Shown here in pieces: positions 1 through 64,000 of a stretch of 64,000 nucleotides of DNA. The position numbers were made by a program, and so were the translations under genes. The notes below the pieces were generated by a model, which was given only the letters and a program-made list of their open reading frames with translations, had not been told where the DNA came from and did not search any database. Origin of the DNA: Methylocaldum szegediense (GTDB lineage: Bacteria; Pseudomonadota; Gammaproteobacteria; Methylococcales; Methylococcaceae); assembly GCF_949769195.1 (NCBI RefSeq), contig NZ_OX458333.1, positions 2,294,001 to 2,358,000 on the forward strand, read 5' to 3'. Each line of letters opens with the position of its first letter. The first letter of the stretch is position 1.

Positions 1-221
1 GCCGCCAAAATCTGCGGAAATCCGGGAAAAGGCCGACTGTTTTTGTTTCCATTGATCAGGCTCGTGGACATGTATCCGGTCGCTACCGACGCCGGTACAG
101 GCTCAAGCCGGGATCACGCGGTTTGTCGCTGCACCGGAGCAGGAATGCGCCCGGTCCTTATTTTCGGACTCGTTTATCGATGGGCAGAAAATCTCCTCCT
201 ACTCAGAAGGGCCGTACTCTC
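1..221. other. Left-edge non-coding stretch
   Basis: No convincing gene is visible. Short open frames lack a ribosome binding site and recognisable sequence. The region should hold the promoter and leader of the acyl-ligase gene that starts at 222, with an AGAAGG sequence about 12 nt before its ATG. Confidence 0.4.
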
Positions 222-2642
222 ATGGAATCACTAGCCACGTTTTTCGATCAGCAAGTCCGGCGTTACGGATCGCGCGAAACTGCACGTCATCGGCCGAGAT
301 ATCGGACCATTCGCTGGAGTTTTGAGATGCTCGGCGAACGCGCTGAAGGCTTGGCTCAGGCTCTGGCCGCGAAAGGCGTTGGTCCCAGCGACCGGGTCGC
401 TCTTTGCGCCGAAAATTCGCCGCACTGGGTCGCGGCTTTTTTCGCCATTCTTGCCCGGGGCGCCGTGGTCGTGCCGCTGAACCCGAAAAGCTCGCCGGAT
501 CAGATCATACGGATCGGAAAGTCCGCCGAACCTAAGCTGGCCCTGCTATCCTCTTCCATCGTCTGGCCCGACGAGACTGTCCCTTGCTTGGCTATCGATT
601 CGCCGTACCCCGTCAGTGAAACGGCGACAACCAGAGAGCGAGCCTTCTTGCAGCAATCCGGCGGACTCGCCGAAATCATCTATACCTCGGGGACGACCGG
701 CGATCCCAAGGGTGTCATGCTTTCCCACGGCAATCTATTGGCCGATCTCGACGCCGTGATGAAAGCCGTGCCTCTGACGCCCGACGACCATATCCTCACC
801 CTGCTCCCCTTGTTTCACGCATACGGCCAAATGACGAGTTTCTTGTGCTCGCTGCACAGCGGGTGCTCGGTGACCTACCTCGCAACGCCGACCACCCGAG
901 CCATCCGCGAAGCTCTGGTGCACACGCCAGCGACGCATATGGTGGTCGTGCCCGAAGTGCTCAAAACCATAATGGACCGCTTCGAAAGCCAACTCGGACG
1001 CATGCCAGGTTTCCTCCGACATGCCTTGCGCGACCGCATCCGCGCCCGCATTTCCAAGACACTCAGAACCATCGTATGCGGCGGCGCGCCGCTGGATCCG
1101 ACGATAGAGGAAAAGTGGTGGAGCCTGGGATTCGAAGTCTTGCAGGGTTATGGACTCACGGAGACGAGCCCAGTTATTAGTACCAACACCTCCACCGCCC
1201 GCCGCACGAGGTCGGTCGGAAAGCCGCTTGCTGGCGCCGAGGTCAAGCTAGCCCAGGACGGCGAAATTCTGGTCCGGGGGCCGATCGTGATGCAAGGCTA
1301 CTACCGGGACCCTCAGCGCACCGAAGCCGTCATTGTTGACGGCTGGCTCAAGACCGAGGATGCAGGCCGAATCGACGATGACGGATTCCTGTACGTCTTC
1401 GGCCGCAAGAAATACATGATCCTCGGACCGAGCGGCGAGAACGTGTTTCCGGAGGATTTGGAAGCGGAGCTCAATCGTGTCCCAGGCGTAGTCGACAGCG
1501 CGGTAGTGGGCCTGTCCCGAAACGGCCGCACCGTTATCCACGCCGCGCTGCTCTGCGAGCCGGATCGAGCCGCGGCGGCCGTGGCGGAAGCCAACCGGCA
1601 CTTGGCACCGCACCAGCAAATCACCAGCTGGTCGGTTTGGCCGGAACCCGATTTCCCCCGTTCAGCCACCCGCAAAGTCAAGAAAGAGGACGTCATCGAG
1701 CGACTCAAGCGCGAACCGGCCAGGCGGCCATCACAAGGCGGACGGATTACGCCGCTCAAGCGGCTTTTGGCCGAAGTGACGCAAACCCCGGTCGACACGA
1801 TCGATGACTCGACGCGCATCGTCTCGGAGCTGAGCCTCGATTCTCTGCTGCGGATCGAACTGGTCTCCCGAATCGAGGATGAATTCGGGGTTTATATCGA
1901 GGAAATGCAAATTACGCCGGAGCTCACGGTCGCGGATTTAGATGCGCTGGTACAGCGGCAGAAAGGGCGAATGCCCAAGCTAGGACACTACCCCCGCTGG
2001 TCGAACGCCGCTTGGGCGTGCCGGTTGAGGCCCATAGCGCAACGCGTTTTATTCGATTGGTGGCTTTCGATGCTTTGCCGGCTCCACATCAGCGGAACGG
2101 AGAATTTGGCGAGTCTTCAGGGCCCGGTACTGTTCATGGCGAACCATCGCAGTTTTCTCGATTCCGTGATCGCAACCAAAGCTATTCCCGAGGGTTTTCG
2201 CTCGCGCCTGGGCATCGCGGCCGGCACCGAGGTCCTTTACGGCAAATACCCTTGGTTTGCACCGCTGGCGGAACTCACGTTCAACGCCTTCCCGTTTCCC
2301 ACCGGAGCCCGTGAAAACATTCGGCCGGGGCTCGATTACGTCGGGCGAATGCTCGACGACGGCTGGAACGTTCTGATTTTCCCCGAGGGTCAGCTGAATC
2401 GATCCGACCAACCGGTACAACCCTTCAAGGGCGGTACCGGGGTGGTTGCGGTTGAAATGGGCGTTCCGGTCGTTCCGCTCGCGATTCAAGGCACGGAGAA
2501 CATACTACCCCCCGACACCCATATTCCGAGAGGGCGAGGCCCCGTGACCGTACGCTTCGGACCGCCCTTGAGCTTCGCCGGAACAGGATACGCCGAGGCG
2601 ACGGCACGCGTCGAATCGTGCATCAGACGTTTACTCGAATGA
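222..2642 (+). CDS. AMP-dependent acyl ligase - acyl carrier domain - PlsC-type acyltransferase fusion
   Basis: Three domains are visible in 806 residues. Residues 1-510 are an acyl-CoA/acyl-ACP synthetase-type adenylation domain, with the P-loop motif YTSGTTGDPKGV near 154-165, GYGLTETSP near 309 and the late lysine region SATRKVKK near 481. Residues 515-580 form a carrier domain with the phosphopantetheine site LSLDSLLRIEL (Ser about 541). Residues 620-806 are a PlsC-type acyltransferase with NHRSFLDS (HX4D) near 641 and FPEG near 720. By family knowledge it would activate a fatty acid, load it on its own carrier and pass it to a lysophospholipid or similar acceptor at the membrane. This resembles Aas, but Aas has the acyltransferase first and no carrier domain. 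The ATG at 222 gives the expected adenylation-domain N-terminus; an upstream TTG at 123 is less likely. Acceptor and pathway are unknown. Confidence 0.85.
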   Translation: MESLATFFDQQVRRYGSRETARHRPRYRTIRWSFEMLGERAEGLAQALAAKGVGPSDRVALCAENSPHWVAAFFAILARGAVVVPLNPKSSPDQIIRIGKSAEPKLALLSSSIVWPDETVPCLAIDSPYPVSETATTRERAFLQQSGGLAEIIYTSGTTGDPKGVMLSHGNLLADLDAVMKAVPLTPDDHILTLLPLFHAYGQMTSFLCSLHSGCSVTYLATPTTRAIREALVHTPATHMVVVPEVLKTIMDRFESQLGRMPGFLRHALRDRIRARISKTLRTIVCGGAPLDPTIEEKWWSLGFEVLQGYGLTETSPVISTNTSTARRTRSVGKPLAGAEVKLAQDGEILVRGPIVMQGYYRDPQRTEAVIVDGWLKTEDAGRIDDDGFLYVFGRKKYMILGPSGENVFPEDLEAELNRVPGVVDSAVVGLSRNGRTVIHAALLCEPDRAAAAVAEANRHLAPHQQITSWSVWPEPDFPRSATRKVKKEDVIERLKREPARRPSQGGRITPLKRLLAEVTQTPVDTIDDSTRIVSELSLDSLLRIELVSRIEDEFGVYIEEMQITPELTVADLDALVQRQKGRMPKLGHYPRWSNAAWACRLRPIAQRVLFDWWLSMLCRLHISGTENLASLQGPVLFMANHRSFLDSVIATKAIPEGFRSRLGIAAGTEVLYGKYPWFAPLAELTFNAFPFPTGARENIRPGLDYVGRMLDDGWNVLIFPEGQLNRSDQPVQPFKGGTGVVAVEMGVPVVPLAIQGTENILPPDTHIPRGRGPVTVRFGPPLSFAGTGYAEATARVESCIRRLLE

Positions 2643-2802
2643 GCGAAGAAACACGGATGAGCGCGACGGGACGGATTAGCCTCTCAACGTTCGTGTAGGG
2701 TGTGGTGAGCGAAGCGAACCGCACCGATATACCTAGGATGATGCCTGTTTCCGGCGAAATCAAAAACGCGGCATGCGGCGGGTTACGGCCTAGCGGCCTA
2801 GC

Positions 2803-3867
2803 TGTCACGTCCCGTATGATTATTTACCGAGAAGGAGTTATGCTCTGTTCGAAGCCCGGAGCCTTCTCCAGGAGATATTCGGTTCGTCCAAGTGAGGTTT
2901 CTCTCCATGCAGATTCGTCTTCATAAGAACGCCCGTACCACCCCGGCGGTTCGGCAGGCCATTCAAGCGTCCACGTTGAGCGAGCGCGCCTTGGCCCAAA
3001 AGCATGGCATTAGCCGAACGACCGTCCGCAAGTGGAAACACCGATCCTCGGTCGAAGATGCCTCACACCGGCCCCACACCCTCAGAACCACGCTCACGCC
3101 CGCCCAGGAAGCCATCGTGGTCTACCTCCGCCAAGCTCTGCTCCTCCCCTTGGATGATCTCCTGGCCGTGACCCGGGAATTTCTCAATCCCGCCGTGTCC
3201 CGTTCCGGGCTAGACCGCTGCCTGCGCCGCCACGGGGTGGCGTCCCTCAAGACCCTGCTTCCGCCTACAGAGAAGGCGAAGGTCAAACCCTTCAAGGCCT
3301 ATGAGCCCGGCTTCCTTCACCTGGATGTTAAGTACTTGCCCGCCATCGACGGCGAACCCCGCCGATACCTGTTCGTCGCCATCGACCGCGCCACCCGCTG
3401 GGTCTATGTCGCCCTCAAGCCCAACCGCACCGCCTTAAGCGCAAAGGACTTCCTCAAAGCGGTGATTCAGGCCGCGCCTTTCCGCATCCAGAAATGCCTG
3501 ACCGACAACGGCTCGGAGTTTACCGACCGTTTCCTGACCCGAACTCGGCAGCCCTCGGGGACGCATGAGTTTGACCGCCTCTGTACTGAACAAGGCATCG
3601 AACATCGCCTGATTCCGCCGGGCCGGCCCCAAACGAATGGCCTGGTGGAACGCTTCAATGGCCGCATCGAGGAGGTGTTGCAAACCCATCACTTCGATTC
3701 AACCGCCGATCTGGACACCACCTTGCACCGCTATGTCGAGCTGTACAATCATCACATTCCCCAAAAGGCCTTAGGCCATCTCACCCCGATCCAGGCTCTC
3801 AAAAACTGGCAACTGTCCCACCCGCATCTCTTTCGCAAGAAGGTTTATGATCTTGCGGGACTTGACA
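2803..3867 (+). mobile_element. IS481-family insertion sequence, copy 1 (complete)
   Basis: The element is 1065 bp. Imperfect terminal inverted repeats begin TGTCACGTCCCG on the left and TGTCAAGTCCCG (reverse complement) on the right and extend about 26 bp. It is flanked by a perfect 6-bp target duplication CCTAGC (2797-2802 and 3868-3873), matching the NCTAGN duplication known for IS481. A second copy of the same length lies at 54042-55106. It sits between the convergent acyl-ligase gene and der. Confidence 0.93.
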
Positions 3868-3872
3868 CCTAG
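2907..3872 (+). CDS. IS481-family transposase
   Basis: A 321-residue DDE transposase. An N-terminal helix-turn-helix (ERALAQKHGISRTTVRKW) is followed by an integrase core with the acidic triad in FLHLDVKYL, LTDNGSEF and GLVERFNGR. The ATG at 2907 gives MQIRLHKNARTTP, the normal family start; a GTG 15 nt earlier is in frame but less likely. The stop TAG (3870-3872) lies wholly outside the element, in the target duplication, and the last sense codon is partly target DNA. The frame is intact. It differs from copy 2 by D/E in the DLxTTL region and by the last residue (T here, N in copy 2). Confidence 0.95.
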   Translation: MQIRLHKNARTTPAVRQAIQASTLSERALAQKHGISRTTVRKWKHRSSVEDASHRPHTLRTTLTPAQEAIVVYLRQALLLPLDDLLAVTREFLNPAVSRSGLDRCLRRHGVASLKTLLPPTEKAKVKPFKAYEPGFLHLDVKYLPAIDGEPRRYLFVAIDRATRWVYVALKPNRTALSAKDFLKAVIQAAPFRIQKCLTDNGSEFTDRFLTRTRQPSGTHEFDRLCTEQGIEHRLIPPGRPQTNGLVERFNGRIEEVLQTHHFDSTADLDTTLHRYVELYNHHIPQKALGHLTPIQALKNWQLSHPHLFRKKVYDLAGLDT

Positions 3873-3965
3873 CCCGCCCTACCTCGTTTACATCAACCCG
3901 CACAACACGCTCGTAAGTCAACCGTTCCGTGCCGGCCAAAACGTTGTTGCACCGTTTATGTCGAG

Positions 3966-3986
3966 AAAAAACCCCGATCGACTCGG
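3966..3986 (-). terminator. Weak candidate terminator after der
   Basis: On the minus strand a short CCGA/TCGG stem with a 5-nt loop is followed by GG and six T. It lies about 50 nt beyond the der stop codon. The 4-bp stem is weak, so this is tentative. Confidence 0.35.
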
Positions 3987-4033
3987 CAAGGTGAGTTTCG
4001 CAGGTCGGGAATCCGTTACCGACGAACTCGGTA

Positions 4034-5425
4034 TCAGGTCTTTTTGCTGTGCTTGATCACGCGACGACGCTTTCGCACTTGGCGGGCGGACAGTATGTTG
4101 CGCTTGCCCTTGAATGGATTGACGCCGCTCTTGAAGTCAAGCTTGATCGGCGTTCCCTGCATATCCAGGGCCTCTCGAAAAGCGTTGATCAAATAGCGCT
4201 TGTAACTCCCTGGAATTTCTTCCGTCTGATTGCCATGGATCACGATCAGTGGCGGATTCTGGCCGCCCTGATGCGCGTACTTGAGTTTGATGCGCCGTCC
4301 GCGCACCAGGGGCGGAGGATGAGCGGCCAAAGCGTCCTGGAGAATCTTGGTGAGCCGCGATGCGGACAAATCACGCATCGAGTCCTCATAAATCGATTCC
4401 ACCTCATCCAGCAGGTGGCCCACCCCCGTACCGTGCAGGGCCGAGATGTAATGCTTTTTCGCAAAATCGAGAAACGGCAGTTTCAAATCGATTTGGCGCC
4501 GGACGTTGTCTTTCTGGTCCGGGCTGAGTCCATCCCATTTGTTCAGGCCGATGACCAGCCCACGGCCGATTTCCAGAACCATACCCAATAGATTGGCGTC
4601 CTGGTCGGTCACCCCCTCGCGGGCATCGATCAGGAAAATCACCACATGGGCCGTTTCGATGGCTTGCAGCGCCTTGACCACACTGAATTTTTCGATGGTT
4701 TCCGAGACCCGCCCACGGCGGCGGATGCCGGCCGTATCGATCAGGGTGTAGGCTTTGCCGTGGCGCTGAAAAGGAATATAGACGCTGTCCCGCGTCGTTC
4801 CGGGCTGATCGTAAACGACCACGCGTTCCTCCCCCAGAATGCGGTTCACCAGCGTCGATTTGCCCACATTCGGGCGTCCCACCACGGCAACCCGTATACC
4901 TGGTGATTCTTCCTCCACCTCGGGCGTTTCCGGGGCCGGTAATCTGGCTTCCACCTCGTCGAGCAGCGCATCGATTCCGATCGCATGGGACGCCGAGATG
5001 GGATAGGGCTCTCCGAGGCCGAGGGCGTAGAACTCGCCCGCCACGACGGCCAAATCCGCCCGGTCGATCTTGTTCACGACCAAGAGCACCGGTTTTCCGG
5101 TCTTGCGCAAACGCTCAGCAATGGCTTCGTCACCGGCGCTGAGACCTTGCCGCGCATCGACCAACAGCAGGATCAGGTTCGCCTCTTCGAGCGCATAATT
5201 CACCTGGCGCATAGCCTGCTCCTCGATACCCAGTTCGGTCTCGACGATGCCTCCGGTGTCGACCACGAAATAGCTCTTCTGGCCGCGCCTGACCCGACCG
5301 TACTGCCGATCACGGGTCAGGCCCGGGAAATCGGCGACCAGCGCGTCGCGCGTCCGGGTGAGATAATTGAACAAGGTGGACTTGCCCACATTGGGACGGC
5401 CCACCAGGGCGACCACGGGCAACAT
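4034..5425 (-). CDS. der: Ribosome-assembly GTPase Der (EngA)
   Basis: 463 residues with the diagnostic tandem GTPase layout. The first G domain carries [12 protein letters not shown] near residue 9 and DFPGLTRD; the second carries [12 protein letters not shown] near residue 183 and [10 protein letters not shown]-terminal KH-like domain ends in a basic tail ([17 protein letters not shown]). Der acts in late assembly of the 50S subunit in the cytoplasm. It follows bamB by 12 nt, the usual gammaproteobacterial order, with a strong GAGGGGAG ribosome site before the ATG. It is the last gene of the run that starts with ndk, and length and motifs are normal. Confidence 0.98.
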
Positions 5426-5437
5426 AAACGACTCCCC

Positions 5438-6700
5438 TCACATATCGTCATCCGAGGAGCTCTCGGATGACTCGTCCAATCGCAAACGGTCATCCGGCGA
5501 GTACCCGGATGACTCTTCCACCGAAACAGCAGCGAGGGTTCCGCCGCTCGTATACACATAGATGACGTCGTCGAACACGATCGGCGTCGCCGCGATTGGA
5601 CTCTTGTCCACCCTCACCCGGCCCACCAAGCTACCATCCTCTTGGGAAAGCAGGTGGAGGTAGCCCTCGAAGTCACCTACCACGACATAGTCCTTGACTA
5701 GAGCGGGTGCCGTTAGACGCCTGAGATGCAACTCGTCCTGCTTCCATAGATCGGCACCGCTACGCATGTCCAACTGCCAAACGTCGCTGTTGGCATCGGT
5801 TACGAACAGCGAGCGGCGCGCCGCCGCCATACCCATGTAAGAAAAGAGTTCGGTCTGCCGCCACAGCACGTCGCCGTCTCTCAAGGATACGGCAGCTACG
5901 CCGCCTTGATAGCCCGTCACGTAGACGGTGTCTCCCCTCACGATCGGATCCGAATCCATGTCGACCAGGCGTTCTATTTCGGAGCGACCGTGCGGCAAGG
6001 CCACGGTCGCCTCCCATTCCGGCTTGCCGTCGGTCAGGTTCAAGGCGACCAGTTTCCCACTACCATACCCGTCCAGCACTACATCGCCGGCAATCGTCGG
6101 CGAGCCTCGGCTACGAATCGCGAGCGGGGGTATCGAGCGGTCGTAATACCAACGCGTCGCACCAGTATCCGCGTCGAATGCGGTGATGCGTCCGTCGCTA
6201 CTCCGCACCACTACGGTGTCGCCCTTGATGCGCGGCAAGGCGAGAATCTCGCTGGACACGTTGGTCTTCCAGAGGATGGAGCCGTCGTCCGCGTTCAGCG
6301 CCACGACCTCCGCATCGCTGGTGCCGAGTATGATTTTGTTCTCGCTAGCCACGGGCCCAGAGGAAATCGCCAACTCGGTATCCACGGACCAGAGCTTGTC
6401 GCCGCTGAGGCGGCTACGCGCCTGAACCTCGCCCTTACGATCGGCGGCGAAAATCTTTTCCTCGGTGACCGCGGGAACGAGATTCACATACTGCTTAGCA
6501 TAGCCTTTGCCGATATCGGCATCCCAGAGCACCGCCATTTTGACCGTGGGCTCGAATTCCTTAAGCTCCGCGGGAGGATCGGCATTGTCAGAACTGCCGA
6601 AATATTCGCTTATACCGGATACCGCATCTTTCAATGCACCGAGACCGCTGCAACCCGTCAGAAACGAGCCGCATAGAACAAGGACAAGAAGACGGCGCAT
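5438..6700 (-). CDS. bamB: Outer-membrane assembly lipoprotein BamB
   Basis: 420 residues. A lipoprotein signal peptide ends in the lipobox LTGC (Cys about 17). The rest is a PQQ-type beta-propeller with repeated blades such as NADDGSILWKTNV, DADTGATRWYYD and SLRDGDVLWRQ. BamB is the propeller subunit of the Bam complex that inserts beta-barrel proteins in the outer membrane. Its start ATG overlaps the yfgM stop by one base (TGATG), and der follows, as in other gammaproteobacteria. After the last blade there is an unusual acidic, serine-rich tail ending LDESSESSSDDDM, which I do not recognise as a normal BamB feature. Confidence 0.95.
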   Translation of the reverse strand: MRRLLVLVLCGSFLTGCSGLGALKDAVSGISEYFGSSDNADPPAELKEFEPTVKMAVLWDADIGKGYAKQYVNLVPAVTEEKIFAADRKGEVQARSRLSGDKLWSVDTELAISSGPVASENKIILGTSDAEVVALNADDGSILWKTNVSSEILALPRIKGDTVVVRSSDGRITAFDADTGATRWYYDRSIPPLAIRSRGSPTIAGDVVLDGYGSGKLVALNLTDGKPEWEATVALPHGRSEIERLVDMDSDPIVRGDTVYVTGYQGGVAAVSLRDGDVLWRQTELFSYMGMAAARRSLFVTDANSDVWQLDMRSGADLWKQDELHLRRLTAPALVKDYVVVGDFEGYLHLLSQEDGSLVGRVRVDKSPIAATPIVFDDVIYVYTSGGTLAAVSVEESSGYSPDDRLRLDESSESSSDDDM

Positions 6701-7347
6701 CAGGCTCCGGACGGCTTCGACTCGGTCGGCAAATTGTCGAGCTTCAGCTCCAGCAGCGGCGAGATTTCGCCGAAAGCCTTAGCCGCCTGATAGGCAGCGC
6801 GGGCTTGGTCCGGCCGGTTGGAAGCGGCATACAAATCGCCTTTGAGCTCGTGGTAAAGCCCCGCAAACTTGCCCATCTGCTCTACGGTCAACGGTTCCAA
6901 CATGCTCAACGCCTGATCGGTCTCCCCGGAAGCCAGCATCACCTGGCCGAGGCGGAGTCGGGCGATATGCTTGATGTTGTCATCCTTGGTCTTGGCAAGC
7001 ATTTCTTCCAAAACGGCCTTTGCAGCGGACAAGTCGCCGGATTCGACCCTGAGCTTGGCCAGCAGCAACCGGGCGTAATCGGCATAGGCTGTCGACGGAT
7101 AAGTGGTGACGACGCGCTCGCCCAGATTGATCGCGGATTCGGTCTGCTTCGTTTCCGACGCCTTCAGCATCTGAAGATAAAGATTGGAAGCCTGTTCGTT
7201 CTGGCTGCGCACATTCGCTTGCCACATGTTCCAGCCAATGATGATCGCGACACCCAGAAGAACACCGAGCACCAGCGATTGCCGATTCTCTTTCCACCAC
7301 CGCTGTAGCGCTTCTAAGCGCTCTTCTTCTGTCAAATACGTTTCCAC
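6700..7347 (-). CDS. yfgM: YfgM-family membrane-anchored TPR protein
   Basis: 215 residues. A short cytoplasmic N-terminus (METYLTEEERLEALQRWWKE) precedes one membrane helix (LVLGVLLGVAIIIGWNMW, about residues 26-43), then a periplasmic TPR-like helical domain. In E. coli YfgM associates with the SecYEG translocon and PpiD and helps periplasmic chaperone handover. The start codon is GTG with a GAGG site upstream. It lies between hisS (15 nt upstream) and bamB (1-base overlap), the conserved order for this family. Assignment rests on architecture and position. Confidence 0.9.
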   Translation of the reverse strand: METYLTEEERLEALQRWWKENRQSLVLGVLLGVAIIIGWNMWQANVRSQNEQASNLYLQMLKASETKQTESAINLGERVVTTYPSTAYADYARLLLAKLRVESGDLSAAKAVLEEMLAKTKDDNIKHIARLRLGQVMLASGETDQALSMLEPLTVEQMGKFAGLYHELKGDLYAASNRPDQARAAYQAAKAFGEISPLLELKLDNLPTESKPSGA

Positions 7348-7362
7348 TCGAACCTCGTCGCG

Positions 7363-8631
7363 TTAGATGAGTGTTTGCAAAAAAGGAATGAGTTCGGACT
7401 GGGCTAGGGTCCTCTGACCCTCTTCGGTACGCAAATGCTTGACGCCGATGAGCTGATCCCGCACCTCATCTTCACCCAGAATCAAGGCCACAGCGGCACC
7501 GCTCTTGTCGGCCCGTTTGAACTGGCTCTTGAAACTACCGCCGCCGCAGTTCACCACCAATCTCAAGTTCGGCAGCGCATCGCGTAACGCCTCGGCCAAC
7601 GCGGCACCCCGCCGCTCGGCTTCACCGCCCACTCGGATGAGATAAGCGTGAGGTCGCGCTGCGGCATCCAACTTTTCCGGGGATTCCAGAAGCTCGATCA
7701 GGCGTTCCATACCCAAGGCGAATCCGGTCGCGGCGGAACCTTTGCCGCCCAATTGTTCGATCAGCCCGTCGTAACGCCCGCCCGCGCAAACCGTCCCCTG
7801 AGCGCCCAGCTCATCGGTGACCCATTCAAAAACGGTGCGCGAATAGTAGTCGAGCCCGCGAACAAGGGTAGGATTCACCACGTATGAGATGCCAGCTTCG
7901 TCGAGAAGTTCTTTCAAGCGCTGGAAATGATTCCGGGATTCCTCACCCAAATCGTCCGCCAGCACCGGCGCCGCCTGAATCAACTCGCGCATTTCGGGAT
8001 TCTTGCTATCCAGGATGCGGAGGGGGTTGGTTTCCAGCCGTCTCCGGCTGTCTTCGTCGAGCTTTTCGTAATGCGTGCGGAAGTACTGCACCAGCTTGTT
8101 GCGATACACCAACCGCTCTGCGGCCGTTCCCAGGGTATTGATCTGCAGTTCCAGCTTGTGGGCGATACCGAGCTCGCGCCACAGCCTGGAACTCAGCAAA
8201 ATCAGTTCCACGTCGATATCGGGTGTGTCGATGCCGTAAACCTCGACGCCCACCTGGTGGAACTGACGGTAGCGGCCCTTCTGTGGACGCTCGTGGCGGA
8301 ACATCGGCCCGGAATACCAGAGCCGGTTGATCCGGTTGTACAGCAGGCCATGCTCCATGCACGCCCGCAGACAGCCTGCCGTGCCTTCGGGACGCAGGGT
8401 CAGGGAGTCGCCGTTGCGATCCTCGAAGGTGTACATTTCTTTCTCGACGATGTCGGTAACCTCGCCGATGGAGCGTTTGAACAGCTCGGTCTTCTCCAGC
8501 AACGGCAGACGGATTTCCTCATAGCCGTAGCTTGCCATGATACGGCGCACCACCGACTCGACGTACTGCCAGCGCGGCGTGCGGTCCGGCAAGATGTCGT
8601 GCATGCCGCGAATGGCCTGAATCTTTTCCAT
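7363..8631 (-). CDS. hisS: Histidyl-tRNA synthetase
   Basis: 422 residues, the usual class II HisRS length. The N-terminus [13 protein letters not shown] is typical. Motif 2 is [16 protein letters not shown], the histidine-specific loop is [15 protein letters not shown] and motif 3 is [11 protein letters not shown]-terminal anticodon-binding domain follows. The ATG at 8631 (MEKIQ) is preferred over the in-frame TTG at 8637; neither has a strong ribosome site. It sits between pilW and yfgM on the same strand. It charges tRNA-His in the cytoplasm. Confidence 0.97.
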
Positions 8632-8668
8632 GGTCAAAAGCTTGTCGTGGGGTTACTGAAAACGGGAA

Positions 8669-9439
8669 TCAATCGGCTGAAGCGTAGCGCCTGGCCTGAG
8701 CGGCCTCTTTACTGTCCGGAAACCTTGAACGCAGGGTTCGCGCGTAATCCCGGGCTCCCTGAAAGTTGCCTAGCGCGGCTTCCGTTTCCACGCCGATCCA
8801 AAGCGATCTCGGATCCGGCTTGGCCACGGCATGGTAACGTTCCAGGAAAGCACGCGCGGACATGTTTTGACCGGTCTCGCGGCTTAGCTCGGCCAGCTCG
8901 ATCAACGCCGGGGCGAAGCGCGGATCATGCTCCAGCGCCTTGCGCAAATACTCCTCCGCTTCCCCTTTTCGCCCCGCCGATCGGGCACAAATGCCCGCAT
9001 TGGTGAGCGCAATCCACGGCGAGTTATAGAGCTTGGAACCGATGACCTCCTGAAACTGGCTCATGGCTTCGGCGTAGCGGCCACGCGAGCACAGAAAACG
9101 GCCGTAGTTGTTGCGGGCACCGAAGTTCTCGGGATTGACCGACAAGGCCTTTTTGAATCGGCGTTCGGCGTCGGCGGGCTGATCCAGTCGCTGATAGAGC
9201 ACAGCCAGAGCGTTGTAGGCCTCGCTGTTTTCTCCGTCCAGTTCGGTGGCTTTCATCAGATCCTGCAGAGCTACCTCGTAATTGCCCGCTTCCATGTATT
9301 GAATGCCCTTCTGGACGTAAATATCGGACTGACTGAGCGAACTGTAGGGATCGTTGGCGCGGCTCTTGTGCGTTTTCAACTCCGCACAGGCGACAAGTGC
9401 CGTGCAGACCAAAGGACCGACCAGCATACGAAGTTTCAT
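8669..9439 (-). CDS. pilW: Type IV pilus biogenesis lipoprotein PilW/PilF
   Basis: 256 residues. A lipoprotein signal [18 protein letters not shown] is followed by at least five TPR repeats (e.g. [38 protein letters not shown]). PilF/PilW is the outer-membrane pilotin that helps assemble the PilQ secretin. The rlmN stop overlaps this start (ATGA), giving translational coupling, and hisS follows. A longer open frame reaches 9610 but overlaps rlmN and lacks signal-peptide logic. No other pilus genes are in the window, so the pilotin role is inferred from family and synteny. Confidence 0.92.
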
Positions 9440-10536
9440 GGCTGTACAACCTGTAACCGGTAATGCCTGCGTGTACGATCGTTCACCCGTCCCACCAACT
9501 GGCCGCAGGCCGCATCGATATCGCCGCCACGGGTCTTGCGTGTCGTGACGATCAATCCGGCAGCGTGCAAGATGTCGCTGAAACGGCGTATGGTTTCCGG
9601 ACTCGAGCATCGGTAACCGGAACCCGGAAACGGATTGAAGGGAATCAGGTTGACCTTGGACGGAACATGGCTCAACAACCGGATCAAGGCCTTGGCATGC
9701 GCGGGCGTATCGTTGATTCCATCGAGCATCACGTATTCGAACGTCACCTTGCGGCGGTTTTCGCGGCCGACGTAGCGCTTGCAGGCGGCCAAGAGCTCCC
9801 GGATCGGGTATTTCCGGTTGATCGGCACCAATTCGTTGCGCAGCTCGTCGTCCGGCGCGTGCAGCGATACCGCCAGGGAGATATCACTCACCTCGGCCAG
9901 CCTGTCCAAGGCTGGAACGATGCCCGAAGTGCTGAGCGTCACCCTGCGCTTGGAGAGTCCGTAGGCGAAGTCGTCCAGCATCAGATTGGTAGCGGCGACC
10001 ACGTTGTTGAAATTGAGCAGCGGCTCGCCCATGCCCATGAGGACCACATTGGTCACCCGCTCTTCGCCGAGTTCGCGCCGCGCCACCCAGAGCTGGCCCA
10101 TGATTTCGGCGGCGCTCAGATTGCGGTTAAAGCCCTGCCTGGCCGTAGAGCAGAACGAGCATTCCAGGGCGCAACCCACTTGGGACGATACACACAAAGT
10201 ACCGCGATCGTCTTCGGGAATGAAAACGGTTTCGATGCGGTTTCCGTCATCGAGCTGCAGCAGCCATTTGCAAGTGCCGTCCGTCGATTTCTGCACTTCC
10301 GCAATGTCCGGCCCCCGAATTTCGCAACGCTCGGCCAGACGAGCCCTGAGCGGCTTGCTCAGGTTGGTCATGGCCTCGAAATTGTCGACGCCACGCTGAT
10401 GTATCCATTGCAGCAACTGCGTCGCACGAAACGGCTTTTCCCCGAGCTCGACAAAGAAGGCTTCCATCGCCTTCCGATCGAAACCGAGGAGATTCAGCTT
10501 CTCTCCGGAACTAACGGGTACGGGGACAGATTTCAT
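9436..10536 (-). CDS. rlmN: Dual-specificity 23S rRNA/tRNA adenosine C2-methyltransferase RlmN
   Basis: 366 residues of the radical-SAM superfamily. The cluster motif CxxxCxxC appears as CALECSFC, followed by [12 protein letters not shown]. The [11 protein letters not shown] motif and a late catalytic cysteine region ([11 protein letters not shown]) are present. RlmN methylates A2503 of 23S rRNA and A37 of some tRNAs. The ATG at 10536 (MKSVPVPV) lies inside the end of ndk, overlapping it by 26 nt, with AAAGAG upstream; a longer in-frame extension to 10701 only reads ndk out of frame. The order ndk-rlmN-pilW is standard. Confidence 0.96.
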
Positions 10537-10942
10537 TCTCTTTGAAGAAAAACGCGATTTCCTGTGCCGCCGTATCGGGTCCGTCGGAACCGTGCACCGC
10601 GTTTTCGTCGATGCTGACGGCAAAGTCGGCACGGATGGTACCGGGCGCGGCTTCCTTGGGATTGGTAGCGCCCATGATCTCACGGTTCTTGGCGATGGCA
10701 TTCTCGCCTTCCAGCACCTGAACCATCACGGGGCCGCTAATCATGAAATTGACCAGATCGTTGAAGAATGGCCGTTCCTTGTGGACGGCGTAAAACCCTT
10801 CCGCCTGCTCGCGGGTAAGATGCAGCATCTTGGCCGCAACGATTCTCAGTCCTGCTTTCTCGAAACGGCTGTAAATTTCGCCGATCACATTCTTAGCTAC
10901 GGCATCCGGTTTGATGATGGACAAGGTGCGTTCGACCGCCAT
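10511..10942 (-). CDS. ndk: Nucleoside diphosphate kinase
   Basis: 143 residues, the standard length. [18 protein letters not shown] starts the ferredoxin-like fold, and the catalytic histidine lies in the usual [12 protein letters not shown] motif. It transfers phosphate from ATP to other nucleoside diphosphates. An AAGGAG site lies 6 nt before the ATG at 10942; the upstream in-frame ATG at 10966 is not needed. It heads the minus-strand run to der. A hairpin followed by a T-tract lies about 40 nt upstream, which might affect expression. Confidence 0.97.
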
Positions 10943-10981
10943 TGGATCTCCTTGGTTCGGATTCACTGGAGTTGTAATGGA

Positions 10982-11009
10982 TAAAAAAACCGAGCGACCT
11001 CGGTTTTGT
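10982..11009 (-). terminator. Intrinsic terminator-like hairpin just upstream of ndk
   Basis: The stem AAAACCGAG/CTCGGTTTT encloses a 4-nt loop. On the minus strand it is followed by seven T. It ends about 40 nt before the ndk start codon. No minus-strand gene is visible upstream, since thiD diverges, so it may be an attenuator in the ndk leader. The T-rich tract on the plus side is shorter. Confidence 0.6.
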
Positions 11010-11234
11010 AAAAAGCATGCGCCACCCAGATACGGGCAGGTAAAACATTGTGATTTTACTAGAAAATGGCGCGAATGATAAGAAAGACCGGACCTCGATG
11101 CAGGGCTTTAACGACGACGCGTCCGATCCGGGGCAGAGGTACCGACGAACGCGCGAGCTCGATCGAGTACAGTCTAGCCGAGCGCCCTCGGTCATGGGAA
11201 ACTGGCGGGATCGAAATCCTGCTTGTACCCCAAG

Positions 11235-12014
11235 ATGAAACCCTCCCCTCCCGTCGTACTGTGCCTGTCGGGACACGATCCCACGGGCGGAGCCGGCATT
11301 CAGGCCGATATCGAAACCGTCTGCCGACTCGGCTGTTATCCCTCGTCGGTCATAACGGCGCTGACCGTTCAGGATACGCGTAACGTCTACAAAGTTTTGC
11401 CGCAGAACGCCGAGGCGTTTCTGAAACAGGCGCTGACGGTGCTTCGGGATATGCCTCCCGCGGTCATCAAAATCGGCCTCCTCGGAAGCGTCGAGCTCGT
11501 GCACGCGGTACACGAGCTGCTCGAATCCGCTCCCGGCGTGCCGGTGGTCTTGGACCCGATCCTGGCGGCTGGAGGCGGAACCAGTCTCGCGAGCGAGATG
11601 CTGATCGAGTCCTTGAGACGGACATTAATTCCACGAGCGACCGTGCTGACGCCGAATTCGCCCGAAGCCAGAAAACTGGCCGGGATGGAGGATTTGGACG
11701 ATTGCGGCCGCACACTACTCGCGTTCGGCTGCCCGAACGTACTGCTGACCGGAGCCCACGAGAACGAGAACGACGTCGTCAACCGACTGTACCGTGCATC
11801 CGGTGTGAAAACCTATCGTTGGCCGCGCCTGCCGGGGAGCTATCACGGCTCCGGCTGTACCCTCGCGTCCGCCATCGCCGCGTTGCTGGCTAGCGGCAAG
11901 GACATTGAACACGCTATGTCGGACGCTCAGGATTTTACTTGGCAAGCTCTGAGCAACGGGTATCGACTGGGCACCGGCCAAAAACTCCCGAATAGGCTTT
12001 ATCCCGTTCGATAA
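11235..12014 (+). CDS. thiD: Hydroxymethylpyrimidine/phosphomethylpyrimidine kinase
   Basis: 259 residues of the ribokinase-like fold. SGHDPTGGAGIQADI near residue 12 binds the pyrimidine, VVLDPILAAGGG lies mid-protein, and GSYHGSGCTLASAIAA holds the catalytic anion-hole aspartate-region equivalent GSGC near residue 205. ThiD phosphorylates HMP and HMP-P in thiamine synthesis. The ATG at 11235 starts the family-typical N-terminus; a TTG at 11223 is in frame. It is divergent from ndk and convergent with the BON-domain gene. It stands alone, with no thiE or thiC beside it. The usual GTDHGSGC aspartate is replaced by Tyr-His here (GSYHGSGC), a small deviation from the canonical motif. Confidence 0.93.
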   Translation: MKPSPPVVLCLSGHDPTGGAGIQADIETVCRLGCYPSSVITALTVQDTRNVYKVLPQNAEAFLKQALTVLRDMPPAVIKIGLLGSVELVHAVHELLESAPGVPVVLDPILAAGGGTSLASEMLIESLRRTLIPRATVLTPNSPEARKLAGMEDLDDCGRTLLAFGCPNVLLTGAHENENDVVNRLYRASGVKTYRWPRLPGSYHGSGCTLASAIAALLASGKDIEHAMSDAQDFTWQALSNGYRLGTGQKLPNRLYPVR

Positions 12015-12045
12015 GGAAATCGCCTCACCTCATACAAACCGTTGG

Positions 12046-12804
12046 TTATCCCGCGACCTGAATCCGGTCTACCACGTCGTGGACACCGGGGACATACCAG
12101 GCGTCGAGGACTGCCATGCGTTTCTCTTCTTCGCTAGGGAGATAGCCTTCCAGCGTCACCGTACCCTGCTCGGCAGTGACATGAAGCTGCGACTGGTGAA
12201 CTAGAGGGTCCTTTTCCAGCGCCATGAGCACGGCATCAGCCAGTTCGCCGTCGGTCTCCCGCTCGGGCGGCACGACGTGCAGCAAGTTGACCACCAATTC
12301 GCAGCCGGCCGCCCACCACGCGAGCACCTCGGCCAAGCGACGGTGGGACAGACTGAGCACGGTGCCCGACAAGGTGACCGCGCCGTCTTTCACCTCGATC
12401 TCGATGCGCTGCTCGCCCCAATCGCCTCCGCTGTGATCCGGCCACTCGCTTCGGCCTACGCGAATCGTCTCGAGATGATCGTTCTCACGCACGTAAAGGC
12501 CGCATTCCGTGAAAACCGGTTCTTGCTGAAACAAATTGACCACCTCGTCGCGTAAGCTGCCTTGCTTCTCGGACGGGGGAACGGCGACGCGCAGCCTGTC
12601 CACAACCGGCAACTTGTCCGCATGGCGATGCGCAACCGTATGGGCGATCCGCTTTGCTACGATATCGCCGACTTTGCCCTCCAAGACGATGGCCCCGTCT
12701 TCGATATCGACCCGGATCGGGTAATCGTGCAGATTGATCCGGGTGTCGTGTTCCAGATCGGCCAATATGGCCTTGATTCGATCATCGTACGGATTGGTCG
12801 GCAT
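12046..12804 (-). CDS. Triple BON-domain protein
   Basis: 252 residues without a signal peptide or membrane helix. Three BON-type repeats are seen, each with the pattern of a short helix then VTLEG or similar: GAIVLEGKVGDIVAKRIA (about 36-54), GAVTLSGTVLSLSHRRLAE (about 140-160) and GTVTLEGYLPSEEEKRMA (about 213-232). BON domains are thought to bind phospholipids or small ligands and occur in stress and osmotic-shock proteins. A strong AGGAGGG site precedes the ATG. It follows the HPF and zinc-ribbon genes on the same strand, suggesting a stress-linked group. The exact function is unknown. Confidence 0.85.
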   Translation of the reverse strand: MPTNPYDDRIKAILADLEHDTRINLHDYPIRVDIEDGAIVLEGKVGDIVAKRIAHTVAHRHADKLPVVDRLRVAVPPSEKQGSLRDEVVNLFQQEPVFTECGLYVRENDHLETIRVGRSEWPDHSGGDWGEQRIEIEVKDGAVTLSGTVLSLSHRRLAEVLAWWAAGCELVVNLLHVVPPERETDGELADAVLMALEKDPLVHQSQLHVTAEQGTVTLEGYLPSEEEKRMAVLDAWYVPGVHDVVDRIQVAG

Positions 12805-12870
12805 GTCGCCCTCCTCATATGTTGACGCACGGGCGTCGGTCCAGTCAGGCCTACGCGGCTCTTCACCAGT

Positions 12871-13425
12871 CTAGTGTTTGCCCTCTATGGTGACCGAAAC
12901 CGCCTCAGAGCCCTCATCGCCGGTTTCTTCGACGAAACGGACGGTATCACCGATGTCCAGTTTGTCGAAATCGCCACGGACCACGCTGCTCCTCTGGAAG
13001 TAAATCAGGCGTCCGTCCTGGGTCTCGATCATTCCATAGTCGCCTTCCGGGTTGATTTGAGCGATCGTCCCACGGGGCGTTACCTCATGGTGCTTCACGT
13101 CCTGCCGAACGCGCCGTGCGTAGTCCTCCAATTGCCGGCGCGCCGCGTCGAAGGCATCGCGTATCGCCACGTAAGCATCCTCGTGCGCGTGATCCTTTCC
13201 GGGATCACGGCTGACCACCAACTCATCGCCCGGAACCGTGATGTCGATTCTGACATGGTAGGTATTTCCCTGCCGGTGATGACGGTGAAGGGCTTCGACC
13301 ATGACTCGGCAGGAGATGATGTGTTCAAAAAACTGATCCAGTTTCTCGGCACGGTCACGAACGGCTTTCTCCATCGCTTCGGACGGGTCCATGTTCCTAA
13401 AAGTAATCTGTAACGGCAGTTGCAT
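12871..13425 (-). CDS. Ribosome hibernation factor (HPF/RaiA) with C-terminal cold-shock-like domain
   Basis: 184 residues in two parts. Residues 1-110 match the HPF/RaiA fold (MQLPLQITFRNMDPSEAME and the helix around AYVAIRDAFDAARRQLEDY). Residues 120-184 resemble a cold-shock domain: GTIAQINPEGDYGMIETQDG followed by IYFQRSSV, where RNP-like positions are partly changed. HPF proteins bind the decoding centre and hold ribosomes inactive in stress. The ATG at 13425 has a GGAGCG site; an upstream TTG at 13440 is unlikely. Neighbours are the BON protein and a zinc-ribbon protein on the same strand, so a stress operon is plausible. Confidence 0.88.
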   Translation of the reverse strand: MQLPLQITFRNMDPSEAMEKAVRDRAEKLDQFFEHIISCRVMVEALHRHHRQGNTYHVRIDITVPGDELVVSRDPGKDHAHEDAYVAIRDAFDAARRQLEDYARRVRQDVKHHEVTPRGTIAQINPEGDYGMIETQDGRLIYFQRSSVVRGDFDKLDIGDTVRFVEETGDEGSEAVSVTIEGKH

Positions 13426-13572
13426 GCTTTCGCTCCTCAATCCGATCCATACCCGTAGTTATCCATACATTAAGCGGAAAAGCACGACGTAAGAGCGCGT
13501 ACTTTTGTTCTTCCGCAAAGCCGTCCGGCAATCCTTCCGGGCGTTCCCGCCGCAGGCCAAGCGCGGCTGCTG

Positions 13573-14067
13573 TTAGCGCGACCAATACACTCGCAGAAGA
13601 TACTCCTCGTCCTGATAGGAAAACTCGAGGTCGCCTTTATACGCGTGCTGAACCGCTTGACCTGCCGACCTGGCCAACTGGGGATCGGTGAACGTGATCA
13701 GCATGCCGCCGTTCTGCTCCTCCACGGCCATGATGCGCTTCAAAGGGTGTTGCGCCTTTTCTCGCTCTTCAATATTCCGAACCAGATTCAGAATCTCGTC
13801 TTTGTGCTCGGCAAAAAACCCGCCTGTCAAGGTAAGAAACCCAGCCGGACATTTGTCGCGCACGCGTTGACAAGCCGGGCACAGCGCTTCGTTCGCTCCG
13901 GCGGACGCCGCCGACCACTGCCATCGGCCGCCCTGGTACACCACACGACATTCGGGACACATCGTGGGCTCAGGCAATTTTTCCCGCATCCTATAAGGAT
14001 CGTGCTCATGTTCGCGGAGTAAACGGTCTTGCCGATCATGATGGATTGGGTTAGAGGGTTGTGTCAT
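13573..14067 (-). CDS. Zinc-ribbon protein of the BCAM0308 type
   Basis: 164 residues, soluble. Two CxxC pairs, CPECRVVYQGG and CPACQRVRDKCP, form a probable zinc ribbon at about residues 37-73. A C-terminal part (LEFSYQDEEYLLRVYWSR) looks like a small alpha-beta domain, recalling the NMD3-like BCAM0308 family. An AAGGAG site precedes the ATG. It lies upstream of the HPF and BON genes on the same strand, where families of this type are often found with anoxia or heat-stress genes. Biochemical function is not known. Confidence 0.75.
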   Translation of the reverse strand: MTQPSNPIHHDRQDRLLREHEHDPYRMREKLPEPTMCPECRVVYQGGRWQWSAASAGANEALCPACQRVRDKCPAGFLTLTGGFFAEHKDEILNLVRNIEEREKAQHPLKRIMAVEEQNGGMLITFTDPQLARSAGQAVQHAYKGDLEFSYQDEEYLLRVYWSR

Positions 14068-14204
14068 GACGAAATCTCCTTTCCAGGGTCGAACCTCGAA
14101 TCTCGTGTTTCAAACACGAAACCGTGTGAACCGTTTTCGCTCGTTCCCGCAGCGATTTCGGGAGAAAATAGACGCACTCTATTAGACAGCCGAATGCCAT
14201 TACC

Positions 14205-15821
14205 GTGAACCTCCGTATCGCCATCGCTCAACTCGATTTTCTCGTCGGCGACCTCAGAGGCAATGCCGATCGCATTCTTCAGGCCGCCCGCGAGGCCCGT
14301 GACCGGCTTCGGGCTCATGCCGTCGTTTTTCCGGAACTGTGCTTGGCGGGCTATCCGCCGGAAGACCTCATCCTGCGCTGCGACTTCCTGGCTCAGGCCG
14401 AACGTACCCTCGATGACATAGCCAGTCAGGTGCACGGCATCGACGTGATCGTGGGTTTTCCGGAACGCCGCGCCGGCATGCCTTACAACAGCGCTGCGGT
14501 ACTGCGGGAAGGCAAGATTCACGCGGTCTACCGCAAGCATGCCCTGCCCAACTACGGCGTTTTCGACGAGAAGCGCTATTTTTTGCCCGGATCGGAACCC
14601 TGCGTATTCGACTTGTGTGGCGTGCCGGTGGGCATCACCATCTGCGAGGATCTTTGGCTACCCGGTGCCGTGGAGCAAGCCGCGGAAGCGGGGGCTAAGC
14701 TGATTCTGAACATCAATGCCTCGCCCTACCACGCCAACAAGCTCAAGGAACGGGAAGCGGTGGCCCGCGAGCGTGTGGTGCTGACTGGCGTGCCTCTGGT
14801 TTATGTCAATTTGATAGGCGGCCAGGACGAACTGGTCTTCGACGGCGCATCGTTCGTGATGAACCGGGAAGGTAGCGTGACTTTCCGTGCGCCGGAGTTC
14901 GAGGAATCCCTTCTACCCGTCGACTTTGTTTGCGGCGACAGGGTGGAACCGGTCGCAAGCGACCTCGCTGAACCGCTACCGGAAATCGCGAGCGTTTACA
15001 AGGCACTGGTTACCGGCATCCGTGATTACGTCAGCAAGAACCGTTTCGAAGGTGCGGTACTAGGTCTGTCTGGCGGCATCGACTCAGCCCTAACCCTGGT
15101 ACTTGCGACCGATGCGCTGGGAGCCGACCAGGTTGAATGCGTGTTGATGCCTTCCCGCTATACGGCGGCTATAAGCGTCGAGGATGCCCGCCTCGAAGCC
15201 GAGACCCTAGGCTGCCGATATCACATCATCCCGATAGAGCCGGCTTTCGACGCCTTTCTCGGCATGCTCGAGGAAAGCTTTGCCGGAATGCCTCCCGACA
15301 CCACCGAGGAAAATATTCAGGCGCGTTGCCGGGGCATCATTCTCATGGCGTTTTCCAACAAGAAGCGGAAAATCCTTCTAACCACCGGCAACAAGAGCGA
15401 AATGAGCGTCGGCTACGCCACGCTGTACGGAGACATGGCGGGCGGATTCGCACCGCTGAAGGATGTTCCGAAGCTCTTAGTCTATCGATTGGCGGAATAC
15501 CGCAACAGTCTTTCGCCGATCATTCCGCAGCGGGTGATCGAACGTGCACCCTCCGCCGAACTCAGACCGAACCAGAAAGACGAAGATTCGCTGCCACCCT
15601 ATTCGATCTTGGATCCGATACTTGAAATGTACGTGGAACAGGATAAATCGGTGGAGGACATCGCCGCCGCCGGATTTCCCGAGCACGAAGTTGTACGCGT
15701 GACGCGAATGGTGGATTCTAACGAGTACAAACGCCGTCAGGCCCCGCCCGGCGTCAAGATCACGCGCCGCGCTTTCGGCCGGGATCGCCGATATCCCATC
15801 ACATCCGGGTATCGACGGTAG
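14205..15821 (+). CDS. nadE: Glutamine-hydrolysing NAD+ synthase
   Basis: 538 residues in two domains. The N-terminal nitrilase-type amidase has the Glu-Lys-Cys triad regions FPELCLAGYPPEDL, KHALPNYGVFDEKRYF and ITICEDLW. The C-terminal ATP-pyrophosphatase synthetase has LGLSGGIDSALTLVLA and TTGNKSEMSVGYATLYGD. It makes NAD+ from nicotinate adenine dinucleotide, using ammonia released from glutamine. The start is a GTG at 14205; the ATG just upstream is closed by a stop. It is monocistronic and divergent from the stress genes. Confidence 0.97.
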   Translation: MNLRIAIAQLDFLVGDLRGNADRILQAAREARDRLRAHAVVFPELCLAGYPPEDLILRCDFLAQAERTLDDIASQVHGIDVIVGFPERRAGMPYNSAAVLREGKIHAVYRKHALPNYGVFDEKRYFLPGSEPCVFDLCGVPVGITICEDLWLPGAVEQAAEAGAKLILNINASPYHANKLKEREAVARERVVLTGVPLVYVNLIGGQDELVFDGASFVMNREGSVTFRAPEFEESLLPVDFVCGDRVEPVASDLAEPLPEIASVYKALVTGIRDYVSKNRFEGAVLGLSGGIDSALTLVLATDALGADQVECVLMPSRYTAAISVEDARLEAETLGCRYHIIPIEPAFDAFLGMLEESFAGMPPDTTEENIQARCRGIILMAFSNKKRKILLTTGNKSEMSVGYATLYGDMAGGFAPLKDVPKLLVYRLAEYRNSLSPIIPQRVIERAPSAELRPNQKDEDSLPPYSILDPILEMYVEQDKSVEDIAAAGFPEHEVVRVTRMVDSNEYKRRQAPPGVKITRRAFGRDRRYPITSGYRR

Positions 15822-16596
15822 CACAACGATCCGACGAAGTTAGAATCGAGCCGGTCAGATCGGTTTGGTGGCTTAAGGGCAAAAAAAAGAAGGCAGAACG
15901 AAGTGCTTGGGGGATGGGGGGGTGTTCTGCCTTCTGGGGAAGTCTTCAAACGGGAGATCCCAAACCCGTTTGCGTTTACACGCTCTAACTCGATCCTTAC
16001 GCTCTTGTAAGCCGCCTCTGTAGCACTCGGCTTACATCAAACGTCATAACCAGCCCTCTCCTGTCATCCTGAGCGCTTCGCGCCGCAGTCGCCGTCCTTT
16101 TTTCGACGGCGAAAAAACATCCTCTCAAATTACATCCGGGTCCGGGCGGAGTCCCTTCGGCCCACTCGCATCAGCGTTCCGTGACCCACATTCCAGTCGG
16201 ATTCGATCTGTTCCTACTCCCTAAGGAAGCTTCAAATCATTCCTGGGTTCGACGGATAATCCTGTTCCGTCCCGATAGCCCTATCTCAAGCGATCTCCTG
16301 AAATCCCTTCGCGATATCCTACGATCCTAACGGAAACTTCCGTTTCCGACCCAGTACCGTCGCGAACTTAGCAACGACCGCTCCCGAGTGACGATTATTA
16401 AACCGTGAGTCACTTTTCGACGAGAATACGGATGAATTCGTACGTCATTTTCCGCATTTGGGGAATCGATGTGCTGGCGAAGCACCCAACCCTCCTCCAG
16501 AGCACCCTTGACGGCATTCCAATTTACGCCGCTGCCAGGGCCGGTACGCGCCCGGCAGTAGCAACGGTGCAGTTCAAACGAGCCAGCCACCTCGGG
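15822..16596. other. 775-bp gap with no supported gene
   Basis: Short open frames on both strands have no ribosome site or family resemblance. The only clear structure is the minus-strand terminator at 15881-15935, about 660 bp beyond the VPLPA-CTERM stop codon, which suggests either a long 3' region or an unseen small RNA. Confidence 0.5.
15881..15935 (-). terminator. Strong intrinsic terminator (minus strand)
   Basis: A perfect 12-bp stem AGAAGGCAGAAC/GTTCTGCCTTCT encloses a loop of 24 nt that is C-rich on the minus strand. On the minus strand it is followed by a run of T (15887 down to 15881). The plus side has no T tract. The long loop is unusual. Confidence 0.7.
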
Positions 16597-17304
16597 TTAC
16601 CCCTGAGCGCGTCCGGAGCGGCGGCGGCCGATCATGATAAGACCGAACAAGGCCGATCCTAAGAGCCAAACCGACGCCGGCAACGGAATCGGCGCGACAT
16701 CGACTCTTAAACCGCCGAAGTCTTTTTCGATCCAGCCAAAACCATTTTCCGGCGCAAGGGCCGCGAGAATATCTTTAACTGTCAGCTCGATTTCGACCTG
16801 ATTTGCCGCAAGAGCCTGGTTGACGTTCAAATTCCACGGACCTCCGTTGACCCCGTCGTTCGTGCCCTGCGCGAAAAATGTATCGACCCCGATATCGCCT
16901 ATGGTCTCGTGCGTCTGCGCATCCGCAACTCTCAATGATGAGAAAGCCGATACCCATGATCCATTACCAGTTACTTGATACACGCCGTTTTCACTCCAGC
17001 TCACACCGGTGATCCTCTGATTCGGCGCCGCCGTGGCCCTAAGGGTGAAACCAATGATTTCGGTATCGACCTGACCATTCCCGTCGGATAACGCATCGAA
17101 CGAGAGCGGTCGCGGATTGAAATTAAGGCTGACACCGGTGTCGTCAGAAACGATCTCCGGCTCACCGAGGGCGCCCGGGTCACCGCCGACTAGCGTGAAG
17201 TCCACGAGCTCGCTGGACCAGGACGTCTGTGCGTGAACCGGTGTCCATGCCAATCCCAGCGACAGCACGGCAGCTGGCGGAAGGAATGTCTTTAGCGTGA
17301 ACAT
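16597..17304 (-). CDS. VPLPA-CTERM (PEP-CTERM type) exported protein
   Basis: 235 residues. A Sec signal peptide (ends WTPVHA, about residue 25) precedes a beta-rich, Asn/Gly-rich body of about 180 residues with no recognised domain. The C-terminus has the sorting signal IPLPASVWLLGSALFGL, a membrane span, then the basic tail GRRRSGR. This tripartite tail marks exosortase substrates, which are cut near PxPA and attached to exopolysaccharide or the cell surface. No exosortase is in the window. GGAGG lies before the ATG. Two structured repeats lie upstream on the same strand. Confidence 0.9.
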   Translation of the reverse strand: MFTLKTFLPPAAVLSLGLAWTPVHAQTSWSSELVDFTLVGGDPGALGEPEIVSDDTGVSLNFNPRPLSFDALSDGNGQVDTEIIGFTLRATAAPNQRITGVSWSENGVYQVTGNGSWVSAFSSLRVADAQTHETIGDIGVDTFFAQGTNDGVNGGPWNLNVNQALAANQVEIELTVKDILAALAPENGFGWIEKDFGGLRVDVAPIPLPASVWLLGSALFGLIMIGRRRSGRAQG

Positions 17305-17621
17305 AATGTGCCTCCAACACTTTGTTTTCCCTGAACATCACCCGATTTACGAATGACGGCAATAACATTTCCGTTACGCCTTCGTCCGCAAACCGGACGA
17401 CAGCCATTTTCCCTTGGCAGCTCTGGATATCCCCTGCCCATCCCGGCGGGCACGGATCATCCGCCGTAACCGGGTCAAGAGCGTTGTCACTTACGTTCAG
17501 AAGGCTATCGACATGGTCTCGATCCTTCCTCAGCCGAGAGTGCGAAAATCGCATCTGCGGCCATTCGTAACAGAGCAGCTAGGTCGCAGACGCAGCCGGT
17601 AAACCCGACTGCGTTCCTATT

Positions 17622-17760
17622 AACCCGGCCTTTAAATATCCGCCGGGTTAATTCGGGGGCAGGGTTGCCCCAGCGCGGCAACAAGCCGCGTGAGCCCAGG
17701 CCGGACGGTACCGGCCTGGGCGGCAGCCCGTGAATACCAGGAGGGTAGTTACGGGCCTGA
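17622..17760 (-). repeat. Five-hairpin repeat, copy 1
   Basis: About 139 bp made of five consecutive hairpins (read on the plus strand): AACCCGGC/GCCGGGTT, GGGGCA/TGCCCC, CGCGGC/GCCGCG, CCCAGGCCGG/CCGGCCTGGG, and CCCGTgAaTACC/GGTAgTtACGGG. Copies 2 and 3 lie at 18081-18218 and 58697-58836. Strand is assigned from its position just beyond a minus-strand terminator and upstream of the VPLPA-CTERM gene; the structure itself is nearly symmetrical. Confidence 0.8.
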
Positions 17761-17763
17761 AAT

Positions 17764-17803
17764 AAAAAAGGGCTCTCTCGCATGAGCGAAGAGGACCCGA
17801 TTT
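17764..17803 (-). terminator. Terminator hairpin between repeat copies 1 and 2
   Basis: The hairpin from GGGCTCTCTCGC, loop ATGA, to GCGAAGAGGACCC has one bulge. It is followed on the minus strand by TTTTTTATT and on the plus strand by GATTTTT, so it could work both ways. It probably ends sensor-kinase transcripts. Confidence 0.6.
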
Positions 17804-18080
17804 TTGAGGATAAGGACTCACCGACGGTGAGTTTCCCAGTCGAAAGCCGCAGCCAAAGACGGAAACGATTCGACTGTACGAGAAATTCGTGACGCCCTGC
17901 TTCCACTTGCCGGTTTCCGTATCCGGGAAAACCGTGTTTCGGAACAGTCCAATTGACGTTCATGACGGGCCGGTAAGCATCCAAGCAGGCGAATCCTGAA
18001 AGTTACATTTAAACGCTTTTACTCCTTCTCCGAAAATACGAGGAAACTCGTAAGTATCTTGTTACCGCTTTGTCACACTC

Positions 18081-18218
18081 AACCCGGCCTTTAATATCGG
18101 CCGGGTTAATCCCGGGCAGGGTTGCTCCAATGCAGCAACAAACCGCATGAGCCCAAGCCGGGCGCATACTGGCCTGGGCGGCAGCCCGTGAATACCAGAC
18201 GGGCATTTACGGGCCTGA
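18081..18218 (-). repeat. Five-hairpin repeat, copy 2
   Basis: It begins 35 nt beyond the sensor-kinase stop codon. The same five hairpins are kept although stems differ: the third stem is ATGC/GCAT where copy 1 has CGCGGC/GCCGCG, and the second uses a G-T pair (GGGCA/TGCTC). Such paired changes suggest selection on structure. Confidence 0.8.
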
Positions 18219-18252
18219 TTAATACCATCAAAATCATGGCGGCCTGCCCGGC

Positions 18253-21150
18253 TTAGCCGGACCTCAGCGTCGCCAACAACGCGCTCAGGATTTCCGGATC
18301 CACCGGCTTTACCAAATGATGGTCGAATCCGGCGGCTTTCGACCGTGCCCGGTCGTCTGCCTGGCCATAACCAGTAACGGCGATCATAAGGGCCTTTTGC
18401 AGTCCCGGTAAGTTGCGCATCTGTTTCGCGACTTCGTAACCATCCATACCTGGCAATCCGATATCGAGTAAGACGACTTCCGGCTGGAACTCTTGGGCGA
18501 CCGCCAGGGCACCCGGACCGTCGAAGGCAGTGCGCACCTCGTGTCCGTCGAGACTGAGCAGCAACGCCATGCTTTCCGCGGAATCGACGTTGTCGTCGAC
18601 GACTAGAACCCGAACGCCGGTGAAACCCGATTCCAGTTCGCCGCCGCCCGAACCCGAACCTTCCTGAGCCGGGGCAGCCGCCACCCGCGGCAAATGAACG
18701 ATGAACTCGGCACCACGGCCCGACCCCGCACTGTGCGCCTCGACCCGACCTCCGTGCATTTCGATCAGCCGCCGTACCAACGCGAGCCCGAGTCCTAGCC
18801 CACCCTGGGATCGATCGAGCGAGCGGCGGCCTTGAGTAAACAGCTCGAAAATATTTGGCAAAAGTTCGGCCGGAATACCCATGCCGTTATCGCGCACCCT
18901 CACCTGCACTTCGTTCGGAGACGCTTCCACGGTCAGATCGATGCAGCCGCCGGCATCGGTGTACTTAGCCGCATTGTTCAAGAGATTGGCAATCACCTGG
19001 ACAAGTCGCGTCAGATCACCTTCAACCCGCACCGGTTCCTGGGGCAAACGGACCGTCAGCTTGTGCCTGCGGGACTTGATCAACGGCAAACTGGTTTCTA
19101 CTGCCCGTTCAACCGCAGCCGACATCTCGATCAGCGTTTTTTTCAAGACAATCGTGCCGCGGGTAATGCGGGAGATATCCAGCAGGTCATCGAGCAGGCG
19201 ACTCATCTGAGCCACCTGGCGGCTGATCACATCGCGCGTCCATTTCAGATCCGGATCGCTCACCCCCGGTTGTCTAAGAACCTGCACGGCGTTCCGTATA
19301 GGCGCCAGCGGGTTACGAAGCTCGTGGGCGAGCATGGCGACGAATTCATCCTTCAGACGATCCGCCTCGCGCAGCGCCTGTTCGGCCTTACGGTGATCGG
19401 TCACGTCGATCGCCATGGAAGCGAGGAACGGCCTTCGGTCGGGCAAGCGCATGGGAGCCGACGCGTAAAACAACCAGTATCGCGGCTCGCCGCTCTTGGT
19501 CCATACCGTAACCTCCTCCGGCCCGGATATCGAACCTTCGGTAAACCGTCGCTGCGCTTCCGCGAGCACCTCGTCTACCTGGTCCTCGGCGATCCGGCGT
19601 CCCTTCAAATACCACGCGCGGGCATCCGGAATATCGTCGTGAGTCCACCCCGTCAATTCGGTCACCGCGCAACTGATCTCGAGAATCTGGCCATCCATCG
19701 CATGGACGAAAATCGGGATGGGCGCCTGTTGCACCACGCGCCGGAAACGTTCCTCGCTCTCGCGGAGAGCGTCCTCGGCCTGCATACGTTCGGAAATATC
19801 CCGGCAAACGGTGGACAGGTATTCCACCGACCCGTCCGCTCCCCGATGTGCCAGAATCATCTGCGAAACCGGAATTTCCGATCCGTCCCGAGCGAGTAAA
19901 GCGGCCTCGCCGGTCCACGCACCGTCGCGCAGCGCCGCAGGAATGCCTTCTTCCAGGATTCGCTGCTTCATCCGCGGCGACAGGTGATCGCCGATAGCCG
20001 TCGAGACCAGTCCGCTCTGGCCCTCGAACCCGAGCATCCGCTGTCCCGCGCGATTCACGTAGATCAGCTTGCCGTCCGGTTCGGCTAGCCCGACGAAATC
20101 CTGCGACGCCTCGATCATGCGAACCAAACGGCTTTCCGCGGCCTCGAGCTGTTTGCGCCGGGTAATGTCACGGACGATACCGAGTATCGCCGGGCGGCGG
20201 TTGAAATGAATAGGGCGCGCGCTGAACTCGACGCAAATTCGATGACCCTCCCGATGCTGGAAAACGGCCTCCTTCCGCCAGGGCGAATCAAAGCCCCGGT
20301 CGCTAGCGTTGTGCCCGAAGCGTTCGTTCCAGGATTCAAGGTCCTCAGGCGCCATCACCGATTGCAGCGGCAATCCGATACACTCCTCGTCCGAATAACC
20401 CAATAAGGCAGACAATGCGGGATTCGCGAAAACGAAACGGCTGTCGTGAGCCACGAATACGCCGTCATCCAACGAATCGAGCAGCGTTTTGTATTTCGCC
20501 TCGCTTTCCGACAAGGCCTGAGCCGCCTCCCGGCGCACCCGGGCAAGCTCAAGCTGGGTCGAAACACGCGCGAGCAATTGACGCGCGGAGATGGGCTTGA
20601 TCAGATAATCGTCCACGCCGGCTTTGAATTCTTCGCTGCAGCTCTTTTCCTCGGAGCGAGGCGCTGTCAGAATCACCGGGATGTGGTTTTTCTTGGCGTT
20701 GCCTTTCAAGGCGCGCAAGAGCATGGGGCCGTCGCGCCGCACAGTCCTCAAATCTGCCAGTACGAGGTCGGGGGAGTCGTTCAGGAGGATATCGAGCGCC
20801 GCAGCGCCTTCAGTCGCGATCACGACCTCATACCGCTGGCTCAATAGCCGCCTGAAATAGCCGTGCATCTCAAGGCTACTCTCGACCACCAGCAGGCGGG
20901 CACGTCGTCTTAGCCTCCTATCGTTGTGGACGGCGGCGAAGGTCGGGGCGTAATCCCTATCTCGCCGATGGAACCCGGACCTAGAAATGACAGCAGCAAC
21001 GCCAGTGTTTAACAACCGGCCCGCGATGTGAGACGAATCGCGTGCGAGCGAAGGTGAACCGGTCTTGGAAAGCGCTCCGATGCGCTCGATATATGCGGTA
21101 TCGTTACCCACAGCCGACCGTCCCGCTGCGATTTGGTCATCCTTACCCAT
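18253..21150 (-). CDS. Hybrid histidine kinase: REC-PAS-PAS-PAS-HisKA-HATPase-REC
   Basis: About 965 residues, with no membrane helix or signal peptide. Residue numbers count from the upstream ATG at 21159. A receiver domain (about 88-205, acceptor Asp 136 in LVLADLR) is followed by three PAS domains (about 215-335, 340-460, 465-590). HisKA has His 612 in AMLAHELRNPLAPI. The ATPase has NLLNNAAKY (about 725), DNGMGIP (757) and GLGLGL (787). The C-terminal receiver has Asp 899 in VVLLDIGLPGMDGYE. The ATG at 21150 has AGGA at good spacing; that at 21159 lies too close to it. No partner regulator or output gene is adjacent, so the signal and target are unknown. It is probably a cytoplasmic phosphorelay hub. 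Confidence 0.9.
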   Translation of the reverse strand: MGKDDQIAAGRSAVGNDTAYIERIGALSKTGSPSLARDSSHIAGRLLNTGVAAVISRSGFHRRDRDYAPTFAAVHNDRRLRRRARLLVVESSLEMHGYFRRLLSQRYEVVIATEGAAALDILLNDSPDLVLADLRTVRRDGPMLLRALKGNAKKNHIPVILTAPRSEEKSCSEEFKAGVDDYLIKPISARQLLARVSTQLELARVRREAAQALSESEAKYKTLLDSLDDGVFVAHDSRFVFANPALSALLGYSDEECIGLPLQSVMAPEDLESWNERFGHNASDRGFDSPWRKEAVFQHREGHRICVEFSARPIHFNRRPAILGIVRDITRRKQLEAAESRLVRMIEASQDFVGLAEPDGKLIYVNRAGQRMLGFEGQSGLVSTAIGDHLSPRMKQRILEEGIPAALRDGAWTGEAALLARDGSEIPVSQMILAHRGADGSVEYLSTVCRDISERMQAEDALRESEERFRRVVQQAPIPIFVHAMDGQILEISCAVTELTGWTHDDIPDARAWYLKGRRIAEDQVDEVLAEAQRRFTEGSISGPEEVTVWTKSGEPRYWLFYASAPMRLPDRRPFLASMAIDVTDHRKAEQALREADRLKDEFVAMLAHELRNPLAPIRNAVQVLRQPGVSDPDLKWTRDVISRQVAQMSRLLDDLLDISRITRGTIVLKKTLIEMSAAVERAVETSLPLIKSRRHKLTVRLPQEPVRVEGDLTRLVQVIANLLNNAAKYTDAGGCIDLTVEASPNEVQVRVRDNGMGIPAELLPNIFELFTQGRRSLDRSQGGLGLGLALVRRLIEMHGGRVEAHSAGSGRGAEFIVHLPRVAAAPAQEGSGSGGGELESGFTGVRVLVVDDNVDSAESMALLLSLDGHEVRTAFDGPGALAVAQEFQPEVVLLDIGLPGMDGYEVAKQMRNLPGLQKALMIAVTGYGQADDRARSKAAGFDHHLVKPVDPEILSALLATLRSG

Positions 21151-21698
21151 GCTGATCATCCTGTCATGTTTCGTGATTCCGGCAAGCCATGCTCGAAATA
21201 GGGATCCTTTCCGAAACCGTTTCCATTCCGGGCAGGCGCATTCCGGTGAATTGGTTGTTTTTACCGCGTTGGTCTTATCGAATCAAGCTTTCCGAGGTCA
21301 GACCCGTTCGGGCAGATTTTTCTCCGCGGCACGGCAGCCTTCACCGATCTAGCCGAACAGCCCAAAGTATAGACTGAGAAAACGGCCGAACGTCGGCACA
21401 GAGAATGTCGACAAACCCGTATTCGCCGGCACGCGATAGGCCGAGAGTAGAGCCCATATCGGTGAGGCTTTGCCGGCCCCCGGCGACTGTGCTCCGGGCA
21501 CCGACCAAAACAGCAAATCTTTTAACCTTAAAAACCGCGATTGAATTTCCGAAATGACCGCAACGCCCCATCGGCCGCCGCATTCCCTAACCCCCCCTCT
21601 CCCGGAGGGCGAGAGGCTAAACTCCCTTCTCCCTCTGGGACAAGGGGCTGGGGATGAGGACCTAGCGCTTTGGAGGGTGTATCCAATGCTGGATTAGG
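21151..21698. other. Gap upstream of the sensor kinase and downstream of fetB
   Basis: No gene is supported. It should hold the kinase promoter near 21160-21250. The end nearest fetB carries a common intergenic repeat (21585-21660). Confidence 0.5.
21585..21660. repeat. Intergenic CCCTCTCCC-type palindromic repeat
   Basis: CCCTCTCCCGGAGGGCGAGAGG is followed by CTCCCTCTGGGACAAGGGGC and TGGGGATGAGG. This is the widespread REP-like intergenic repeat of gammaproteobacteria, here about 40 nt beyond the fetB stop codon. Confidence 0.6.
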
Positions 21699-22490
21699 TT
21701 AACCGCGCTCGACGACATCTTCCTTCAACACATCGAATTTGTTGAAAGCAATATTCACGCTGAATACCAGGTTTAGAATGCTTGCAAGCGCGGTACTTGC
21801 GAAAATGCACAACATGATCGCGATCTGGTATTTCACGGCTAGCCAGGGCTCACTGCCGCCCAGGATCTGGCCAGTCATCATGCCGGGCAGCGACACCAGC
21901 CCCATGGTCGCCATGCCGGCCAAAGTCGGGTTGATCGCCGCTTTGACGGCTTCGCGAAAATAGGGAAGTACCGCCTCCCAACGGGTAGCGCCAAGCAGCA
22001 GGTAGGTCAGATACTCGTTTTCGTTCTTCCGGAGCGCGCTATAGAAGCGCTCGAGTACGATCACGTTGCCCTGTAGACAATTGCCGAGGATCATACCGGC
22101 CAGGGGAACCAGGTAACGGGCATCGTAATAGAGGGGCGGCCGAATCACCAACAGCAGCAGATAGGCGGTGGAAAACAGGACGCTCCCGGCCACCGCCGCG
22201 AACGTGGCGGCGAAAAAATAGCGCCGTTTCAATCCGGCCCGGGTGAGGATCGCCCAATCGGCTACTACCAGCATTACCAGAATCCATAGCCCGTTCAACC
22301 AGGGATTGTTGAGCGTGAACAAGGTCTTGAGGTACACGCCCACCAAGGCCAGTTGGAGGCTCATGCGCAGAATGCTGACGGCGATCGCCCGGCTCAGGCG
22401 AAGTCCGATCAGGCCGAGCAGCAGCCCGGGTAGCAGCACGATGCCGTAAAGCACCGCCATCCGCGGCAGTGCGATATCAAGTGTTTCCAT
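21699..22490 (-). CDS. fetB: UPF0014-type ABC transporter permease FetB
   Basis: 263 residues with about seven membrane helices, e.g. MAVLYGIVLLPGLLLGLIGL and LWILVMLVVADWAIL. The family hallmark loop is LLLGATRWEAVLPYFREAVKAAINPTL-like, with the conserved GATRWEA and LPGMMTGQILGG motifs. In E. coli FetAB exports iron and raises oxidative-stress resistance. The ATG at 22490 lies inside the end of fetA (14-nt overlap). With fetA it forms a complete two-gene exporter. Confidence 0.9.
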   Translation of the reverse strand: METLDIALPRMAVLYGIVLLPGLLLGLIGLRLSRAIAVSILRMSLQLALVGVYLKTLFTLNNPWLNGLWILVMLVVADWAILTRAGLKRRYFFAATFAAVAGSVLFSTAYLLLLVIRPPLYYDARYLVPLAGMILGNCLQGNVIVLERFYSALRKNENEYLTYLLLGATRWEAVLPYFREAVKAAINPTLAGMATMGLVSLPGMMTGQILGGSEPWLAVKYQIAIMLCIFASTALASILNLVFSVNIAFNKFDVLKEDVVERG

Positions 22491-23187
22491 TGTGATGAAT
22501 TCGGGCCAAGCGTCCACCTTCCAATTCCAAAACCAAATCGCAGCGCGCCACCCAATCCGGGTCGTGGGCTACGGAGAGCACGGTGAACGAGGGATCGGCG
22601 AACACGTTCAGCACCGCCTGTTTGCTCTCGTCGTCCAAAGCACTGGTCACCTCGTCCAGGAGATAAAGGCTCTTCCCCAACAGCAAGGCGCGGGCGATGG
22701 CGATGCGTTGTTTTTCGCCGCCGGAAACAAGCCGGCACTCACGAGCGAGAATATCCGGCGAGAGATGAAGACGCGCCAGGACCTCGTTCAACCGGCGATC
22801 GGACGGCTCATTCCCCCGGTGTGTCTTGAATCGAAAGGGCAACATCAGGGCTTCGCGTACCGTTTCCGCGCCGAGGACCGGTTCCTGGCCGATGTAGGCG
22901 GCGCGCCGCCGAACCGACTTTACGGTCGACGAATCGAGCGGTTCGTGTTCGAAAAAAATTCTGCCGGAAGTCACGCGATAAAGCCCCAGCAAGGTCTTCA
23001 ACACCGTACTCTTGCCGGAGCCCGATTTACCGCGGAAAACGGCTTTTTCGCCGACATTCACCGCAAAGCTGATGCCGGCCAGGATCGATTTGCCGTGAAC
23101 CGATACAGAGACCCGGTCGAAGCGGATCAGCGCCGAATTCGCCACCCGGCCATCGAACTCCGACGGCCGACTAACGACCGGAGGCAT
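22477..23187 (-). CDS. fetA: ABC transporter ATP-binding protein FetA
   Basis: About 236 residues. Walker A is GKSGSGKST, the signature is LVSGGEKQRIAIARALL, Walker B is LYLLDEVTSALD and the switch His is in SVAHDP. It powers the FetB permease. The start is uncertain: ATG 23187 overlaps the gloC end by 17 nt, while a GTG at 23145 would begin nearer the first conserved strand (ALIRFDRVSV). Both genes follow gloC on the same strand, so the three may be co-transcribed. Confidence 0.88.
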   Translation of the reverse strand: MPPVVSRPSEFDGRVANSALIRFDRVSVSVHGKSILAGISFAVNVGEKAVFRGKSGSGKSTVLKTLLGLYRVTSGRIFFEHEPLDSSTVKSVRRRAAYIGQEPVLGAETVREALMLPFRFKTHRGNEPSDRRLNEVLARLHLSPDILARECRLVSGGEKQRIAIARALLLGKSLYLLDEVTSALDDESKQAVLNVFADPSFTVLSVAHDPDWVARCDLVLELEGGRLARIHHNGNT

Positions 23188-23815
23188 CGCCCACGAACGG
23201 ATTGGTGCGGCGTTCGTCGCCGAACGTGGACCAAGGACCGTGCCCCGGAATGAACACGACATCGTCGCCCAGTGGGAAAAGCCGCTCGCGAATAGACTTC
23301 ACCAGGGTACCGTAATCGCCTCTGGGAAAATCGGTCCGGCCGATAGAACCTTTGAACAAGACGTCCCCGACGATGGCAAGCCGCTCGCCGGCATGGAAAA
23401 ACGCCACATGACCGGGCGTATGGCCGGGGCAGTGTATGACTTCAAGGGTTTGATGCCCGAACTGCACCGTATCGCCGTCCTCGAGCCAACGATCCGGAGT
23501 GAAGGTATCCGCCGGCGGAAAACCGAACATCTCACACTGCTTAGGCAACAGCTCGATCCAGAAGCGGTCCTCCTTCTGCGGACCTTCGATCGGAATCCCG
23601 AGCCGTCTGGCCAATTCTGCGGTACCACCGACATGATCCACATGAGCGTGAGTAAGCAAAATCTTGACCAGTGTCACACCGGCGTCTTCAGCACGTTCGA
23701 GGATTCGGTCCAGATCGCCACCGGGATCGACCACCGCGCCTTCCATGGTGTCCTCGCACCAGAGCAGCGAACAATTTTGTTGAAATGCCGTAACCGGGAT
23801 GACCGTCGTTTTCAT
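23171..23815 (-). CDS. gloC: Metallo-beta-lactamase fold hydrolase, glyoxalase II type (GloC/YcbL)
   Basis: 214 residues. The metal-binding motif THAHVDHVGG lies near residue 55, with further ligands in HCPGHTPGH and GDVLFKGSIGRTD and a terminal PGHGP. The short length and lack of the long C-terminal glyoxalase II domain fit the YcbL/GloC group, which hydrolyses S-lactoylglutathione or similar thioesters. It is upstream of fetA with overlap. Confidence 0.9.
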   Translation of the reverse strand: MKTTVIPVTAFQQNCSLLWCEDTMEGAVVDPGGDLDRILERAEDAGVTLVKILLTHAHVDHVGGTAELARRLGIPIEGPQKEDRFWIELLPKQCEMFGFPPADTFTPDRWLEDGDTVQFGHQTLEVIHCPGHTPGHVAFFHAGERLAIVGDVLFKGSIGRTDFPRGDYGTLVKSIRERLFPLGDDVVFIPGHGPWSTFGDERRTNPFVGDASGR

Positions 23816-24840
23816 GTCAGACTCGAAAAGCCGGATTCAATCCAAAAAAGGAGATGATACCGGAAGAAAGCCGCCGCATGCGGCCTATCGCTTGACAAAA
23901 ACGTCACATAGCTGGCGGCAAGCTGGTCAAGCAATCATCGCTGCCATGATACGCGAGTTCGCCTACGCCACCTTCGTCGTCCCAAATCCAGAAAAACCTC
24001 AATCCGACGCCCCGAGGCATGACTCAGACAGCAGCGCTTACCTCGCACTATCGTAGGTAGTCGATTCTTCGATAACGATGGACGGGACATGTCAGCCGAA
24101 TTCCCCAACCCACAGGCGTCGTATCACCATTGGGCAGCAGGAGACCGGCCATACGGGCAGCCTTCCGCCAGTGTTACAAGGGGCCTTCTGAAATACTTCC
24201 GCCGTCGCTCGTTCGGCGAGCCTCTTATTGTGCTGGACAAGTCTCCTTTTCAAGATAGCTTCCTTCCATTCTGCCGGATATCGCATCTTGTTTTCCCTCA
24301 GCCCCCTTAAAACGCTATTGAAGTCCCACATTGCCACGGATGACAACTCTCCTGACAGATGGGAGCGCGCCGCTAGCGGCGACGAACGACAACGGCGAGG
24401 TCGTGCGGCGGGCCGACTACGAGCCGTTCGGTCGGGTGCAGCCGATCACCCGAGTCTCACCTTGAATCTGTGCCTGCCGAGGCAGTATTTCGATGCCGAA
24501 ACCGGTCTATGTAAAGAAGCGCCGTTTTGGTTATTTCAAGACGCGCTATCGGGAGGTTTCGACGAACGCCGTCCAGGTCTTCACGCTGATTGGGCGGACC
24601 AATCCGTATTTGAAGAGGCACGCGTTGATGAGTTAACGGCCGATGTCCGCCCGCTGATCGCCCAACCGTGCGAATCCGGCTGGTAAGGACCGGAGAAGAC
24701 CGTGGAAAACTCGGAGGAATGGCACGCTTGCCTGTCTTTTCAGGCAAGCCCGGTTCTACTGGACCAATGGGGGTTTATTCAGAGGTTCCTTAGGAATCAA
24801 GTTTTTACCCAACCACTCACTTAACCCGAAGGTAACCAAG
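23816..24840. other. 1-kb gap with an Rhs relic
   Basis: No intact gene is seen. It contains the broken Rhs fragment at 24348-24636 and a perfect 9-bp hairpin GCTTGCCTG/CAGGCAAGC at 24727-24750, without a T tract, upstream of the lipoprotein gene. The remaining sequence is unrecognised. Confidence 0.55.
24348..24636 (+). pseudogene. Rhs/YD-repeat protein C-terminal core relic
   Basis: Three frames together recall the end of an Rhs core. One reads LAATNDNGEVVRRADYEPFG then stops, a second reads LNLCLPRQYFDAETGL, a third reads YFKTRYRE and TLIGRTNPYLKRHALMS. The known pattern is the DxxGxVVWRADYxPFGE, LRFPGQYxDxETGL and DPIGLxGGxNPY series. It is therefore a frameshifted fragment without start or ribosome site. 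Confidence 0.6.
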
Positions 24841-25566
24841 ATGAACCAGTCCTCACTCCGTTCAGCGCATCGGGCGTCCGTCCGGGCTTTTGCCTCTGTA
24901 TTGGCGGTCTGTCTCCTGGCCTTGAGCGCCTGCAAGGCGACGCAGAAGACGGCTGTCAAGGAGACGAGCGTCGAATGCAGCTTCCTGGGCAGTGTGTGTA
25001 ATCGGCTCACGTCCGGTGGAAAGAAACAAGCCGGGCTGCGCTACATCAATCCCGCCGCAAAATGGACCCAGTACAGCAAGATCATGGTCTCTTCGGTCAC
25101 CTTCTGGGGTGGGGACACGACCCGTATGTCCGGTTCCGATGAGCAGATGCTCGTAAATTATTTCCACCAGCAACTCGTGGCGGAACTGGGCAAAAAGTTC
25201 GAACTCGTCGACAAACCGGGGCCTGGTGTTCTGAAGCTCGATGTGGCGTTGATGGACGCTGAGGCCGCCACGCCCGGCCTTCGGAGCGTCTCAATGCTCG
25301 TCCCGCAGGCCCATATGCTGAGCAATCTGAAGTACCTCGCGACCGGTACCTTCCCCTTCGCCGGTGCCGCCCAGGGCGCGGCCAAGCTGACAGACTCCCA
25401 GACGGGACTGGTGTTAGGGGCATGGGTCGACCGGCAGATCGGCGCTGGGTCGGTCCGGACAGCATTCCAGTGGCAATGGGGCGACGCCGAGAATGCGATT
25501 GCGGAATGGTCGAGAATGGCCGCGGAGAAGCTGTTTTCCTGGACTACGGGTGCGGCCACGCCGTGA
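24841..25566 (+). CDS. DUF3313-like outer-membrane lipoprotein
   Basis: 241 residues. A long basic N-terminus leads into a lipoprotein signal ending LLALSAC (Cys about 31). The body has SGSDEQMLVNYFHQQLVAEL and a terminal DAENAIAEWSRMAAEKL, which resembles the DUF3313 family. These are predicted periplasm-facing lipoproteins with no known role. An AAGG site lies before the ATG. It stands alone, with the Rhs relic upstream. Confidence 0.7.
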   Translation: MNQSSLRSAHRASVRAFASVLAVCLLALSACKATQKTAVKETSVECSFLGSVCNRLTSGGKKQAGLRYINPAAKWTQYSKIMVSSVTFWGGDTTRMSGSDEQMLVNYFHQQLVAELGKKFELVDKPGPGVLKLDVALMDAEAATPGLRSVSMLVPQAHMLSNLKYLATGTFPFAGAAQGAAKLTDSQTGLVLGAWVDRQIGAGSVRTAFQWQWGDAENAIAEWSRMAAEKLFSWTTGAATP

Positions 25567-25879
25567 TTCCGATTTCCGCCGGCACCCAATCCAGGAGGCG
25601 CCGGCCTGCCTAATTCACCTGAAATTCAGTTTAAACGATGCGGTTCACGGCGTTCACCGCATCCAACGCGCGCTGATCGCCAAAGAAACTGTAAAGCGGC
25701 AAAAAGCAGTAATGGCCATAGGCGTCATGACAGCCTCCCCTGAATCCCATGGACAGAATCGTCGCCGGCATCGACATGAGGATCAACCGAGATCTGGCGG
25801 CGGCTCGAACGAGGCGACGTACTCTGGGAAGGCATCTTGGATGGCCCCGGCTGTCACCGGATCATGAGAATAGCCTTGA
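25567..25879. other. Short convergent gap
   Basis: It lies between the convergent lipoprotein and pseudopilin-like genes. I see no gene and no strong terminator. Confidence 0.4.
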
Positions 25880-26611
25880 TCACTTGCACCTTAGGTTCCC
25901 ACCCCCTGGGTCGCCCATGAAGAGGTATAGAACTCGGTCGTCACCACGCGCGCCTGCATTGTAGTCGCTTAGCGCGGTTTCCAGAATCCCGTTGAGTCCG
26001 GCGGAAACCAGCCGCGCATTGCCGGGCAGCCACATATCACTGTCGCTGCAGATCCCGTCGCGATCCAGGTCATCGCAAGGAATCTGAAGCAATATGGGAT
26101 TGGTGCAATAGCGCTCGGCATCCGAATTGGTGCATTCGGGCGCATGGCGCTTGAATTCATCGAGAACCACCATGTCGCCGGTCGCCAGAGCGTTGACGAA
26201 ACGGTGGCTGTTGCAACTGGGGTCCGAAAAGCTGCAATGCGCTTTGCGGACGTTGATCTGTACACCGTCTTCTAAATACGGTCCACGCCAGCCGCGTCCC
26301 GTTGCCGGGTCGAAAGTCCGGAGTGGTGCTGGCAATGACGACGGGTCGAACAAATCGTGAATCGAATGCGGGATTTCGCCGATATCGGCTCGGTAGCCAG
26401 GACCGGCTTCTCCGCCCAGAATCGCCGCGCGAATGGCTTTTAGGCGCACGTCCGTAGCGGCACATTCGGCTGCGAAGTCGTCGCCGCGCACAAAAGACAC
26501 CACCACGCCGATCACGGCGAGCACGAGTACGAACACGGCCGCGCGCTCGGCCCGCGTCATCTGGCGGCGCATGCTCCCCAAACGCCGCAGCGGTTGATTC
26601 GAGACAATCAT
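25880..26611 (-). CDS. Cysteine-rich pseudopilin-like protein
   Basis: 243 residues. A basic start and one hydrophobic helix (AAVFVLVLAVIGVVVSFV, about residues 24-41) precede a soluble domain. The segment DIGEIPHSIHDLF, then RGWRGPYLEDG, matches the GxxPxxLxxL...WxGPYL pattern of type II pseudopilin soluble domains. The usual prepilin site (G then FxxxE) is not visible. The C-terminal half has eight cysteines in all and a calcium-loop-like DLDRDGICSDSD. It ends NLRCK. It has an AAGGA site. No secretion genes are nearby, so it may be an orphan minor pseudopilin or a repurposed surface protein. Confidence 0.6.
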   Translation of the reverse strand: MIVSNQPLRRLGSMRRQMTRAERAAVFVLVLAVIGVVVSFVRGDDFAAECAATDVRLKAIRAAILGGEAGPGYRADIGEIPHSIHDLFDPSSLPAPLRTFDPATGRGWRGPYLEDGVQINVRKAHCSFSDPSCNSHRFVNALATGDMVVLDEFKRHAPECTNSDAERYCTNPILLQIPCDDLDRDGICSDSDMWLPGNARLVSAGLNGILETALSDYNAGARGDDRVLYLFMGDPGGGNLRCK

Positions 26612-27122
26612 CTATCGTTTCTCGATCCTTGGAACAGCACCAACGAGCCGGGTTTTTCACGAAGCATGCCAACACGCTTCCAGGCTTGGCGCGCGGCAGT
26701 CCGTTTGGCAGGCATATCGAACGCGTTCGTGCGGCTCGGCCGAAACCACCGGGCTCTTGCGGGAAAAAACATAATACGTCGAGGCGAATAACGCACGCCG
26801 GGAAGAGGCGCACTTCGCAACCGAAGCACTTGGTTTCTCGGCCAAGCGCATCCAGTGTAAGAATGGTTCAAAACTAAAAAAAGATCGAGGCCACTCTTCC
26901 GATCGGGAGTGAGCTTGTCGGTGTACCGTTTCGTCGGCCGCTTCGGAACACTCGGAAACCGTCTACCGAGCCTCCTGCCACGCGTTGAACAACGCTGTAC
27001 CCTTCCTCGACACCACCATAATTCGCCTGCGACTGCGGATTTTGCCCTATTCGCAACTTTTTGCACACGCCGCACTCGGCGTCTGCCGCATCATTGCAGG
27101 CCAGAAAAAACGGATAGCCACC
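26612..27122. other. 511-bp gap between the pseudopilin-like gene and nuoN
   Basis: No gene is supported. A weak hairpin CACTC/GAGTG followed at some distance by seven T on the minus strand near 26875-26910 could end the nuo transcript, but the spacing is poor. Confidence 0.4.
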
Positions 27123-28571
27123 CTACCGCTCTCGCCCCTGCTCCGAGACTTTGATCTCGGGATGCAGCAGATCAATAAAGGGGGCCGGGTAAACGCCAAG
27201 CCCAACGATCAGGAGAAGCAATACCGCCAACAGCAGATGCATTCCGACCGGCCTGGGTTCTGGGCTTGCCGGTGCCAACTCCGGTACCTGGGTCATTTGA
27301 AAGACGATGCGGAGGTAGTAATAAAGCCCGAGCCCGCTGCCGACGATCAGAGCGCCGAGGAGCATCCAAAGCGAGCCTTGGCTTCCGGCGGTGAACAAAT
27401 AGAACTTGCCGATGAAACCGGCGGTCAGCGGTATTCCGGCCAGGGACAGGAGCGCCACGCTGAACACCGTCGCTAGCCAAGGTCGGCTCCAGAACAGACC
27501 GGTGTAATCCTCGAGGTCTTCGGCTTCGCGATCGGCCGGACTCATGACCGCCACCACGCCGAACGCCGCTAGCGTCATAGCGAAATACGCGGCGAGGTAA
27601 ATCAGCAACGCTTCGGCAGCCAATTCGCCGCCGACGATGTTGGACGCGATCACCGCGACCAGTAGATAACCCATGTGAGCAATGGAGGAATAAGCAAGAA
27701 TGCGCTTCACGTTGTTCTGCCGCAAGGCCAGAAAATTACCGACCAGCATGGAGACGACCGCGATCAAGGCTAAAAGGACGTCTAGCACCGGGACGCGGAG
27801 CATTCCACTCTCCAATCCGTAGCGCAGCAGCAAAATAAACACCGACCCCTTGGAAACCGTCGCGAGCAGGGCCGTGATAGGCACGGGCGCCCCTTGATAA
27901 ACGTCGGCGGTCCAAAGATGAAAAGGCACCAGCGACAATTTGAAACCCACGGCCACCAGGATCAGCATGGTTCCGATCGTAGACGGGAAGGTCCCGGTCT
28001 TTCCTCCCAAGACCGCAAACTCCATGGTGCCCGTCTCGGCATATACCAGGGCCATGCCGAACAGCAGGAATGCCGAGGCGACGCCGGACAACACCAGGTA
28101 TTTGACGCCCGCCTCTAGGGATTGGCTTTGGCGCGAGGGATAGGCGATGAGGACGAACAGAGATACGCTGAGGATCTCCAACCCCAGAAAAAACGACGCG
28201 AAGTGACGGGCAATCGCCAAAACGCTCGCACCCAGCAGCGCGGTCAATATCAGCAGATAGATTTCTTCCGGGTGTCCCTCGCGGACGCGAAAATACTCCC
28301 AGCACAGCGCTGCTGTGACCAAACCCGCCGCACAAGCCAGGACGATAAAAGCGAGGCTATAGCGATCCACCAGCACGAGGGGCGTAATCACTCTAGGGAT
28401 CAGGTCCGATGCCGGCGCAACCGTGATCAGTGCGATCAGGATACCGGCGACGGTTAGAACGAAGGCGAGACGATGATTGCGACGCACGGCTATGGCAAGC
28501 ATCACGGCCACAGCCGCCGCTGCCAGCACGATCACAGGCAGAAGCGCGATGAGGTCGGTTGCGGTGATCAT
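27123..28571 (-). CDS. nuoN: NADH-quinone oxidoreductase subunit N
   Basis: 482 residues, about 14 membrane helices. It is an antiporter-like proton-channel subunit of the complex I membrane arm. The conserved helix-7/8 region reads LSLVPFHLWTADVYQGAPVP, and the next conserved stretch is NVKRILAYSSIAHMGYLL. The ATG overlaps the nuoM stop (ATGA). It is the last gene of the nuo operon. Confidence 0.97.
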   Translation of the reverse strand: MITATDLIALLPVIVLAAAAVAVMLAIAVRRNHRLAFVLTVAGILIALITVAPASDLIPRVITPLVLVDRYSLAFIVLACAAGLVTAALCWEYFRVREGHPEEIYLLILTALLGASVLAIARHFASFFLGLEILSVSLFVLIAYPSRQSQSLEAGVKYLVLSGVASAFLLFGMALVYAETGTMEFAVLGGKTGTFPSTIGTMLILVAVGFKLSLVPFHLWTADVYQGAPVPITALLATVSKGSVFILLLRYGLESGMLRVPVLDVLLALIAVVSMLVGNFLALRQNNVKRILAYSSIAHMGYLLVAVIASNIVGGELAAEALLIYLAAYFAMTLAAFGVVAVMSPADREAEDLEDYTGLFWSRPWLATVFSVALLSLAGIPLTAGFIGKFYLFTAGSQGSLWMLLGALIVGSGLGLYYYLRIVFQMTQVPELAPASPEPRPVGMHLLLAVLLLLIVGLGVYPAPFIDLLHPEIKVSEQGRER

Positions 28572-30097
28572 TGCAGTTGCCCCCGGTCCGCCAGTTGTTC
28601 ATCCGACGGCTTCGAATACGTTTGCACGATGCCCTCTTGCCGGCCTTTCAAACTGTTCTTTACCCAAGCGTCGGAGACATTCAACATCGACTGCGGGTAC
28701 ACCCCCATCCAGACCGTCGCCACGATCAACAAGCCCATTGCAGCGAGTTCCCGCGCACCGAAGTCCCGCATTTGATGAACCTCCCGCGCCCCGCCGTGAA
28801 AAACCCGTTGAATCAGAATCAGCGAATAAACCGGCGCGATAATTAAGCCCAAGGCCGCGGCCGCCGTCATTGAAGCGTCTACCCGATAAGCGCCCAGCAG
28901 CACCAAAAACTCGCCGATGAAATTGCCGAGCCCCGGCATGCCGAGCGCGGCCACGGAAAAGAACAAACCGATGGCCGCCATGCGCGGCACGTCGGTCCAT
29001 AGCCCGCCCATGCGGCTCATGTCGCGGGTATGGATCCTCTCCTGCACCGAACCGGCCAGCATGAACAGGGCGGCGGACGAAATCCCGTGGGCGAGCAAGG
29101 TGATCACCACACCCTGAAGCGCCGCCGCGTTCCAGGCATACAGGCCGACCAGCACGAATCCCATATGGCTGATGCTACTGTAGGCGACCAACCGCTTCAT
29201 GTCCGACTGCGCGAAAGCCAGCATGCCACCGTAAAGAATACCGGCGACGCCCAGACCCATCGCCAGGGGGGAAAAATCGGCAACCACCTCGGGGAAAAAT
29301 GGAATGACGAAGCGCAACAGCCCATAGGCGCCGGTCTTCAGCATCACCCCCGCCAGTATGACACTGCCGCCGGTCGGCGCCTGGGTATGCGCGTCCGGCA
29401 GCCAAGTATGGAAAGGCACGCCCGGCAGCTTTACGGTAAAGGCGATAAAGAAACCCAACATCAGCCAGAAGGCGGTGTTGACCTCCAGGTTGGTCTGCAG
29501 CAGCTCGAAATAATCGAAGGTATAAACCCCGCTGCTGCGGTAGTGGATGATCGCCAGCACTACTAGGGCCAACAGCATCAAGAGTCCCGACACCTGGGTG
29601 AACAAAAAGAACTTGATCGCTGCGTAGGCCCGGTTCTCGTGTCCCCACAAAGCGATTAGGAAATACATGGGCACGATCATGATTTCCCAGAACACGAAGA
29701 ACAGGAAAAGGTCCAGCGCGAGGAAAACGCCCAGCACGCCGGCTAGCGTCCACAGCAGATTGAAATGGAAGAATCCGATTCGCTGCTTGATCTCGGTCCA
29801 GGACGCCGCCACCGCTATCAAGCCGAGAAATATCGTCAGGGCGATCAGCAATAGGCTGACCCCGTCCATTCCTAGATGAAAGCTGATGCCAAACCTCGGT
29901 ATCCAGCGCCAGCGAACATCGTCCAGCCAAACGCCGACATCGGGAAAGCCACGGGCGAAATAGGGAACGAGCAACACGCCGTCCAGTGCCAGCGTAACCA
30001 CGGAAACCCAGCGTGGCGCGTTCGCACCGTAGCGCTCCGCCAGCCAAGCGACCAGGCCGCCGACCACCAAAATCAGAATCAGTCCTGCAAGCATCAC
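28568..30097 (-). CDS. nuoM: NADH-quinone oxidoreductase subunit M
   Basis: 509 residues with about 14 membrane helices, an antiporter-like proton-pumping subunit. Motifs are VKLPGVPFHTWLPDAHTQAP and SDMKRLVAYSSISHMGFVL, with the conserved Glu in FFVFWEIMIVPMYFLI. The start GTG at 30097 overlaps the nuoL stop; an ATG follows at once at 30094. Confidence 0.97.
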   Translation of the reverse strand: MMLAGLILILVVGGLVAWLAERYGANAPRWVSVVTLALDGVLLVPYFARGFPDVGVWLDDVRWRWIPRFGISFHLGMDGVSLLLIALTIFLGLIAVAASWTEIKQRIGFFHFNLLWTLAGVLGVFLALDLFLFFVFWEIMIVPMYFLIALWGHENRAYAAIKFFLFTQVSGLLMLLALVVLAIIHYRSSGVYTFDYFELLQTNLEVNTAFWLMLGFFIAFTVKLPGVPFHTWLPDAHTQAPTGGSVILAGVMLKTGAYGLLRFVIPFFPEVVADFSPLAMGLGVAGILYGGMLAFAQSDMKRLVAYSSISHMGFVLVGLYAWNAAALQGVVITLLAHGISSAALFMLAGSVQERIHTRDMSRMGGLWTDVPRMAAIGLFFSVAALGMPGLGNFIGEFLVLLGAYRVDASMTAAAALGLIIAPVYSLILIQRVFHGGAREVHQMRDFGARELAAMGLLIVATVWMGVYPQSMLNVSDAWVKNSLKGRQEGIVQTYSKPSDEQLADRGQLQ

Positions 30098-31926
30098 GAC
30101 AGAATCCCCAGCGCGATGGCCAGCACGGTTCCCCCCGTGAAGGCGGCGACATACCAGCGCAATTGCCCGGTTTGGGTAGCGGCGAACGCCCGGTGCGCGT
30201 ACTGGCTGGCAACCGCCACGCCCCTATACACATCGTCCACGATGTCGCCGCGATTGAGGGCAGCTAGCCAGCGGAACGGGTTGACCAGCAGTTTTCCGTA
30301 CAGCCAATCGAAGCCCCAACCGCTGAACCAGAAGCGATGTAACCTCTCGCCCCAGCGCGATGCCGTCAGGGCCTCGACGGGATAGGTTCGGGTCAGATAA
30401 AGGAGAACCGCGACGCCAACACCGATGAACGGTGCCGCGTCGGTGACGATCGCCGCAAGGACTCCAAGTTCGCCCGGCTGTTCTCTGGGGAACACCGAGC
30501 CCAGAGGCATGGAAACGAATCCTCCGAACAGGGCGAGTGCGCCGAGCAGGATGAGCGGGATACTCATGGCGAATCCCAGGTGTTCCGAGGCATGCTCGTT
30601 TTCCGGACCGAAAAAGGCGATGAACAGCAACCTGAAGCTGTAGATACCGGTCAACAGCGCCCCGAGCGTTCCGGCGGCCCAGAACCACACGCCGTTTTCC
30701 GCCTGGTAGGCAGATGCGAGAATTTCGTGCTTGCTGAAATAGCCCGAGGTGAAAGGCAGAGCGGTGAGCGCGGCGCTGCCGATAACGAAACTCCAGAATG
30801 CGATCGGCAACCGTTTTCTGAGCCCGCCCATGCGGAAGATATCGTGTTCGTGATGATAACAGTGGATAACTGCCCCAGCGGCGAGGAACAGAAGTGCCTT
30901 GAAATAAGCATGGGTGGTCAGATGAAAGATGGCCGAGGAAAACGCGGCTACGCCCAGCGCCAGGAACATGTATCCAATCTGGCTGATGGTGGAGTACGCC
31001 AGAATCCGCTTGATATCGCGCTGAGTCAGCGCGGTGAAGCCTGCTATCAGCAACGTAATGGCGCCGACTACGGCGACCAGTTGCAGCACCGCGGGCGCCA
31101 GCTCGAACAGGGTGTGGGTGCGGGCGATCAAATAAACCCCAGCGGTCACCATGGTCGCGGCGTGGATCAAAGCGCTGATCGGCGTAGGGCCGGCCATAGC
31201 GTCGGGTAACCAGGTCTGAAGCGGCAATTGGGCCGACTTGCCGACCGCGCCGCCCAAGAGCAGCAGGGCGGCGAGTGCGGCCAAACCGGAGCCAACGGGC
31301 CAGGCCGCGACCGCTCTCTGCATGAGGGATTGAATCTCTAGGGTGCCGAGCTGTGCGAAAAGCAAAAACAGGCCTATCGCCATCGCGGTATCACCCACCC
31401 GCGTCATCACGAAGGCCTTTCGGGCCGCCGCGCCGTTCTCCGGATTGTCGTACCAGAAACCGATCAAAAGATAACTACACAAACCCACGCCTTCCCAGCC
31501 TAGGTACAAAAGCACCAGATTGTCCGCCAAAACTAGGATCAGCATGGCGAAAACGAACAGGTTCATGTAGGCGAAAAAGCGGGCGTAACCTGCATCGTCA
31601 GCCATGAACCCGATCGAGTACACATGGATGAGAAAACCGACGCCCGTCACCACGAACATCATGTTCAAGGACAAGGCATCGAGATAAAGCGAGAAACCGG
31701 ACGCGAAATCGGCCACCCGCATCCAGGTCCACAGGGTCTGACGATAGGGTTCGAACGAACCGCCCAGGAACTCGATCCCGATTAGTGCGGCGAGCAGCGC
31801 CGATACCCCAACAGATCCGGCGCCGATCCAGGGCACCCAACGTCTCGGCATATTTCCCTGGCTCGCCACGAGAATCAGAAAACCGATCAACGGGAAAAGC
31901 GGAACAAGAGCCAAGTAATTCAACAC
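30094..31926 (-). CDS. nuoL: NADH-quinone oxidoreductase subunit L
   Basis: 610 residues, about 16 membrane helices including the long lateral amphipathic helix at the C-terminus. Motifs are VGKSAQLPLQTWLPDAMAGP and RDIKRILAYSTISQIGYMF. It is the distal antiporter-like subunit of complex I. The GTG start at 31926 has AAGGAG 8 nt upstream. It is separated from nuoK by 234 bp, the only large gap in the operon. Confidence 0.97.
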   Translation of the reverse strand: MLNYLALVPLFPLIGFLILVASQGNMPRRWVPWIGAGSVGVSALLAALIGIEFLGGSFEPYRQTLWTWMRVADFASGFSLYLDALSLNMMFVVTGVGFLIHVYSIGFMADDAGYARFFAYMNLFVFAMLILVLADNLVLLYLGWEGVGLCSYLLIGFWYDNPENGAAARKAFVMTRVGDTAMAIGLFLLFAQLGTLEIQSLMQRAVAAWPVGSGLAALAALLLLGGAVGKSAQLPLQTWLPDAMAGPTPISALIHAATMVTAGVYLIARTHTLFELAPAVLQLVAVVGAITLLIAGFTALTQRDIKRILAYSTISQIGYMFLALGVAAFSSAIFHLTTHAYFKALLFLAAGAVIHCYHHEHDIFRMGGLRKRLPIAFWSFVIGSAALTALPFTSGYFSKHEILASAYQAENGVWFWAAGTLGALLTGIYSFRLLFIAFFGPENEHASEHLGFAMSIPLILLGALALFGGFVSMPLGSVFPREQPGELGVLAAIVTDAAPFIGVGVAVLLYLTRTYPVEALTASRWGERLHRFWFSGWGFDWLYGKLLVNPFRWLAALNRGDIVDDVYRGVAVASQYAHRAFAATQTGQLRWYVAAFTGGTVLAIALGILS

Positions 31927-32160
31927 CCGTTTTTCTCCTTATTGATTCGTTAAAGGGGCGTCCTTCCGTCGCTTTTGCGGAGGAATATCCTCCATCCCAC
32001 AGGTATCCGCACTTTCGACCCCGGAAACAGGGTTTCCGAGTCGTCGCTTAAATCCCGTTTACCGCGCTGAACATCTGGGCTTTCGCCGAGCTTAATCCGA
32101 ACGGGCACTAAGGCTCGATGCTGTCCATCGATCCGCCGTTCGGTCGCACCGGGACGGTAC
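31927..32160 (-). other. Intra-operon gap between nuoK and nuoL
   Basis: 234 bp without a gene. A small GGAGGA/TCCTCC hairpin lies at about 31980-31996. No terminator with a T tract is seen, so nuoL probably stays in the same transcript; an internal promoter is possible. Confidence 0.4.
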
Positions 32161-32472
32161 TCAACCCTTCATCCGACTCAAAACGTCCACGTCCAACGTG
32201 TGGAATCGACGATGAATCTGCGTCACCAAGCCCATGGCGACGCCCACTTCCGCCGCTGCCATCGCAAGCACCAGCAGAAACATGATTTGCCCGTCCGCCT
32301 GATTCCAGCGCGAGCCGGCGATGATGAAAGCAAGTCCCGCCGAATTCAGCATGATTTCCAGGGAAATCAGTAAGAAGATCAGGTTGCGCCGCACCAAAAC
32401 ACCGGCGAGCCCCAGCGCGAACAGGACAGCCACCAACAGCAGCCCGTGCGCTAGCGGAATGGTTTCCGTCAT
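32161..32472 (-). CDS. nuoK: NADH-quinone oxidoreductase subunit K
   Basis: 103 residues, three membrane helices. The conserved glutamates lie in ISLEIMLNSAGLAF and AAAEVGVAMGL. It is part of the proton path in the complex I membrane arm. GGAGGAGAAAAC precedes the ATG, which overlaps the nuoJ stop by 4 nt. A longer open frame upstream is an overlap with nuoJ. Confidence 0.97.
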   Translation of the reverse strand: MTETIPLAHGLLLVAVLFALGLAGVLVRRNLIFLLISLEIMLNSAGLAFIIAGSRWNQADGQIMFLLVLAMAAAEVGVAMGLVTQIHRRFHTLDVDVLSRMKG

Positions 32473-32969
32473 GTTTTCTCCTCCCGCCGAGTCAAGTGAT
32501 AGGCTCCCACCAATCCGACCAAGAGCAGCATGGACGCCAATTCCACCGCGAGCACATAAGGCCCGAGCAGATGGATGCCAACTTCCTTGGACGCAACGAT
32601 ATGACCTAGCGCGGCCGGCTTTTCCTGCATCAGGACGAAGACGAGCTCGGTCAGCAGCACCGCCGCCATCGCAGAAGGCCAGCGCCACGCGGCCGGCGAC
32701 AGCCATTTCCTTTCCTGCTCCAGGGTTCGCAGCCCCAGATTCAGCATCATTACTACGAACAGGAACAGCATCATGATCGCCCCGACATGCACGATGATCT
32801 GAAGCATTGCCGCATAGAACGCGCCCATGAGATAGAACACGATGCTCAAGGCGAGAAAGGACAGAATCACGTACAACAAGGCGTGCACCGCGTTGAGCGA
32901 GACGATCACCATGATCGTGGCGACCACGCTTACCAAGGCGGCGGAATAGAACAAAACGTAGGACAACAT
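32469..32969 (-). CDS. nuoJ: NADH-quinone oxidoreductase subunit J
   Basis: 166 residues with five membrane helices. The family motif MLQIIVHVGAIMMLFLFVVM, with its pi-bulge region, is present. It lies between nuoI (9 nt upstream) and nuoK (4-nt overlap), with AGGAGAACGCT before the ATG. Confidence 0.97.
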   Translation of the reverse strand: MLSYVLFYSAALVSVVATIMVIVSLNAVHALLYVILSFLALSIVFYLMGAFYAAMLQIIVHVGAIMMLFLFVVMMLNLGLRTLEQERKWLSPAAWRWPSAMAAVLLTELVFVLMQEKPAALGHIVASKEVGIHLLGPYVLAVELASMLLLVGLVGAYHLTRREEKT

Positions 32970-32978
32970 AGCGTTCTC

Positions 32979-33506
32979 CTAAGGCAACAAGCTCCTGACA
33001 TCCACCGGCGGCGCCTCGTTCTCGGCCTCGCCCTTATCCTTTCCGGCCACGCTTTTTCCGGCCACCCGGTAGAAGTTGTAATCGTGATATTTGCCGGTCC
33101 CGTCGATCAAAAGATGCTCCTTTTCGTAAACCATATTGCGGCGGTCGTACTCACTCATCTCCATGTCCGGCGTCAATTGGATGGCGTAGGTTGGACAGGC
33201 CTCCTCACAAAACCCGCAGTAGATGCAGCGGGAAAAATTGATGCGGAAGAACTCCGGATACCAACGCCCGTGTTCGTCCTGGGCTTTCTGGAGGGCGATG
33301 CAATCCACCGGGCACGCCACCGCGCAGAGGTTGCAAGCGACGCAGCGCTCTTCCCCGTCGGGATCGCGGGTCAGCACGATTCTGCCGCGATAGCGCGGGT
33401 ACAAAGGCGGCTTTTCCTCCGGATACTCTCGGGTGGCAGCCTTGGTGAAGGTGTGCCGGAACACGGTCCACAGGGTTTGCAACTGAGTGAGGAAATCTTT
33501 CACCAT
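32979..33506 (-). CDS. nuoI: NADH-quinone oxidoreductase subunit I (2 x [4Fe-4S])
   Basis: 175 residues. Two ferredoxin motifs are seen: [16 protein letters not shown] near residue 62 and [16 protein letters not shown] near residue 103. They bind clusters N6a and N6b in the electron path to quinone. It lies 47 nt after nuoH. Confidence 0.97.
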
Positions 33507-33553
33507 GTCGGCTCACCCACGGCTACCCGGAGTACACTCGTTTCTCGAACGAC

Positions 33554-34498
33554 TTATCGCCATAGGACGACTGCTCCCGTGACGAGAAGATTCAGGAAAG
33601 ACAGCGGCAGCATCACCAGCCAGCCGAACGACATGAGCTGGTCATAACGCGGCCTTGGCAGAGCGCCACGTACCAGTATGAACAGCACTATGAAGATGGC
33701 GGTCTTGATGACGAACCAGGCGAAAGGCGGCAAAACCGGCCCATGCCAACCGCCGAAAAACAGCGTGACGATCAATGCCGCCCCGAGGGTGACGCCGACA
33801 TACTCACCGACGAAGAACATGCCGAACTTCATGCCGGAATACTCGGTGTGATAACCCGCCACCAGCTCGTTTTCCGATTCGGGCAGGTCGAATGGGGTAC
33901 GGTGGGTTTCCGCAAGAATCCCGATAAAGAACAAGATGAATCCCAGGAATTGCGGCACGACGAACCACCCGTCCCGTTGAGCTTCCACGATGGCCCGCAA
34001 ATTGAAGGTTCCGGCCAGCATGACGACCCCCAACACCGCCATCGCTAAAAAAACCTCGTAGCTCATGGCTTGAGCCGTAGCCCTCAGGGCACCGATCAGC
34101 GAGTATTTGCTGTTGGACGCATAGCCGGCCAGCATCAGGCTGTACACCGACAATGCCATGACCGCCAACACGTAGAGCAAATCGAAGTCAAAGTCGATGA
34201 TCCCAATATCCGGCGTGATCGGAATCACCGCGAATGCGGCCAGCATGCTTGCCATGATCACGACCGGAGCGAGCACGAAGACCGGTTTGTCGGCGAAAGG
34301 CGGAATCCAGTCTTCCTTGCTCAGTATCTTGATCATATCGGCCACGACCTGGAACAACCCCAGCGGGCCGACTCGATTGGGACCCAAGCGATCCTGCCAG
34401 ATCGCGAGCAGCCGGCGTTCGACCCAGATCAAGAGCGCGGCGACAGCAATCAACACTGAAAGAATGCCGAGAATATCGAGCGGCGACCCTAGCGTCAT
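33554..34498 (-). CDS. nuoH: NADH-quinone oxidoreductase subunit H
   Basis: 314 residues with eight membrane helices. Typical motifs are RLGPNRVGPLGLFQVVADMIK, AETHRTPFDLPESENELVAG and the terminal LPRPRYDQLM. It forms the quinone-binding pocket with NuoB and NuoD. The ATG at 34498 overlaps the nuoG stop (ATGA). The longer in-frame start at 34531 is unlikely. Confidence 0.97.
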   Translation of the reverse strand: MTLGSPLDILGILSVLIAVAALLIWVERRLLAIWQDRLGPNRVGPLGLFQVVADMIKILSKEDWIPPFADKPVFVLAPVVIMASMLAAFAVIPITPDIGIIDFDFDLLYVLAVMALSVYSLMLAGYASNSKYSLIGALRATAQAMSYEVFLAMAVLGVVMLAGTFNLRAIVEAQRDGWFVVPQFLGFILFFIGILAETHRTPFDLPESENELVAGYHTEYSGMKFGMFFVGEYVGVTLGAALIVTLFFGGWHGPVLPPFAWFVIKTAIFIVLFILVRGALPRPRYDQLMSFGWLVMLPLSFLNLLVTGAVVLWR

Positions 34499-37173
34499 GG
34501 TTCCCCTCTTCCCGTTTCGATGGCGATCCATGCCGGAAAATCGGTGCGGAACAGGCCGGGAAGACCGGCCGAAAGGCCGACGGCGCCCCTCGGCAAGGAG
34601 AGTTCCAGCCTCAGCGGCAGGCGTATGAGTTTTTCGTTCAGCCGCACCGCAAGGGTTTGAGTGACACCCAATTCTTCTGCATCCCTAGGATGCAGCGCGG
34701 CATAGGCTTCCGATACCCGTTCGGCTAACGGCGGCGACAAGACGCTCAGTTCCTCGCTGCCGAAAATCCGGTACAGCGGGATGACTCGCCAGCGGGTTTC
34801 GTCGCGCGCACGGGAAGGCACTTCGTCGAACCAGCGGGGCTCCGGCATTTCCGGTGATTCCAATAGCCTTACGCCCGGATCGCCTCCCCGCAAGGCGCCG
34901 CCCACTTCATCCTGAAACTTGTTGACGGCTTGTTGATTCGAATTCCAACGCGGCGCCCAAACGAAAGGCAACAGCGCCGGAGGCACCTCCACGCTCGCTC
35001 CTTCCATGGAAAACGCCAGAGCTGAATCGGGATCGTCGGGCGGCTTGGGTTCGTGAATATCCCGATGCGCGTTCATCGCCGTACGCCCGCTGTAGCGGTG
35101 CGGCTGACGCGGAATTTTCTCGCCTTCGATCCTGAAGCTAGCCGGTGGCGCGGCATGCCGAATCGGGCCGAATTCGGGGAAAGCCGCGGCGCAGGCGGCG
35201 GTCAAAGCATCGATGTTCGCCCAGCGTTTCGCCCCGGCATCGGCCAGCCAACGCCAACTGTCGCGGATTTTGCCGCTGCCCGGCATAACCGAATAAAACC
35301 GTTGCGCCCGTCCCTCGAAGCTGACCAGCGTGCCTTCGGTTTCGGCGAACGTGCTTCCCGGCAGAAGAAGTTGGGCCTTGGCCGCGGTGCCATGGCGGAT
35401 ATGGTCGACCACCACCACATGTCGCGTGCTGTTGAAAAAACTGTCCACGGCTCCGCCATCCGCACGGCGGTAAAGATCGTTCTCCAGGATGATCGCCGTG
35501 TTCACGTCCCGGGTCTTCGCCGCGGCGAATGCATCGACAACGCTGCGTCCGTCCATCATCGCGAGGCCCAGCGTATTACACTCCGGCGCGACATAACACA
35601 AGTCGATCGCCCCGCCTTCCCGGCGGTTGCTCAGCGCAAGGGCGATATTGGCGGCCGCCCGGATTGTCGCGAGACTTCCGCAAGCGATACCCGAAACGAT
35701 CAAGGGACGGGCCGCGGCGGCAAGGCTGTCGCCGATGCGTTCCGCGAGACGCTCGTCCTCCGGCGTAAGATCGCTCACCGCCGGCGCGTTGGGATCGATC
35801 CGGCGAGCGATCGCAAAGCCCAGCCGCGCGATCGCTTCCGGCGTTCCCCGATAGATAGCCTCCGCGATGTCGTCTAGCCGGGTGGCGCAGGACGCGGCAA
35901 CAAACAGCGGACTCTTCTCGTCTTGAGCCGCCTCTCTCACGGCGGCATCCTGCCAGCGCGGTATTTTCAATTGATCGGCACGTTCGAAAGCGCGGTTCCG
36001 CACCGATTGGCGCAGCGCGAGTGCCAGACGCGGCGCGGTGTTCGCCACGTCCTCGCCGAGCACCAGAACAGCGTCCGCCTGCTCCACCTCGCTCAGCGAC
36101 GGAACGTGGACAGGCCAATGTCTCAGCACATCCAGTACAGCCGCCGCCAGAGACGTCTCTCCCTGGCTCAACCCAGCGTAAAAATTTTCGGCACCGACCA
36201 ATTCCCGCAGGGCGAAATTGGCTTCCAGCGAGGCGCGCGGAGAACCGATTCCGATCGTATGGCCACCCAACCAACCCTGAAGATGGGCCAGCGCGGTCTC
36301 CCCGGAAACCGGTTCCCCATGAAGCAAAGGTTCGCGGATACGGCGCTCGCTGTTGACGAATCCGTAGCCGAAACGCCCTCGATCGCAGAGAAAATAGCCG
36401 TTCACTTCGCCGTTGTAGCGATTGACGATGCGTCTGAGCGTTCCATAGCGCTCGCCGGGGCTGGTATTGCAGCCTACGCCGCAGTGCACGCAAACCGAGG
36501 GTGCCTGCTGCAAATCCCACTTGCGAACGTAATGCGCACTGAACGTGCGGTCGGTGAACACCCCTGTGGGACAGACTTCGACCAGATTGCCGCTAAACTC
36601 GCTTTCCAGAATCCCGTCCTCGAAGCGCCCGAAATAGACGTTGTTGCGAGACGCGAACACGTCGAGATCCCGGCCTCCAGCATAGTCCCGATAAAACCGC
36701 ACGCAACGGTAACAGGCAATGCAACGGTTCATCTCGTGATTAATGAAGGGACCCAGATACTGGTTTCGGTGCGTGCGCTTCAAGCCGCGATAACGGCGAA
36801 AGGTATGTCCGGTCATGACCGTCATGTCCTGGAGATGGCATTCCCCGCCCTCCTCGCACACCGGACAGTCGTGCGGATGATTGGTCATCAGGAACTCGAT
36901 GACACCGGCGCGGAATTCCCGCGCCTCGGGCGCTTCGAGGGACACGCGAAGGCCGTCAGTCACCGGGGTCATGCAGGCCATGACCAGTCGGCCCCGGGTG
37001 TCACTCTCGTCCTTGTACTGGACTACCGCGCATTGCCGGCAAGCACCCACCGACCCGAGAGCCGGGTGCCAGCAGAAATAAGGCAGGTCCAGTCCCAGCG
37101 ACAAGCAAACCTTGAGCAGGTTGTCGCCCGCTTCGACTTCGTGGGTTTGGCCGTCTATCGTGATGTGAGCCAT
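34495..37173 (-). CDS. nuoG: NADH-quinone oxidoreductase subunit G
   Basis: 892 residues. The N-terminal [2Fe-2S] site lies in PYFCWHPALGSVGACRQC. HPHDCPVCEEGGEC ligates N5, and CIACYRCVRF with CPTGVF ligates N4. CVHCGVGCNT plus a later Cys in FLCDRGRFGYG matches the extra N7 cluster of some bacteria. A molybdopterin-oxidoreductase-like domain without cofactor role follows. The ATG at 37173 gives MAHITIDGQTHEVEAG with AGAAGG upstream. Confidence 0.96.
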   Translation of the reverse strand: MAHITIDGQTHEVEAGDNLLKVCLSLGLDLPYFCWHPALGSVGACRQCAVVQYKDESDTRGRLVMACMTPVTDGLRVSLEAPEAREFRAGVIEFLMTNHPHDCPVCEEGGECHLQDMTVMTGHTFRRYRGLKRTHRNQYLGPFINHEMNRCIACYRCVRFYRDYAGGRDLDVFASRNNVYFGRFEDGILESEFSGNLVEVCPTGVFTDRTFSAHYVRKWDLQQAPSVCVHCGVGCNTSPGERYGTLRRIVNRYNGEVNGYFLCDRGRFGYGFVNSERRIREPLLHGEPVSGETALAHLQGWLGGHTIGIGSPRASLEANFALRELVGAENFYAGLSQGETSLAAAVLDVLRHWPVHVPSLSEVEQADAVLVLGEDVANTAPRLALALRQSVRNRAFERADQLKIPRWQDAAVREAAQDEKSPLFVAASCATRLDDIAEAIYRGTPEAIARLGFAIARRIDPNAPAVSDLTPEDERLAERIGDSLAAAARPLIVSGIACGSLATIRAAANIALALSNRREGGAIDLCYVAPECNTLGLAMMDGRSVVDAFAAAKTRDVNTAIILENDLYRRADGGAVDSFFNSTRHVVVVDHIRHGTAAKAQLLLPGSTFAETEGTLVSFEGRAQRFYSVMPGSGKIRDSWRWLADAGAKRWANIDALTAACAAAFPEFGPIRHAAPPASFRIEGEKIPRQPHRYSGRTAMNAHRDIHEPKPPDDPDSALAFSMEGASVEVPPALLPFVWAPRWNSNQQAVNKFQDEVGGALRGGDPGVRLLESPEMPEPRWFDEVPSRARDETRWRVIPLYRIFGSEELSVLSPPLAERVSEAYAALHPRDAEELGVTQTLAVRLNEKLIRLPLRLELSLPRGAVGLSAGLPGLFRTDFPAWIAIETGRGEP

Positions 37174-37187
37174 GGCTTCGACCTTCT

Positions 37188-38462
37188 TTAGGCCACCCTC
37201 GCGCTCGACGCCGGTTTCAAGTAGCGTTCGAAATCGGCCCGGAAATGTTTCAACGCGCTCTGTAAAGGCTCGGCCGCGCCGGGCGCGAGTGCACAAAAGG
37301 TATTTCCCGGCCCCATCAGGCGCGCGAGCTGTTCGAGCAAGTCCAGGTCCTCAGGTCGACCGCGTCCGGCTACGAGGCTTTCGAGGAGCTCGACAACCCA
37401 GGGCAGCCCGTCGCGGCAGGGGGTGCACCAACCGCAGGATTCCTGCGCGAAAAACCGTTCCAGATTGAGCACCATCTGCACCGGACAGGTCCGATCGTCC
37501 AGCACGATCATGGTGCCCGTGCCGAGACGGCTTCCGGCTTTCATCATCGCCCCGAAATCCATGGGCACATCCAGGTGCTCGGGCAGCAAGAAATCCGTGG
37601 ATGCGCCGCCAGGCAGGAATCCTCGCAGCGTATACCCATCCTGCATGCCACCCGCACACTCCTCGATCAGCACCCGAACCGGCGTCCCCATGGGCAATTC
37701 CCATAATCCCGGCTTCTTGACCCGGCCGCTCACACCGAACAGCTTGGTACCGGCATCCTCGCCACGGCCTAAACCGCGGTACCAGTCCACACCGTTACGG
37801 ATGATATGTGGCACGTTGCACAGGGTTTCGACGTTGTTCACCACCGTCGGGCAACCCCATAGCCCGCTCGTTTGAGGATACGGGGGCTTGGCGCGCGGGA
37901 TTGCGCGCTTGCCTTCGAGCGAATTGAGAAGCGCGGTTTCTTCGCCGCAGATGTAACGTCCTGCGCTGGTATGAAGGTGAATCTCCAGATCGAAACCCGA
38001 ACCCAGGATGTTCTTGCCGAGATAACCGGCACTACGAGCTTCCGCCAAGGCTTGCTCCAGCCGGCGTGCGGAAAGATGGTATTCGCCCCGGAGAAAGATA
38101 TAGGCAGTATCGGACTGCACGGCATAAGCGGCGATGGCTATGCCCTCGATGAGCTGGTGCGGATCGGCTTCCATCAGGAGGCGATCCTTGAAGGTGCCCG
38201 GCTCCATTTCGTCGGCGTTCACCACCACGTATTTCTGCCCCGCCGATTCGCCCTGCGGCACCAGACTCCATTTGACGCCGGTCGGAAACCCGGCGCCGCC
38301 GCGCCCGCGCAGTCCGGAATTCTTGACCGCTTCGATGACGTCCGCGGGTGCCATCTCTTTCAGAGCCTTGGTCAAGCCCTCGTACCCGCCGGTGTGACGG
38401 TAATCATCCAGCGTCACCGCCGAGAGATCGGGCTTGATGTTCTGCGTCAGCGGTTTGTCCAT
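37188..38462 (-). CDS. nuoF: NADH-quinone oxidoreductase subunit F (FMN and NADH site)
   Basis: 424 residues. FMN/NADH-binding GLRGRGGAGFPTGVKWS lies near residue 57 and the N3 cluster motif ESCGWCTPCRDG near residue 345. It is the NADH entry point of complex I. The ATG at 38462 overlaps nuoE by 16 nt. Confidence 0.97.
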   Translation of the reverse strand: MDKPLTQNIKPDLSAVTLDDYRHTGGYEGLTKALKEMAPADVIEAVKNSGLRGRGGAGFPTGVKWSLVPQGESAGQKYVVVNADEMEPGTFKDRLLMEADPHQLIEGIAIAAYAVQSDTAYIFLRGEYHLSARRLEQALAEARSAGYLGKNILGSGFDLEIHLHTSAGRYICGEETALLNSLEGKRAIPRAKPPYPQTSGLWGCPTVVNNVETLCNVPHIIRNGVDWYRGLGRGEDAGTKLFGVSGRVKKPGLWELPMGTPVRVLIEECAGGMQDGYTLRGFLPGGASTDFLLPEHLDVPMDFGAMMKAGSRLGTGTMIVLDDRTCPVQMVLNLERFFAQESCGWCTPCRDGLPWVVELLESLVAGRGRPEDLDLLEQLARLMGPGNTFCALAPGAAEPLQSALKHFRADFERYLKPASSARVA

Positions 38463-38944
38463 GCTTCGCCGTGCCTTTTTAAGAGTTCGTCGATTTTCGA
38501 CTCGTCCATGTTTTCCCACAGTTCTTCGCCGACCATCAGCACCGGCGCGCGGTCGCAGGCGCCGAGACATACGATGGGGAGCAGCGTGTACCGTCCGTCC
38601 GCCGTGGTTTCGCCCAAACCGATACCCAGCCTCTCGGACAGACGCTCGCGGATTCGGTCAGCCCCCAGGATCCAGCAGCTCACGCTGTCGCAGCACAGAA
38701 CGACGTTTTTGCCTACCGGTTTTCGGAAAATCAGGTTATAAAATGTCGCCACGCTGTCCAACTCGTCGGGCGACATCTCCAAGAGCCCGGCAACGCTTTT
38801 CAAAGCGTCGTCCGGCACCCAGCCGCGATGTTTTTGTACGATCTTGAGCGCCTCGATGGAAGCGGCGGATTTATCCGGATAATGCTCCGCGGCCGCGAGG
38901 ATCTCGGCAGTTTCATGTTCGCTCAAGATGCCGGTTTCATTCAT
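38447..38944 (-). CDS. nuoE: NADH-quinone oxidoreductase subunit E ([2Fe-2S] N1a)
   Basis: 165 residues, thioredoxin-like. Cluster ligands are in CCDSVSCWILG and CLGACDRAPVLMV; the N-terminal helical region reads ALKIVQKHRGWVPDDAL. ATG 38944 is chosen over the 12-codon extension. Confidence 0.96.
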   Translation of the reverse strand: MNETGILSEHETAEILAAAEHYPDKSAASIEALKIVQKHRGWVPDDALKSVAGLLEMSPDELDSVATFYNLIFRKPVGKNVVLCCDSVSCWILGADRIRERLSERLGIGLGETTADGRYTLLPIVCLGACDRAPVLMVGEELWENMDESKIDELLKRHGEAWTNR

Positions 38945-38995
38945 GAGAGACCCCGAAAAATCATTGTCCTGATCTGGCAAAACACCCTATCCCCC

Positions 38996-40786
38996 TCACC
39001 TATCCACGTCCGACATCACAAAATCGATGCTCCCGAGGATCGCGATGAGGTCGGCGATCATGAGCCCGCGAGCCATCAAGGGAATCATCTGAAGGTGTGG
39101 AAACGAAGCGGTACGGATGCGGGTACGGTAGGACATCGTGCTGCCATCGCTGATCAGGTAGTAACGATAAAGTCCCTTGGTTCCCTCCACGCAGGCCGAC
39201 CCTTCGCCGGCCGGGATGACCGGCCCCCAGCTGACGTTCAGAAAGTGCTGGATCAGCGTTTCGATGTCGTGCATGGTCCGCGGTTTCGGGGGAGGCGTCG
39301 TCAACGGATGAAACGCCTTGTAAGGACCCGACGGCATGTTGTTCAGACATTGCTCGATGATCCTGAGACTCTGCCGCATTTCTTCGACGCGCACCAAGCA
39401 CCGGTCGTAACAGTCCCCGTTTTTCCCGGTCGGGATCTCGAACTCGAAATTCTCGTAGCCGGAATAGGGGCGCGCCTTGCGGTAGTCCCAGGCGAACCCC
39501 GTGGCCCTCAACCCAGGCCCGGTCGCCCCCCACTCGATCGCCTCTTTCGTGTTGTAGACGCCTATACCCTGGGCACGCCGCTTGAGGATGCTGTTCGCCA
39601 GCACCATCTTGTCGTAATGCGCCAGCCGCTTCGGAAAATAATCGAGGAATTCCCGTACCAGCTTGTCCCAGCCCTCGGGCAAATCCATGGCGGTACCGCC
39701 GATGCGAAAAAAGCTGGAGTGCATGCGCCCGCCGGTAATCGCCTCGATGATCTCGAACACCCTCTCGCGGTCGACAAACATGTAAAAGACCGGCGACAGT
39801 TGTCCGACATCCTGCGCGAAAGTCCCGTAAAACAAGAGGTGGTTGTTGATCCGGTAAAACTCCGAGATCATCACCCGAATCACCTGCGCCCTGGGCGGCA
39901 CCTCGATGCCGGCCATCTGTTCCAGCGCCATGACGTAAGGCAGGTTGTTCAGCGAGCCGCCGAGATAATCCACCCGATCGGTATAGGGAATGTAGGTGTG
40001 CCAGGACTGGCGTTCCCCCATCTTTTCCGCGGCGCGGTGGTGGTAGCCGATATCCGGCACGGCATCGACAATTTCCTCGCCGTCGAGTTGTAGAGCGATG
40101 CGGAACACTCCGTGCACGCTGGGATGATTGGGGCCGAGATTGAGAAACAGAAAATCGGCGTCTTCCTTCTCCCGCTTCATACCCCATTCTTCCGGTACGA
40201 AGCGCAGGGCTTCCTGTTCCGCCTCCTGCTTTTCCTCGGGCAGCGTGAACCGCCCCATCTCGGTCGCCCGCGCCGGATGGTCCTTGCGCAGCGGATGTCC
40301 TTTCCAAGTAGGCGGCATCAGGATGCGGCGGAGATTCGGATGGCCTTCGAAGCGAATCCCGAACATGTCGAAGACTTCGCGCTCGTACCAGTTGGCATTA
40401 GGCCAGAGCGCAACAATGCTCGGCACGCTCAGAGCGTCCTCGGGCAAGGCAACCTTGATCCGGATGTCTTCGTTGCGATCGAAAGACAGAAGATGGTAGA
40501 CCAGCGTGAAATCGCTGCGCGGGAGCCCCTCACTGTGTCGGCGCAGACGTTCGTCCACCGCGGTGAGATCGAACAACATCGCATACGGCCGTTCGATCTC
40601 GCGCTTCAGATAGGCCAGGCAGTCGACGAACCGGTCCTTGGCTACCCACAGGGTCGGGATCCCGTCACAGGTGGATTGGACCGTAAACGCATCGTCGCCG
40701 AAATGACGCCGGAGTTCGGCGACAACGGCACCGGCTTTCGGCTCCTCCCTCGTCATTGCAGTGTCTGCGGTCGCGGTCGAAGCCAT
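38996..40786 (-). CDS. nuoCD: Fused NADH-quinone oxidoreductase subunit C/D
   Basis: 596 residues. The N-terminal third is NuoC ([28 protein letters not shown]). The rest is the 49-kDa NuoD domain ([20 protein letters not shown] near residue 215, ending [21 protein letters not shown]). The C-D fusion is the form known from E. coli and many gammaproteobacteria. NuoD helps form the quinone site. Confidence 0.97.
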
Positions 40787-40796
40787 TATCGAATCC

Positions 40797-41435
40797 TCAA
40801 ATCCGGTCCGGGCTGCGCAGCTCGGTGACCCTCATGCGCTCCGGAGTCTTGAGGTCTCGCAGACTCCTGATCGGGCCTTTGCGAACACCGTCCTCGCCGA
40901 TCGTCCAGCCGAGGGGCCGCTTCTCCTTTCCGATCGATTCCTGCAGCAGGATCAGACCTTCGAGCAAGGCATCCGGACGCGGCGGGCAGCCAGGAACGTA
41001 GACATCGACTGGTAAAAACTTGTCCACCCCCTGGACCACGCTGTAAACATCGTACATCCCGCCCGAATTCGCGCACGATCCCATCGAAATCACCCAGCGC
41101 GGCTCTAGCAACTGCTCGTAAAGGCGCTTGATGACCGGCGCCATTTTCATGAAGACCGTTCCGGAGATTACGATCAAATCCGCTTGCCTCGGGCTCGCTC
41201 TGATCACCTCAGAGCCGAATCGGGCAATGTCGTAACGGCTGGTGAAAGCGGTGGCCATTTCGACATAGCAACATGAAAGCCCGAAGTTGAAAGGCCACAC
41301 GGAATTGGAGCGGCCCCAGGCGATCAGGTCCTCTAGCTTCGCCAAGAGCAGGTTGCGGCGCATGGCTTCCTCACTGACGCGTTCGCCTGGACGCGGGGCA
41401 GGATCGGAGTCGGCTCGGGTAAGAGTCCACTGCAT
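40797..41435 (-). CDS. nuoB: NADH-quinone oxidoreductase subunit B (cluster N2)
   Basis: 212 residues. The cysteines for cluster N2 are in [22 protein letters not shown] and [14 protein letters not shown]. It passes electrons to quinone. ATG 41435 (MQWTLTRAD) is 10 nt after the nuoA stop. A longer frame to 41735 would run through nuoA. Confidence 0.97.
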
Positions 41436-41445
41436 CGGTGTGTCC

Positions 41446-41859
41446 TCAAATCTTGAGTCGGGCGTCCTGCAATTTCTGCCGTTCGGTGCGCCAGTCCAGA
41501 GCGCCGATCCGCCAAAGATAAACCAAGGCTGCCAGCAGGATGCCAATAAACACCAACATCTCGATGTATCCGAGCCATCCGGCTTCGCGGAAGGCCACAG
41601 CCCAAGCGAGGATGAAAACGGCTTCGAGATCGAAAATGACGAAGAAGATTGCGACCGGATAAAACCGTACGGTGAGCCGTACGTGAATATCGCCGACCGG
41701 AACGATACCAGACTCAAAAGGCTCGCCGGTCGCACGTCCTGGGCGTGGCCGCGCGAGAAAACGCGGAATCGCCAACATGATTGCGATCACGGCAAAGATG
41801 GCCACGATATAAGCGATGAACGGCCAAAGATTCGATGCCTGCACCAGATCGGCACTCAT
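41446..41859 (-). CDS. nuoA: NADH-quinone oxidoreductase subunit A
   Basis: 137 residues with three membrane helices. The family core is [13 protein letters not shown], then [18 protein letters not shown]. It is the first gene of the operon. GGAGGAG precedes the ATG at 41859. The operon promoter should lie in the 220 bp between it and the divergent argS. Confidence 0.97.
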
Positions 41860-42081
41860 GCCACTCCTCCGGGTGTGCTGCAGCAAACTGCAAAGGCGAT
41901 CAACTTGTCCGCAGATTAATCGGACCGCCTATAACCGGCCTATAAGTAGAAATACATAGTTCAAATAAACCACTCGGGACGAGGGCGAAAACGAGGAATG
42001 CCGCGCAGTGGCCGCGTTGCAAGCATGTCCGCGATTTTAGGATAATAACCGCTCATTTTTCCCTGCCGATCCGTCCCCCGC

Positions 42082-43842
42082 ATGAAAAAACGTCTGGAGA
42101 ATCTGCTGCAGAGCGCCGTTTCCGTATTGAAAGCGAACGGCGACTTAGCCCCCGATTTCAATCCGACCATTCTCGTAGAGCGCGCACGCGACGCTCAGCA
42201 CGGCGATTTCGCCACCAACCTGGCCATGGTCCTGGCGAAGGCCGCTCGATGCAATCCTCGGCAATTGGCGGAAAAAATCGTGGCCGCGCTGCCCCATGAC
42301 CCCGTTGTCGCCAAGGTCGAGATCGCGGGTCCCGGATTCATCAATTTCTTCATCGACCTGAAAGCCCGGTACCGAATCATCGCCGACATCCACGAAGCAG
42401 GGCACGAATTCGGCAAGAGCACTGTCGGAGCGGGCCGCAAAGTGCAGGTAGAATTCGTTTCGGCCAACCCAACCGGCCCCTTGCACGTGGGACATGGTCG
42501 CGGGGCAGCCTATGGCGCCTCGGTGGCCAACCTTTTGGCCGCTGCCGGATTCGAAGTACACCGCGAGTACTACGTTAACGATGCCGGCCGACAGATGGAC
42601 ATCTTGGCCGCCAGCGTCTGGCTACGTTACCTGGAAGAGTGCGGGGAGGTGCTGAGCTTTCCCAGCAACGGCTACCGCGGTGAATACGTACGGACGATCG
42701 CCTGGGATCTGCACAAGAATGTCGGGGACAAATTCCGGCGCCCCGCCGCAGAGGTCATGGCGGATCTTCCGCCGGACGAACCCGAAGGCGGTGATAAGGA
42801 AGCTCATATCGATGCGCTGATCGCGAGGGCAAAATCGCTGCTGGGCCCTGCAAACTATCGGACCGTATTCGATGCCGGCCTCGACAGCATTCTTGACGAT
42901 ATTCGCCAGGATCTCGAGGAGTTCGGCGTTCATTATGACCGGTGGTTTTCGGAACGGAGCCTCGCCGAGACTGGCGCCATCGAACGGGCGTTAATAAAAC
43001 TCCAAGAAGCGGGCTATCTCTACGAACACGATGGTGCGACCTGGTTCGCCTCGAGCCGGCTGGGTGACGAGAAGGACCGGGTCGTCGTCCGGGAAAACGG
43101 TCAAACGACTTATTTCGCGTCCGATATCGCTTACCACCTTGATAAATTGGAGCGCGGTTTCGATCAAATCATTAACGTTTGGGGTGCCGATCATCACGGC
43201 TATATTCCCCGTGTCAAAGCCGCCATAAAGGCCTTGGGAGGAGACCCGGAACGGCTTCACGTCCTACTGGTTCAGTTCGCCGTTTTGTATCGCGGGGAAG
43301 AAAAAGTCCAGATGTCCACGCGCTCCGGAGAATTCGTAACGCTCCGGCAGCTTCGCAACGAGGTGGGCAAGGACGCAGCCCGGTTCTTTTACGTCATGCG
43401 GAAATCCGACCAACACATGGATTTCGACCTAAAGCTGGCTACGTCTAGGACCAACGAAAATCCGGTCTATTACGTCCAGTATGCACATGCTCGGATTTGC
43501 AGTGTGTTCCGGCAATTGGACGAAAAAGGCTGGACGCGCGATCTCGTCGGCGGCATGAATCATCTGGATTTATTGACCGAAACGCATGAGTTGGCGCTTA
43601 TCAACACCCTGTCCCGTTATCCGGAGGTCGTGGAACAATCAGCGCTGCAGTATGAGCCGCACCACTTGGTGCATTATTTGCGCGAATTGGCGTACGAATT
43701 CCACACCTATTACAACGCCCATCAGTTTCTGGTGGAAGATGCCGCGCTACGGAACGCCCGTCTCAACCTGATCGCCGCGGTGAGACAGGTGGTCCACAAC
43801 GGTTTGAGCCTGCTGGACGTATCCGCGCCCGAATCGATGTAA
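42082..43842 (+). CDS. argS: Arginyl-tRNA synthetase
   Basis: 586 residues, class I. The HIGH motif appears as [17 protein letters not shown] near residue 130 and the KMSKS-like loop as [13 protein letters not shown]. The C-terminal anticodon-binding domain ends in the family-typical [20 protein letters not shown]. It charges tRNA-Arg. It is divergent from nuoA, and the SPOR gene follows after 8 nt, an argS-SPOR pair usual in gammaproteobacteria. Confidence 0.97.
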
Positions 43843-43849
43843 CAAAGAC

Positions 43850-44512
43850 ATGTCGAGGGACTACAAGCACCGGATTCCGGGATACCGAAAACGCAGGCTC
43901 CAAATTCCGAGAGTCTGGGTTATCACGGCGGCCGGCATTGCCGGTGCAGTCGGTCTCGCCGTGCATTTTTTCTCCGGCACCGACAGCGAGGAAAACCCGA
44001 AAGCACCTGAAACCGTATCAATACCGGTGCCGTCGACTGAGACCACAGCCGCCAGCTCGGACACCGGAAAAAAGAACCCACAGGAGAACAAGAAAAAGCC
44101 GGGAACCGAGGGCAATAAGCCGAGCGACCAAAGTCCCGAACAAAAGACGGAGACCATTAAGCCGCGGGAACCTCGATTCACCTTCTATAAGATCCTTCCC
44201 GAAAAGGAAGTCATCATCCCCGAAAGCGAGATCAAGATCATCAAGCGGGAAGAAAGCCGGAGCAGCAAACCTCCTGCAGGGCTTTATCTGGTTCAAGCCG
44301 GTTCTTTCGACAATCTCCGGAATGCCGAACAGCTCAAAGCCGACTTGGCCAAAATCAAAATCAAAGCCAAGATCGAAAAGATCGAAATCGAAAATTCTAC
44401 CTGGTACCGCGTCAAGCTGGGGCCTTATGCGACTTTGGCCGATGCCGACAAAATCAGGGCCTATCTGCGCACCAAAGGTATCGACAGCATCGTGCAAAAA
44501 GCGGCGAAATAA
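43850..44512 (+). CDS. FtsN-like SPOR-domain membrane protein
   Basis: 220 residues. A basic cytoplasmic start (SRDYKHRIPGYRKRR) precedes one membrane helix (VWVITAAGIAGAVGLAVHF, about 22-40), a low-complexity Lys/Pro/Thr/Glu linker, and a SPOR domain (about 145-218: LYLVQAGSFDNLRNAEQL, then WYRVKLGPYATLADADKI). SPOR domains bind denuded peptidoglycan at the septum. Its place after argS matches ftsN in other gammaproteobacteria. Confidence 0.88.
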   Translation: MSRDYKHRIPGYRKRRLQIPRVWVITAAGIAGAVGLAVHFFSGTDSEENPKAPETVSIPVPSTETTAASSDTGKKNPQENKKKPGTEGNKPSDQSPEQKTETIKPREPRFTFYKILPEKEVIIPESEIKIIKREESRSSKPPAGLYLVQAGSFDNLRNAEQLKADLAKIKIKAKIEKIEIENSTWYRVKLGPYATLADADKIRAYLRTKGIDSIVQKAAK

Positions 44513-44550
44513 CGCTGTGCATAAAGCCTGTCTGCGGCTCTCACAATGAC

Positions 44551-44853
44551 TTAAAGAACGACTTCGAAACCCTCGAACTGCGGCGGCCCAAGGTATAAGC
44601 CTTTACTTCCACCCGCACTGGCGTGTGCCTTACGAAACGCCTCCGAATGTGTCCACGCTTCAAACGCATCTTTCGAATCCCAAGTCGAGTGGGAAGCGAA
44701 CAGCGTGTATTCCCCGTTGCTCGGCCCCTGGAGCAGATGAAATTCACGAAATCCGGGTACTTCGTGCAAATGCGTTTCGCGATCCCGCCATATCGCAACG
44801 AATTCGGCTTCCTTCCCTGAAGCAATCTTGAATCGATTCATCGCAATAAACAT
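44551..44853 (-). CDS. Antibiotic biosynthesis monooxygenase (ABM) family protein, heme-oxygenase-like
   Basis: 100 residues, one ABM ferredoxin-like domain: MFIAMNRFKIASGKEAEFVA, PGFREFHLLQG, then WDSKDAFEAWTHSEAFRKAH. The last pattern is usual for the HmoA/HmoB/IsdG-like heme-degrading group. GGAGG lies 12 nt before the ATG at 44853. It follows ppnN on the same strand by about 45 nt. The substrate is not proven. Confidence 0.8.
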   Translation of the reverse strand: MFIAMNRFKIASGKEAEFVAIWRDRETHLHEVPGFREFHLLQGPSNGEYTLFASHSTWDSKDAFEAWTHSEAFRKAHASAGGSKGLYLGPPQFEGFEVVL

Positions 44854-44897
44854 CTTCGTCCTATGCCTCCAAGGTCGTTTAGTCCATCTCCAAGAAT

Positions 44898-46262
44898 TTA
44901 AGCCACCAGCCGATAGCATGGCTCGTAACGCACGCCCGGAAGCTTCATACGACCTTGCGCGACGAAGGTCGACAGCAGCTCGTCCAGAGGCTTCAGAACC
45001 GACGCGTCGCCTCGCAGCTCGAAAGGCCCGTATTCCTCAATGGCTCGAATGCCGTCCGTTTTCACGTTTCCGGCGACAATGCCTGAAAATGCCCGGCGTA
45101 AGTTGGCCGCCAGGTGATGAGGCTCCTGCTCGCGGTGCAACTCCAGGGCCGCCATATTCTCGTGCGTGGGCACAAACGGTAGCTGAAATGACTGCTCGAT
45201 CTTGAGCAACCAATTGAAATAATACGCGTCGCCGTTTTGCTTCCGGAATTCCCGCACCAGGCTAATCCCCTCTTTCATTTCCCGGGCAACCCCCGCGGGA
45301 TCGTCGATGATCACCCGATAGTACCGACGTACTTCTCGGCCGATCGTGGAAACTAGAAAACGGTCGATGAGTTCGAAATAGCCGGCACATTCGGCAGGTC
45401 CCGTCAAAATCACCGGAAAGGGTAAGTCCCTGTTGTCCGGATGAAGCAAAATACCTAACAAGTGAAGAATCTCCTCGGCCGTACCGACGCCGCCCGGAAA
45501 AATAATCACGCCGTGCCCGAGCCTGACGAATGCCTCGAGCCGCTTTTCGATGTCCGGCATGATGACCAACTCGTTGACAATGGGATTGGGCGGCTCCGCG
45601 GCGATGATTCCCGGCTCCGAGATACCCACGTAACGGGCATTGTGGATGCGTTGCTTGGCATGCCCGATGGTTGCGCCTTTCATGGGGCCCTTCATGGCCC
45701 CGGGACCGCACCCGGTGCAGACGTTGAGCCCCCGCAACCCCAACTCATGGCCGACTTCTTTAGTGTAATCGTATTCCTCCCGGCTGATCGAATGTCCTCC
45801 CCAACAAACGACCAGGTTCGGAGCGGTGTTCGTGATCAGGCTGCCCGCATTGCGCAGAATGTGGAATACCGCGCTGGTGATGTCTTCCGATTTCGTTAGG
45901 TCGAACGCGGAATTCGAGACGATCTCGGACCCGGTGAAGACAATATCGCGGAGTACCGAGAACAGGTGCTCGCGTATGCCCTTGATCATTTCGCCGTCGA
46001 CGAAGGCAGAGGCCGGCGCGTTCAGTACTTCCAGCTTGATGCCGCGCTGCTGTTGCAATACGCGAATATCGAAATCCTTATGCTGTTCGAGCACCAGCTT
46101 GCAGTCGTCGACTGCGCTCCCGCAATTCAAAACCGCCAGCGAGCACCGGCGGAAAAGCTCATGAAGGCCGCCTTGGCTGGTATCGAGCAGCTTTGCCACT
46201 TCCAATTTGGACAAGACTTCCAGAGTGCCTTCTGGCCTCACCTGAGCGTTGACGGTCTGCAT
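44898..46262 (-). CDS. ppnN: Nucleotide 5'-monophosphate nucleosidase PpnN
   Basis: 454 residues, the same length as the E. coli protein. The LOG-type Rossmann core has CTGCGPGAMKGPMKGA and IIFPGGVGTAEEILHLLGIL, and N- and C-terminal extensions match PpnN. It splits purine and pyrimidine nucleoside monophosphates to base and ribose 5-phosphate and is regulated by (p)ppGpp in E. coli. An AAGGAG site precedes the ATG at 46262 (MQTVNAQVRPEGTLEVL). Confidence 0.95.
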   Translation of the reverse strand: MQTVNAQVRPEGTLEVLSKLEVAKLLDTSQGGLHELFRRCSLAVLNCGSAVDDCKLVLEQHKDFDIRVLQQQRGIKLEVLNAPASAFVDGEMIKGIREHLFSVLRDIVFTGSEIVSNSAFDLTKSEDITSAVFHILRNAGSLITNTAPNLVVCWGGHSISREEYDYTKEVGHELGLRGLNVCTGCGPGAMKGPMKGATIGHAKQRIHNARYVGISEPGIIAAEPPNPIVNELVIMPDIEKRLEAFVRLGHGVIIFPGGVGTAEEILHLLGILLHPDNRDLPFPVILTGPAECAGYFELIDRFLVSTIGREVRRYYRVIIDDPAGVAREMKEGISLVREFRKQNGDAYYFNWLLKIEQSFQLPFVPTHENMAALELHREQEPHHLAANLRRAFSGIVAGNVKTDGIRAIEEYGPFELRGDASVLKPLDELLSTFVAQGRMKLPGVRYEPCYRLVA

Positions 46263-46471
46263 CGGAACTCCTTTCTCAAAACGTCCGGTGGTAACGGACG
46301 AAAATTCTGCCAAGTCTGTTCAACTCAAAGATAAGCGCACAGCCTGTGGATAAGTTTGTGGAATACAAGCTTGAAAGTTTGTTGAGAACCCGCTGTTTTG
46401 TGCGCTTTTTTCGATTCGAAGATTCTCCGTCATTCACAAACACACATCTAATCATTCACTTACATAATCTT

Positions 46472-46499
46472 TGACAAGAAACCGCCAGTAAAAGGCGGA
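46472..46499 (-). terminator. Candidate terminator after the uracil-DNA glycosylase family gene
   Basis: A CCGCC/GGCGG stem with a 7-nt loop is followed on the minus strand by TTTCTT. It lies about 40 nt beyond the stop codon. Moderately strong. Confidence 0.5.
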
Positions 46500-46538
46500 C
46501 ATGACCAGGCACAACCCATGATGTGCATAATTCTTGCG

Positions 46539-47174
46539 CTATCGCAAAGTCCCGCCATCTGGACCCCGGCATATCTCCTCCCAAGCGGGATGCTCACGGA
46601 TCAGCCTCAGGGCGTCATGCAGCAGGGTCTTGCCGGGTTCCCGGCGGTGCCAGGTCGAGGCGCCGGATGGGTGAGGCAAAGGTATCACGTCAGCTTCCAA
46701 GCCGTCTCGACAAAATCTGTGCCGAAGCCCGATCACCTGGTCTAATCTGTCCACGGCCAAAATTTGGCGAATCGCGAGCTTACCCACGGGTATGACCAAC
46801 TTGGGCCTTATGAGACGAAGTTCGGCGTTCAGCCACTCGGCGCAACGACCGATTTCCTCGAGGGTCGGAACCCGGTCACCGCCCTTCGGGTTCTTACCGG
46901 GAAAGCAACGGCATACGGCTGCCATGTAGACCCGCTGGCGAAACACGTGTTCCGACACGCCTATATCCGCGAACCATTTGAAGAGCGTTTTTCCGGCGGT
47001 CCACGCGAACGGTCTACCCAGTTGCCCTTCCTTGGAGCCTGGCGCCTGGCCAATCAAGACTACCGGCGACAACACAGCGCGCCCCGTGACCACAGGACCG
47101 ATCATCTCAGGGCAACGCGCGCAATTCTTCAACTCCTCCTGATGGAGGATCAATGAGCGCAAACGCTCGTCCAT
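46539..47174 (-). CDS. Uracil-DNA glycosylase superfamily protein
   Basis: 211 residues. Motif 1 is VVLIGQAPGSKEGQLGRPFAWTAGKTLF and motif 2 PLPHPSGAS; an N-terminal CARCPE and VCRCFPGK suggest a family 4/5-like member that may hold an iron-sulfur cluster, though cysteine spacing is not fully canonical. These enzymes remove uracil or other damaged bases from DNA. It starts 13 nt after the opgH stop, so it is probably co-transcribed with the glucan genes. Confidence 0.8.
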   Translation of the reverse strand: MDERLRSLILHQEELKNCARCPEMIGPVVTGRAVLSPVVLIGQAPGSKEGQLGRPFAWTAGKTLFKWFADIGVSEHVFRQRVYMAAVCRCFPGKNPKGGDRVPTLEEIGRCAEWLNAELRLIRPKLVIPVGKLAIRQILAVDRLDQVIGLRHRFCRDGLEADVIPLPHPSGASTWHRREPGKTLLHDALRLIREHPAWEEICRGPDGGTLR

Positions 47175-47187
47175 GAATGCTTGTTGC

Positions 47188-49251
47188 TCAGGACGGTTGA
47201 GGCGAGTCGCTGTCTTTTTTCCAGCTCCACGCCAAGGTATGCAAACGCGTCAGCGTCTCCGGATCGGAAATCAAGGCGCGTTTTTCGGCGGCGGAAAGCG
47301 TTTCCGGTCCGTCCTCGACCAACTGATAAACCCACGCGCGCAACTGATGACGCTGGCGTTTCTTAATCGGACGGTCGGGCAGAAGCGCGAGGTGCAGGGA
47401 ATAGGTCCCCGGATCCGCGACGTTCAACTCGCCCTTGACTTGTGCATCGGATTGCTCGGCTTTAGCCAGGTTTTCATGGAGCAACTCGACCACCCGGGGC
47501 GCCCGGTATTCCTCCGGGGTCAGGAAAAATCCGAGCTTGCGGGCAAGCAACCCCACCTTCGTACTGCTAGAAAGAATGGAAATGGGTATCGACAAAACCA
47601 AACCGGCTAAAACCGGTACCAGCCACAGGAAAAAGTCCGGCACATATTCATAGCTCAACCATCCCGCGCCCAGCCCGGTCAAAGTCTGACCGCCATGGGC
47701 CAAGGTCGCTTCCTTGAGACTCAAGCGGTGATCGCCGCGATTCTGAGGCGGCCAGCCGACGCTGCGGCGCAACAGAATGGCGACGACGAACTTGCTCTGA
47801 TACAGCATGAGGATCGGCGCCGTAAGCATGGAGAAAACGCTTTCGAGAAAGACGCTGAGAGCGGCGCGTATTACGCCTCCATAACTCTTGAGCATTCTTG
47901 GCCGCGTCAGGAGCAGAAGGAAACTCCAAAGCTTCGGCAGAAACAACATGGCCAGGGTCACCAGCAGCACGGTCGTCATCTCGACAGCGTAAGACTCGGG
48001 CCATACCGGAAAGATATTGTCGCCGAAAAAATAAACCGGCATGGTTTGGCTCTGCACGTAGGCCTCGAAGCCAGTCAATACCAGAAACAGGAACCATAGC
48101 GGCGAGGACAAATAGGACATGATGCCCATCAGGAAATACAACCGGCTGAGGCCGGAAAACCCGCGGGCGAACACCATGCGCAAATGCTGCAGATTACCCT
48201 GGCACCAGCGCCGGTCGCGCTTCGCATAGTCGATCAGTGTAGGCGGTAACTCCTCGTAACTGCCCTTGAGATCGCTCGCCAACCACACCTCCCAACCGGC
48301 TTCGCGCAGCAAAGTTGCCTCGACGAAATCATGGCTCAAGATCTCGCCGCCGAACGGCTCCCGCCCCGGCAGTTTCGGCAAACCGCAGTGTTGGACGAAC
48401 GGCTCTATGCGAATAATGGCGTTATGGCCCCAGTAATTGCTTTCGGAAAGCTGCCAAAAGTTGATGCCGGCAATAAAGACGTTGCTATACAGACTGCTGG
48501 CGAACTGCAGGATACGGGCGAACAGCGATTTGTGGTTCACCGGCAGCGGCGGCGACTGGATCAGGGCGACCCGTGGGTGAGCCTCCATCAGATCGACCAT
48601 TCTCGTCAGGGTCTCGCCGGCCATGAGGCTGTCGGCGTCGAGCACGATCATATAACGGTAACGGCCGCCCCAGCGCCTGCAAAAATCCTCGATGTTACCG
48701 CTCTTGCGAGCGATGTTCTTCTCGCGGTTGCGATAAAAGATCTTGCCATGCGCGTTGAAATCGCGGCACATGCGATACCAGTTCACCTCTTCCTGCATCC
48801 AGATGTCGGGATCGCGCGTATCGCTGAGAATAAACAGTTCGAACGCGTCGGCGCGACCGGTTTCGCGGAGCGACTGGTAAATCGCCCGAAGACCTGCGAA
48901 TACCCGGACGGGATCTTCGTTATAAATCGGCATCACTAGCGCCGTGAGTGCCGGCTCCTGGTCGGGCGTGGGAGGCAGGCTCGGGGGCAACCTTGAGATA
49001 GAACGCTTATCACCGCCCCGAAGCAAACACCAGAATCCAAGCGTGGCGGTCCAAAACGAGGTACTGATCCACAGAATCAGCAATGTATAAAGTACGAGCA
49101 GAACGATTTCCTGCGGCGTTATTCCGTTCTGCAGGAAAGCGCTCGTGATCATGGCAAGCGCTGCGAATGCCGTCACGGTGACCAGAGTAAAGAAGATTGT
49201 TCGCCTTAGAGTGCGGACATAGCGCGGCAAAGCGCTGGCATGGGAAGACAT
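47188..49251 (-). CDS. opgH: Osmoregulated periplasmic glucan glucosyltransferase OpgH (MdoH)
   Basis: 687 residues. An N-terminal pair of helices (TIFFTLVTVTAFAALAMI, EIVLLVLYTLLILWI) precedes a GT2 glycosyltransferase domain with ALVMPIYNEDPVRVFAGLRA, VLDADSLMAG and the processive-enzyme motif RDRRWCQGN. Several membrane helices follow, ending with a cytoplasmic domain (LISDPETLTRLHTLAW). It makes the beta-glucan backbone at the inner membrane. E. coli OpgH is about 850 residues and has a longer N-terminus; here that part is absent. ATG 49251 lacks a clear ribosome site; the longer frame to 49611 overlaps the previous gene. Confidence 0.93.
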   Translation of the reverse strand: MSSHASALPRYVRTLRRTIFFTLVTVTAFAALAMITSAFLQNGITPQEIVLLVLYTLLILWISTSFWTATLGFWCLLRGGDKRSISRLPPSLPPTPDQEPALTALVMPIYNEDPVRVFAGLRAIYQSLRETGRADAFELFILSDTRDPDIWMQEEVNWYRMCRDFNAHGKIFYRNREKNIARKSGNIEDFCRRWGGRYRYMIVLDADSLMAGETLTRMVDLMEAHPRVALIQSPPLPVNHKSLFARILQFASSLYSNVFIAGINFWQLSESNYWGHNAIIRIEPFVQHCGLPKLPGREPFGGEILSHDFVEATLLREAGWEVWLASDLKGSYEELPPTLIDYAKRDRRWCQGNLQHLRMVFARGFSGLSRLYFLMGIMSYLSSPLWFLFLVLTGFEAYVQSQTMPVYFFGDNIFPVWPESYAVEMTTVLLVTLAMLFLPKLWSFLLLLTRPRMLKSYGGVIRAALSVFLESVFSMLTAPILMLYQSKFVVAILLRRSVGWPPQNRGDHRLSLKEATLAHGGQTLTGLGAGWLSYEYVPDFFLWLVPVLAGLVLSIPISILSSSTKVGLLARKLGFFLTPEEYRAPRVVELLHENLAKAEQSDAQVKGELNVADPGTYSLHLALLPDRPIKKRQRHQLRAWVYQLVEDGPETLSAAEKRALISDPETLTRLHTLAWSWKKDSDSPQPS

Positions 49252-49265
49252 ACTGTGAATAAAGG

Positions 49266-49766
49266 TTAACTGCTTTGATGAGTCGATTTGAACAACCAGA
49301 ATCGCAGCGGTTGCTCGGCCATGGAAACAGGGGCCTCGGGGGGCGTGGGGCGCGGCAGAATATCTTTCAACATCTCTCCTGTCTCGGCCGGCGGCTCCGA
49401 ATTTTCGAATAGAGCGTCGGCAACTGACGGGCAGCCAGTCAGCAGCAAGGCGGCCCGTGCCGCCGCTACCGGATGAGGATCCTTGGACGGCGATAACCGC
49501 ATGGCCCGCGCCAAGGCGTGGTCGAAGCGCCGCTGAGCCTCTTCTATCGCACGCTTGAGTAATTCCTCTACAGCTCCGCGACCAACCCGACGCCGAGCTC
49601 GGTTCAGGCAATCTTCCGCCAGTCCTTCAACGAGATCCTGCCGAGACAAGCCGAGGCTCTGCAAATAGGCGATGACTCGTTCCTTGATTCCAGGCGGCCA
49701 GGACTGGGGAAAAGGTTCCACAACACCTGACGTTACCACCTTGTTTAAGGTCCGTACTTGATTCAT
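49266..49766 (-). CDS. Unknown protein encoded between opgG and opgH
   Basis: 166 residues, soluble, no signal or helix. The ATG overlaps the opgG stop (ATGA) and its stop is 14 nt before opgH, so it is in the operon. The body is helical and basic (RVGRGAVEELLKRAIEEAQRR) and the end carries a PRPTPPEAP linker. I do not recognise a family. Its position suggests it may replace the missing cytoplasmic N-terminal region of OpgH, but no sequence evidence shows this. A longer start at 49790 is possible. Confidence 0.7.
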   Translation of the reverse strand: MNQVRTLNKVVTSGVVEPFPQSWPPGIKERVIAYLQSLGLSRQDLVEGLAEDCLNRARRRVGRGAVEELLKRAIEEAQRRFDHALARAMRLSPSKDPHPVAAARAALLLTGCPSVADALFENSEPPAETGEMLKDILPRPTPPEAPVSMAEQPLRFWLFKSTHQSS

Positions 49767-51358
49767 CGACGGTTCCACTGATAAACCCATGTTTCGGTAA
49801 GTGCATCCTTGCCGGATTTCAACATTGCACGCAACTCGACCGGGTCTTTATCCTTTTCGGGCTCTAGATCAAAACTCAAACGCCATCGATCATTTTCACT
49901 GTTTTTCTGAACTACGATATTGGTAATCTTACCGGCGGAGGCGCTTACCTCGGCCTCTACCGCAGCCTTGTCGCTGAGCAACTTGAGCGTCGGGCTGGCA
50001 AACTCGACGACGAATTTACGATTCGGACTATCGGGAGCCGACGCGCCCACGCGAGTGGCAACGACCTTACCGCCCCCGGGCGCGGTAAACTCGTCCAATA
50101 GAAAATGCAGACGATAGCTGTAGGTGTATTCCTTGCCTTCGCCGGTCGCCTTGTCAGGCACCCAAAAAGCTACGATGTTATCGTATTTCTCTGCGTCGCT
50201 CGGAATTTCGATCAGGTAAACCGCGCCCGGTCCCCAATCGCCCAGAATCTCGACCCAGGCGCTAGGTCGACGGTTATAGCCGGCTTCCAAATCCTGGTAA
50301 TGGTCGAAATTGCGATCCCGCTGCATCAAGCCGAATCCCACGGGCTTCTCATCCCGGAAGACGCTGATGCGAAGCTGGCGCGGATTGTTCAACGGGCGCC
50401 AGACCCATTCGCCGGTGCTTCTTCCAATCAATAGCCCGTCGGAATCGTGCACCTCGGGACGAAAGTCATCCAGAAAACGATCGGTATTCTCACCATGATA
50501 AAACATGCTGGTCAGAGGCGCGATGCCGACGCGTTCGATGCCTTGGCGAAAGTAAAGATGACTCGTCACGTCCATCGTCAAGTCGAGTCCCGGGCGAATG
50601 ATGAAGCGATACGCCCCGGTTACTCTCTCGCTATCCAGTAAAGCATATACTGTGAGCGCGCTAGCGTCCTTCGCCGGCTTTTCGATCCAGAACTCCTTAA
50701 AAATCGGAAACTCCTCTGCTTTCGGCAAGCCCGTATCAACAGCCAACCCGCGCGCGGACAGACCATATAACTGTCCCAACCCGACCGCCCGAAAATAACT
50801 CGCACCCAGGAAAACAGCGATCTCATCGAAGATATCATCCTTCCGCAAGGGATGATGGAAGCGAATACCGGCGAATCCAAGGTCTGCCGGAAGGGGGTTC
50901 GGAAATTGGTTCTTCCCGAAATCGAACAGTTCCGGCGAATACGCGAGCCGCGTCGAGCTCCCGCGATCCACAATATTGATGACAACGCGATCCTTGAAAA
51001 TGAAACCGCGATGAAATGCCTGAATTTGAAACGGCAAATTCTCGTCACGCCAAAGAGCTTTTTCTGGTTTATACCGAATATCGCGGTACTGATCGTAGTC
51101 CAGCCTGGTCAAAAACTCGGGCATACCGGACTCATCCCGGGCATAAGGCTTAGCGGCTAATTCTTTTGCCTTCTGCTCCACATCTGAAAAGTCGAAGGGC
51201 TTGGCTGGCCCTTTATCGGCCGGAGGCGTAACTGGTGGGCTCGGTGCTGGAACTGCGGCTGGCTGAGGTGGCGGAGGTGCCGACTTCTTCGATTCGGCGA
51301 GAGCGGTACTGAAAAGCAAAGGACACAAAAAGACGACGATCCAGCTTGGAAAGCTCAC
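49763..51358 (-). CDS. opgG: Periplasmic glucan biosynthesis protein OpgG/MdoG
   Basis: 531 residues. A Sec signal (FLCPLLFSTALAES) is followed by a Pro-rich linker (APPPPQPAAVPAPSPPV), then the conserved OpgG body: SGMPEFLTRLDYDQYRDIRY, SSYFRAV-type ASYFRAVGLGQLYGLSARGLA, and TGEWVWRPLNNPRQL. The family adds or organises glucan branches in the periplasm. The GTG start has AGGA 9 nt upstream. It heads the opgG-orf-opgH-udg run. The Pro-rich linker is longer than I expect in the family. Confidence 0.94.
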   Translation of the reverse strand: MSFPSWIVVFLCPLLFSTALAESKKSAPPPPQPAAVPAPSPPVTPPADKGPAKPFDFSDVEQKAKELAAKPYARDESGMPEFLTRLDYDQYRDIRYKPEKALWRDENLPFQIQAFHRGFIFKDRVVINIVDRGSSTRLAYSPELFDFGKNQFPNPLPADLGFAGIRFHHPLRKDDIFDEIAVFLGASYFRAVGLGQLYGLSARGLAVDTGLPKAEEFPIFKEFWIEKPAKDASALTVYALLDSERVTGAYRFIIRPGLDLTMDVTSHLYFRQGIERVGIAPLTSMFYHGENTDRFLDDFRPEVHDSDGLLIGRSTGEWVWRPLNNPRQLRISVFRDEKPVGFGLMQRDRNFDHYQDLEAGYNRRPSAWVEILGDWGPGAVYLIEIPSDAEKYDNIVAFWVPDKATGEGKEYTYSYRLHFLLDEFTAPGGGKVVATRVGASAPDSPNRKFVVEFASPTLKLLSDKAAVEAEVSASAGKITNIVVQKNSENDRWRLSFDLEPEKDKDPVELRAMLKSGKDALTETWVYQWNRR

Positions 51359-52106
51359 AGTGTGTTTTTCCTCGGAAACTCGATAACCAAATACGTTCTA
51401 CGGCCCAGGGCTAACCCCCAGTTCTTATCCCTTCCGATGGCCAGCGGTGTCTCCGGGGAGCGGCGGAACCGCCCTTCCAATCGCAAACGGTCGCTCCGGG
51501 AGCACCGAAGCGCCCCTTCCAATCGCCAACGGTCGCTTCGGAACGACATGTTCTGCCGTGGATAACAATGCAATCGCGAACGGTCGTTTCTTCTTCGAGC
51601 CTAACCCGGTAAGTCCTCACCACCCCCTCCGACTCCAGCCGAGTGGTCCTCCTTGCCTACTCCACTCGTGTCCGAAAATACCAATCAATCGTCCAGATTC
51701 GGATGCAAGTTTTTTCTCACCCGGCGAACTCCGGGCAAATTTGCTGTAAATAGCAAACCCCACAATATAGTCAAGGAATTACACGGTGACAAACGCTCCA
51801 ACGCGCAGGAATCATTTGCTAATTGAGCGCTACGGGTGCAGCTCGCGGAACAGGTGTGTCAAAAGAGTGAGCTGTTTCAAATACGGCGCGGCCTGAATTT
51901 CATGGCCACGCTAAAGCACGAGAATGCAGCAAAAAGTACACCATTTGGACATAGTATACCCCGGTGATGCATAAGGAAAAATCTTCCCGTCGAGAAACTA
52001 TTCTCGGCTTTAGGTCGAGGACGTATCATGTTCCGACCTCGTGCCGGAAAGCTCGATTCCTGAAAAGACGGCGCGTCCCAATAGAATCAGGCGCGGAGTC
52101 GCTGCG
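51359..52106. other. Gap between opgG and sixA
   Basis: About 750 bp divergent region with the four 42-bp repeats at 51430-51590 and a possible hairpin AGGTCG/CGACCT near 52011-52045. No gene is supported. It should hold the promoters of opgG (minus) and sixA (plus). Confidence 0.5.
51430..51590. repeat. Four imperfect ~42-bp direct repeats upstream of opgG
   Basis: Units share CCCTTCCAATCGCAAACGG followed by TCGCTCCGG, starting near 51430, 51472, 51514 and 51560. The first and last are the most divergent. The array ends about 70 bp upstream of the opgG start codon. Confidence 0.65.
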
Positions 52107-52601
52107 ATGAAAAAGCTGATCGTCATTCGTCACGCCAAATCCGACCGGGATTCGCCATCGCTGGCCGACATCGATCGCCCTCTGAATGACCGCGGGAGAT
52201 ACGATGCATCACTCATTGGGAGTATATTGAAACTTCGCGAAATGGAACCGGATTCAATCATATCAAGTCCGGCGAAACGCGCTCTCGAAACCGCCGAACG
52301 AGTAGCGGAGGCCGTCGGTTACGATAAGGCCGGAATCGTCGTTCGCGACTGCATTTATAATCAAGAGGTGCCGGCTTTGGTCGAATTGATTCGATCGATC
52401 GAGAATATCCACGACACCGCCTGCCTGATCGGCCACAATCCCTCTCTAAGCGAACTGGTCGCTCGACTGACCGGCGAGAACATTGGTTCGCTTCCCACCT
52501 GTGGAATTGCGGCAATCGAATTCACGGTTGAGGATTGGGTCTACATTCTGGCCGGGAGCGGACGACTGTTGTTTTTCGACTTTCCCAAACGGCATCGTTA
52601 G
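52107..52601 (+). CDS. sixA: Phosphohistidine phosphatase SixA-like
   Basis: 164 residues of the histidine phosphatase superfamily. The catalytic motif is VIRHAKSDRDSPSLADIDRP near residue 5 and the second histidine lies in LIGHNPSLSELVARLTG near residue 106. SixA-type enzymes dephosphorylate phospho-histidines on HPt or PTS proteins. GGAG precedes the ATG at 52107. It is monocistronic. Confidence 0.9.
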   Translation: MKKLIVIRHAKSDRDSPSLADIDRPLNDRGRYDASLIGSILKLREMEPDSIISSPAKRALETAERVAEAVGYDKAGIVVRDCIYNQEVPALVELIRSIENIHDTACLIGHNPSLSELVARLTGENIGSLPTCGIAAIEFTVEDWVYILAGSGRLLFFDFPKRHR

Positions 52602-52621
52602 ACCTGGAAACGGCGGTTATC

Positions 52622-52653
52622 GAAAAGGCGGGGATCGGATGATCACCCCCGCC
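52622..52653 (-). terminator. Terminator of secreted-peptide gene A
   Basis: The stem GGCGGGG/CCCCGCC has a GATC-rich loop; on the minus strand TTTTCGA follows. It lies 48 nt beyond the stop codon of gene A. It may also serve sixA on the other strand. Genes B and C have related hairpins at the same distance. Confidence 0.8.
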
Positions 52654-52700
52654 TGATTGTCCAAGCCCGAGTCCGCCATTCGCACGGGCCACGATTATTG

Positions 52701-52976
52701 TTACTGCACCTTTATTGGCGGCAGCTCAAGCTGAAAGAAGCCTGCAATGGAATCAAGAACAGCGGCCGTCGCTTCGATCCTATCAACTACAATGCCTTGC
52801 AGAAAACCAACCACGGTGCCAACGTAACCGCCCTCAACGTCGGCGAGTTGTTCTTCACTCATCGGAGTCAAGTTGGACACCTGGCCCAAGGCCCGGAAGT
52901 CGCTGTCCGCATCCGCCCAGGCTGAGCCCGCAACCATAACTGAAGACAATACCGCGGCTAATGCATACGATTTCAT
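52701..52976 (-). CDS. Secreted double-glycine leader peptide A
   Basis: 91 residues. A Sec signal peptide MKSYALAAVLSSVMVAGSAWA (cleavage predicted after residue 21) is followed by a short linker and the leader MSEEQLADVEGG. In the canonical double-glycine pattern the key positions are Met/Leu -12, Ser -11, Leu -7, Val -4 and Gly -2/-1, all present here. The core after GG (41 residues) is hydrophobic and amphipathic (YVGTVVGFLQGIVVDRIEAT), without cysteine. AAGGAG lies 8 nt before the ATG. It differs from B and C in the core, while the first half is nearly identical. The role (bacteriocin, signal or structural peptide) is not known. Confidence 0.85.
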   Translation of the reverse strand: MKSYALAAVLSSVMVAGSAWADADSDFRALGQVSNLTPMSEEQLADVEGGYVGTVVGFLQGIVVDRIEATAAVLDSIAGFFQLELPPIKVQ

Positions 52977-53122
52977 AAGTCGATCTCCTTGTCTTAAATT
53001 ACACGCTTTCCTTAAGAGCGCGCCGGGTCCTTAAAGCCCTGCGACGCGAGAACATAGCCGCCAAGTCCCTTTGGCTCGGGTCGCGTCCTTACGACCAAAC
53101 ATCGAATTGCAGGCATCATGCC
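52977..53122 (-). promoter_or_regulatory. Conserved 146-nt 5' leader of peptide gene A
   Basis: It matches the leaders of B and C over its whole length. It carries ANGGA motifs (AAGGA or AGGGA) including one in the loop of GGTCG/CGACC, one in CCAA/TTGG and the ribosome site AAGGAG. The pattern resembles CsrA/RsmA-controlled leaders, by inference. The promoter itself is not identified. Confidence 0.65.
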
Positions 53123-54035
53123 ACCCCCCTACATAGCGTGCACCTGTGGAGATCTATCCACTTGTTTCCCCGTGGACTTTATATTCTTCGAGCAAGGACT
53201 TCCGACCACGGCTTAGCTTTTTTGCGGGTTTGAAGCACCTCGATCGCCAGCCTCGGCGCGCAAGAATTTAACTTTTTGAAAAACCAGATCAAATCTTTTT
53301 ATGGATCGTCGCTCGGTACTGTTTTCTTGATTTTAAAAGTGAGTCATTCTGGTGAAACAGTCACGCCGAGACTTCGTAATCAGGGAGCCGTATCAGCAGA
53401 CGCCAATAGCTTGGCTCGAACTCGCTCAGGGCAACGAATATCCCTGAAACAGCGCACTCTATCGATGCAATCACGGTTTTTAATCGCCGTGACGTTGCTC
53501 AAACCGGCTACAGCCTCGCTCAGGAACAACCGTGAAGCCTAGATACCAGACAAAATTTAAATTCCTGTAACAGCAATTCGCGATGCAACCGTGATGTCGT
53601 CGCAATCGATTGATCTAGCAAAATTTTTAAGAAGGCCGCTGGTTAAAATTTTTGAAAAAACCAAACTATGGAGCTTTCAATAGTTAACAAATATTTTTCG
53701 AAATGGATCGCCGTTAACGAACCGTGCAACGCAATAACGCACGGTAGCATCAACTCGCTACGGATAGGTAACGAGGTTTCTTCTAGGGTGGGGCGTTCTG
53801 GGATGAACCGGAAAATTTTTTATTTTTAAGCTTTATATAAGCACTTTGAATCTACGCGTGGATATAGTCATCTAGCGCGATCCTATGAGGCATCGAATGA
53901 AAGTTTATCGAAGGGAAAACAGCAATCGATTAGTCATTAACGCTACGTGAAATCGCGAAAAACCGGCAAGAACACGGTCTCGCCTCTTGGATCTTCGGAT
54001 ACCTTTCGTCGAAAAGCAGGCAAGCGGGCAAGCGG
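53123..54035. other. AT-rich gap in the peptide island
   Basis: About 900 bp of lower GC than the flanks, with no supported gene. It contains two copies of a TTTTTGAAAAACC motif (53270-53285 and 53649-53661). The composition suggests foreign or relaxed sequence. Confidence 0.5.
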
Positions 54036-54041
54036 CCTAGC

Positions 54042-55106
54042 TGTCGCGTCTCGTGTGATTATTTACCGAGAAGGAGTTATGCTTGGTTCGAAGCCCGGAG
54101 CCTTCTCCAGGAGATATTCGGTTCGTCCAAGTGAGGTTTCTCTCCATGCAGATTCGTCTTCATAAGAACGCCCGTACCACCCCGGCCGTTCGGCAGGCCA
54201 TTCAAGCGTCCACGTTGAGCGAGCGCGCCTTGGCCCAAAAGCATGGCATTAGCCGAACGACCGTCCGCAAGTGGAAACACCGCTCCTCGGTCGAAGATGC
54301 CTCACACCGGCCCCACACCCTCAGAACCACGCTCACGCCCGCCCAGGAAGCCATCGTGGTCTACCTCCGCCAAGCTCTGCTCCTCCCCTTGGATGATCTC
54401 CTGGCCGTGACCCGGGAATTTCTCAATCCCGCCGTGTCCCGTTCCGGGCTAGACCGCTGCCTGCGCCGCCACGGGGTGGCGTCCCTCAAGACCCTGCTTC
54501 CGCCTACAGAGAAGGCGAAGGTCAAACCCTTCAAGGCCTATGAGCCCGGCTTCCTTCACCTGGATGTTAAGTACTTGCCCGCCATCGACGGCGAACCCCG
54601 CCGATACCTGTTCGTCGCCATCGACCGCGCCACCCGCTGGGTCTATGTCGCCCTCAAGCCCAACCGCACCGCCTTAAGCGCAAAGGACTTCCTCAAAGCG
54701 GTGATTCAGGCCGCGCCTTTCCGCATCCAGAAATGCCTGACCGACAACGGCTCGGAGTTTACCGACCGTTTCCTGACCCGAACTCGGCAGCCCTCGGGGA
54801 CGCATGAGTTTGACCGCCTCTGTACTGAACAAGGCATCGAACATCGCCTGATTCCGCCGGGCCGGCCCCAAACGAATGGCCTGGTGGAACGCTTCAATGG
54901 CCGCATCGAGGAGGTGTTGCAAACCCATCACTTCGACTCAACCGCCGATCTGGAAACGACCTTGCACCGCTATGTCGAGCTGTACAATCATCACATTCCC
55001 CAAAAGGCCTTAGGCCATCTCACCCCGATCCAGGCTCTCAAAAACTGGCAACTGTCCCATCCTCATCTTTTTCGAAAGAAGGTTTACGATCTTGCGGGAC
55101 TTGACA
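54042..55106 (+). mobile_element. IS481-family insertion sequence, copy 2 (complete)
   Basis: 1065 bp, nearly identical to copy 1, with the same terminal repeats (TGTCGCGTCTCG left). Flanks are CCTAGC (54036-54041) and ACTAGC (55107-55112), so the duplication has one mismatch, or the flanks have since changed. It lies in the loop of the terminator of peptide gene B. Confidence 0.93.
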
Positions 55107-55111
55107 ACTAG
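54146..55111 (+). CDS. IS481-family transposase, copy 2
   Basis: 321 residues with intact helix-turn-helix and DDE core as in copy 1. The stop TAG (55109-55111) again lies wholly in the flanking target site, giving Asn as last residue instead of Thr. The open frame runs upstream to 54083, but the family start is at 54146 (MQIRLHKNARTTP). The near identity of both copies points to recent movement. Confidence 0.95.
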   Translation: MQIRLHKNARTTPAVRQAIQASTLSERALAQKHGISRTTVRKWKHRSSVEDASHRPHTLRTTLTPAQEAIVVYLRQALLLPLDDLLAVTREFLNPAVSRSGLDRCLRRHGVASLKTLLPPTEKAKVKPFKAYEPGFLHLDVKYLPAIDGEPRRYLFVAIDRATRWVYVALKPNRTALSAKDFLKAVIQAAPFRIQKCLTDNGSEFTDRFLTRTRQPSGTHEFDRLCTEQGIEHRLIPPGRPQTNGLVERFNGRIEEVLQTHHFDSTADLETTLHRYVELYNHHIPQKALGHLTPIQALKNWQLSHPHLFRKKVYDLAGLDN

Positions 55112-55127
55112 CCACTCCCCCGCTTGG
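55107..55127 (-). other. Right half of the disrupted terminator of peptide gene B
   Basis: CCCGCTTG at 55119-55126 pairs with CAAGCGGG at 54021-54028 on the other side of the IS. Without the IS and one target copy they form an 8-bp stem, followed on the minus strand by CCTGCTTTTCGA, like terminator A. The half lies 47 nt beyond the stop codon of gene B. Confidence 0.7.
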
Positions 55128-55173
55128 ATGATGTGGCCCGTGCGATTCGCACACGGGCCCTTCGCTATTACGG

Positions 55174-55455
55174 TTAATTCATGCTCTGTGTGGTGACTTG
55201 CGCAATGGTCTGAGTTGCGATACCCAGAACACTCAGGTTGATGCCAACCGAAACGGGTACGGCCAGGTTGAGACAAACATTCGCAAGATTGATCAGGCCA
55301 CCGTTGCAAGCTCCGCCTTCCACGGCCGCAAGCTGTTCCTCACTCATCGGAGTCAAGTTGGACACCTGGCCCAAGGCCCGGAAGTCGTTGTCCGCGAAGG
55401 CAGAACCGGTAACCATCATCGAAGACAATACCGCGGCCAATGCATACGCTTTCAT
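55174..55455 (-). CDS. Secreted double-glycine leader peptide B
   Basis: 93 residues. The signal MKAYALAAVLSSMMVTGSAFA is cut after residue 21 and the leader is MSEEQLAAVEGG. The 45-residue core starts ACNGGLINLANVCLNLAVPV and goes on with a second hydrophobic stretch and a Thr/Gln-rich end. Two cysteines (core positions 2 and 13) could form a disulfide. It is a close paralogue of C. AAGGAG lies 8 nt before the ATG at 55455; the upstream TTG frame is not the start. Its terminator is split by IS481 copy 2. Confidence 0.88.
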   Translation of the reverse strand: MKAYALAAVLSSMMVTGSAFADNDFRALGQVSNLTPMSEEQLAAVEGGACNGGLINLANVCLNLAVPVSVGINLSVLGIATQTIAQVTTQSMN

Positions 55456-55601
55456 AAGTCGAACTCCTTGTCTTGCATTCAACGCTTTCCTTACGCTCGC
55501 GCCGGGTCCTTGAAGTCCTGCGACGCGAGAACATAGCCGCCAAGTCCCTTTGGCTTAGGTCGCATCCTTACGACCGATAGTCAAATTGCAGACATCATGC
55601 C
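55456..55601 (-). promoter_or_regulatory. Conserved 146-nt 5' leader of peptide gene B
   Basis: Five ANGGA motifs are seen at 55565-55569, 55545-55549, 55507-55511, 55488-55492 and 55465-55469 (the last is the ribosome site). The first two sit in loops of the GGTCG/CGACC and CCAA/TTGG stems. Compared with A and C the changes mostly leave these stems and loops intact. Confidence 0.7.
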
Positions 55602-56220
55602 ATCCTCGAAAATTCGCTTGGACACCGCTCTATCCAACTGTTTTTGAGCTGATTTTTCTCAGTGACTAACGGTCGTAGATTTTCCGCGACGTTCGAAGTC
55701 ACCGAAATTACCTGTTTCTCCCTCGGAAAATGTACGTTTTTGAAAAGCGCAGCCAAGAAACGCTTTCGGCATTCACTGCTCAAGTTTATGTCCGTATTTT
55801 GGAACCAAGGTGAAACATGCCTGGTTGATTTCCTTTGATTCGAACGCTTACGTCTAATCGTCCCGCAGAGGAAATTGCACCCCCGTTACATGCTGATGAC
55901 ATCGCGCCTCGATATCGGCCGATGCAAATGCCATCGGTATACCGAAACGAATACTGAACTGTCTCGCGAGTGATTTTTTCGCCGGCCCGTTATCCGTCTT
56001 TGTCGTTCTCTCACCGTAGCCGTACGATGGCAAGATGCCAGTAGACTTTTTAATTTTTTGTTATCGTCAGCAGGCACCCGTAGGGAAAGATAATGGAAGC
56101 AATTGATTAAACGAGATCTTTTGCGCGTGGAGTCGATTTAATTTTTTGAAAAACCGCCGCCCTAGAAGCGGTCTCGCACAAAACGGAAATGCTTATCGCG
56201 GATAATCCGCGAGTTATGCT
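55602..56220. other. Gap between leader B and the IS256 remnant
   Basis: AT-rich, no supported gene. A TTTTTGAAAAACC motif at about 56143-56155 is shared with the gap at 53123-54035. Confidence 0.45.
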
Positions 56221-56221
56221 C

Positions 56222-57590
56222 GAAAGTTGTGGATGAGGGATTGAGGTAGGCGGCGTATTCTGGAGGGTCTTCAAGGTCATCCCTTCCTACAAGAGGAGCG
56301 AATACGCCATGAGTGAAGATAAGATCATTGCGCTGAAGAATCCAGGGGCACCAGCTCCCGTGGCGGATGCGTTAACGGAGTTGTTACGGGAAGGCGCCCA
56401 GCGGATGCTGGCGGCGGCGATCGAAGCGGAGGTGGCCGCCTTTCTGGAGCGATTCAAGGACGAGAAAACGGCGGATGGGCGCCAAGCGGGTGGTGCGGAA
56501 CGGTCATCTACCGACGCGGTCCATCCAGACCGGTGTGGGTCCTATCGAGGTCAAGGTGCCGCGGGTGCGAGATCGGTCGAAGGCGATCCGGTTGACCTCG
56601 GCGATTTTGCCGCCGTACCTTCGGCGCCCCCAGAGCCTTGAGGCGTTATTGCCGTGGTTGTACTTGAAAGGGATCTCGACCGGGGATGTTCAGGAGGCGC
56701 TGACGGTGCTGTTAGGGCGGGAGGCGCCGGGGCTGTCGGCGAGTACGATCAGCCGCTTGAAAGAGGTCTGGAAGGACGAGCATCAGCGTTGGTCGCGGCG
56801 GGATTTGTCGAACCGGCGTTATGTGTATCTCTGGGTAGATGGCATTCATTTCGGGGTACGGCTGGAGGATGCGGCGCAGTGCATTCTGGTGGTGATAGGG
56901 GCTACGGCGGACGGCAAGAAGGAGTTGCTGGCGTTGGCTGATGGCTATCGGGAGAGCGAACCGTCCTGGCGCGAGGTGCTGTTGGATCTCAAAGCCCGGG
57001 GTCTCACCCTTGATCCGCACCTGGCCATCGGCGACGGCGCCTTAGGCTTCTGGAAAGCCTTACCGCAGGTGTACGGGACCACCCGTGGCCAACGCTGTTG
57101 GGTCCATAAGACGGCGAATGTGCTCAATAAGCTGCCCAAGAGCCAACAGCCCAAAGCCAAAGCGGCGCTGCACGAGATCTGGATGGCCGCCACCCGGCAG
57201 GAAGCGGAGAACGCGTTCGATCATTTCGTCGAGGTGTATCGGCCCAAGTAGCCCAAGGCGGTGGCCTGCCTGGAAAAGGATCGGGAGACGCTGTTGGCGT
57301 TCTACGATTTTCCGGCGGAGCATTGGATTCACCTGAGGACCACTAATCCAATTGAATCCACCTTTGCCACGGTGAGGCTCAGAACCGCTAAAACGCGAGG
57401 CTGCGTGTCACGGGGAAGTATTCTCGCGATGGTGTTCATGCTGGTGAAAAGCGCCGAGCGACACTGGCGGAGATTGAATGGAGTTCCGCGGCTGGCTCAG
57501 GTCATTGAGGGAGTCGTGTTCAAGGACGGCGTTCAGGAAGACGCCGAGAAAGTCGCCGCCTGATCAACTCCCCATACACAAAATTTGACC
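56222..57590 (+). mobile_element. IS256-family element remnant
   Basis: Imperfect terminal repeats are visible: TTGTGGATGAGGGATTGAGG near 56227 on the left against TTTGTGTATGGGGAGTTGAT near 57587 on the right (reverse complement), both followed inward by GGCGGC. Exact ends and a target duplication cannot be fixed. Its transposase is broken. Confidence 0.7.
56309..57563 (+). pseudogene. IS256-family transposase, frameshifted and with an internal stop
   Basis: The reading frame starts MSEDKIIALKNPGAP and is IS256-like through FLERFKDEKTADGR. An extra C at 56482-56483 shifts frame; the next part begins KRVVRNGHLPTRSIQTGVG and holds the mutator-type core with RYVYLWVDGIHFGVRLED and GDGALGFWKAL. 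A TAG at 57249-57251 (expected Tyr in RPKYPKA) ends that part, and the remainder (CLEKDRETLLAFYDFPAEHW, TNPIESTFATVRLRT) follows in frame. Two independent lesions make it inactive. Confidence 0.88.
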
Positions 57591-57734
57591 ATTACTCTAA
57601 TCCGCAAAACAAGAGGAGAGACCGCCGTAGGAAGAGTGGTTCACTGACCGCTGCCCCATGATCCGGCCAAATACATAGAAGCTCGGCATTCGCAAAACAG
57701 ACGCCTAACACTACCGCAACCTCAAGCGCGGAAT

Positions 57735-58457
57735 TCATCTGAATGGCGGATAAAGACTCGGGAGCGTCCTAACCGTCAGATCTGTTGTGGGGCGAGACAG
57801 GAGATCGGCCCGTTCGGCAAAATCCAGCAATCGCGGCTCGGGATAATCGGTCGGTCTTCCCAATGCTAAGGGATAGGACACTATACTTTCTTCTCCCGCC
57901 CGTCCAAGAACGAAGATCACGCCGCCGTATTCGTCCTTGAAATGGGACAAACTCATGCGCAGGTTGCCGCGCCCCGGATCTGCGAGATAAACGCGGTCCC
58001 CCGCAATCCCTCGCAGTATCGCGAAATGGTGATAGCCGAACGGATGCACGTAAACAAGGACGGGCGCGACGAGTTGCCTGAGCTGCTCGACCTTCAGTTC
58101 GAAACCAGCGGCGCGGTACCCTTTTTCTTCGGCAACCTTTTTGAGATCAAGCAGCGAAAAGCCGATGCGCTTCTTACGTGCCCACTGCTCTTTCGTCAGG
58201 TTGGCCAATATCGCGTTAAGACGAGTCAAAATCTCTTGCTCGGAGGTATCCTCGCCGTAGTAATACCGCAGCAGCGTCGCCAACGCGGCAGCCCCGCACG
58301 AGTAATCGAGCTGCTGTTTGACGACATATTGGTCTCGGAGCTCCTTTAATGTATGCCGCCTTGGTGCCGGCTCCTTTCCCGGATCGGCAAAGGCCGCTCG
58401 ATCCGTAACGACACACAATGCCAAAATCGCCATGGCCAGTCGGCTTACCTTTGCCAT
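57735..58457 (-). CDS. Exported C39-family double-glycine peptidase
   Basis: 240 residues. The Sec signal MAKVSRLAMAILALCVVTDRA (ends AAFA, residue 24) is followed by a papain-like C39 domain: Gln 49/Cys 54 in QLDYSCGAAAL, His 144 in GYHHFAILRG, and Asp 160 in VYLADPGRGN. In ABC peptidase-transporters this domain removes the double-glycine leader; here there is neither ATPase nor membrane domain, and the signal puts it in the periplasm. It lies between peptide genes C and B on the same strand, so it is the likely processing enzyme. FapD of the Fap amyloid system is a known stand-alone exported C39 protein. The longer frame to 58646 has no clear start. Confidence 0.87.
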   Translation of the reverse strand: MAKVSRLAMAILALCVVTDRAAFADPGKEPAPRRHTLKELRDQYVVKQQLDYSCGAAALATLLRYYYGEDTSEQEILTRLNAILANLTKEQWARKKRIGFSLLDLKKVAEEKGYRAAGFELKVEQLRQLVAPVLVYVHPFGYHHFAILRGIAGDRVYLADPGRGNLRMSLSHFKDEYGGVIFVLGRAGEESIVSYPLALGRPTDYPEPRLLDFAERADLLSRPTTDLTVRTLPSLYPPFR

Positions 58458-58696
58458 ATCGTCCCGCTCACATCCTATACCGAAAGTGGGTCCTTTATAC
58501 CACACTCCACGATACGCAAATAAGCGGTGACAGGCGTGGTTTCGCGTGCTAACCCGCAGCTTGCGCGATGGGATAAGCGATGGATTTCTGCGATAGACCT
58601 GATCCGCTTCCGTTTTTTCTCGCTTGCGCCTCGCGGACAAGCTCAACTCGCTTTAGTTGATCCGAACCTCCTGCTGGCGTTCGAAGCGACTTATTT

Positions 58697-58836
58697 AACC
58701 CGACCTATTTAAGATGGGCCGGGTTAATCCGGGGCAGGGATGCTCCGGCACGGCGGCAAGCCGCGTGAGTCCAGGCCGGGCGTGTACCGGCCTGGGCAGT
58801 GGCCGGTAAATACCCTCCTGGTATTTACGGGCCTGA
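58697..58836 (-). repeat. Five-hairpin repeat, copy 3
   Basis: It lies between terminator C and the C39 gene, about 240 nt upstream of the peptidase start. The fifth hairpin is a perfect GTAAATACC/GGTATTTAC stem. The others keep the pattern of copies 1 and 2 with changed bases. It may carry a promoter or processing site for the C39 gene, or be a mobile palindromic repeat. Confidence 0.8.
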
Positions 58837-58867
58837 TTAATAATTTTTGGAAACCGCTTGTTCTCTA

Positions 58868-58905
58868 ATAAAAAAGCGGGAGAACGGATCATCCGATCCC
58901 CCGCT
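58868..58905 (-). terminator. Terminator of secreted-peptide gene C
   Basis: Stems AGCGGG/CCCGCT and CGGAT/ATCCG are followed on the minus strand by TTTTTTATT. It lies 49 nt beyond the stop codon of gene C. Confidence 0.85.
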
Positions 58906-58953
58906 TCACCCATCAGCCCGAATGCGTCGTCTGTACGGGCCTCGGCTTTGTCG

Positions 58954-59250
58954 CTAATTGATGTATTGCTCCGTAACCTGGGCGATAGTCTGGGATGCGA
59001 CACCCAAAACACTCAGGTTGATTCCGACCACCACGGGTAGGGCCAGATTAAGACAAACGTTCGCAAGATTGATCAAACCACCGCCACAAGCGCCACCACC
59101 GCTCCAGCCGCCTTCGACGGTCGCAAGCTGTTCTTCACTCATCGGAGTCAAATTGGACACCTGGCCCAAGGCCCGGAAGTCGTTGTCCGCGAAGGCAGAA
59201 CCGGTAACCATCATCGAAGACAATACCGCGGCCAATGCATACGATTTCAT
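58954..59250 (-). CDS. Secreted double-glycine leader peptide C
   Basis: 98 residues. The signal MKSYALAAVLSSMMVTGSAFA and leader MSEEQLATVEGG are as in B. The 50-residue core begins WSGGGACGGGLINLANVCLN, with six glycines within the first ten residues, two cysteines and two hydrophobic stretches. B and C cores align throughout; C has a five-residue N-terminal insertion. AAGGAG lies 8 nt before the ATG at 59250. It is the gene farthest upstream on the minus strand, and the C39 gene follows after the terminator and repeat copy 3. Confidence 0.88.
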   Translation of the reverse strand: MKSYALAAVLSSMMVTGSAFADNDFRALGQVSNLTPMSEEQLATVEGGWSGGGACGGGLINLANVCLNLALPVVVGINLSVLGVASQTIAQVTEQYIN

Positions 59251-59396
59251 AAGTCGAACTCCTTGTCTTGCATTCAACGCTTTCCTTACGCTCGCGCCGG
59301 GCCCTTGAAACCCTGCGACGCGAAAACATAGCCGCCAAGTCCCTTTGGCTTAGGTCGCATCCTTACGACTAATAGTCACAATACAGGATTCGTGCC
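59251..59396 (-). promoter_or_regulatory. Conserved 146-nt 5' leader of peptide gene C
   Basis: The same length and structure as leaders A and B. The third ANGGA motif is AAGGG here, so four of five are kept. One stem has a G to A change at its first base. The ribosome site AAGGAG is unchanged. Confidence 0.65.
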
Positions 59397-60101
59397 ATCC
59401 CTGGAACTTCGCTTCGGTGCGCCCTTTTCTATTGTTTTTTCAAGACAATTTTTTCCGAGCGTGAGGGGTAACAATAATCGAGCGAACTACTCGCCCTTTG
59501 GCCACCGCCTTCGAGGGTGGGAAATGTAAGATTTTGGAAAACGGTGGAGGAAAATCGTTGCGGTACTCGGCATGCGATAGCGGTTTCGGTAACGTACAAA
59601 CCAACCGAAACAGACTTGCTCCAACCCCACGATTGGCGGCATCACTAAAACGTTTCGATCGATTGTGTTACAAACCTGCCCTCATCGGCTTACTCTGCCC
59701 GATCAGCCGTATCGAGGATCAGCCATGGGTATATCCAAACCGAAATCGCCCCTCCCCGCGTCGCGTCTCGCCGACCGATTTCGCATCGCCATCACTGCAC
59801 CATCGGAAACAACTGACGTGTCGCCGAATTCCGACACCGGCTGATTTTTAAGATTTTGTAAGCGCCGTACGTTGGACGATCCTTAAACAACTTTAAGGTC
59901 TTGATTTCAAAAATAATCCAAGCCCTCGATCGATTTTCGTTTTTGAACAGGCGAAATCCGGCAATGACTATGAAAAGCGAAAAAATGAACGCGTTTCATC
60001 TCTGATCGGCGGCCCATCGTCAATACGGGTGAATGACCGCCGATCCCCCGTCTCATCCAACTCGTTTCGGAAAAGAGAGGACTGTCCGCGCTCCCTGTCT
60101 A
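59397..60101. other. Right border of the peptide island
   Basis: About 700 bp with no supported gene, AT-rich at 59840-60000. It should hold the gene C promoter. I see no integration site or direct repeat that would mark an island border. Confidence 0.45.
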
Positions 60102-60530
60102 TCACTCATCGATCGCCTTGATTCTCGGCACGTGCCGTCCACCTTCGAACTCGGTGGACAGAAAAACCTCGACGATCTTCTTGGCCATGTCGAGGCTAAT
60201 GATTCTTTGTCCCATGGCGATACAGTTGGCGTCATTGTGCGACCGCGTGAGAAAGGCAGTTTCCTCGTTGAAGCAATAGCCACAGCGACAACCTTTGACG
60301 CGGTTAGCCACGATGGCTTCTCCATTGCCGCTGCCGCCCAACACGATCCCGCGCTCGACTTCGCCGTTAGCGACAGCCACGGCGCAGGGGCGGATCCACT
60401 TGGGATAATCGGTTCGTTCGTCACTGAAACAACCGTAGTCTACGACCTCGTGGCCCAGCGAACTCAGCCATGCACGCAGTGCTTCTTTATACTCGAAACC
60501 AGCGTGGTCAGAGGCGATACCGATCTTCAT
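60102..60530 (-). CDS. rpiB: Ribose 5-phosphate isomerase B (RpiB/LacAB family)
   Basis: 142 residues. The N-terminus MKIGIASDHAGFEYKEAL carries the active-site Asp-His, and GIVLGGSGNGEAIVANRVKG and RSHNDANCIAMGQR are family motifs; the usual GTGxG catalytic Cys position is Ser (GGSGNG). It interconverts ribose and ribulose 5-phosphate. It follows suhB on the same strand. Confidence 0.92.
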   Translation of the reverse strand: MKIGIASDHAGFEYKEALRAWLSSLGHEVVDYGCFSDERTDYPKWIRPCAVAVANGEVERGIVLGGSGNGEAIVANRVKGCRCGYCFNEETAFLTRSHNDANCIAMGQRIISLDMAKKIVEVFLSTEFEGGRHVPRIKAIDE

Positions 60531-60634
60531 GATGACTCCTCAGTGGTAACAGCGGGCAGCGGCCCGCTCGGGTTTACAGGAAAGAGCGCGGGAAAGCCTA
60601 ACGCTTTTGGCGACGATACGAAAAGAATGCTCGT

Positions 60635-61465
60635 TCAATCGCGGTCGTTAGCGGCTTTCAACACTTCCAGCATTTCGCGATGGATCAAGCCGTTGCTGGA
60701 AACGATGCGGCCGGTATTTAAGATGTCATCGCCGCCGTCGAAATCGGTGACCGTACCACCGGCTTCACGTACTAGCACGATGCCCGCCGCGATGTCATGC
60801 GGCTTGACCTTCATTTCCCAGTGGCCGTCCATCTGCCCGGCTGCCGTGTAGCACAGATTGAGCGCCGCCGAGCCGATGCGCCGCGTCGCCTGTGCGGTAC
60901 GTTGGAAGGCGAGAAAATTTTTCATGTTGCTGTCGCTGGTGTGGGTGTCGTAGGAAAAACCGGTGATCACCAACGCGCGATTCAGCACCGGTGTTGCCGA
61001 CACGTGAATCGGCGAACCGTTGCGCGTAGCCCCCAGCCCCCGCGCGGCGGCGAACATTTCATCGGTAATCGGGTTGTAGATGACGCCAAGCGAGGGAACG
61101 CCGTCGATCAGCAAGCCCAGCGACACGCAGAACATGGGAAAGCCGTGCGAGAAGTTTACGGTGCCGTCGAGCGGATCGATATGCCACAGGAACTCGCGGG
61201 CGGTCGACTGGACTTCCCCAGCTCTGTACGCCCCGCCCTCTTCGCCTACGATCTGGTGAGACGGAAAGCGCCGGCGCAATTCGCCGACGATGAATTCCTC
61301 GCTGCGAAGGTCGTATTCGGTCACCGGATCGATATCCGTGGTCTTGAACTGTAGCGACGCGGCGCGCTGGTTTTCGAATCCCTCGCGAAGAATGGCACCC
61401 GCACCGCGCGCGATCTCGACGGCGGCATCCAGGATGTCGGTCAGTTTGGGATCAGTCTGTTGCAT
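60635..61465 (-). CDS. suhB: Inositol-1-monophosphatase family protein SuhB
   Basis: 276 residues. Metal-binding motifs are VGEEGGAY and HIDPLDGTVNFSHGFP; the third, normally WDxAAG, appears as KPHDIAAGIVLVREAGG. It hydrolyses inositol phosphate and, as SuhB, modulates rRNA antitermination in E. coli. ATG 61465 (MQQTDPKLTDIL) is preferred over a longer frame. Length is slightly above the usual 260. Confidence 0.9.
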   Translation of the reverse strand: MQQTDPKLTDILDAAVEIARGAGAILREGFENQRAASLQFKTTDIDPVTEYDLRSEEFIVGELRRRFPSHQIVGEEGGAYRAGEVQSTAREFLWHIDPLDGTVNFSHGFPMFCVSLGLLIDGVPSLGVIYNPITDEMFAAARGLGATRNGSPIHVSATPVLNRALVITGFSYDTHTSDSNMKNFLAFQRTAQATRRIGSAALNLCYTAAGQMDGHWEMKVKPHDIAAGIVLVREAGGTVTDFDGGDDILNTGRIVSSNGLIHREMLEVLKAANDRD

Positions 61466-61513
61466 AGTTGCTTGCCGTTGACGAAAACGAGCGGGCCATT
61501 CTACCTCAGACGG

Positions 61514-61547
61514 AAAAAGAGCCGCAGCCCGAAGGTTTCCGCGGCTC
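61514..61547 (-). terminator. Terminator after the peroxiredoxin gene
   Basis: A perfect 7-bp stem GAGCCGC/GCGGCTC with a 15-nt loop is followed on the minus strand by TTTTTCC, 22 nt beyond the stop codon. Confidence 0.75.
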
Positions 61548-61568
61548 ATGGTAATCAAGAGGCTATTC

Positions 61569-62075
61569 TTACAGGTGCGAAAGGATCGCCTCGGCGCTCG
61601 AAACCTCAAACTTGCCCGGCTCCTCGACAGCGAGATGGGTTACGACGCCGTTGTCCACCACCATCGCAAAACGCTGGCAGCGCACGCCCATGCCCTTGGC
61701 GGTAAGATCGAGCTCAAGGCCGAGCTTACGGGTATATTCGGCGCTGCCGTCGGCTAACATGCGCACCTTGCCGCCGGCATTCCTCTCCCTGCCCCAGGAT
61801 GCCATCACGAACGCGTCGTTGACGGCCACGCACCAGATTTCGTCGACATTCTTGGCTTTCAGCTTGTCGAAATTGGCGATATAACCCGGCAAATGTTGCG
61901 CGGAACAGGTCGGCGTGAACGCCCCTGGAACGCCGAAAATCACGATTTTCTTTCCCTTTACGAGCTCGCTGACGGACAATGCCTGAGGCTTCAACGGACA
62001 GCTGGTCGCTGAGTCGAATTCCGTCGATTCGTAAAGCGTACCCTCGGGAAGGCGGTCTCCAACTTTGATCGTCAT
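61569..62075 (-). CDS. Peroxiredoxin of the Prx5 / hybrid type
   Basis: 168 residues. The peroxidatic Cys lies in VPGAFTPTCSAQHLPGY near residue 60; the Arg-containing region is GVRCQRFAMVVDNG. It reduces hydrogen peroxide and organic hydroperoxides with glutathione or glutaredoxin. ATG 62075 has GAGGTG upstream. A further start 14 codons upstream is unneeded. Confidence 0.93.
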   Translation of the reverse strand: MTIKVGDRLPEGTLYESTEFDSATSCPLKPQALSVSELVKGKKIVIFGVPGAFTPTCSAQHLPGYIANFDKLKAKNVDEIWCVAVNDAFVMASWGRERNAGGKVRMLADGSAEYTRKLGLELDLTAKGMGVRCQRFAMVVDNGVVTHLAVEEPGKFEVSSAEAILSHL

Positions 62076-62351
62076 GGCATCACCTCGGATGGTTATGGGA
62101 AGATGGTGAAAAACCAATGTCCAGGCCGGGAAAGACCACGCCGCGCCGGTTCGGTCATCGCATCGCGCGAGAGACCATCACCGCATCCTGAGACATTACT
62201 TTCGAAACAGCCGTTGACCGCTTCGACGCGGTAGAAACACCGCGAGGACTCCGATCGTCATCCCTCCAGCCGCTCGAGCACGTCCAACCGCCGTTTCAAG
62301 GATTATGATATGTACACTATTTCCTAGCTTATAAAAATAAGGGGAGAACCG

Positions 62352-63365
62352 ATGAACGACCGAAAACTCCGTTGGGGCATACTCGGCGCGGCGCGCGTCA
62401 ACGAACGACTGATGCCGGCCATCGTCGAAGCGTCGAACGCCGAACTGGTCGCCATCGCCAGCCGCCGCCCGGGAGCCGCCGCGGAGACACTGGCGAAATA
62501 TGCGCCGCAACAGCAAGGCGTCCGGACTTATGACAATCTCGAAGCGCTGCTCGACGACACGGAGGTCGAGGCCGTTTACCTGCCGCTCGCCAATCGCGAA
62601 CACGCCGAATGGACGCTGCGCGCCATCCGCCGCGGCAAGCATGTATTGTGCGAGAAACCGATGGCGTTGACCGTCGCCGACATCGAGGCCATCGAGGCAG
62701 CAGCGCGTGAACATAAGGTAACCGTGATGGAAGGGTTCATGTACCGTTTCCACCCGCAGCATGCGCGGGTGTGGGAATTGATTCGCTCCCGCCTTATCGG
62801 CGAGATTCGTTCCGTCCGCGCCACTTACTCTTTCATGATGCGTCCTGCGCGGCTCTACCGTTTAGCGGAAAGCGTCGAGCGTGGCGGCGGCGCGATGTGG
62901 GACATCGGCTGCTATGCCATTCATTCGGCCCGAATGTTTTTTGACGAGCCGGCCGTTGCCGTGACGGCGATCGCGAAATATGTCGATAGCGGCGCGGATA
63001 TCACGACCAGCGGCGTGATCGATTTCGGAGACGGCAAACATGCCCATTTCGATATCAGCTTCGAAAGGGCGCGGCGCTCGGAATACGAAATCATAGGCAC
63101 CAAAGGCGGCCTGAAATGCCATATCGTGTGGCAGCTTCCGGGCGATATCCCCGTGCTTTCATGGTGGACTGAGGATGGGCGTCAATGTGAAGAACGTCTG
63201 CCCGCGGCCAACCATTTCAGGCTGGAAGTCGAACATTTCAGCGAATCCGTGTTGACCGGAAAGGCGCCACTGCTTTCGCTGGATGATGCAAAAGCCAACT
63301 GCAGCATCATCGTCGCCGCACTACAGTCCGCGGCTCAGGGGCGAACGGAAAAGCTGGCGCCATGA
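62352..63365 (+). CDS. Gfo/Idh/MocA-family oxidoreductase
   Basis: 337 residues. The Rossmann fold begins WGILGAARVNERLMPAI and the dinucleotide motif continues with the family EKPxxL signature, seen as HVLCEKPMALTVADIEA near residue 99. The second domain has GGGAMWDIGCYAIHSAR. These enzymes oxidise or reduce sugars or related polyols with NAD(P). GGGGAG precedes the ATG. The substrate cannot be told and there is no sugar operon beside it. Confidence 0.92.
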   Translation: MNDRKLRWGILGAARVNERLMPAIVEASNAELVAIASRRPGAAAETLAKYAPQQQGVRTYDNLEALLDDTEVEAVYLPLANREHAEWTLRAIRRGKHVLCEKPMALTVADIEAIEAAAREHKVTVMEGFMYRFHPQHARVWELIRSRLIGEIRSVRATYSFMMRPARLYRLAESVERGGGAMWDIGCYAIHSARMFFDEPAVAVTAIAKYVDSGADITTSGVIDFGDGKHAHFDISFERARRSEYEIIGTKGGLKCHIVWQLPGDIPVLSWWTEDGRQCEERLPAANHFRLEVEHFSESVLTGKAPLLSLDDAKANCSIIVAALQSAAQGRTEKLAP

Positions 63366-63560
63366 CGCGTCAGCGCTCCGGTGCTGTGTCCGATCGTTCC
63401 AACGGCTCTCAAACCACTGTAGGCGAAAAGGTTTCGGCCACGTGCGAACTGGCGACGTACGTAGCGATCTCCCGCCAGTGAAACGTATAAAGGGAAGCGT
63501 CGGCCTGCAGCGAAATGCCTCGAGGGCGGTTGAAAAAGCGCTATAGCTATACTTTGTTAT

Positions 63561-63631
63561 AGAACCTATCCCAGCAGGCCTTTCGCCTTGAGCTTGCCGA
63601 AGGATTTCTTGAGTCTGCTGGGATAGGTTCT
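63561..63631. repeat. Long perfect inverted repeat upstream of the HD-GYP gene
   Basis: Two perfect 17-bp arms, AGAACCTATCCCAGCAG and its complement, surround a 37-nt centre. It ends about 43 nt before the HD-GYP start. It could be a small mobile palindrome or a leader hairpin; there is no T tract. Confidence 0.7.
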
Positions 63632-63673
63632 TAACGTAATCCCGGCGTCCGGATTATTTTTGGAGAAAACACC

Positions 63674-64000
63674 GTGGACAACCGTATGGATTCTCCTGGA
63701 ATAACGACCCTGAGAAAGATCAAAGTAGCGGCCGGCGATTTGAAGATCGGAATGTACGTATGCGAGTTGGATCGCCCCTGGCTCGATTCGCCATTCCTGT
63801 TTCAGGGATTCGTGCTCGCCACGCAAGCGGACATCGACGCCGTTCGAAAAGTATGCAAATACGTCTACATCGACGCCTATCGAACACAATTCCCGGAAAC
63901 CACCCCCCGCCGCCGGCCGATTAAATCGTCGCGTCTATCGTGGACCGCCGCCCCGCCGGAAAAGCGGGTATCCGTCGAACGTGAAATCGACCGCGCTCAA
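63674..64000 (+). CDS. HD-GYP-type c-di-GMP phosphodiesterase, N-terminal part (runs off the window)
   Basis: 109 codons are open to the window end. KVAAGDLKIGMYVCELDRPW, then PFLFQGFVLATQADIDAVRK and CKYVYIDAYRT, match the DUF3391 domain at the N-terminus of many HD-GYP proteins. The HD-GYP part itself lies outside the window. The GTG at 63674 has GGAG 8 nt upstream; an ATG at 63686 is an alternative. Confidence 0.8.
   Translation, partial: MDNRMDSPGITTLRKIKVAAGDLKIGMYVCELDRPWLDSPFLFQGFVLATQADIDAVRKVCKYVYIDAYRTQFPETTPRRRPIKSSRLSWTAAPPEKRVSVEREIDRAQ

Follow-up and report, generated by a model that had tools for sequence, protein, structure and literature searches.

Sec-type precursors with double-glycine leaders beside an exported C39 peptidase in Methylocaldum szegediense: a putative relative of the Fap secretion system

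Double-glycine leaders are the textbook substrates of cytoplasmic C39-ABC exporters. A C39 peptidase, FilB, is also found, together with FilC, in the Fil putative pilus system of Acinetobacter; a literature search on this system returned nothing. The nearest described parallel to the locus presented here is the Fap system. According to PMC5557850, FapD of Pseudomonas is a periplasmic protein whose cysteine is required for secretion, and FapE alone among the Fap proteins undergoes complete N-terminal processing; PMC5557850 and PMC12822426 propose FapF as a further FapD target. A 2017 paper described the target of FapD as unclear and the canonical C39 motif as absent from Fap proteins, and a 2018 review gave the FapD substrate as undetermined.

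The window, i.e. the whole stretch of 64,000 nucleotides analysed here, carries three genes for small precursors on its minus strand. pepC (58954..59250) encodes 98 aa with a Sec signal peptide, the leader end MSEEQLATVEGG and a 50-aa core; pepB (55174..55455) encodes 93 aa, if the start is taken at ATG-Lys-Ala-Tyr, with a Sec signal peptide, the leader end MSEEQLAAVEGG and a 45-aa core; and pepA (52701..52976) encodes 91 aa with a Sec signal peptide, the leader MSEEQLADVEGG and a 41-aa core. In all three a signal region of the classic n/h/c type, recognised by eye and with our own script, lies ahead of the leader, and the open reading frames read ...DFRALGQVSNLTPMSEEQLA(D/A/T)VEGG followed by the core. 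The common leader end, MSEEQLAxVEGG, is of the double-glycine type. The preliminary description had reported this architecture of Sec signal, MSEEQLAxVEGG leader and core of 41-50 residues, and we find it as described. It had also called the three genes paralogous. This is borne out by the leader that they have in common and by the cores of pepB and pepC, which align as one family, but not by the core of pepA, which shows no evident similarity to the other two. By eye the pepA core resembles an amphipathic helix. The cores are hydrophobic and differ within a single genome, which encodes seven peptides of the window family as against the three in the window. Among 20 type-1 peptides, which were gathered by signal start plus VEGG without counting partial copies in genome G007, mean identity was 79% in the leader and 47% in the core.

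Each gene is preceded by a conserved 5' leader on the same strand: 59251..59400 for pepC, with an AAGGA hairpin and the Shine-Dalgarno sequence AAGGAG, 55456..55605 for pepB and 52977..53126 for pepA. Rfam gave no match at gathering scores anywhere in the window, the pepC 5' leader included, and none up to E 10 on that of pepA. A phosphatase gene on the plus strand (52041..52601), which we take to be sixA-like, served as a flanking marker; it also borders the intact peptide/C39 cluster in two sister genomes.

The gene for an exported C39 cysteine peptidase (57735..58457, minus strand; 240 aa with a signal peptide) is located between pepB and pepC. The open reading frame listing starts it at a TTG at 58646, but in the alignment the ATG at 58457 better fits its relatives. 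The protein matches Pfam Peptidase_C39 (PF03412) with 76 bits (E 2.6e-21), its residues Gln48, Cys54, His144 and Asp160 are invariant in alignments of 12 and 28 rows, and the solved structure closest in sequence is 6mpz, a double-glycine protease domain. The alignments thus agree with the earlier claim of a C39 protein with its own signal peptide and an intact Cys-His-Asp triad between two peptide genes. The absence of an ABC exporter beside the peptides, claimed at the same time, also stands, since the window contains no ABC transporter with a C39 domain linked to them. PF03412 has five matches in the genome, the exported C39 being the only one in the window. Two others are far off, in a frame of 719 residues near 1.55 Mb and in one of 929 residues near 1.84 Mb; both frames resemble ABC transporters by eye only. 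The usual DCG motif reads DTG in the 719-residue frame and DCG in the 929-residue frame. The presence elsewhere in the genome of a C39-domain protein that looks like an active ABC exporter counts against the reading proposed below. Class II bacteriocin systems with peptidase-containing ABC transporters have the double-glycine leader and the C39 catalytic residues (6mpz, 4ry2) in common with the window; the window differs by the Sec signal on the precursor, the separate exported C39 and the lack of a linked ABC exporter. A plain bacteriocin system was considered and rejected; the Sec signal precedes the leader in three of three precursors and no C39-ABC transporter is linked to them.

The likeness to Fap goes further. 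Both systems combine Sec-exported substrates with an exported C39 peptidase whose catalytic residues are intact and a FapF-type protein with a coiled coil and a barrel. In two sister genomes the genes for the FapF-like protein, a VpsR-like regulator, the peptides and the C39 form one contiguous cluster, while in the window genome the part with the FapF-like protein and the regulator, accompanied by two further peptides, lies about 65 kb off. The FapF-like outer-membrane protein has a coiled coil, seen by eye, ahead of its barrel, and NCBIfam FapF is its best match (90 bits against a cut-off of 700). The sigma-54 regulator of the cluster carries the VpsR domain PF20161; regulators of the VpsR type are tied to biofilm control. 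The preliminary description named neither the FapF-like protein nor the VpsR-like regulator, both of which are part of the system; its view of FapD as the nearest known parallel agrees with the FapD-like C39 and the FapF-like protein. The Fil models are matched as well, but far under their cut-offs, by the C39 (FilB, 82 bits against 475) and by the outer-membrane protein (FilC, 43 bits against 630).

There are also clear differences from Fap. The window C39 scores 104 bits with the NCBIfam FapD model, below the cut-off of 330, and in the tree it sits in a clade (support 99/98) separate from the one formed by the 21 best FapD matches. The protein in the position of FapE bears the same kind of leader ending in Gly-Arg/Lys, whereas the window leaders end in Gly-Gly. 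The cargo consists of cores of about 45 aa without Fap repeats: a motif for the Fap/curlin-like repeat that occurs beside other C39s, counted on the ORFs that had trained it, found no match in window-type cores, whose best scores averaged -4.2 bits (shuffled cores: -2.5). Moreover, the genes are split over two loci in the window genome. Plain membership in Fap was considered and rejected: the C39 lies under the FapD cut-off and off the FapD clade, and the cores lack repeats of the FapC/FapB type. Judged by sequence, the window system is a Fap-related variant and not Fap.

Unsupervised motif learning was applied to the exported ORFs that adjoin C39 genes in a training set of 60 C39 regions (58 places, minus three with frames of 857-1036 residues, minus the window's own, plus eight places; L122 and L135 share a region with a neighbour). 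The window peptides were outside this set, and other C39 systems of the genus (L163-L165, L171, L172) inside it. The motif proved to be the double-glycine leader, and the window peptides scored 22.4 (pepA), 16.2 (pepB) and 10.5 bits (pepC). In a test set, the best 80 of 583 C39 loci, it occurred in 50 of 101 exported ORFs near the C39, in none of 162 far from it, in none of 87 on the opposite strand and in one of 101 shuffled sequences; the signal-peptide caller was a crude script of our own, and homologous families are common to training and test loci. The two sets have at least three contigs in common (L139/L272, L133/L257, L170/L206), and L143 and L269 are near-identical. When shared records and ORFs resembling any training ORF were taken out, the counts for the best 80 of 583 were 35/71 near (within 1 kb), 0/152 far, 0/74 opposite and 1/71 shuffled. 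A strict pattern gave 15 same-strand matches in these best 80 of 583 loci, none of them more than 1 kb from the C39, and two on the opposite strand at 2-3 and 6-7 kb. Making the signal-bearing ORFs non-redundant reduced them from 282 to 202 (near), from 262 to 205 (far) and from 184 to 145 (opposite strand). An initial count that ignored distance and strand had found C39 regions to be no richer in candidates than controls (3.13 and 3.14 per 100 kb). At least one ORF with the motif was present at 53 of 60 training loci and at 56 of the best 80 of 583, the motif not being found at the remaining 7/60 and 24/80. In other words this leader type adjoins most of the exported C39s examined, which again goes beyond the preliminary description. 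A FapF-like protein was encoded within 6 kb of the C39 at 56/60 training loci and 74/80 test loci (best 80 of 583), compared with none of 20 control regions.

The pairing of peptides and C39 is inherited in the relatives. Peptides stand beside an exported C39 in all four genus genomes searched, and the pairing recurs by the nearest C39 relatives outside the genus. Among 251 genomes of the order, strong matches to window-type peptides were found in eight (a ninth, G031, was weak, E 0.009, and was not counted). A FapD-type C39 was present in 48 of the 251 and in all of these eight, adjoining a peptide in each. The eight comprise the four of the genus and four matching records, L194-L197, and therefore represent few independent lineages. 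In a C39 tree from which four of 144 rows were omitted, the 11 C39s labelled with FxAL-leader peptides formed one clade (support 99/98) extending to Nitrospirota; such a peptide lies near each of them and ends in GG in 10 cases and in GQ in one (L198). Because FxAL leaders ending in GQ or GE also adjoin C39s outside the clade (L170/L206, which are one record, and L203), the idea that short FxAL-leader peptides are limited to one C39 clade was dropped. A co-occurrence of the signal-plus-leader architecture with exported C39s, and a phylogenetic link between the two, had been named beforehand as points on which the interpretation would turn, and both were found. Since four genus genomes keep the pairing and the 11 C39s form one clade, a chance placement of the C39 was rejected. 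No pepC-like protein was encoded in a plasmid collection at E 0.01.

We consider it likely that the window holds half of a secretion locus related to FapD and FapF, whose cargo would be short double-glycine peptides exported by Sec, trimmed by the C39, released by the FapF-like protein and bound for the surface. The precursors would pass the inner membrane by Sec and shed their signal peptides. The periplasmic C39 would then read the leader xDFRAL...MSEEQLAxV and cut after GG, as the canonical motif, the intact active site, the adjacency of the genes and their co-inheritance suggest; this order, Sec export before periplasmic cleavage by a FapD-like C39, had already been proposed and is the one that the comparative data favour most. 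By analogy with Fap, the 41-50-residue cores would leave through the coiled-coil/beta-barrel outer-membrane protein. The weakest step is the last, in which the released cores would most likely join an assembly on the cell surface or in the biofilm matrix.

It is improbable that the cores are bacteriocins or microcins for which Sec and a stand-alone C39 have replaced the peptidase-containing ABC transporter. Such a role would suit the canonical class II double-glycine leader, the variable cores behind a common leader and the helix-like appearance of the pepA core, and Pfam Bacteriocin_IIc matches the window peptides with 16-17 bits, below its cut-off of 27.1, from within the leader across the GG. 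Inspection by eye of the clusters that were read revealed no immunity-like gene, however (genes of this kind are small and vary widely), and next to the peptides lie genes for a FapF-like protein and a VpsR-like regulator. Furthermore, five order genomes encode an exported-looking protein of 512-578 residues with several units resembling the core of their own leader peptide, which argues for the reading above and against a bacteriocin. In the window genome a search for a multi-repeat protein with this type of core found none, a point against the reading above.

Somewhat less probable still is a C39 that serves another target, such as the FapF-like protein, with the leaders as docking sequences or vestiges and the peptides staying in the periplasm. 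The proposal that FapD cuts FapF points this way, as do the last two leader residues, which vary among loci (GG, GR, GK, AG, GQ). On the other side, VEGG is present in 20 of 20 type-1 peptides, though it was a condition of their collection, and the motif is restricted to exported ORFs near the C39. Secreted quorum-sensing signals, which short GG-leader peptides in several copies and a sigma-54 regulator might suggest, are very unlikely, given that no receptor kinase was noticed in the clusters read, that the regulator has the VpsR domain and that the cores are hydrophobic and variable within one genome.

The secretion of trimmed cores through a FapF-like protein may be one branch of something wider. 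In loci whose C39 exceeds the FapD model cut-off, the FapE-position proteins carry the leader L-x-D-x-E-L-x3-R-G-R/K, and its end with Arg or Lys is likely to be the FapD site. With less confidence than for the window itself, but on balance in favour, we propose a general, unrecognised post-Sec double-glycine pathway. Exported C39s would recognise L-x-(D/E)-x-E-L-x2-(V/M)-x-G-(G/R/K) on numerous unrelated Sec substrates, FapE included, and pass them to FapF-type channels; in the branch seen in the window the leader would tag short, modular cargo interchangeably.

With the leader placed after a Sec signal and an exported C39 alongside, a double-glycine leader would be read on the far side of the membrane. 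From the comparison follows a specific predicted site of cleavage in the FapE-position proteins, and the window offers a simple candidate substrate, a peptide of about 70 residues with a canonical site; the question of the FapD target therefore becomes directly testable with purified proteins. Such a pathway would also provide a leader tag for sending short cargo through a FapF-type channel.

The window system is a previously undescribed variant of the FapD/FapF kind, FapD and FapF being the C39 peptidase and outer-membrane channel of the Pseudomonas Fap functional-amyloid system. Three genes on the minus strand, pepA (52701-52976), pepB (55174-55455) and pepC (58954-59250), each specify a precursor in which a Sec-type signal precedes a leader ending in MSEEQLAxVEGG and a core (41, 45 and 50 residues, respectively), as the preliminary description had proposed. 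It had also placed an exported C39 peptidase with intact catalytic residues between two of them. This enzyme (57735-58457 from its ATG, between pepB and pepC; Pfam C39, 76 bits) was recovered, and its Gln48, Cys54, His144 and Asp160 are invariant in alignments of 12 and of 28 rows. Its top solved relative by sequence is the double-glycine protease domain 6mpz. The 4.9 Mb genome encodes seven peptides of the pepA/B/C type and five C39-domain proteins. Two of the latter are large frames resembling ABC transporters, one with DTG at the usual DCG and the other with DCG; the remaining three stand alone and look exported.

The three peptide genes share a 5' leader of approximately 130 nt (52977-53126, 55456-55605 and 59251-59400, minus strand) with AAGGA in a hairpin loop and further GGA motifs, which we take to resemble CsrA/RsmA binding sites. 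Of the 20 genes for such (type-1) peptides in the genus, 11 keep this leader, and 4 of its 17 predicted pairs show paired changes. No Rfam match was obtained for these leaders in the window at gathering scores, nor for the pepA leader up to E 10.

Mobile elements also occur here. One transposase gene has two window copies, 54083-55111 and 2847-3872 (98.9% identical), and more copies of this gene are found close to other C39 loci in the genome. A transposase remnant, presumably IS256-like, lies between pepB and the C39 gene (56309-57563; in-frame stop near 57249). Elsewhere in the window, the protein encoded at 16597-17304 has a C-terminus that we assume to be a PEP-CTERM-like sorting signal of the VPLPASVWLLGSA type.

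Of 38 genomes in a family sample, four, all belonging to the genus, had peptides and nine had a FapD-type C39. Among 251 genomes from the order, nine were matched by the peptide model (A7), eight strongly and one weakly, and 48 possessed a FapD-type C39 (E 1e-10; a few in long frames). All eight strong-peptide genomes (four from the genus, and four others with the contigs L194-L197) had such a C39, in each case with one adjoining a peptide. In a tree of 140 C39s the window enzyme fell into an 11-row clade (99/98) with partners from Methylomonas, Methyloglobulus, another Methylococcales bacterium, an unplaced gammaproteobacterium and two Nitrospirales; the clade rows had been labelled from gene neighbourhoods ahead of the tree, and their grouping accords with a phylogenetic link between peptides and C39. 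When the 140 fetched loci were scanned for short ORFs with an FxAL leader, all seven non-genus members of this clade were recovered. Outside the clade, FxAL ORFs adjoin the C39 in L170/L206 (one record; 1985-2323 and 3036-3365, leaders ending GQ) and in L203 (6137-6469, leader ending GE). The short FxAL-leader trait is therefore centred on the window clade yet also occurs beyond it; only its GG form is restricted to the clade. The scan also returned L135, L172, L214 and L252, by their look chance matches.

The generality of the leader was assessed in 60 regions with FapD-type C39s (set 1) and in 80 named C39 loci, the best 80 of 583 (set 2). As controls, 20 genomes of set 1 contributed 20 regions situated 200 kb off (100 kb for one). 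A FapF-like protein lay within 6 kb of the C39 in 56/60 regions of set 1, 74/80 of set 2 and 0/20 controls, and the VpsR-like regulator in 31/60 and 35/80 of the two sets. A crude count of signal-plus-GG candidates, ignoring distance, showed no enrichment in C39 regions. When distance and strand were included, a strict pattern gave 15 same-strand candidates in set 2, all of them no more than 1 kb from the C39. The 1-9 kb range had none on that strand, and the two opposite-strand candidates were farther off. Expectation-maximisation, fed solely with predicted-signal ORFs within 1 kb of the C39s of set 1, yielded aLDDaELAemRGGF as its first motif. At 10 bits or more this marked 50/101 near ORFs of set 2, 0/162 far, 0/87 opposite-strand and 1/101 shuffled. 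Since at least three contigs and many families are common to both sets, the test was repeated without shared records and without ORFs similar to any training ORF; with a home-made signal caller, and with distant homology between training and test sets possible, set 2 then gave 35/71 near (29 loci), 0/152 far, 0/74 opposite-strand and 1/71 shuffled. A motif trained on far ORFs hit 4/162 far and 0/101 near ORFs of set 2. At least one motif-marked ORF was present in 53/60 loci of set 1 and 56/80 of set 2, and the window peptides, which were outside the training set, scored 22.4, 16.2 and 10.5 bits.

The best-supported mechanism, in our view a probable one, begins with export of the window peptides by Sec. 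The exported C39 would then cut them after GG in the periplasm, and they would exit via a FapF-like channel. A literature search, with most subscription journals beyond reach, found no description of Sec-exported double-glycine substrates of periplasmic C39s.

One cluster in each of the sister genomes G005 and G006 combines the C39, a VpsR-like sigma-54 regulator and a FapF-like outer-membrane protein with four or three peptides and a second kind of leader peptide, and sixA- and mdoG-like genes adjoin it. The window genome has the locus in two halves: the one with the C39 lies in the window, whereas the one with the FapF-like protein, two peptides and the regulator is approximately 65 kb off beside a dusA-like gene (sixA, mdoG and dusA are names we presume for the flanking genes). 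The locus is split in the same way in G007; the split therefore predates the separation of these two genomes, and the insertion sequences of the window need not be its cause. FapF was the top NCBIfam match of the genus outer-membrane proteins, four copies scoring 85-101 bits against a cut-off of 700. The second kind of leader peptide, of about 120 aa with a leader ending EGG, adjoins the first kind at L060 11301-11684, L061 7341-7736, L063 7515-7892 and L035 7063-7443. Its core mostly has a two-Cys stretch close to its end; the L062 copy has EGD at the site and a different end.

The window genome holds two other C39 systems. The second (L030 6315-10393) comprises an exported C39, a repeat-rich exported protein, a VpsR-like regulator and a 165-aa exported protein with an ELDELRGG leader; its C39 scores 147 bits with the FapD model, better than the window C39. 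In the third (L032 6909-8922) the C39 is lipoprotein-like, and after it comes an outer-membrane protein in which an HTH_17 domain precedes a FapF-like barrel. A script-marked 102-aa ORF nearby (L171) has a leader ending VEGKG.

Among 20 type-1 genus peptides, picked by signal start plus VEGG, mean identity was 79% in the leader and 47% in the core; pepA has the shared leader and a dissimilar core. In five genomes from the order, including one from the genus, a 512-578-residue protein contains several units like the leader-peptide core of that genome, which speaks for an assembly. These proteins (L064 5963-7699, L288, L287, L295, L289) look exported and contain several two-cysteine repeats of about 60 residues; the gene is within about 6 kb of a peptide in four genomes and on a separate contig in G593. 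Identity with Fap proper was rejected: the repeat motif VNQNAGdNNlIQN marks 117/196 ORFs near C39s (its training ORFs) and 0/204 far ones, whereas the cores of the window peptides do not fit this motif. A role of the cores at the surface or in a matrix is thus what we infer.

Among the 21 best FapD matches (L113-L133), of which nine exceed the model cut-off and are likely from Pseudomonas, 13 non-redundant leader-motif hits occurred in 11 loci. Eleven of the 13 fell in the product of the gene directly following the C39, which is named FapE by its position. The leaders ended in Gly-Arg (7/13) or Gly-Lys (4/13); outside these loci Gly-Gly was the commonest end (24/41 and 22/50). The relevant passages of Rouse et al. 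(2017, PMC5557850) report complete N-terminal processing, among Fap proteins, for FapE only, call the FapD target unclear and note no canonical C39 motif. Sections of a 2018 review (PMC6173800) describe the FapD substrate as undetermined and fapD-fapF neighbours in five additional phyla, and part of a 2025 review (PMC12822426) states that FapD is thought to process the FapE N-terminus and part of FapF. The broader leader prediction makes the question of the FapD substrate directly testable.
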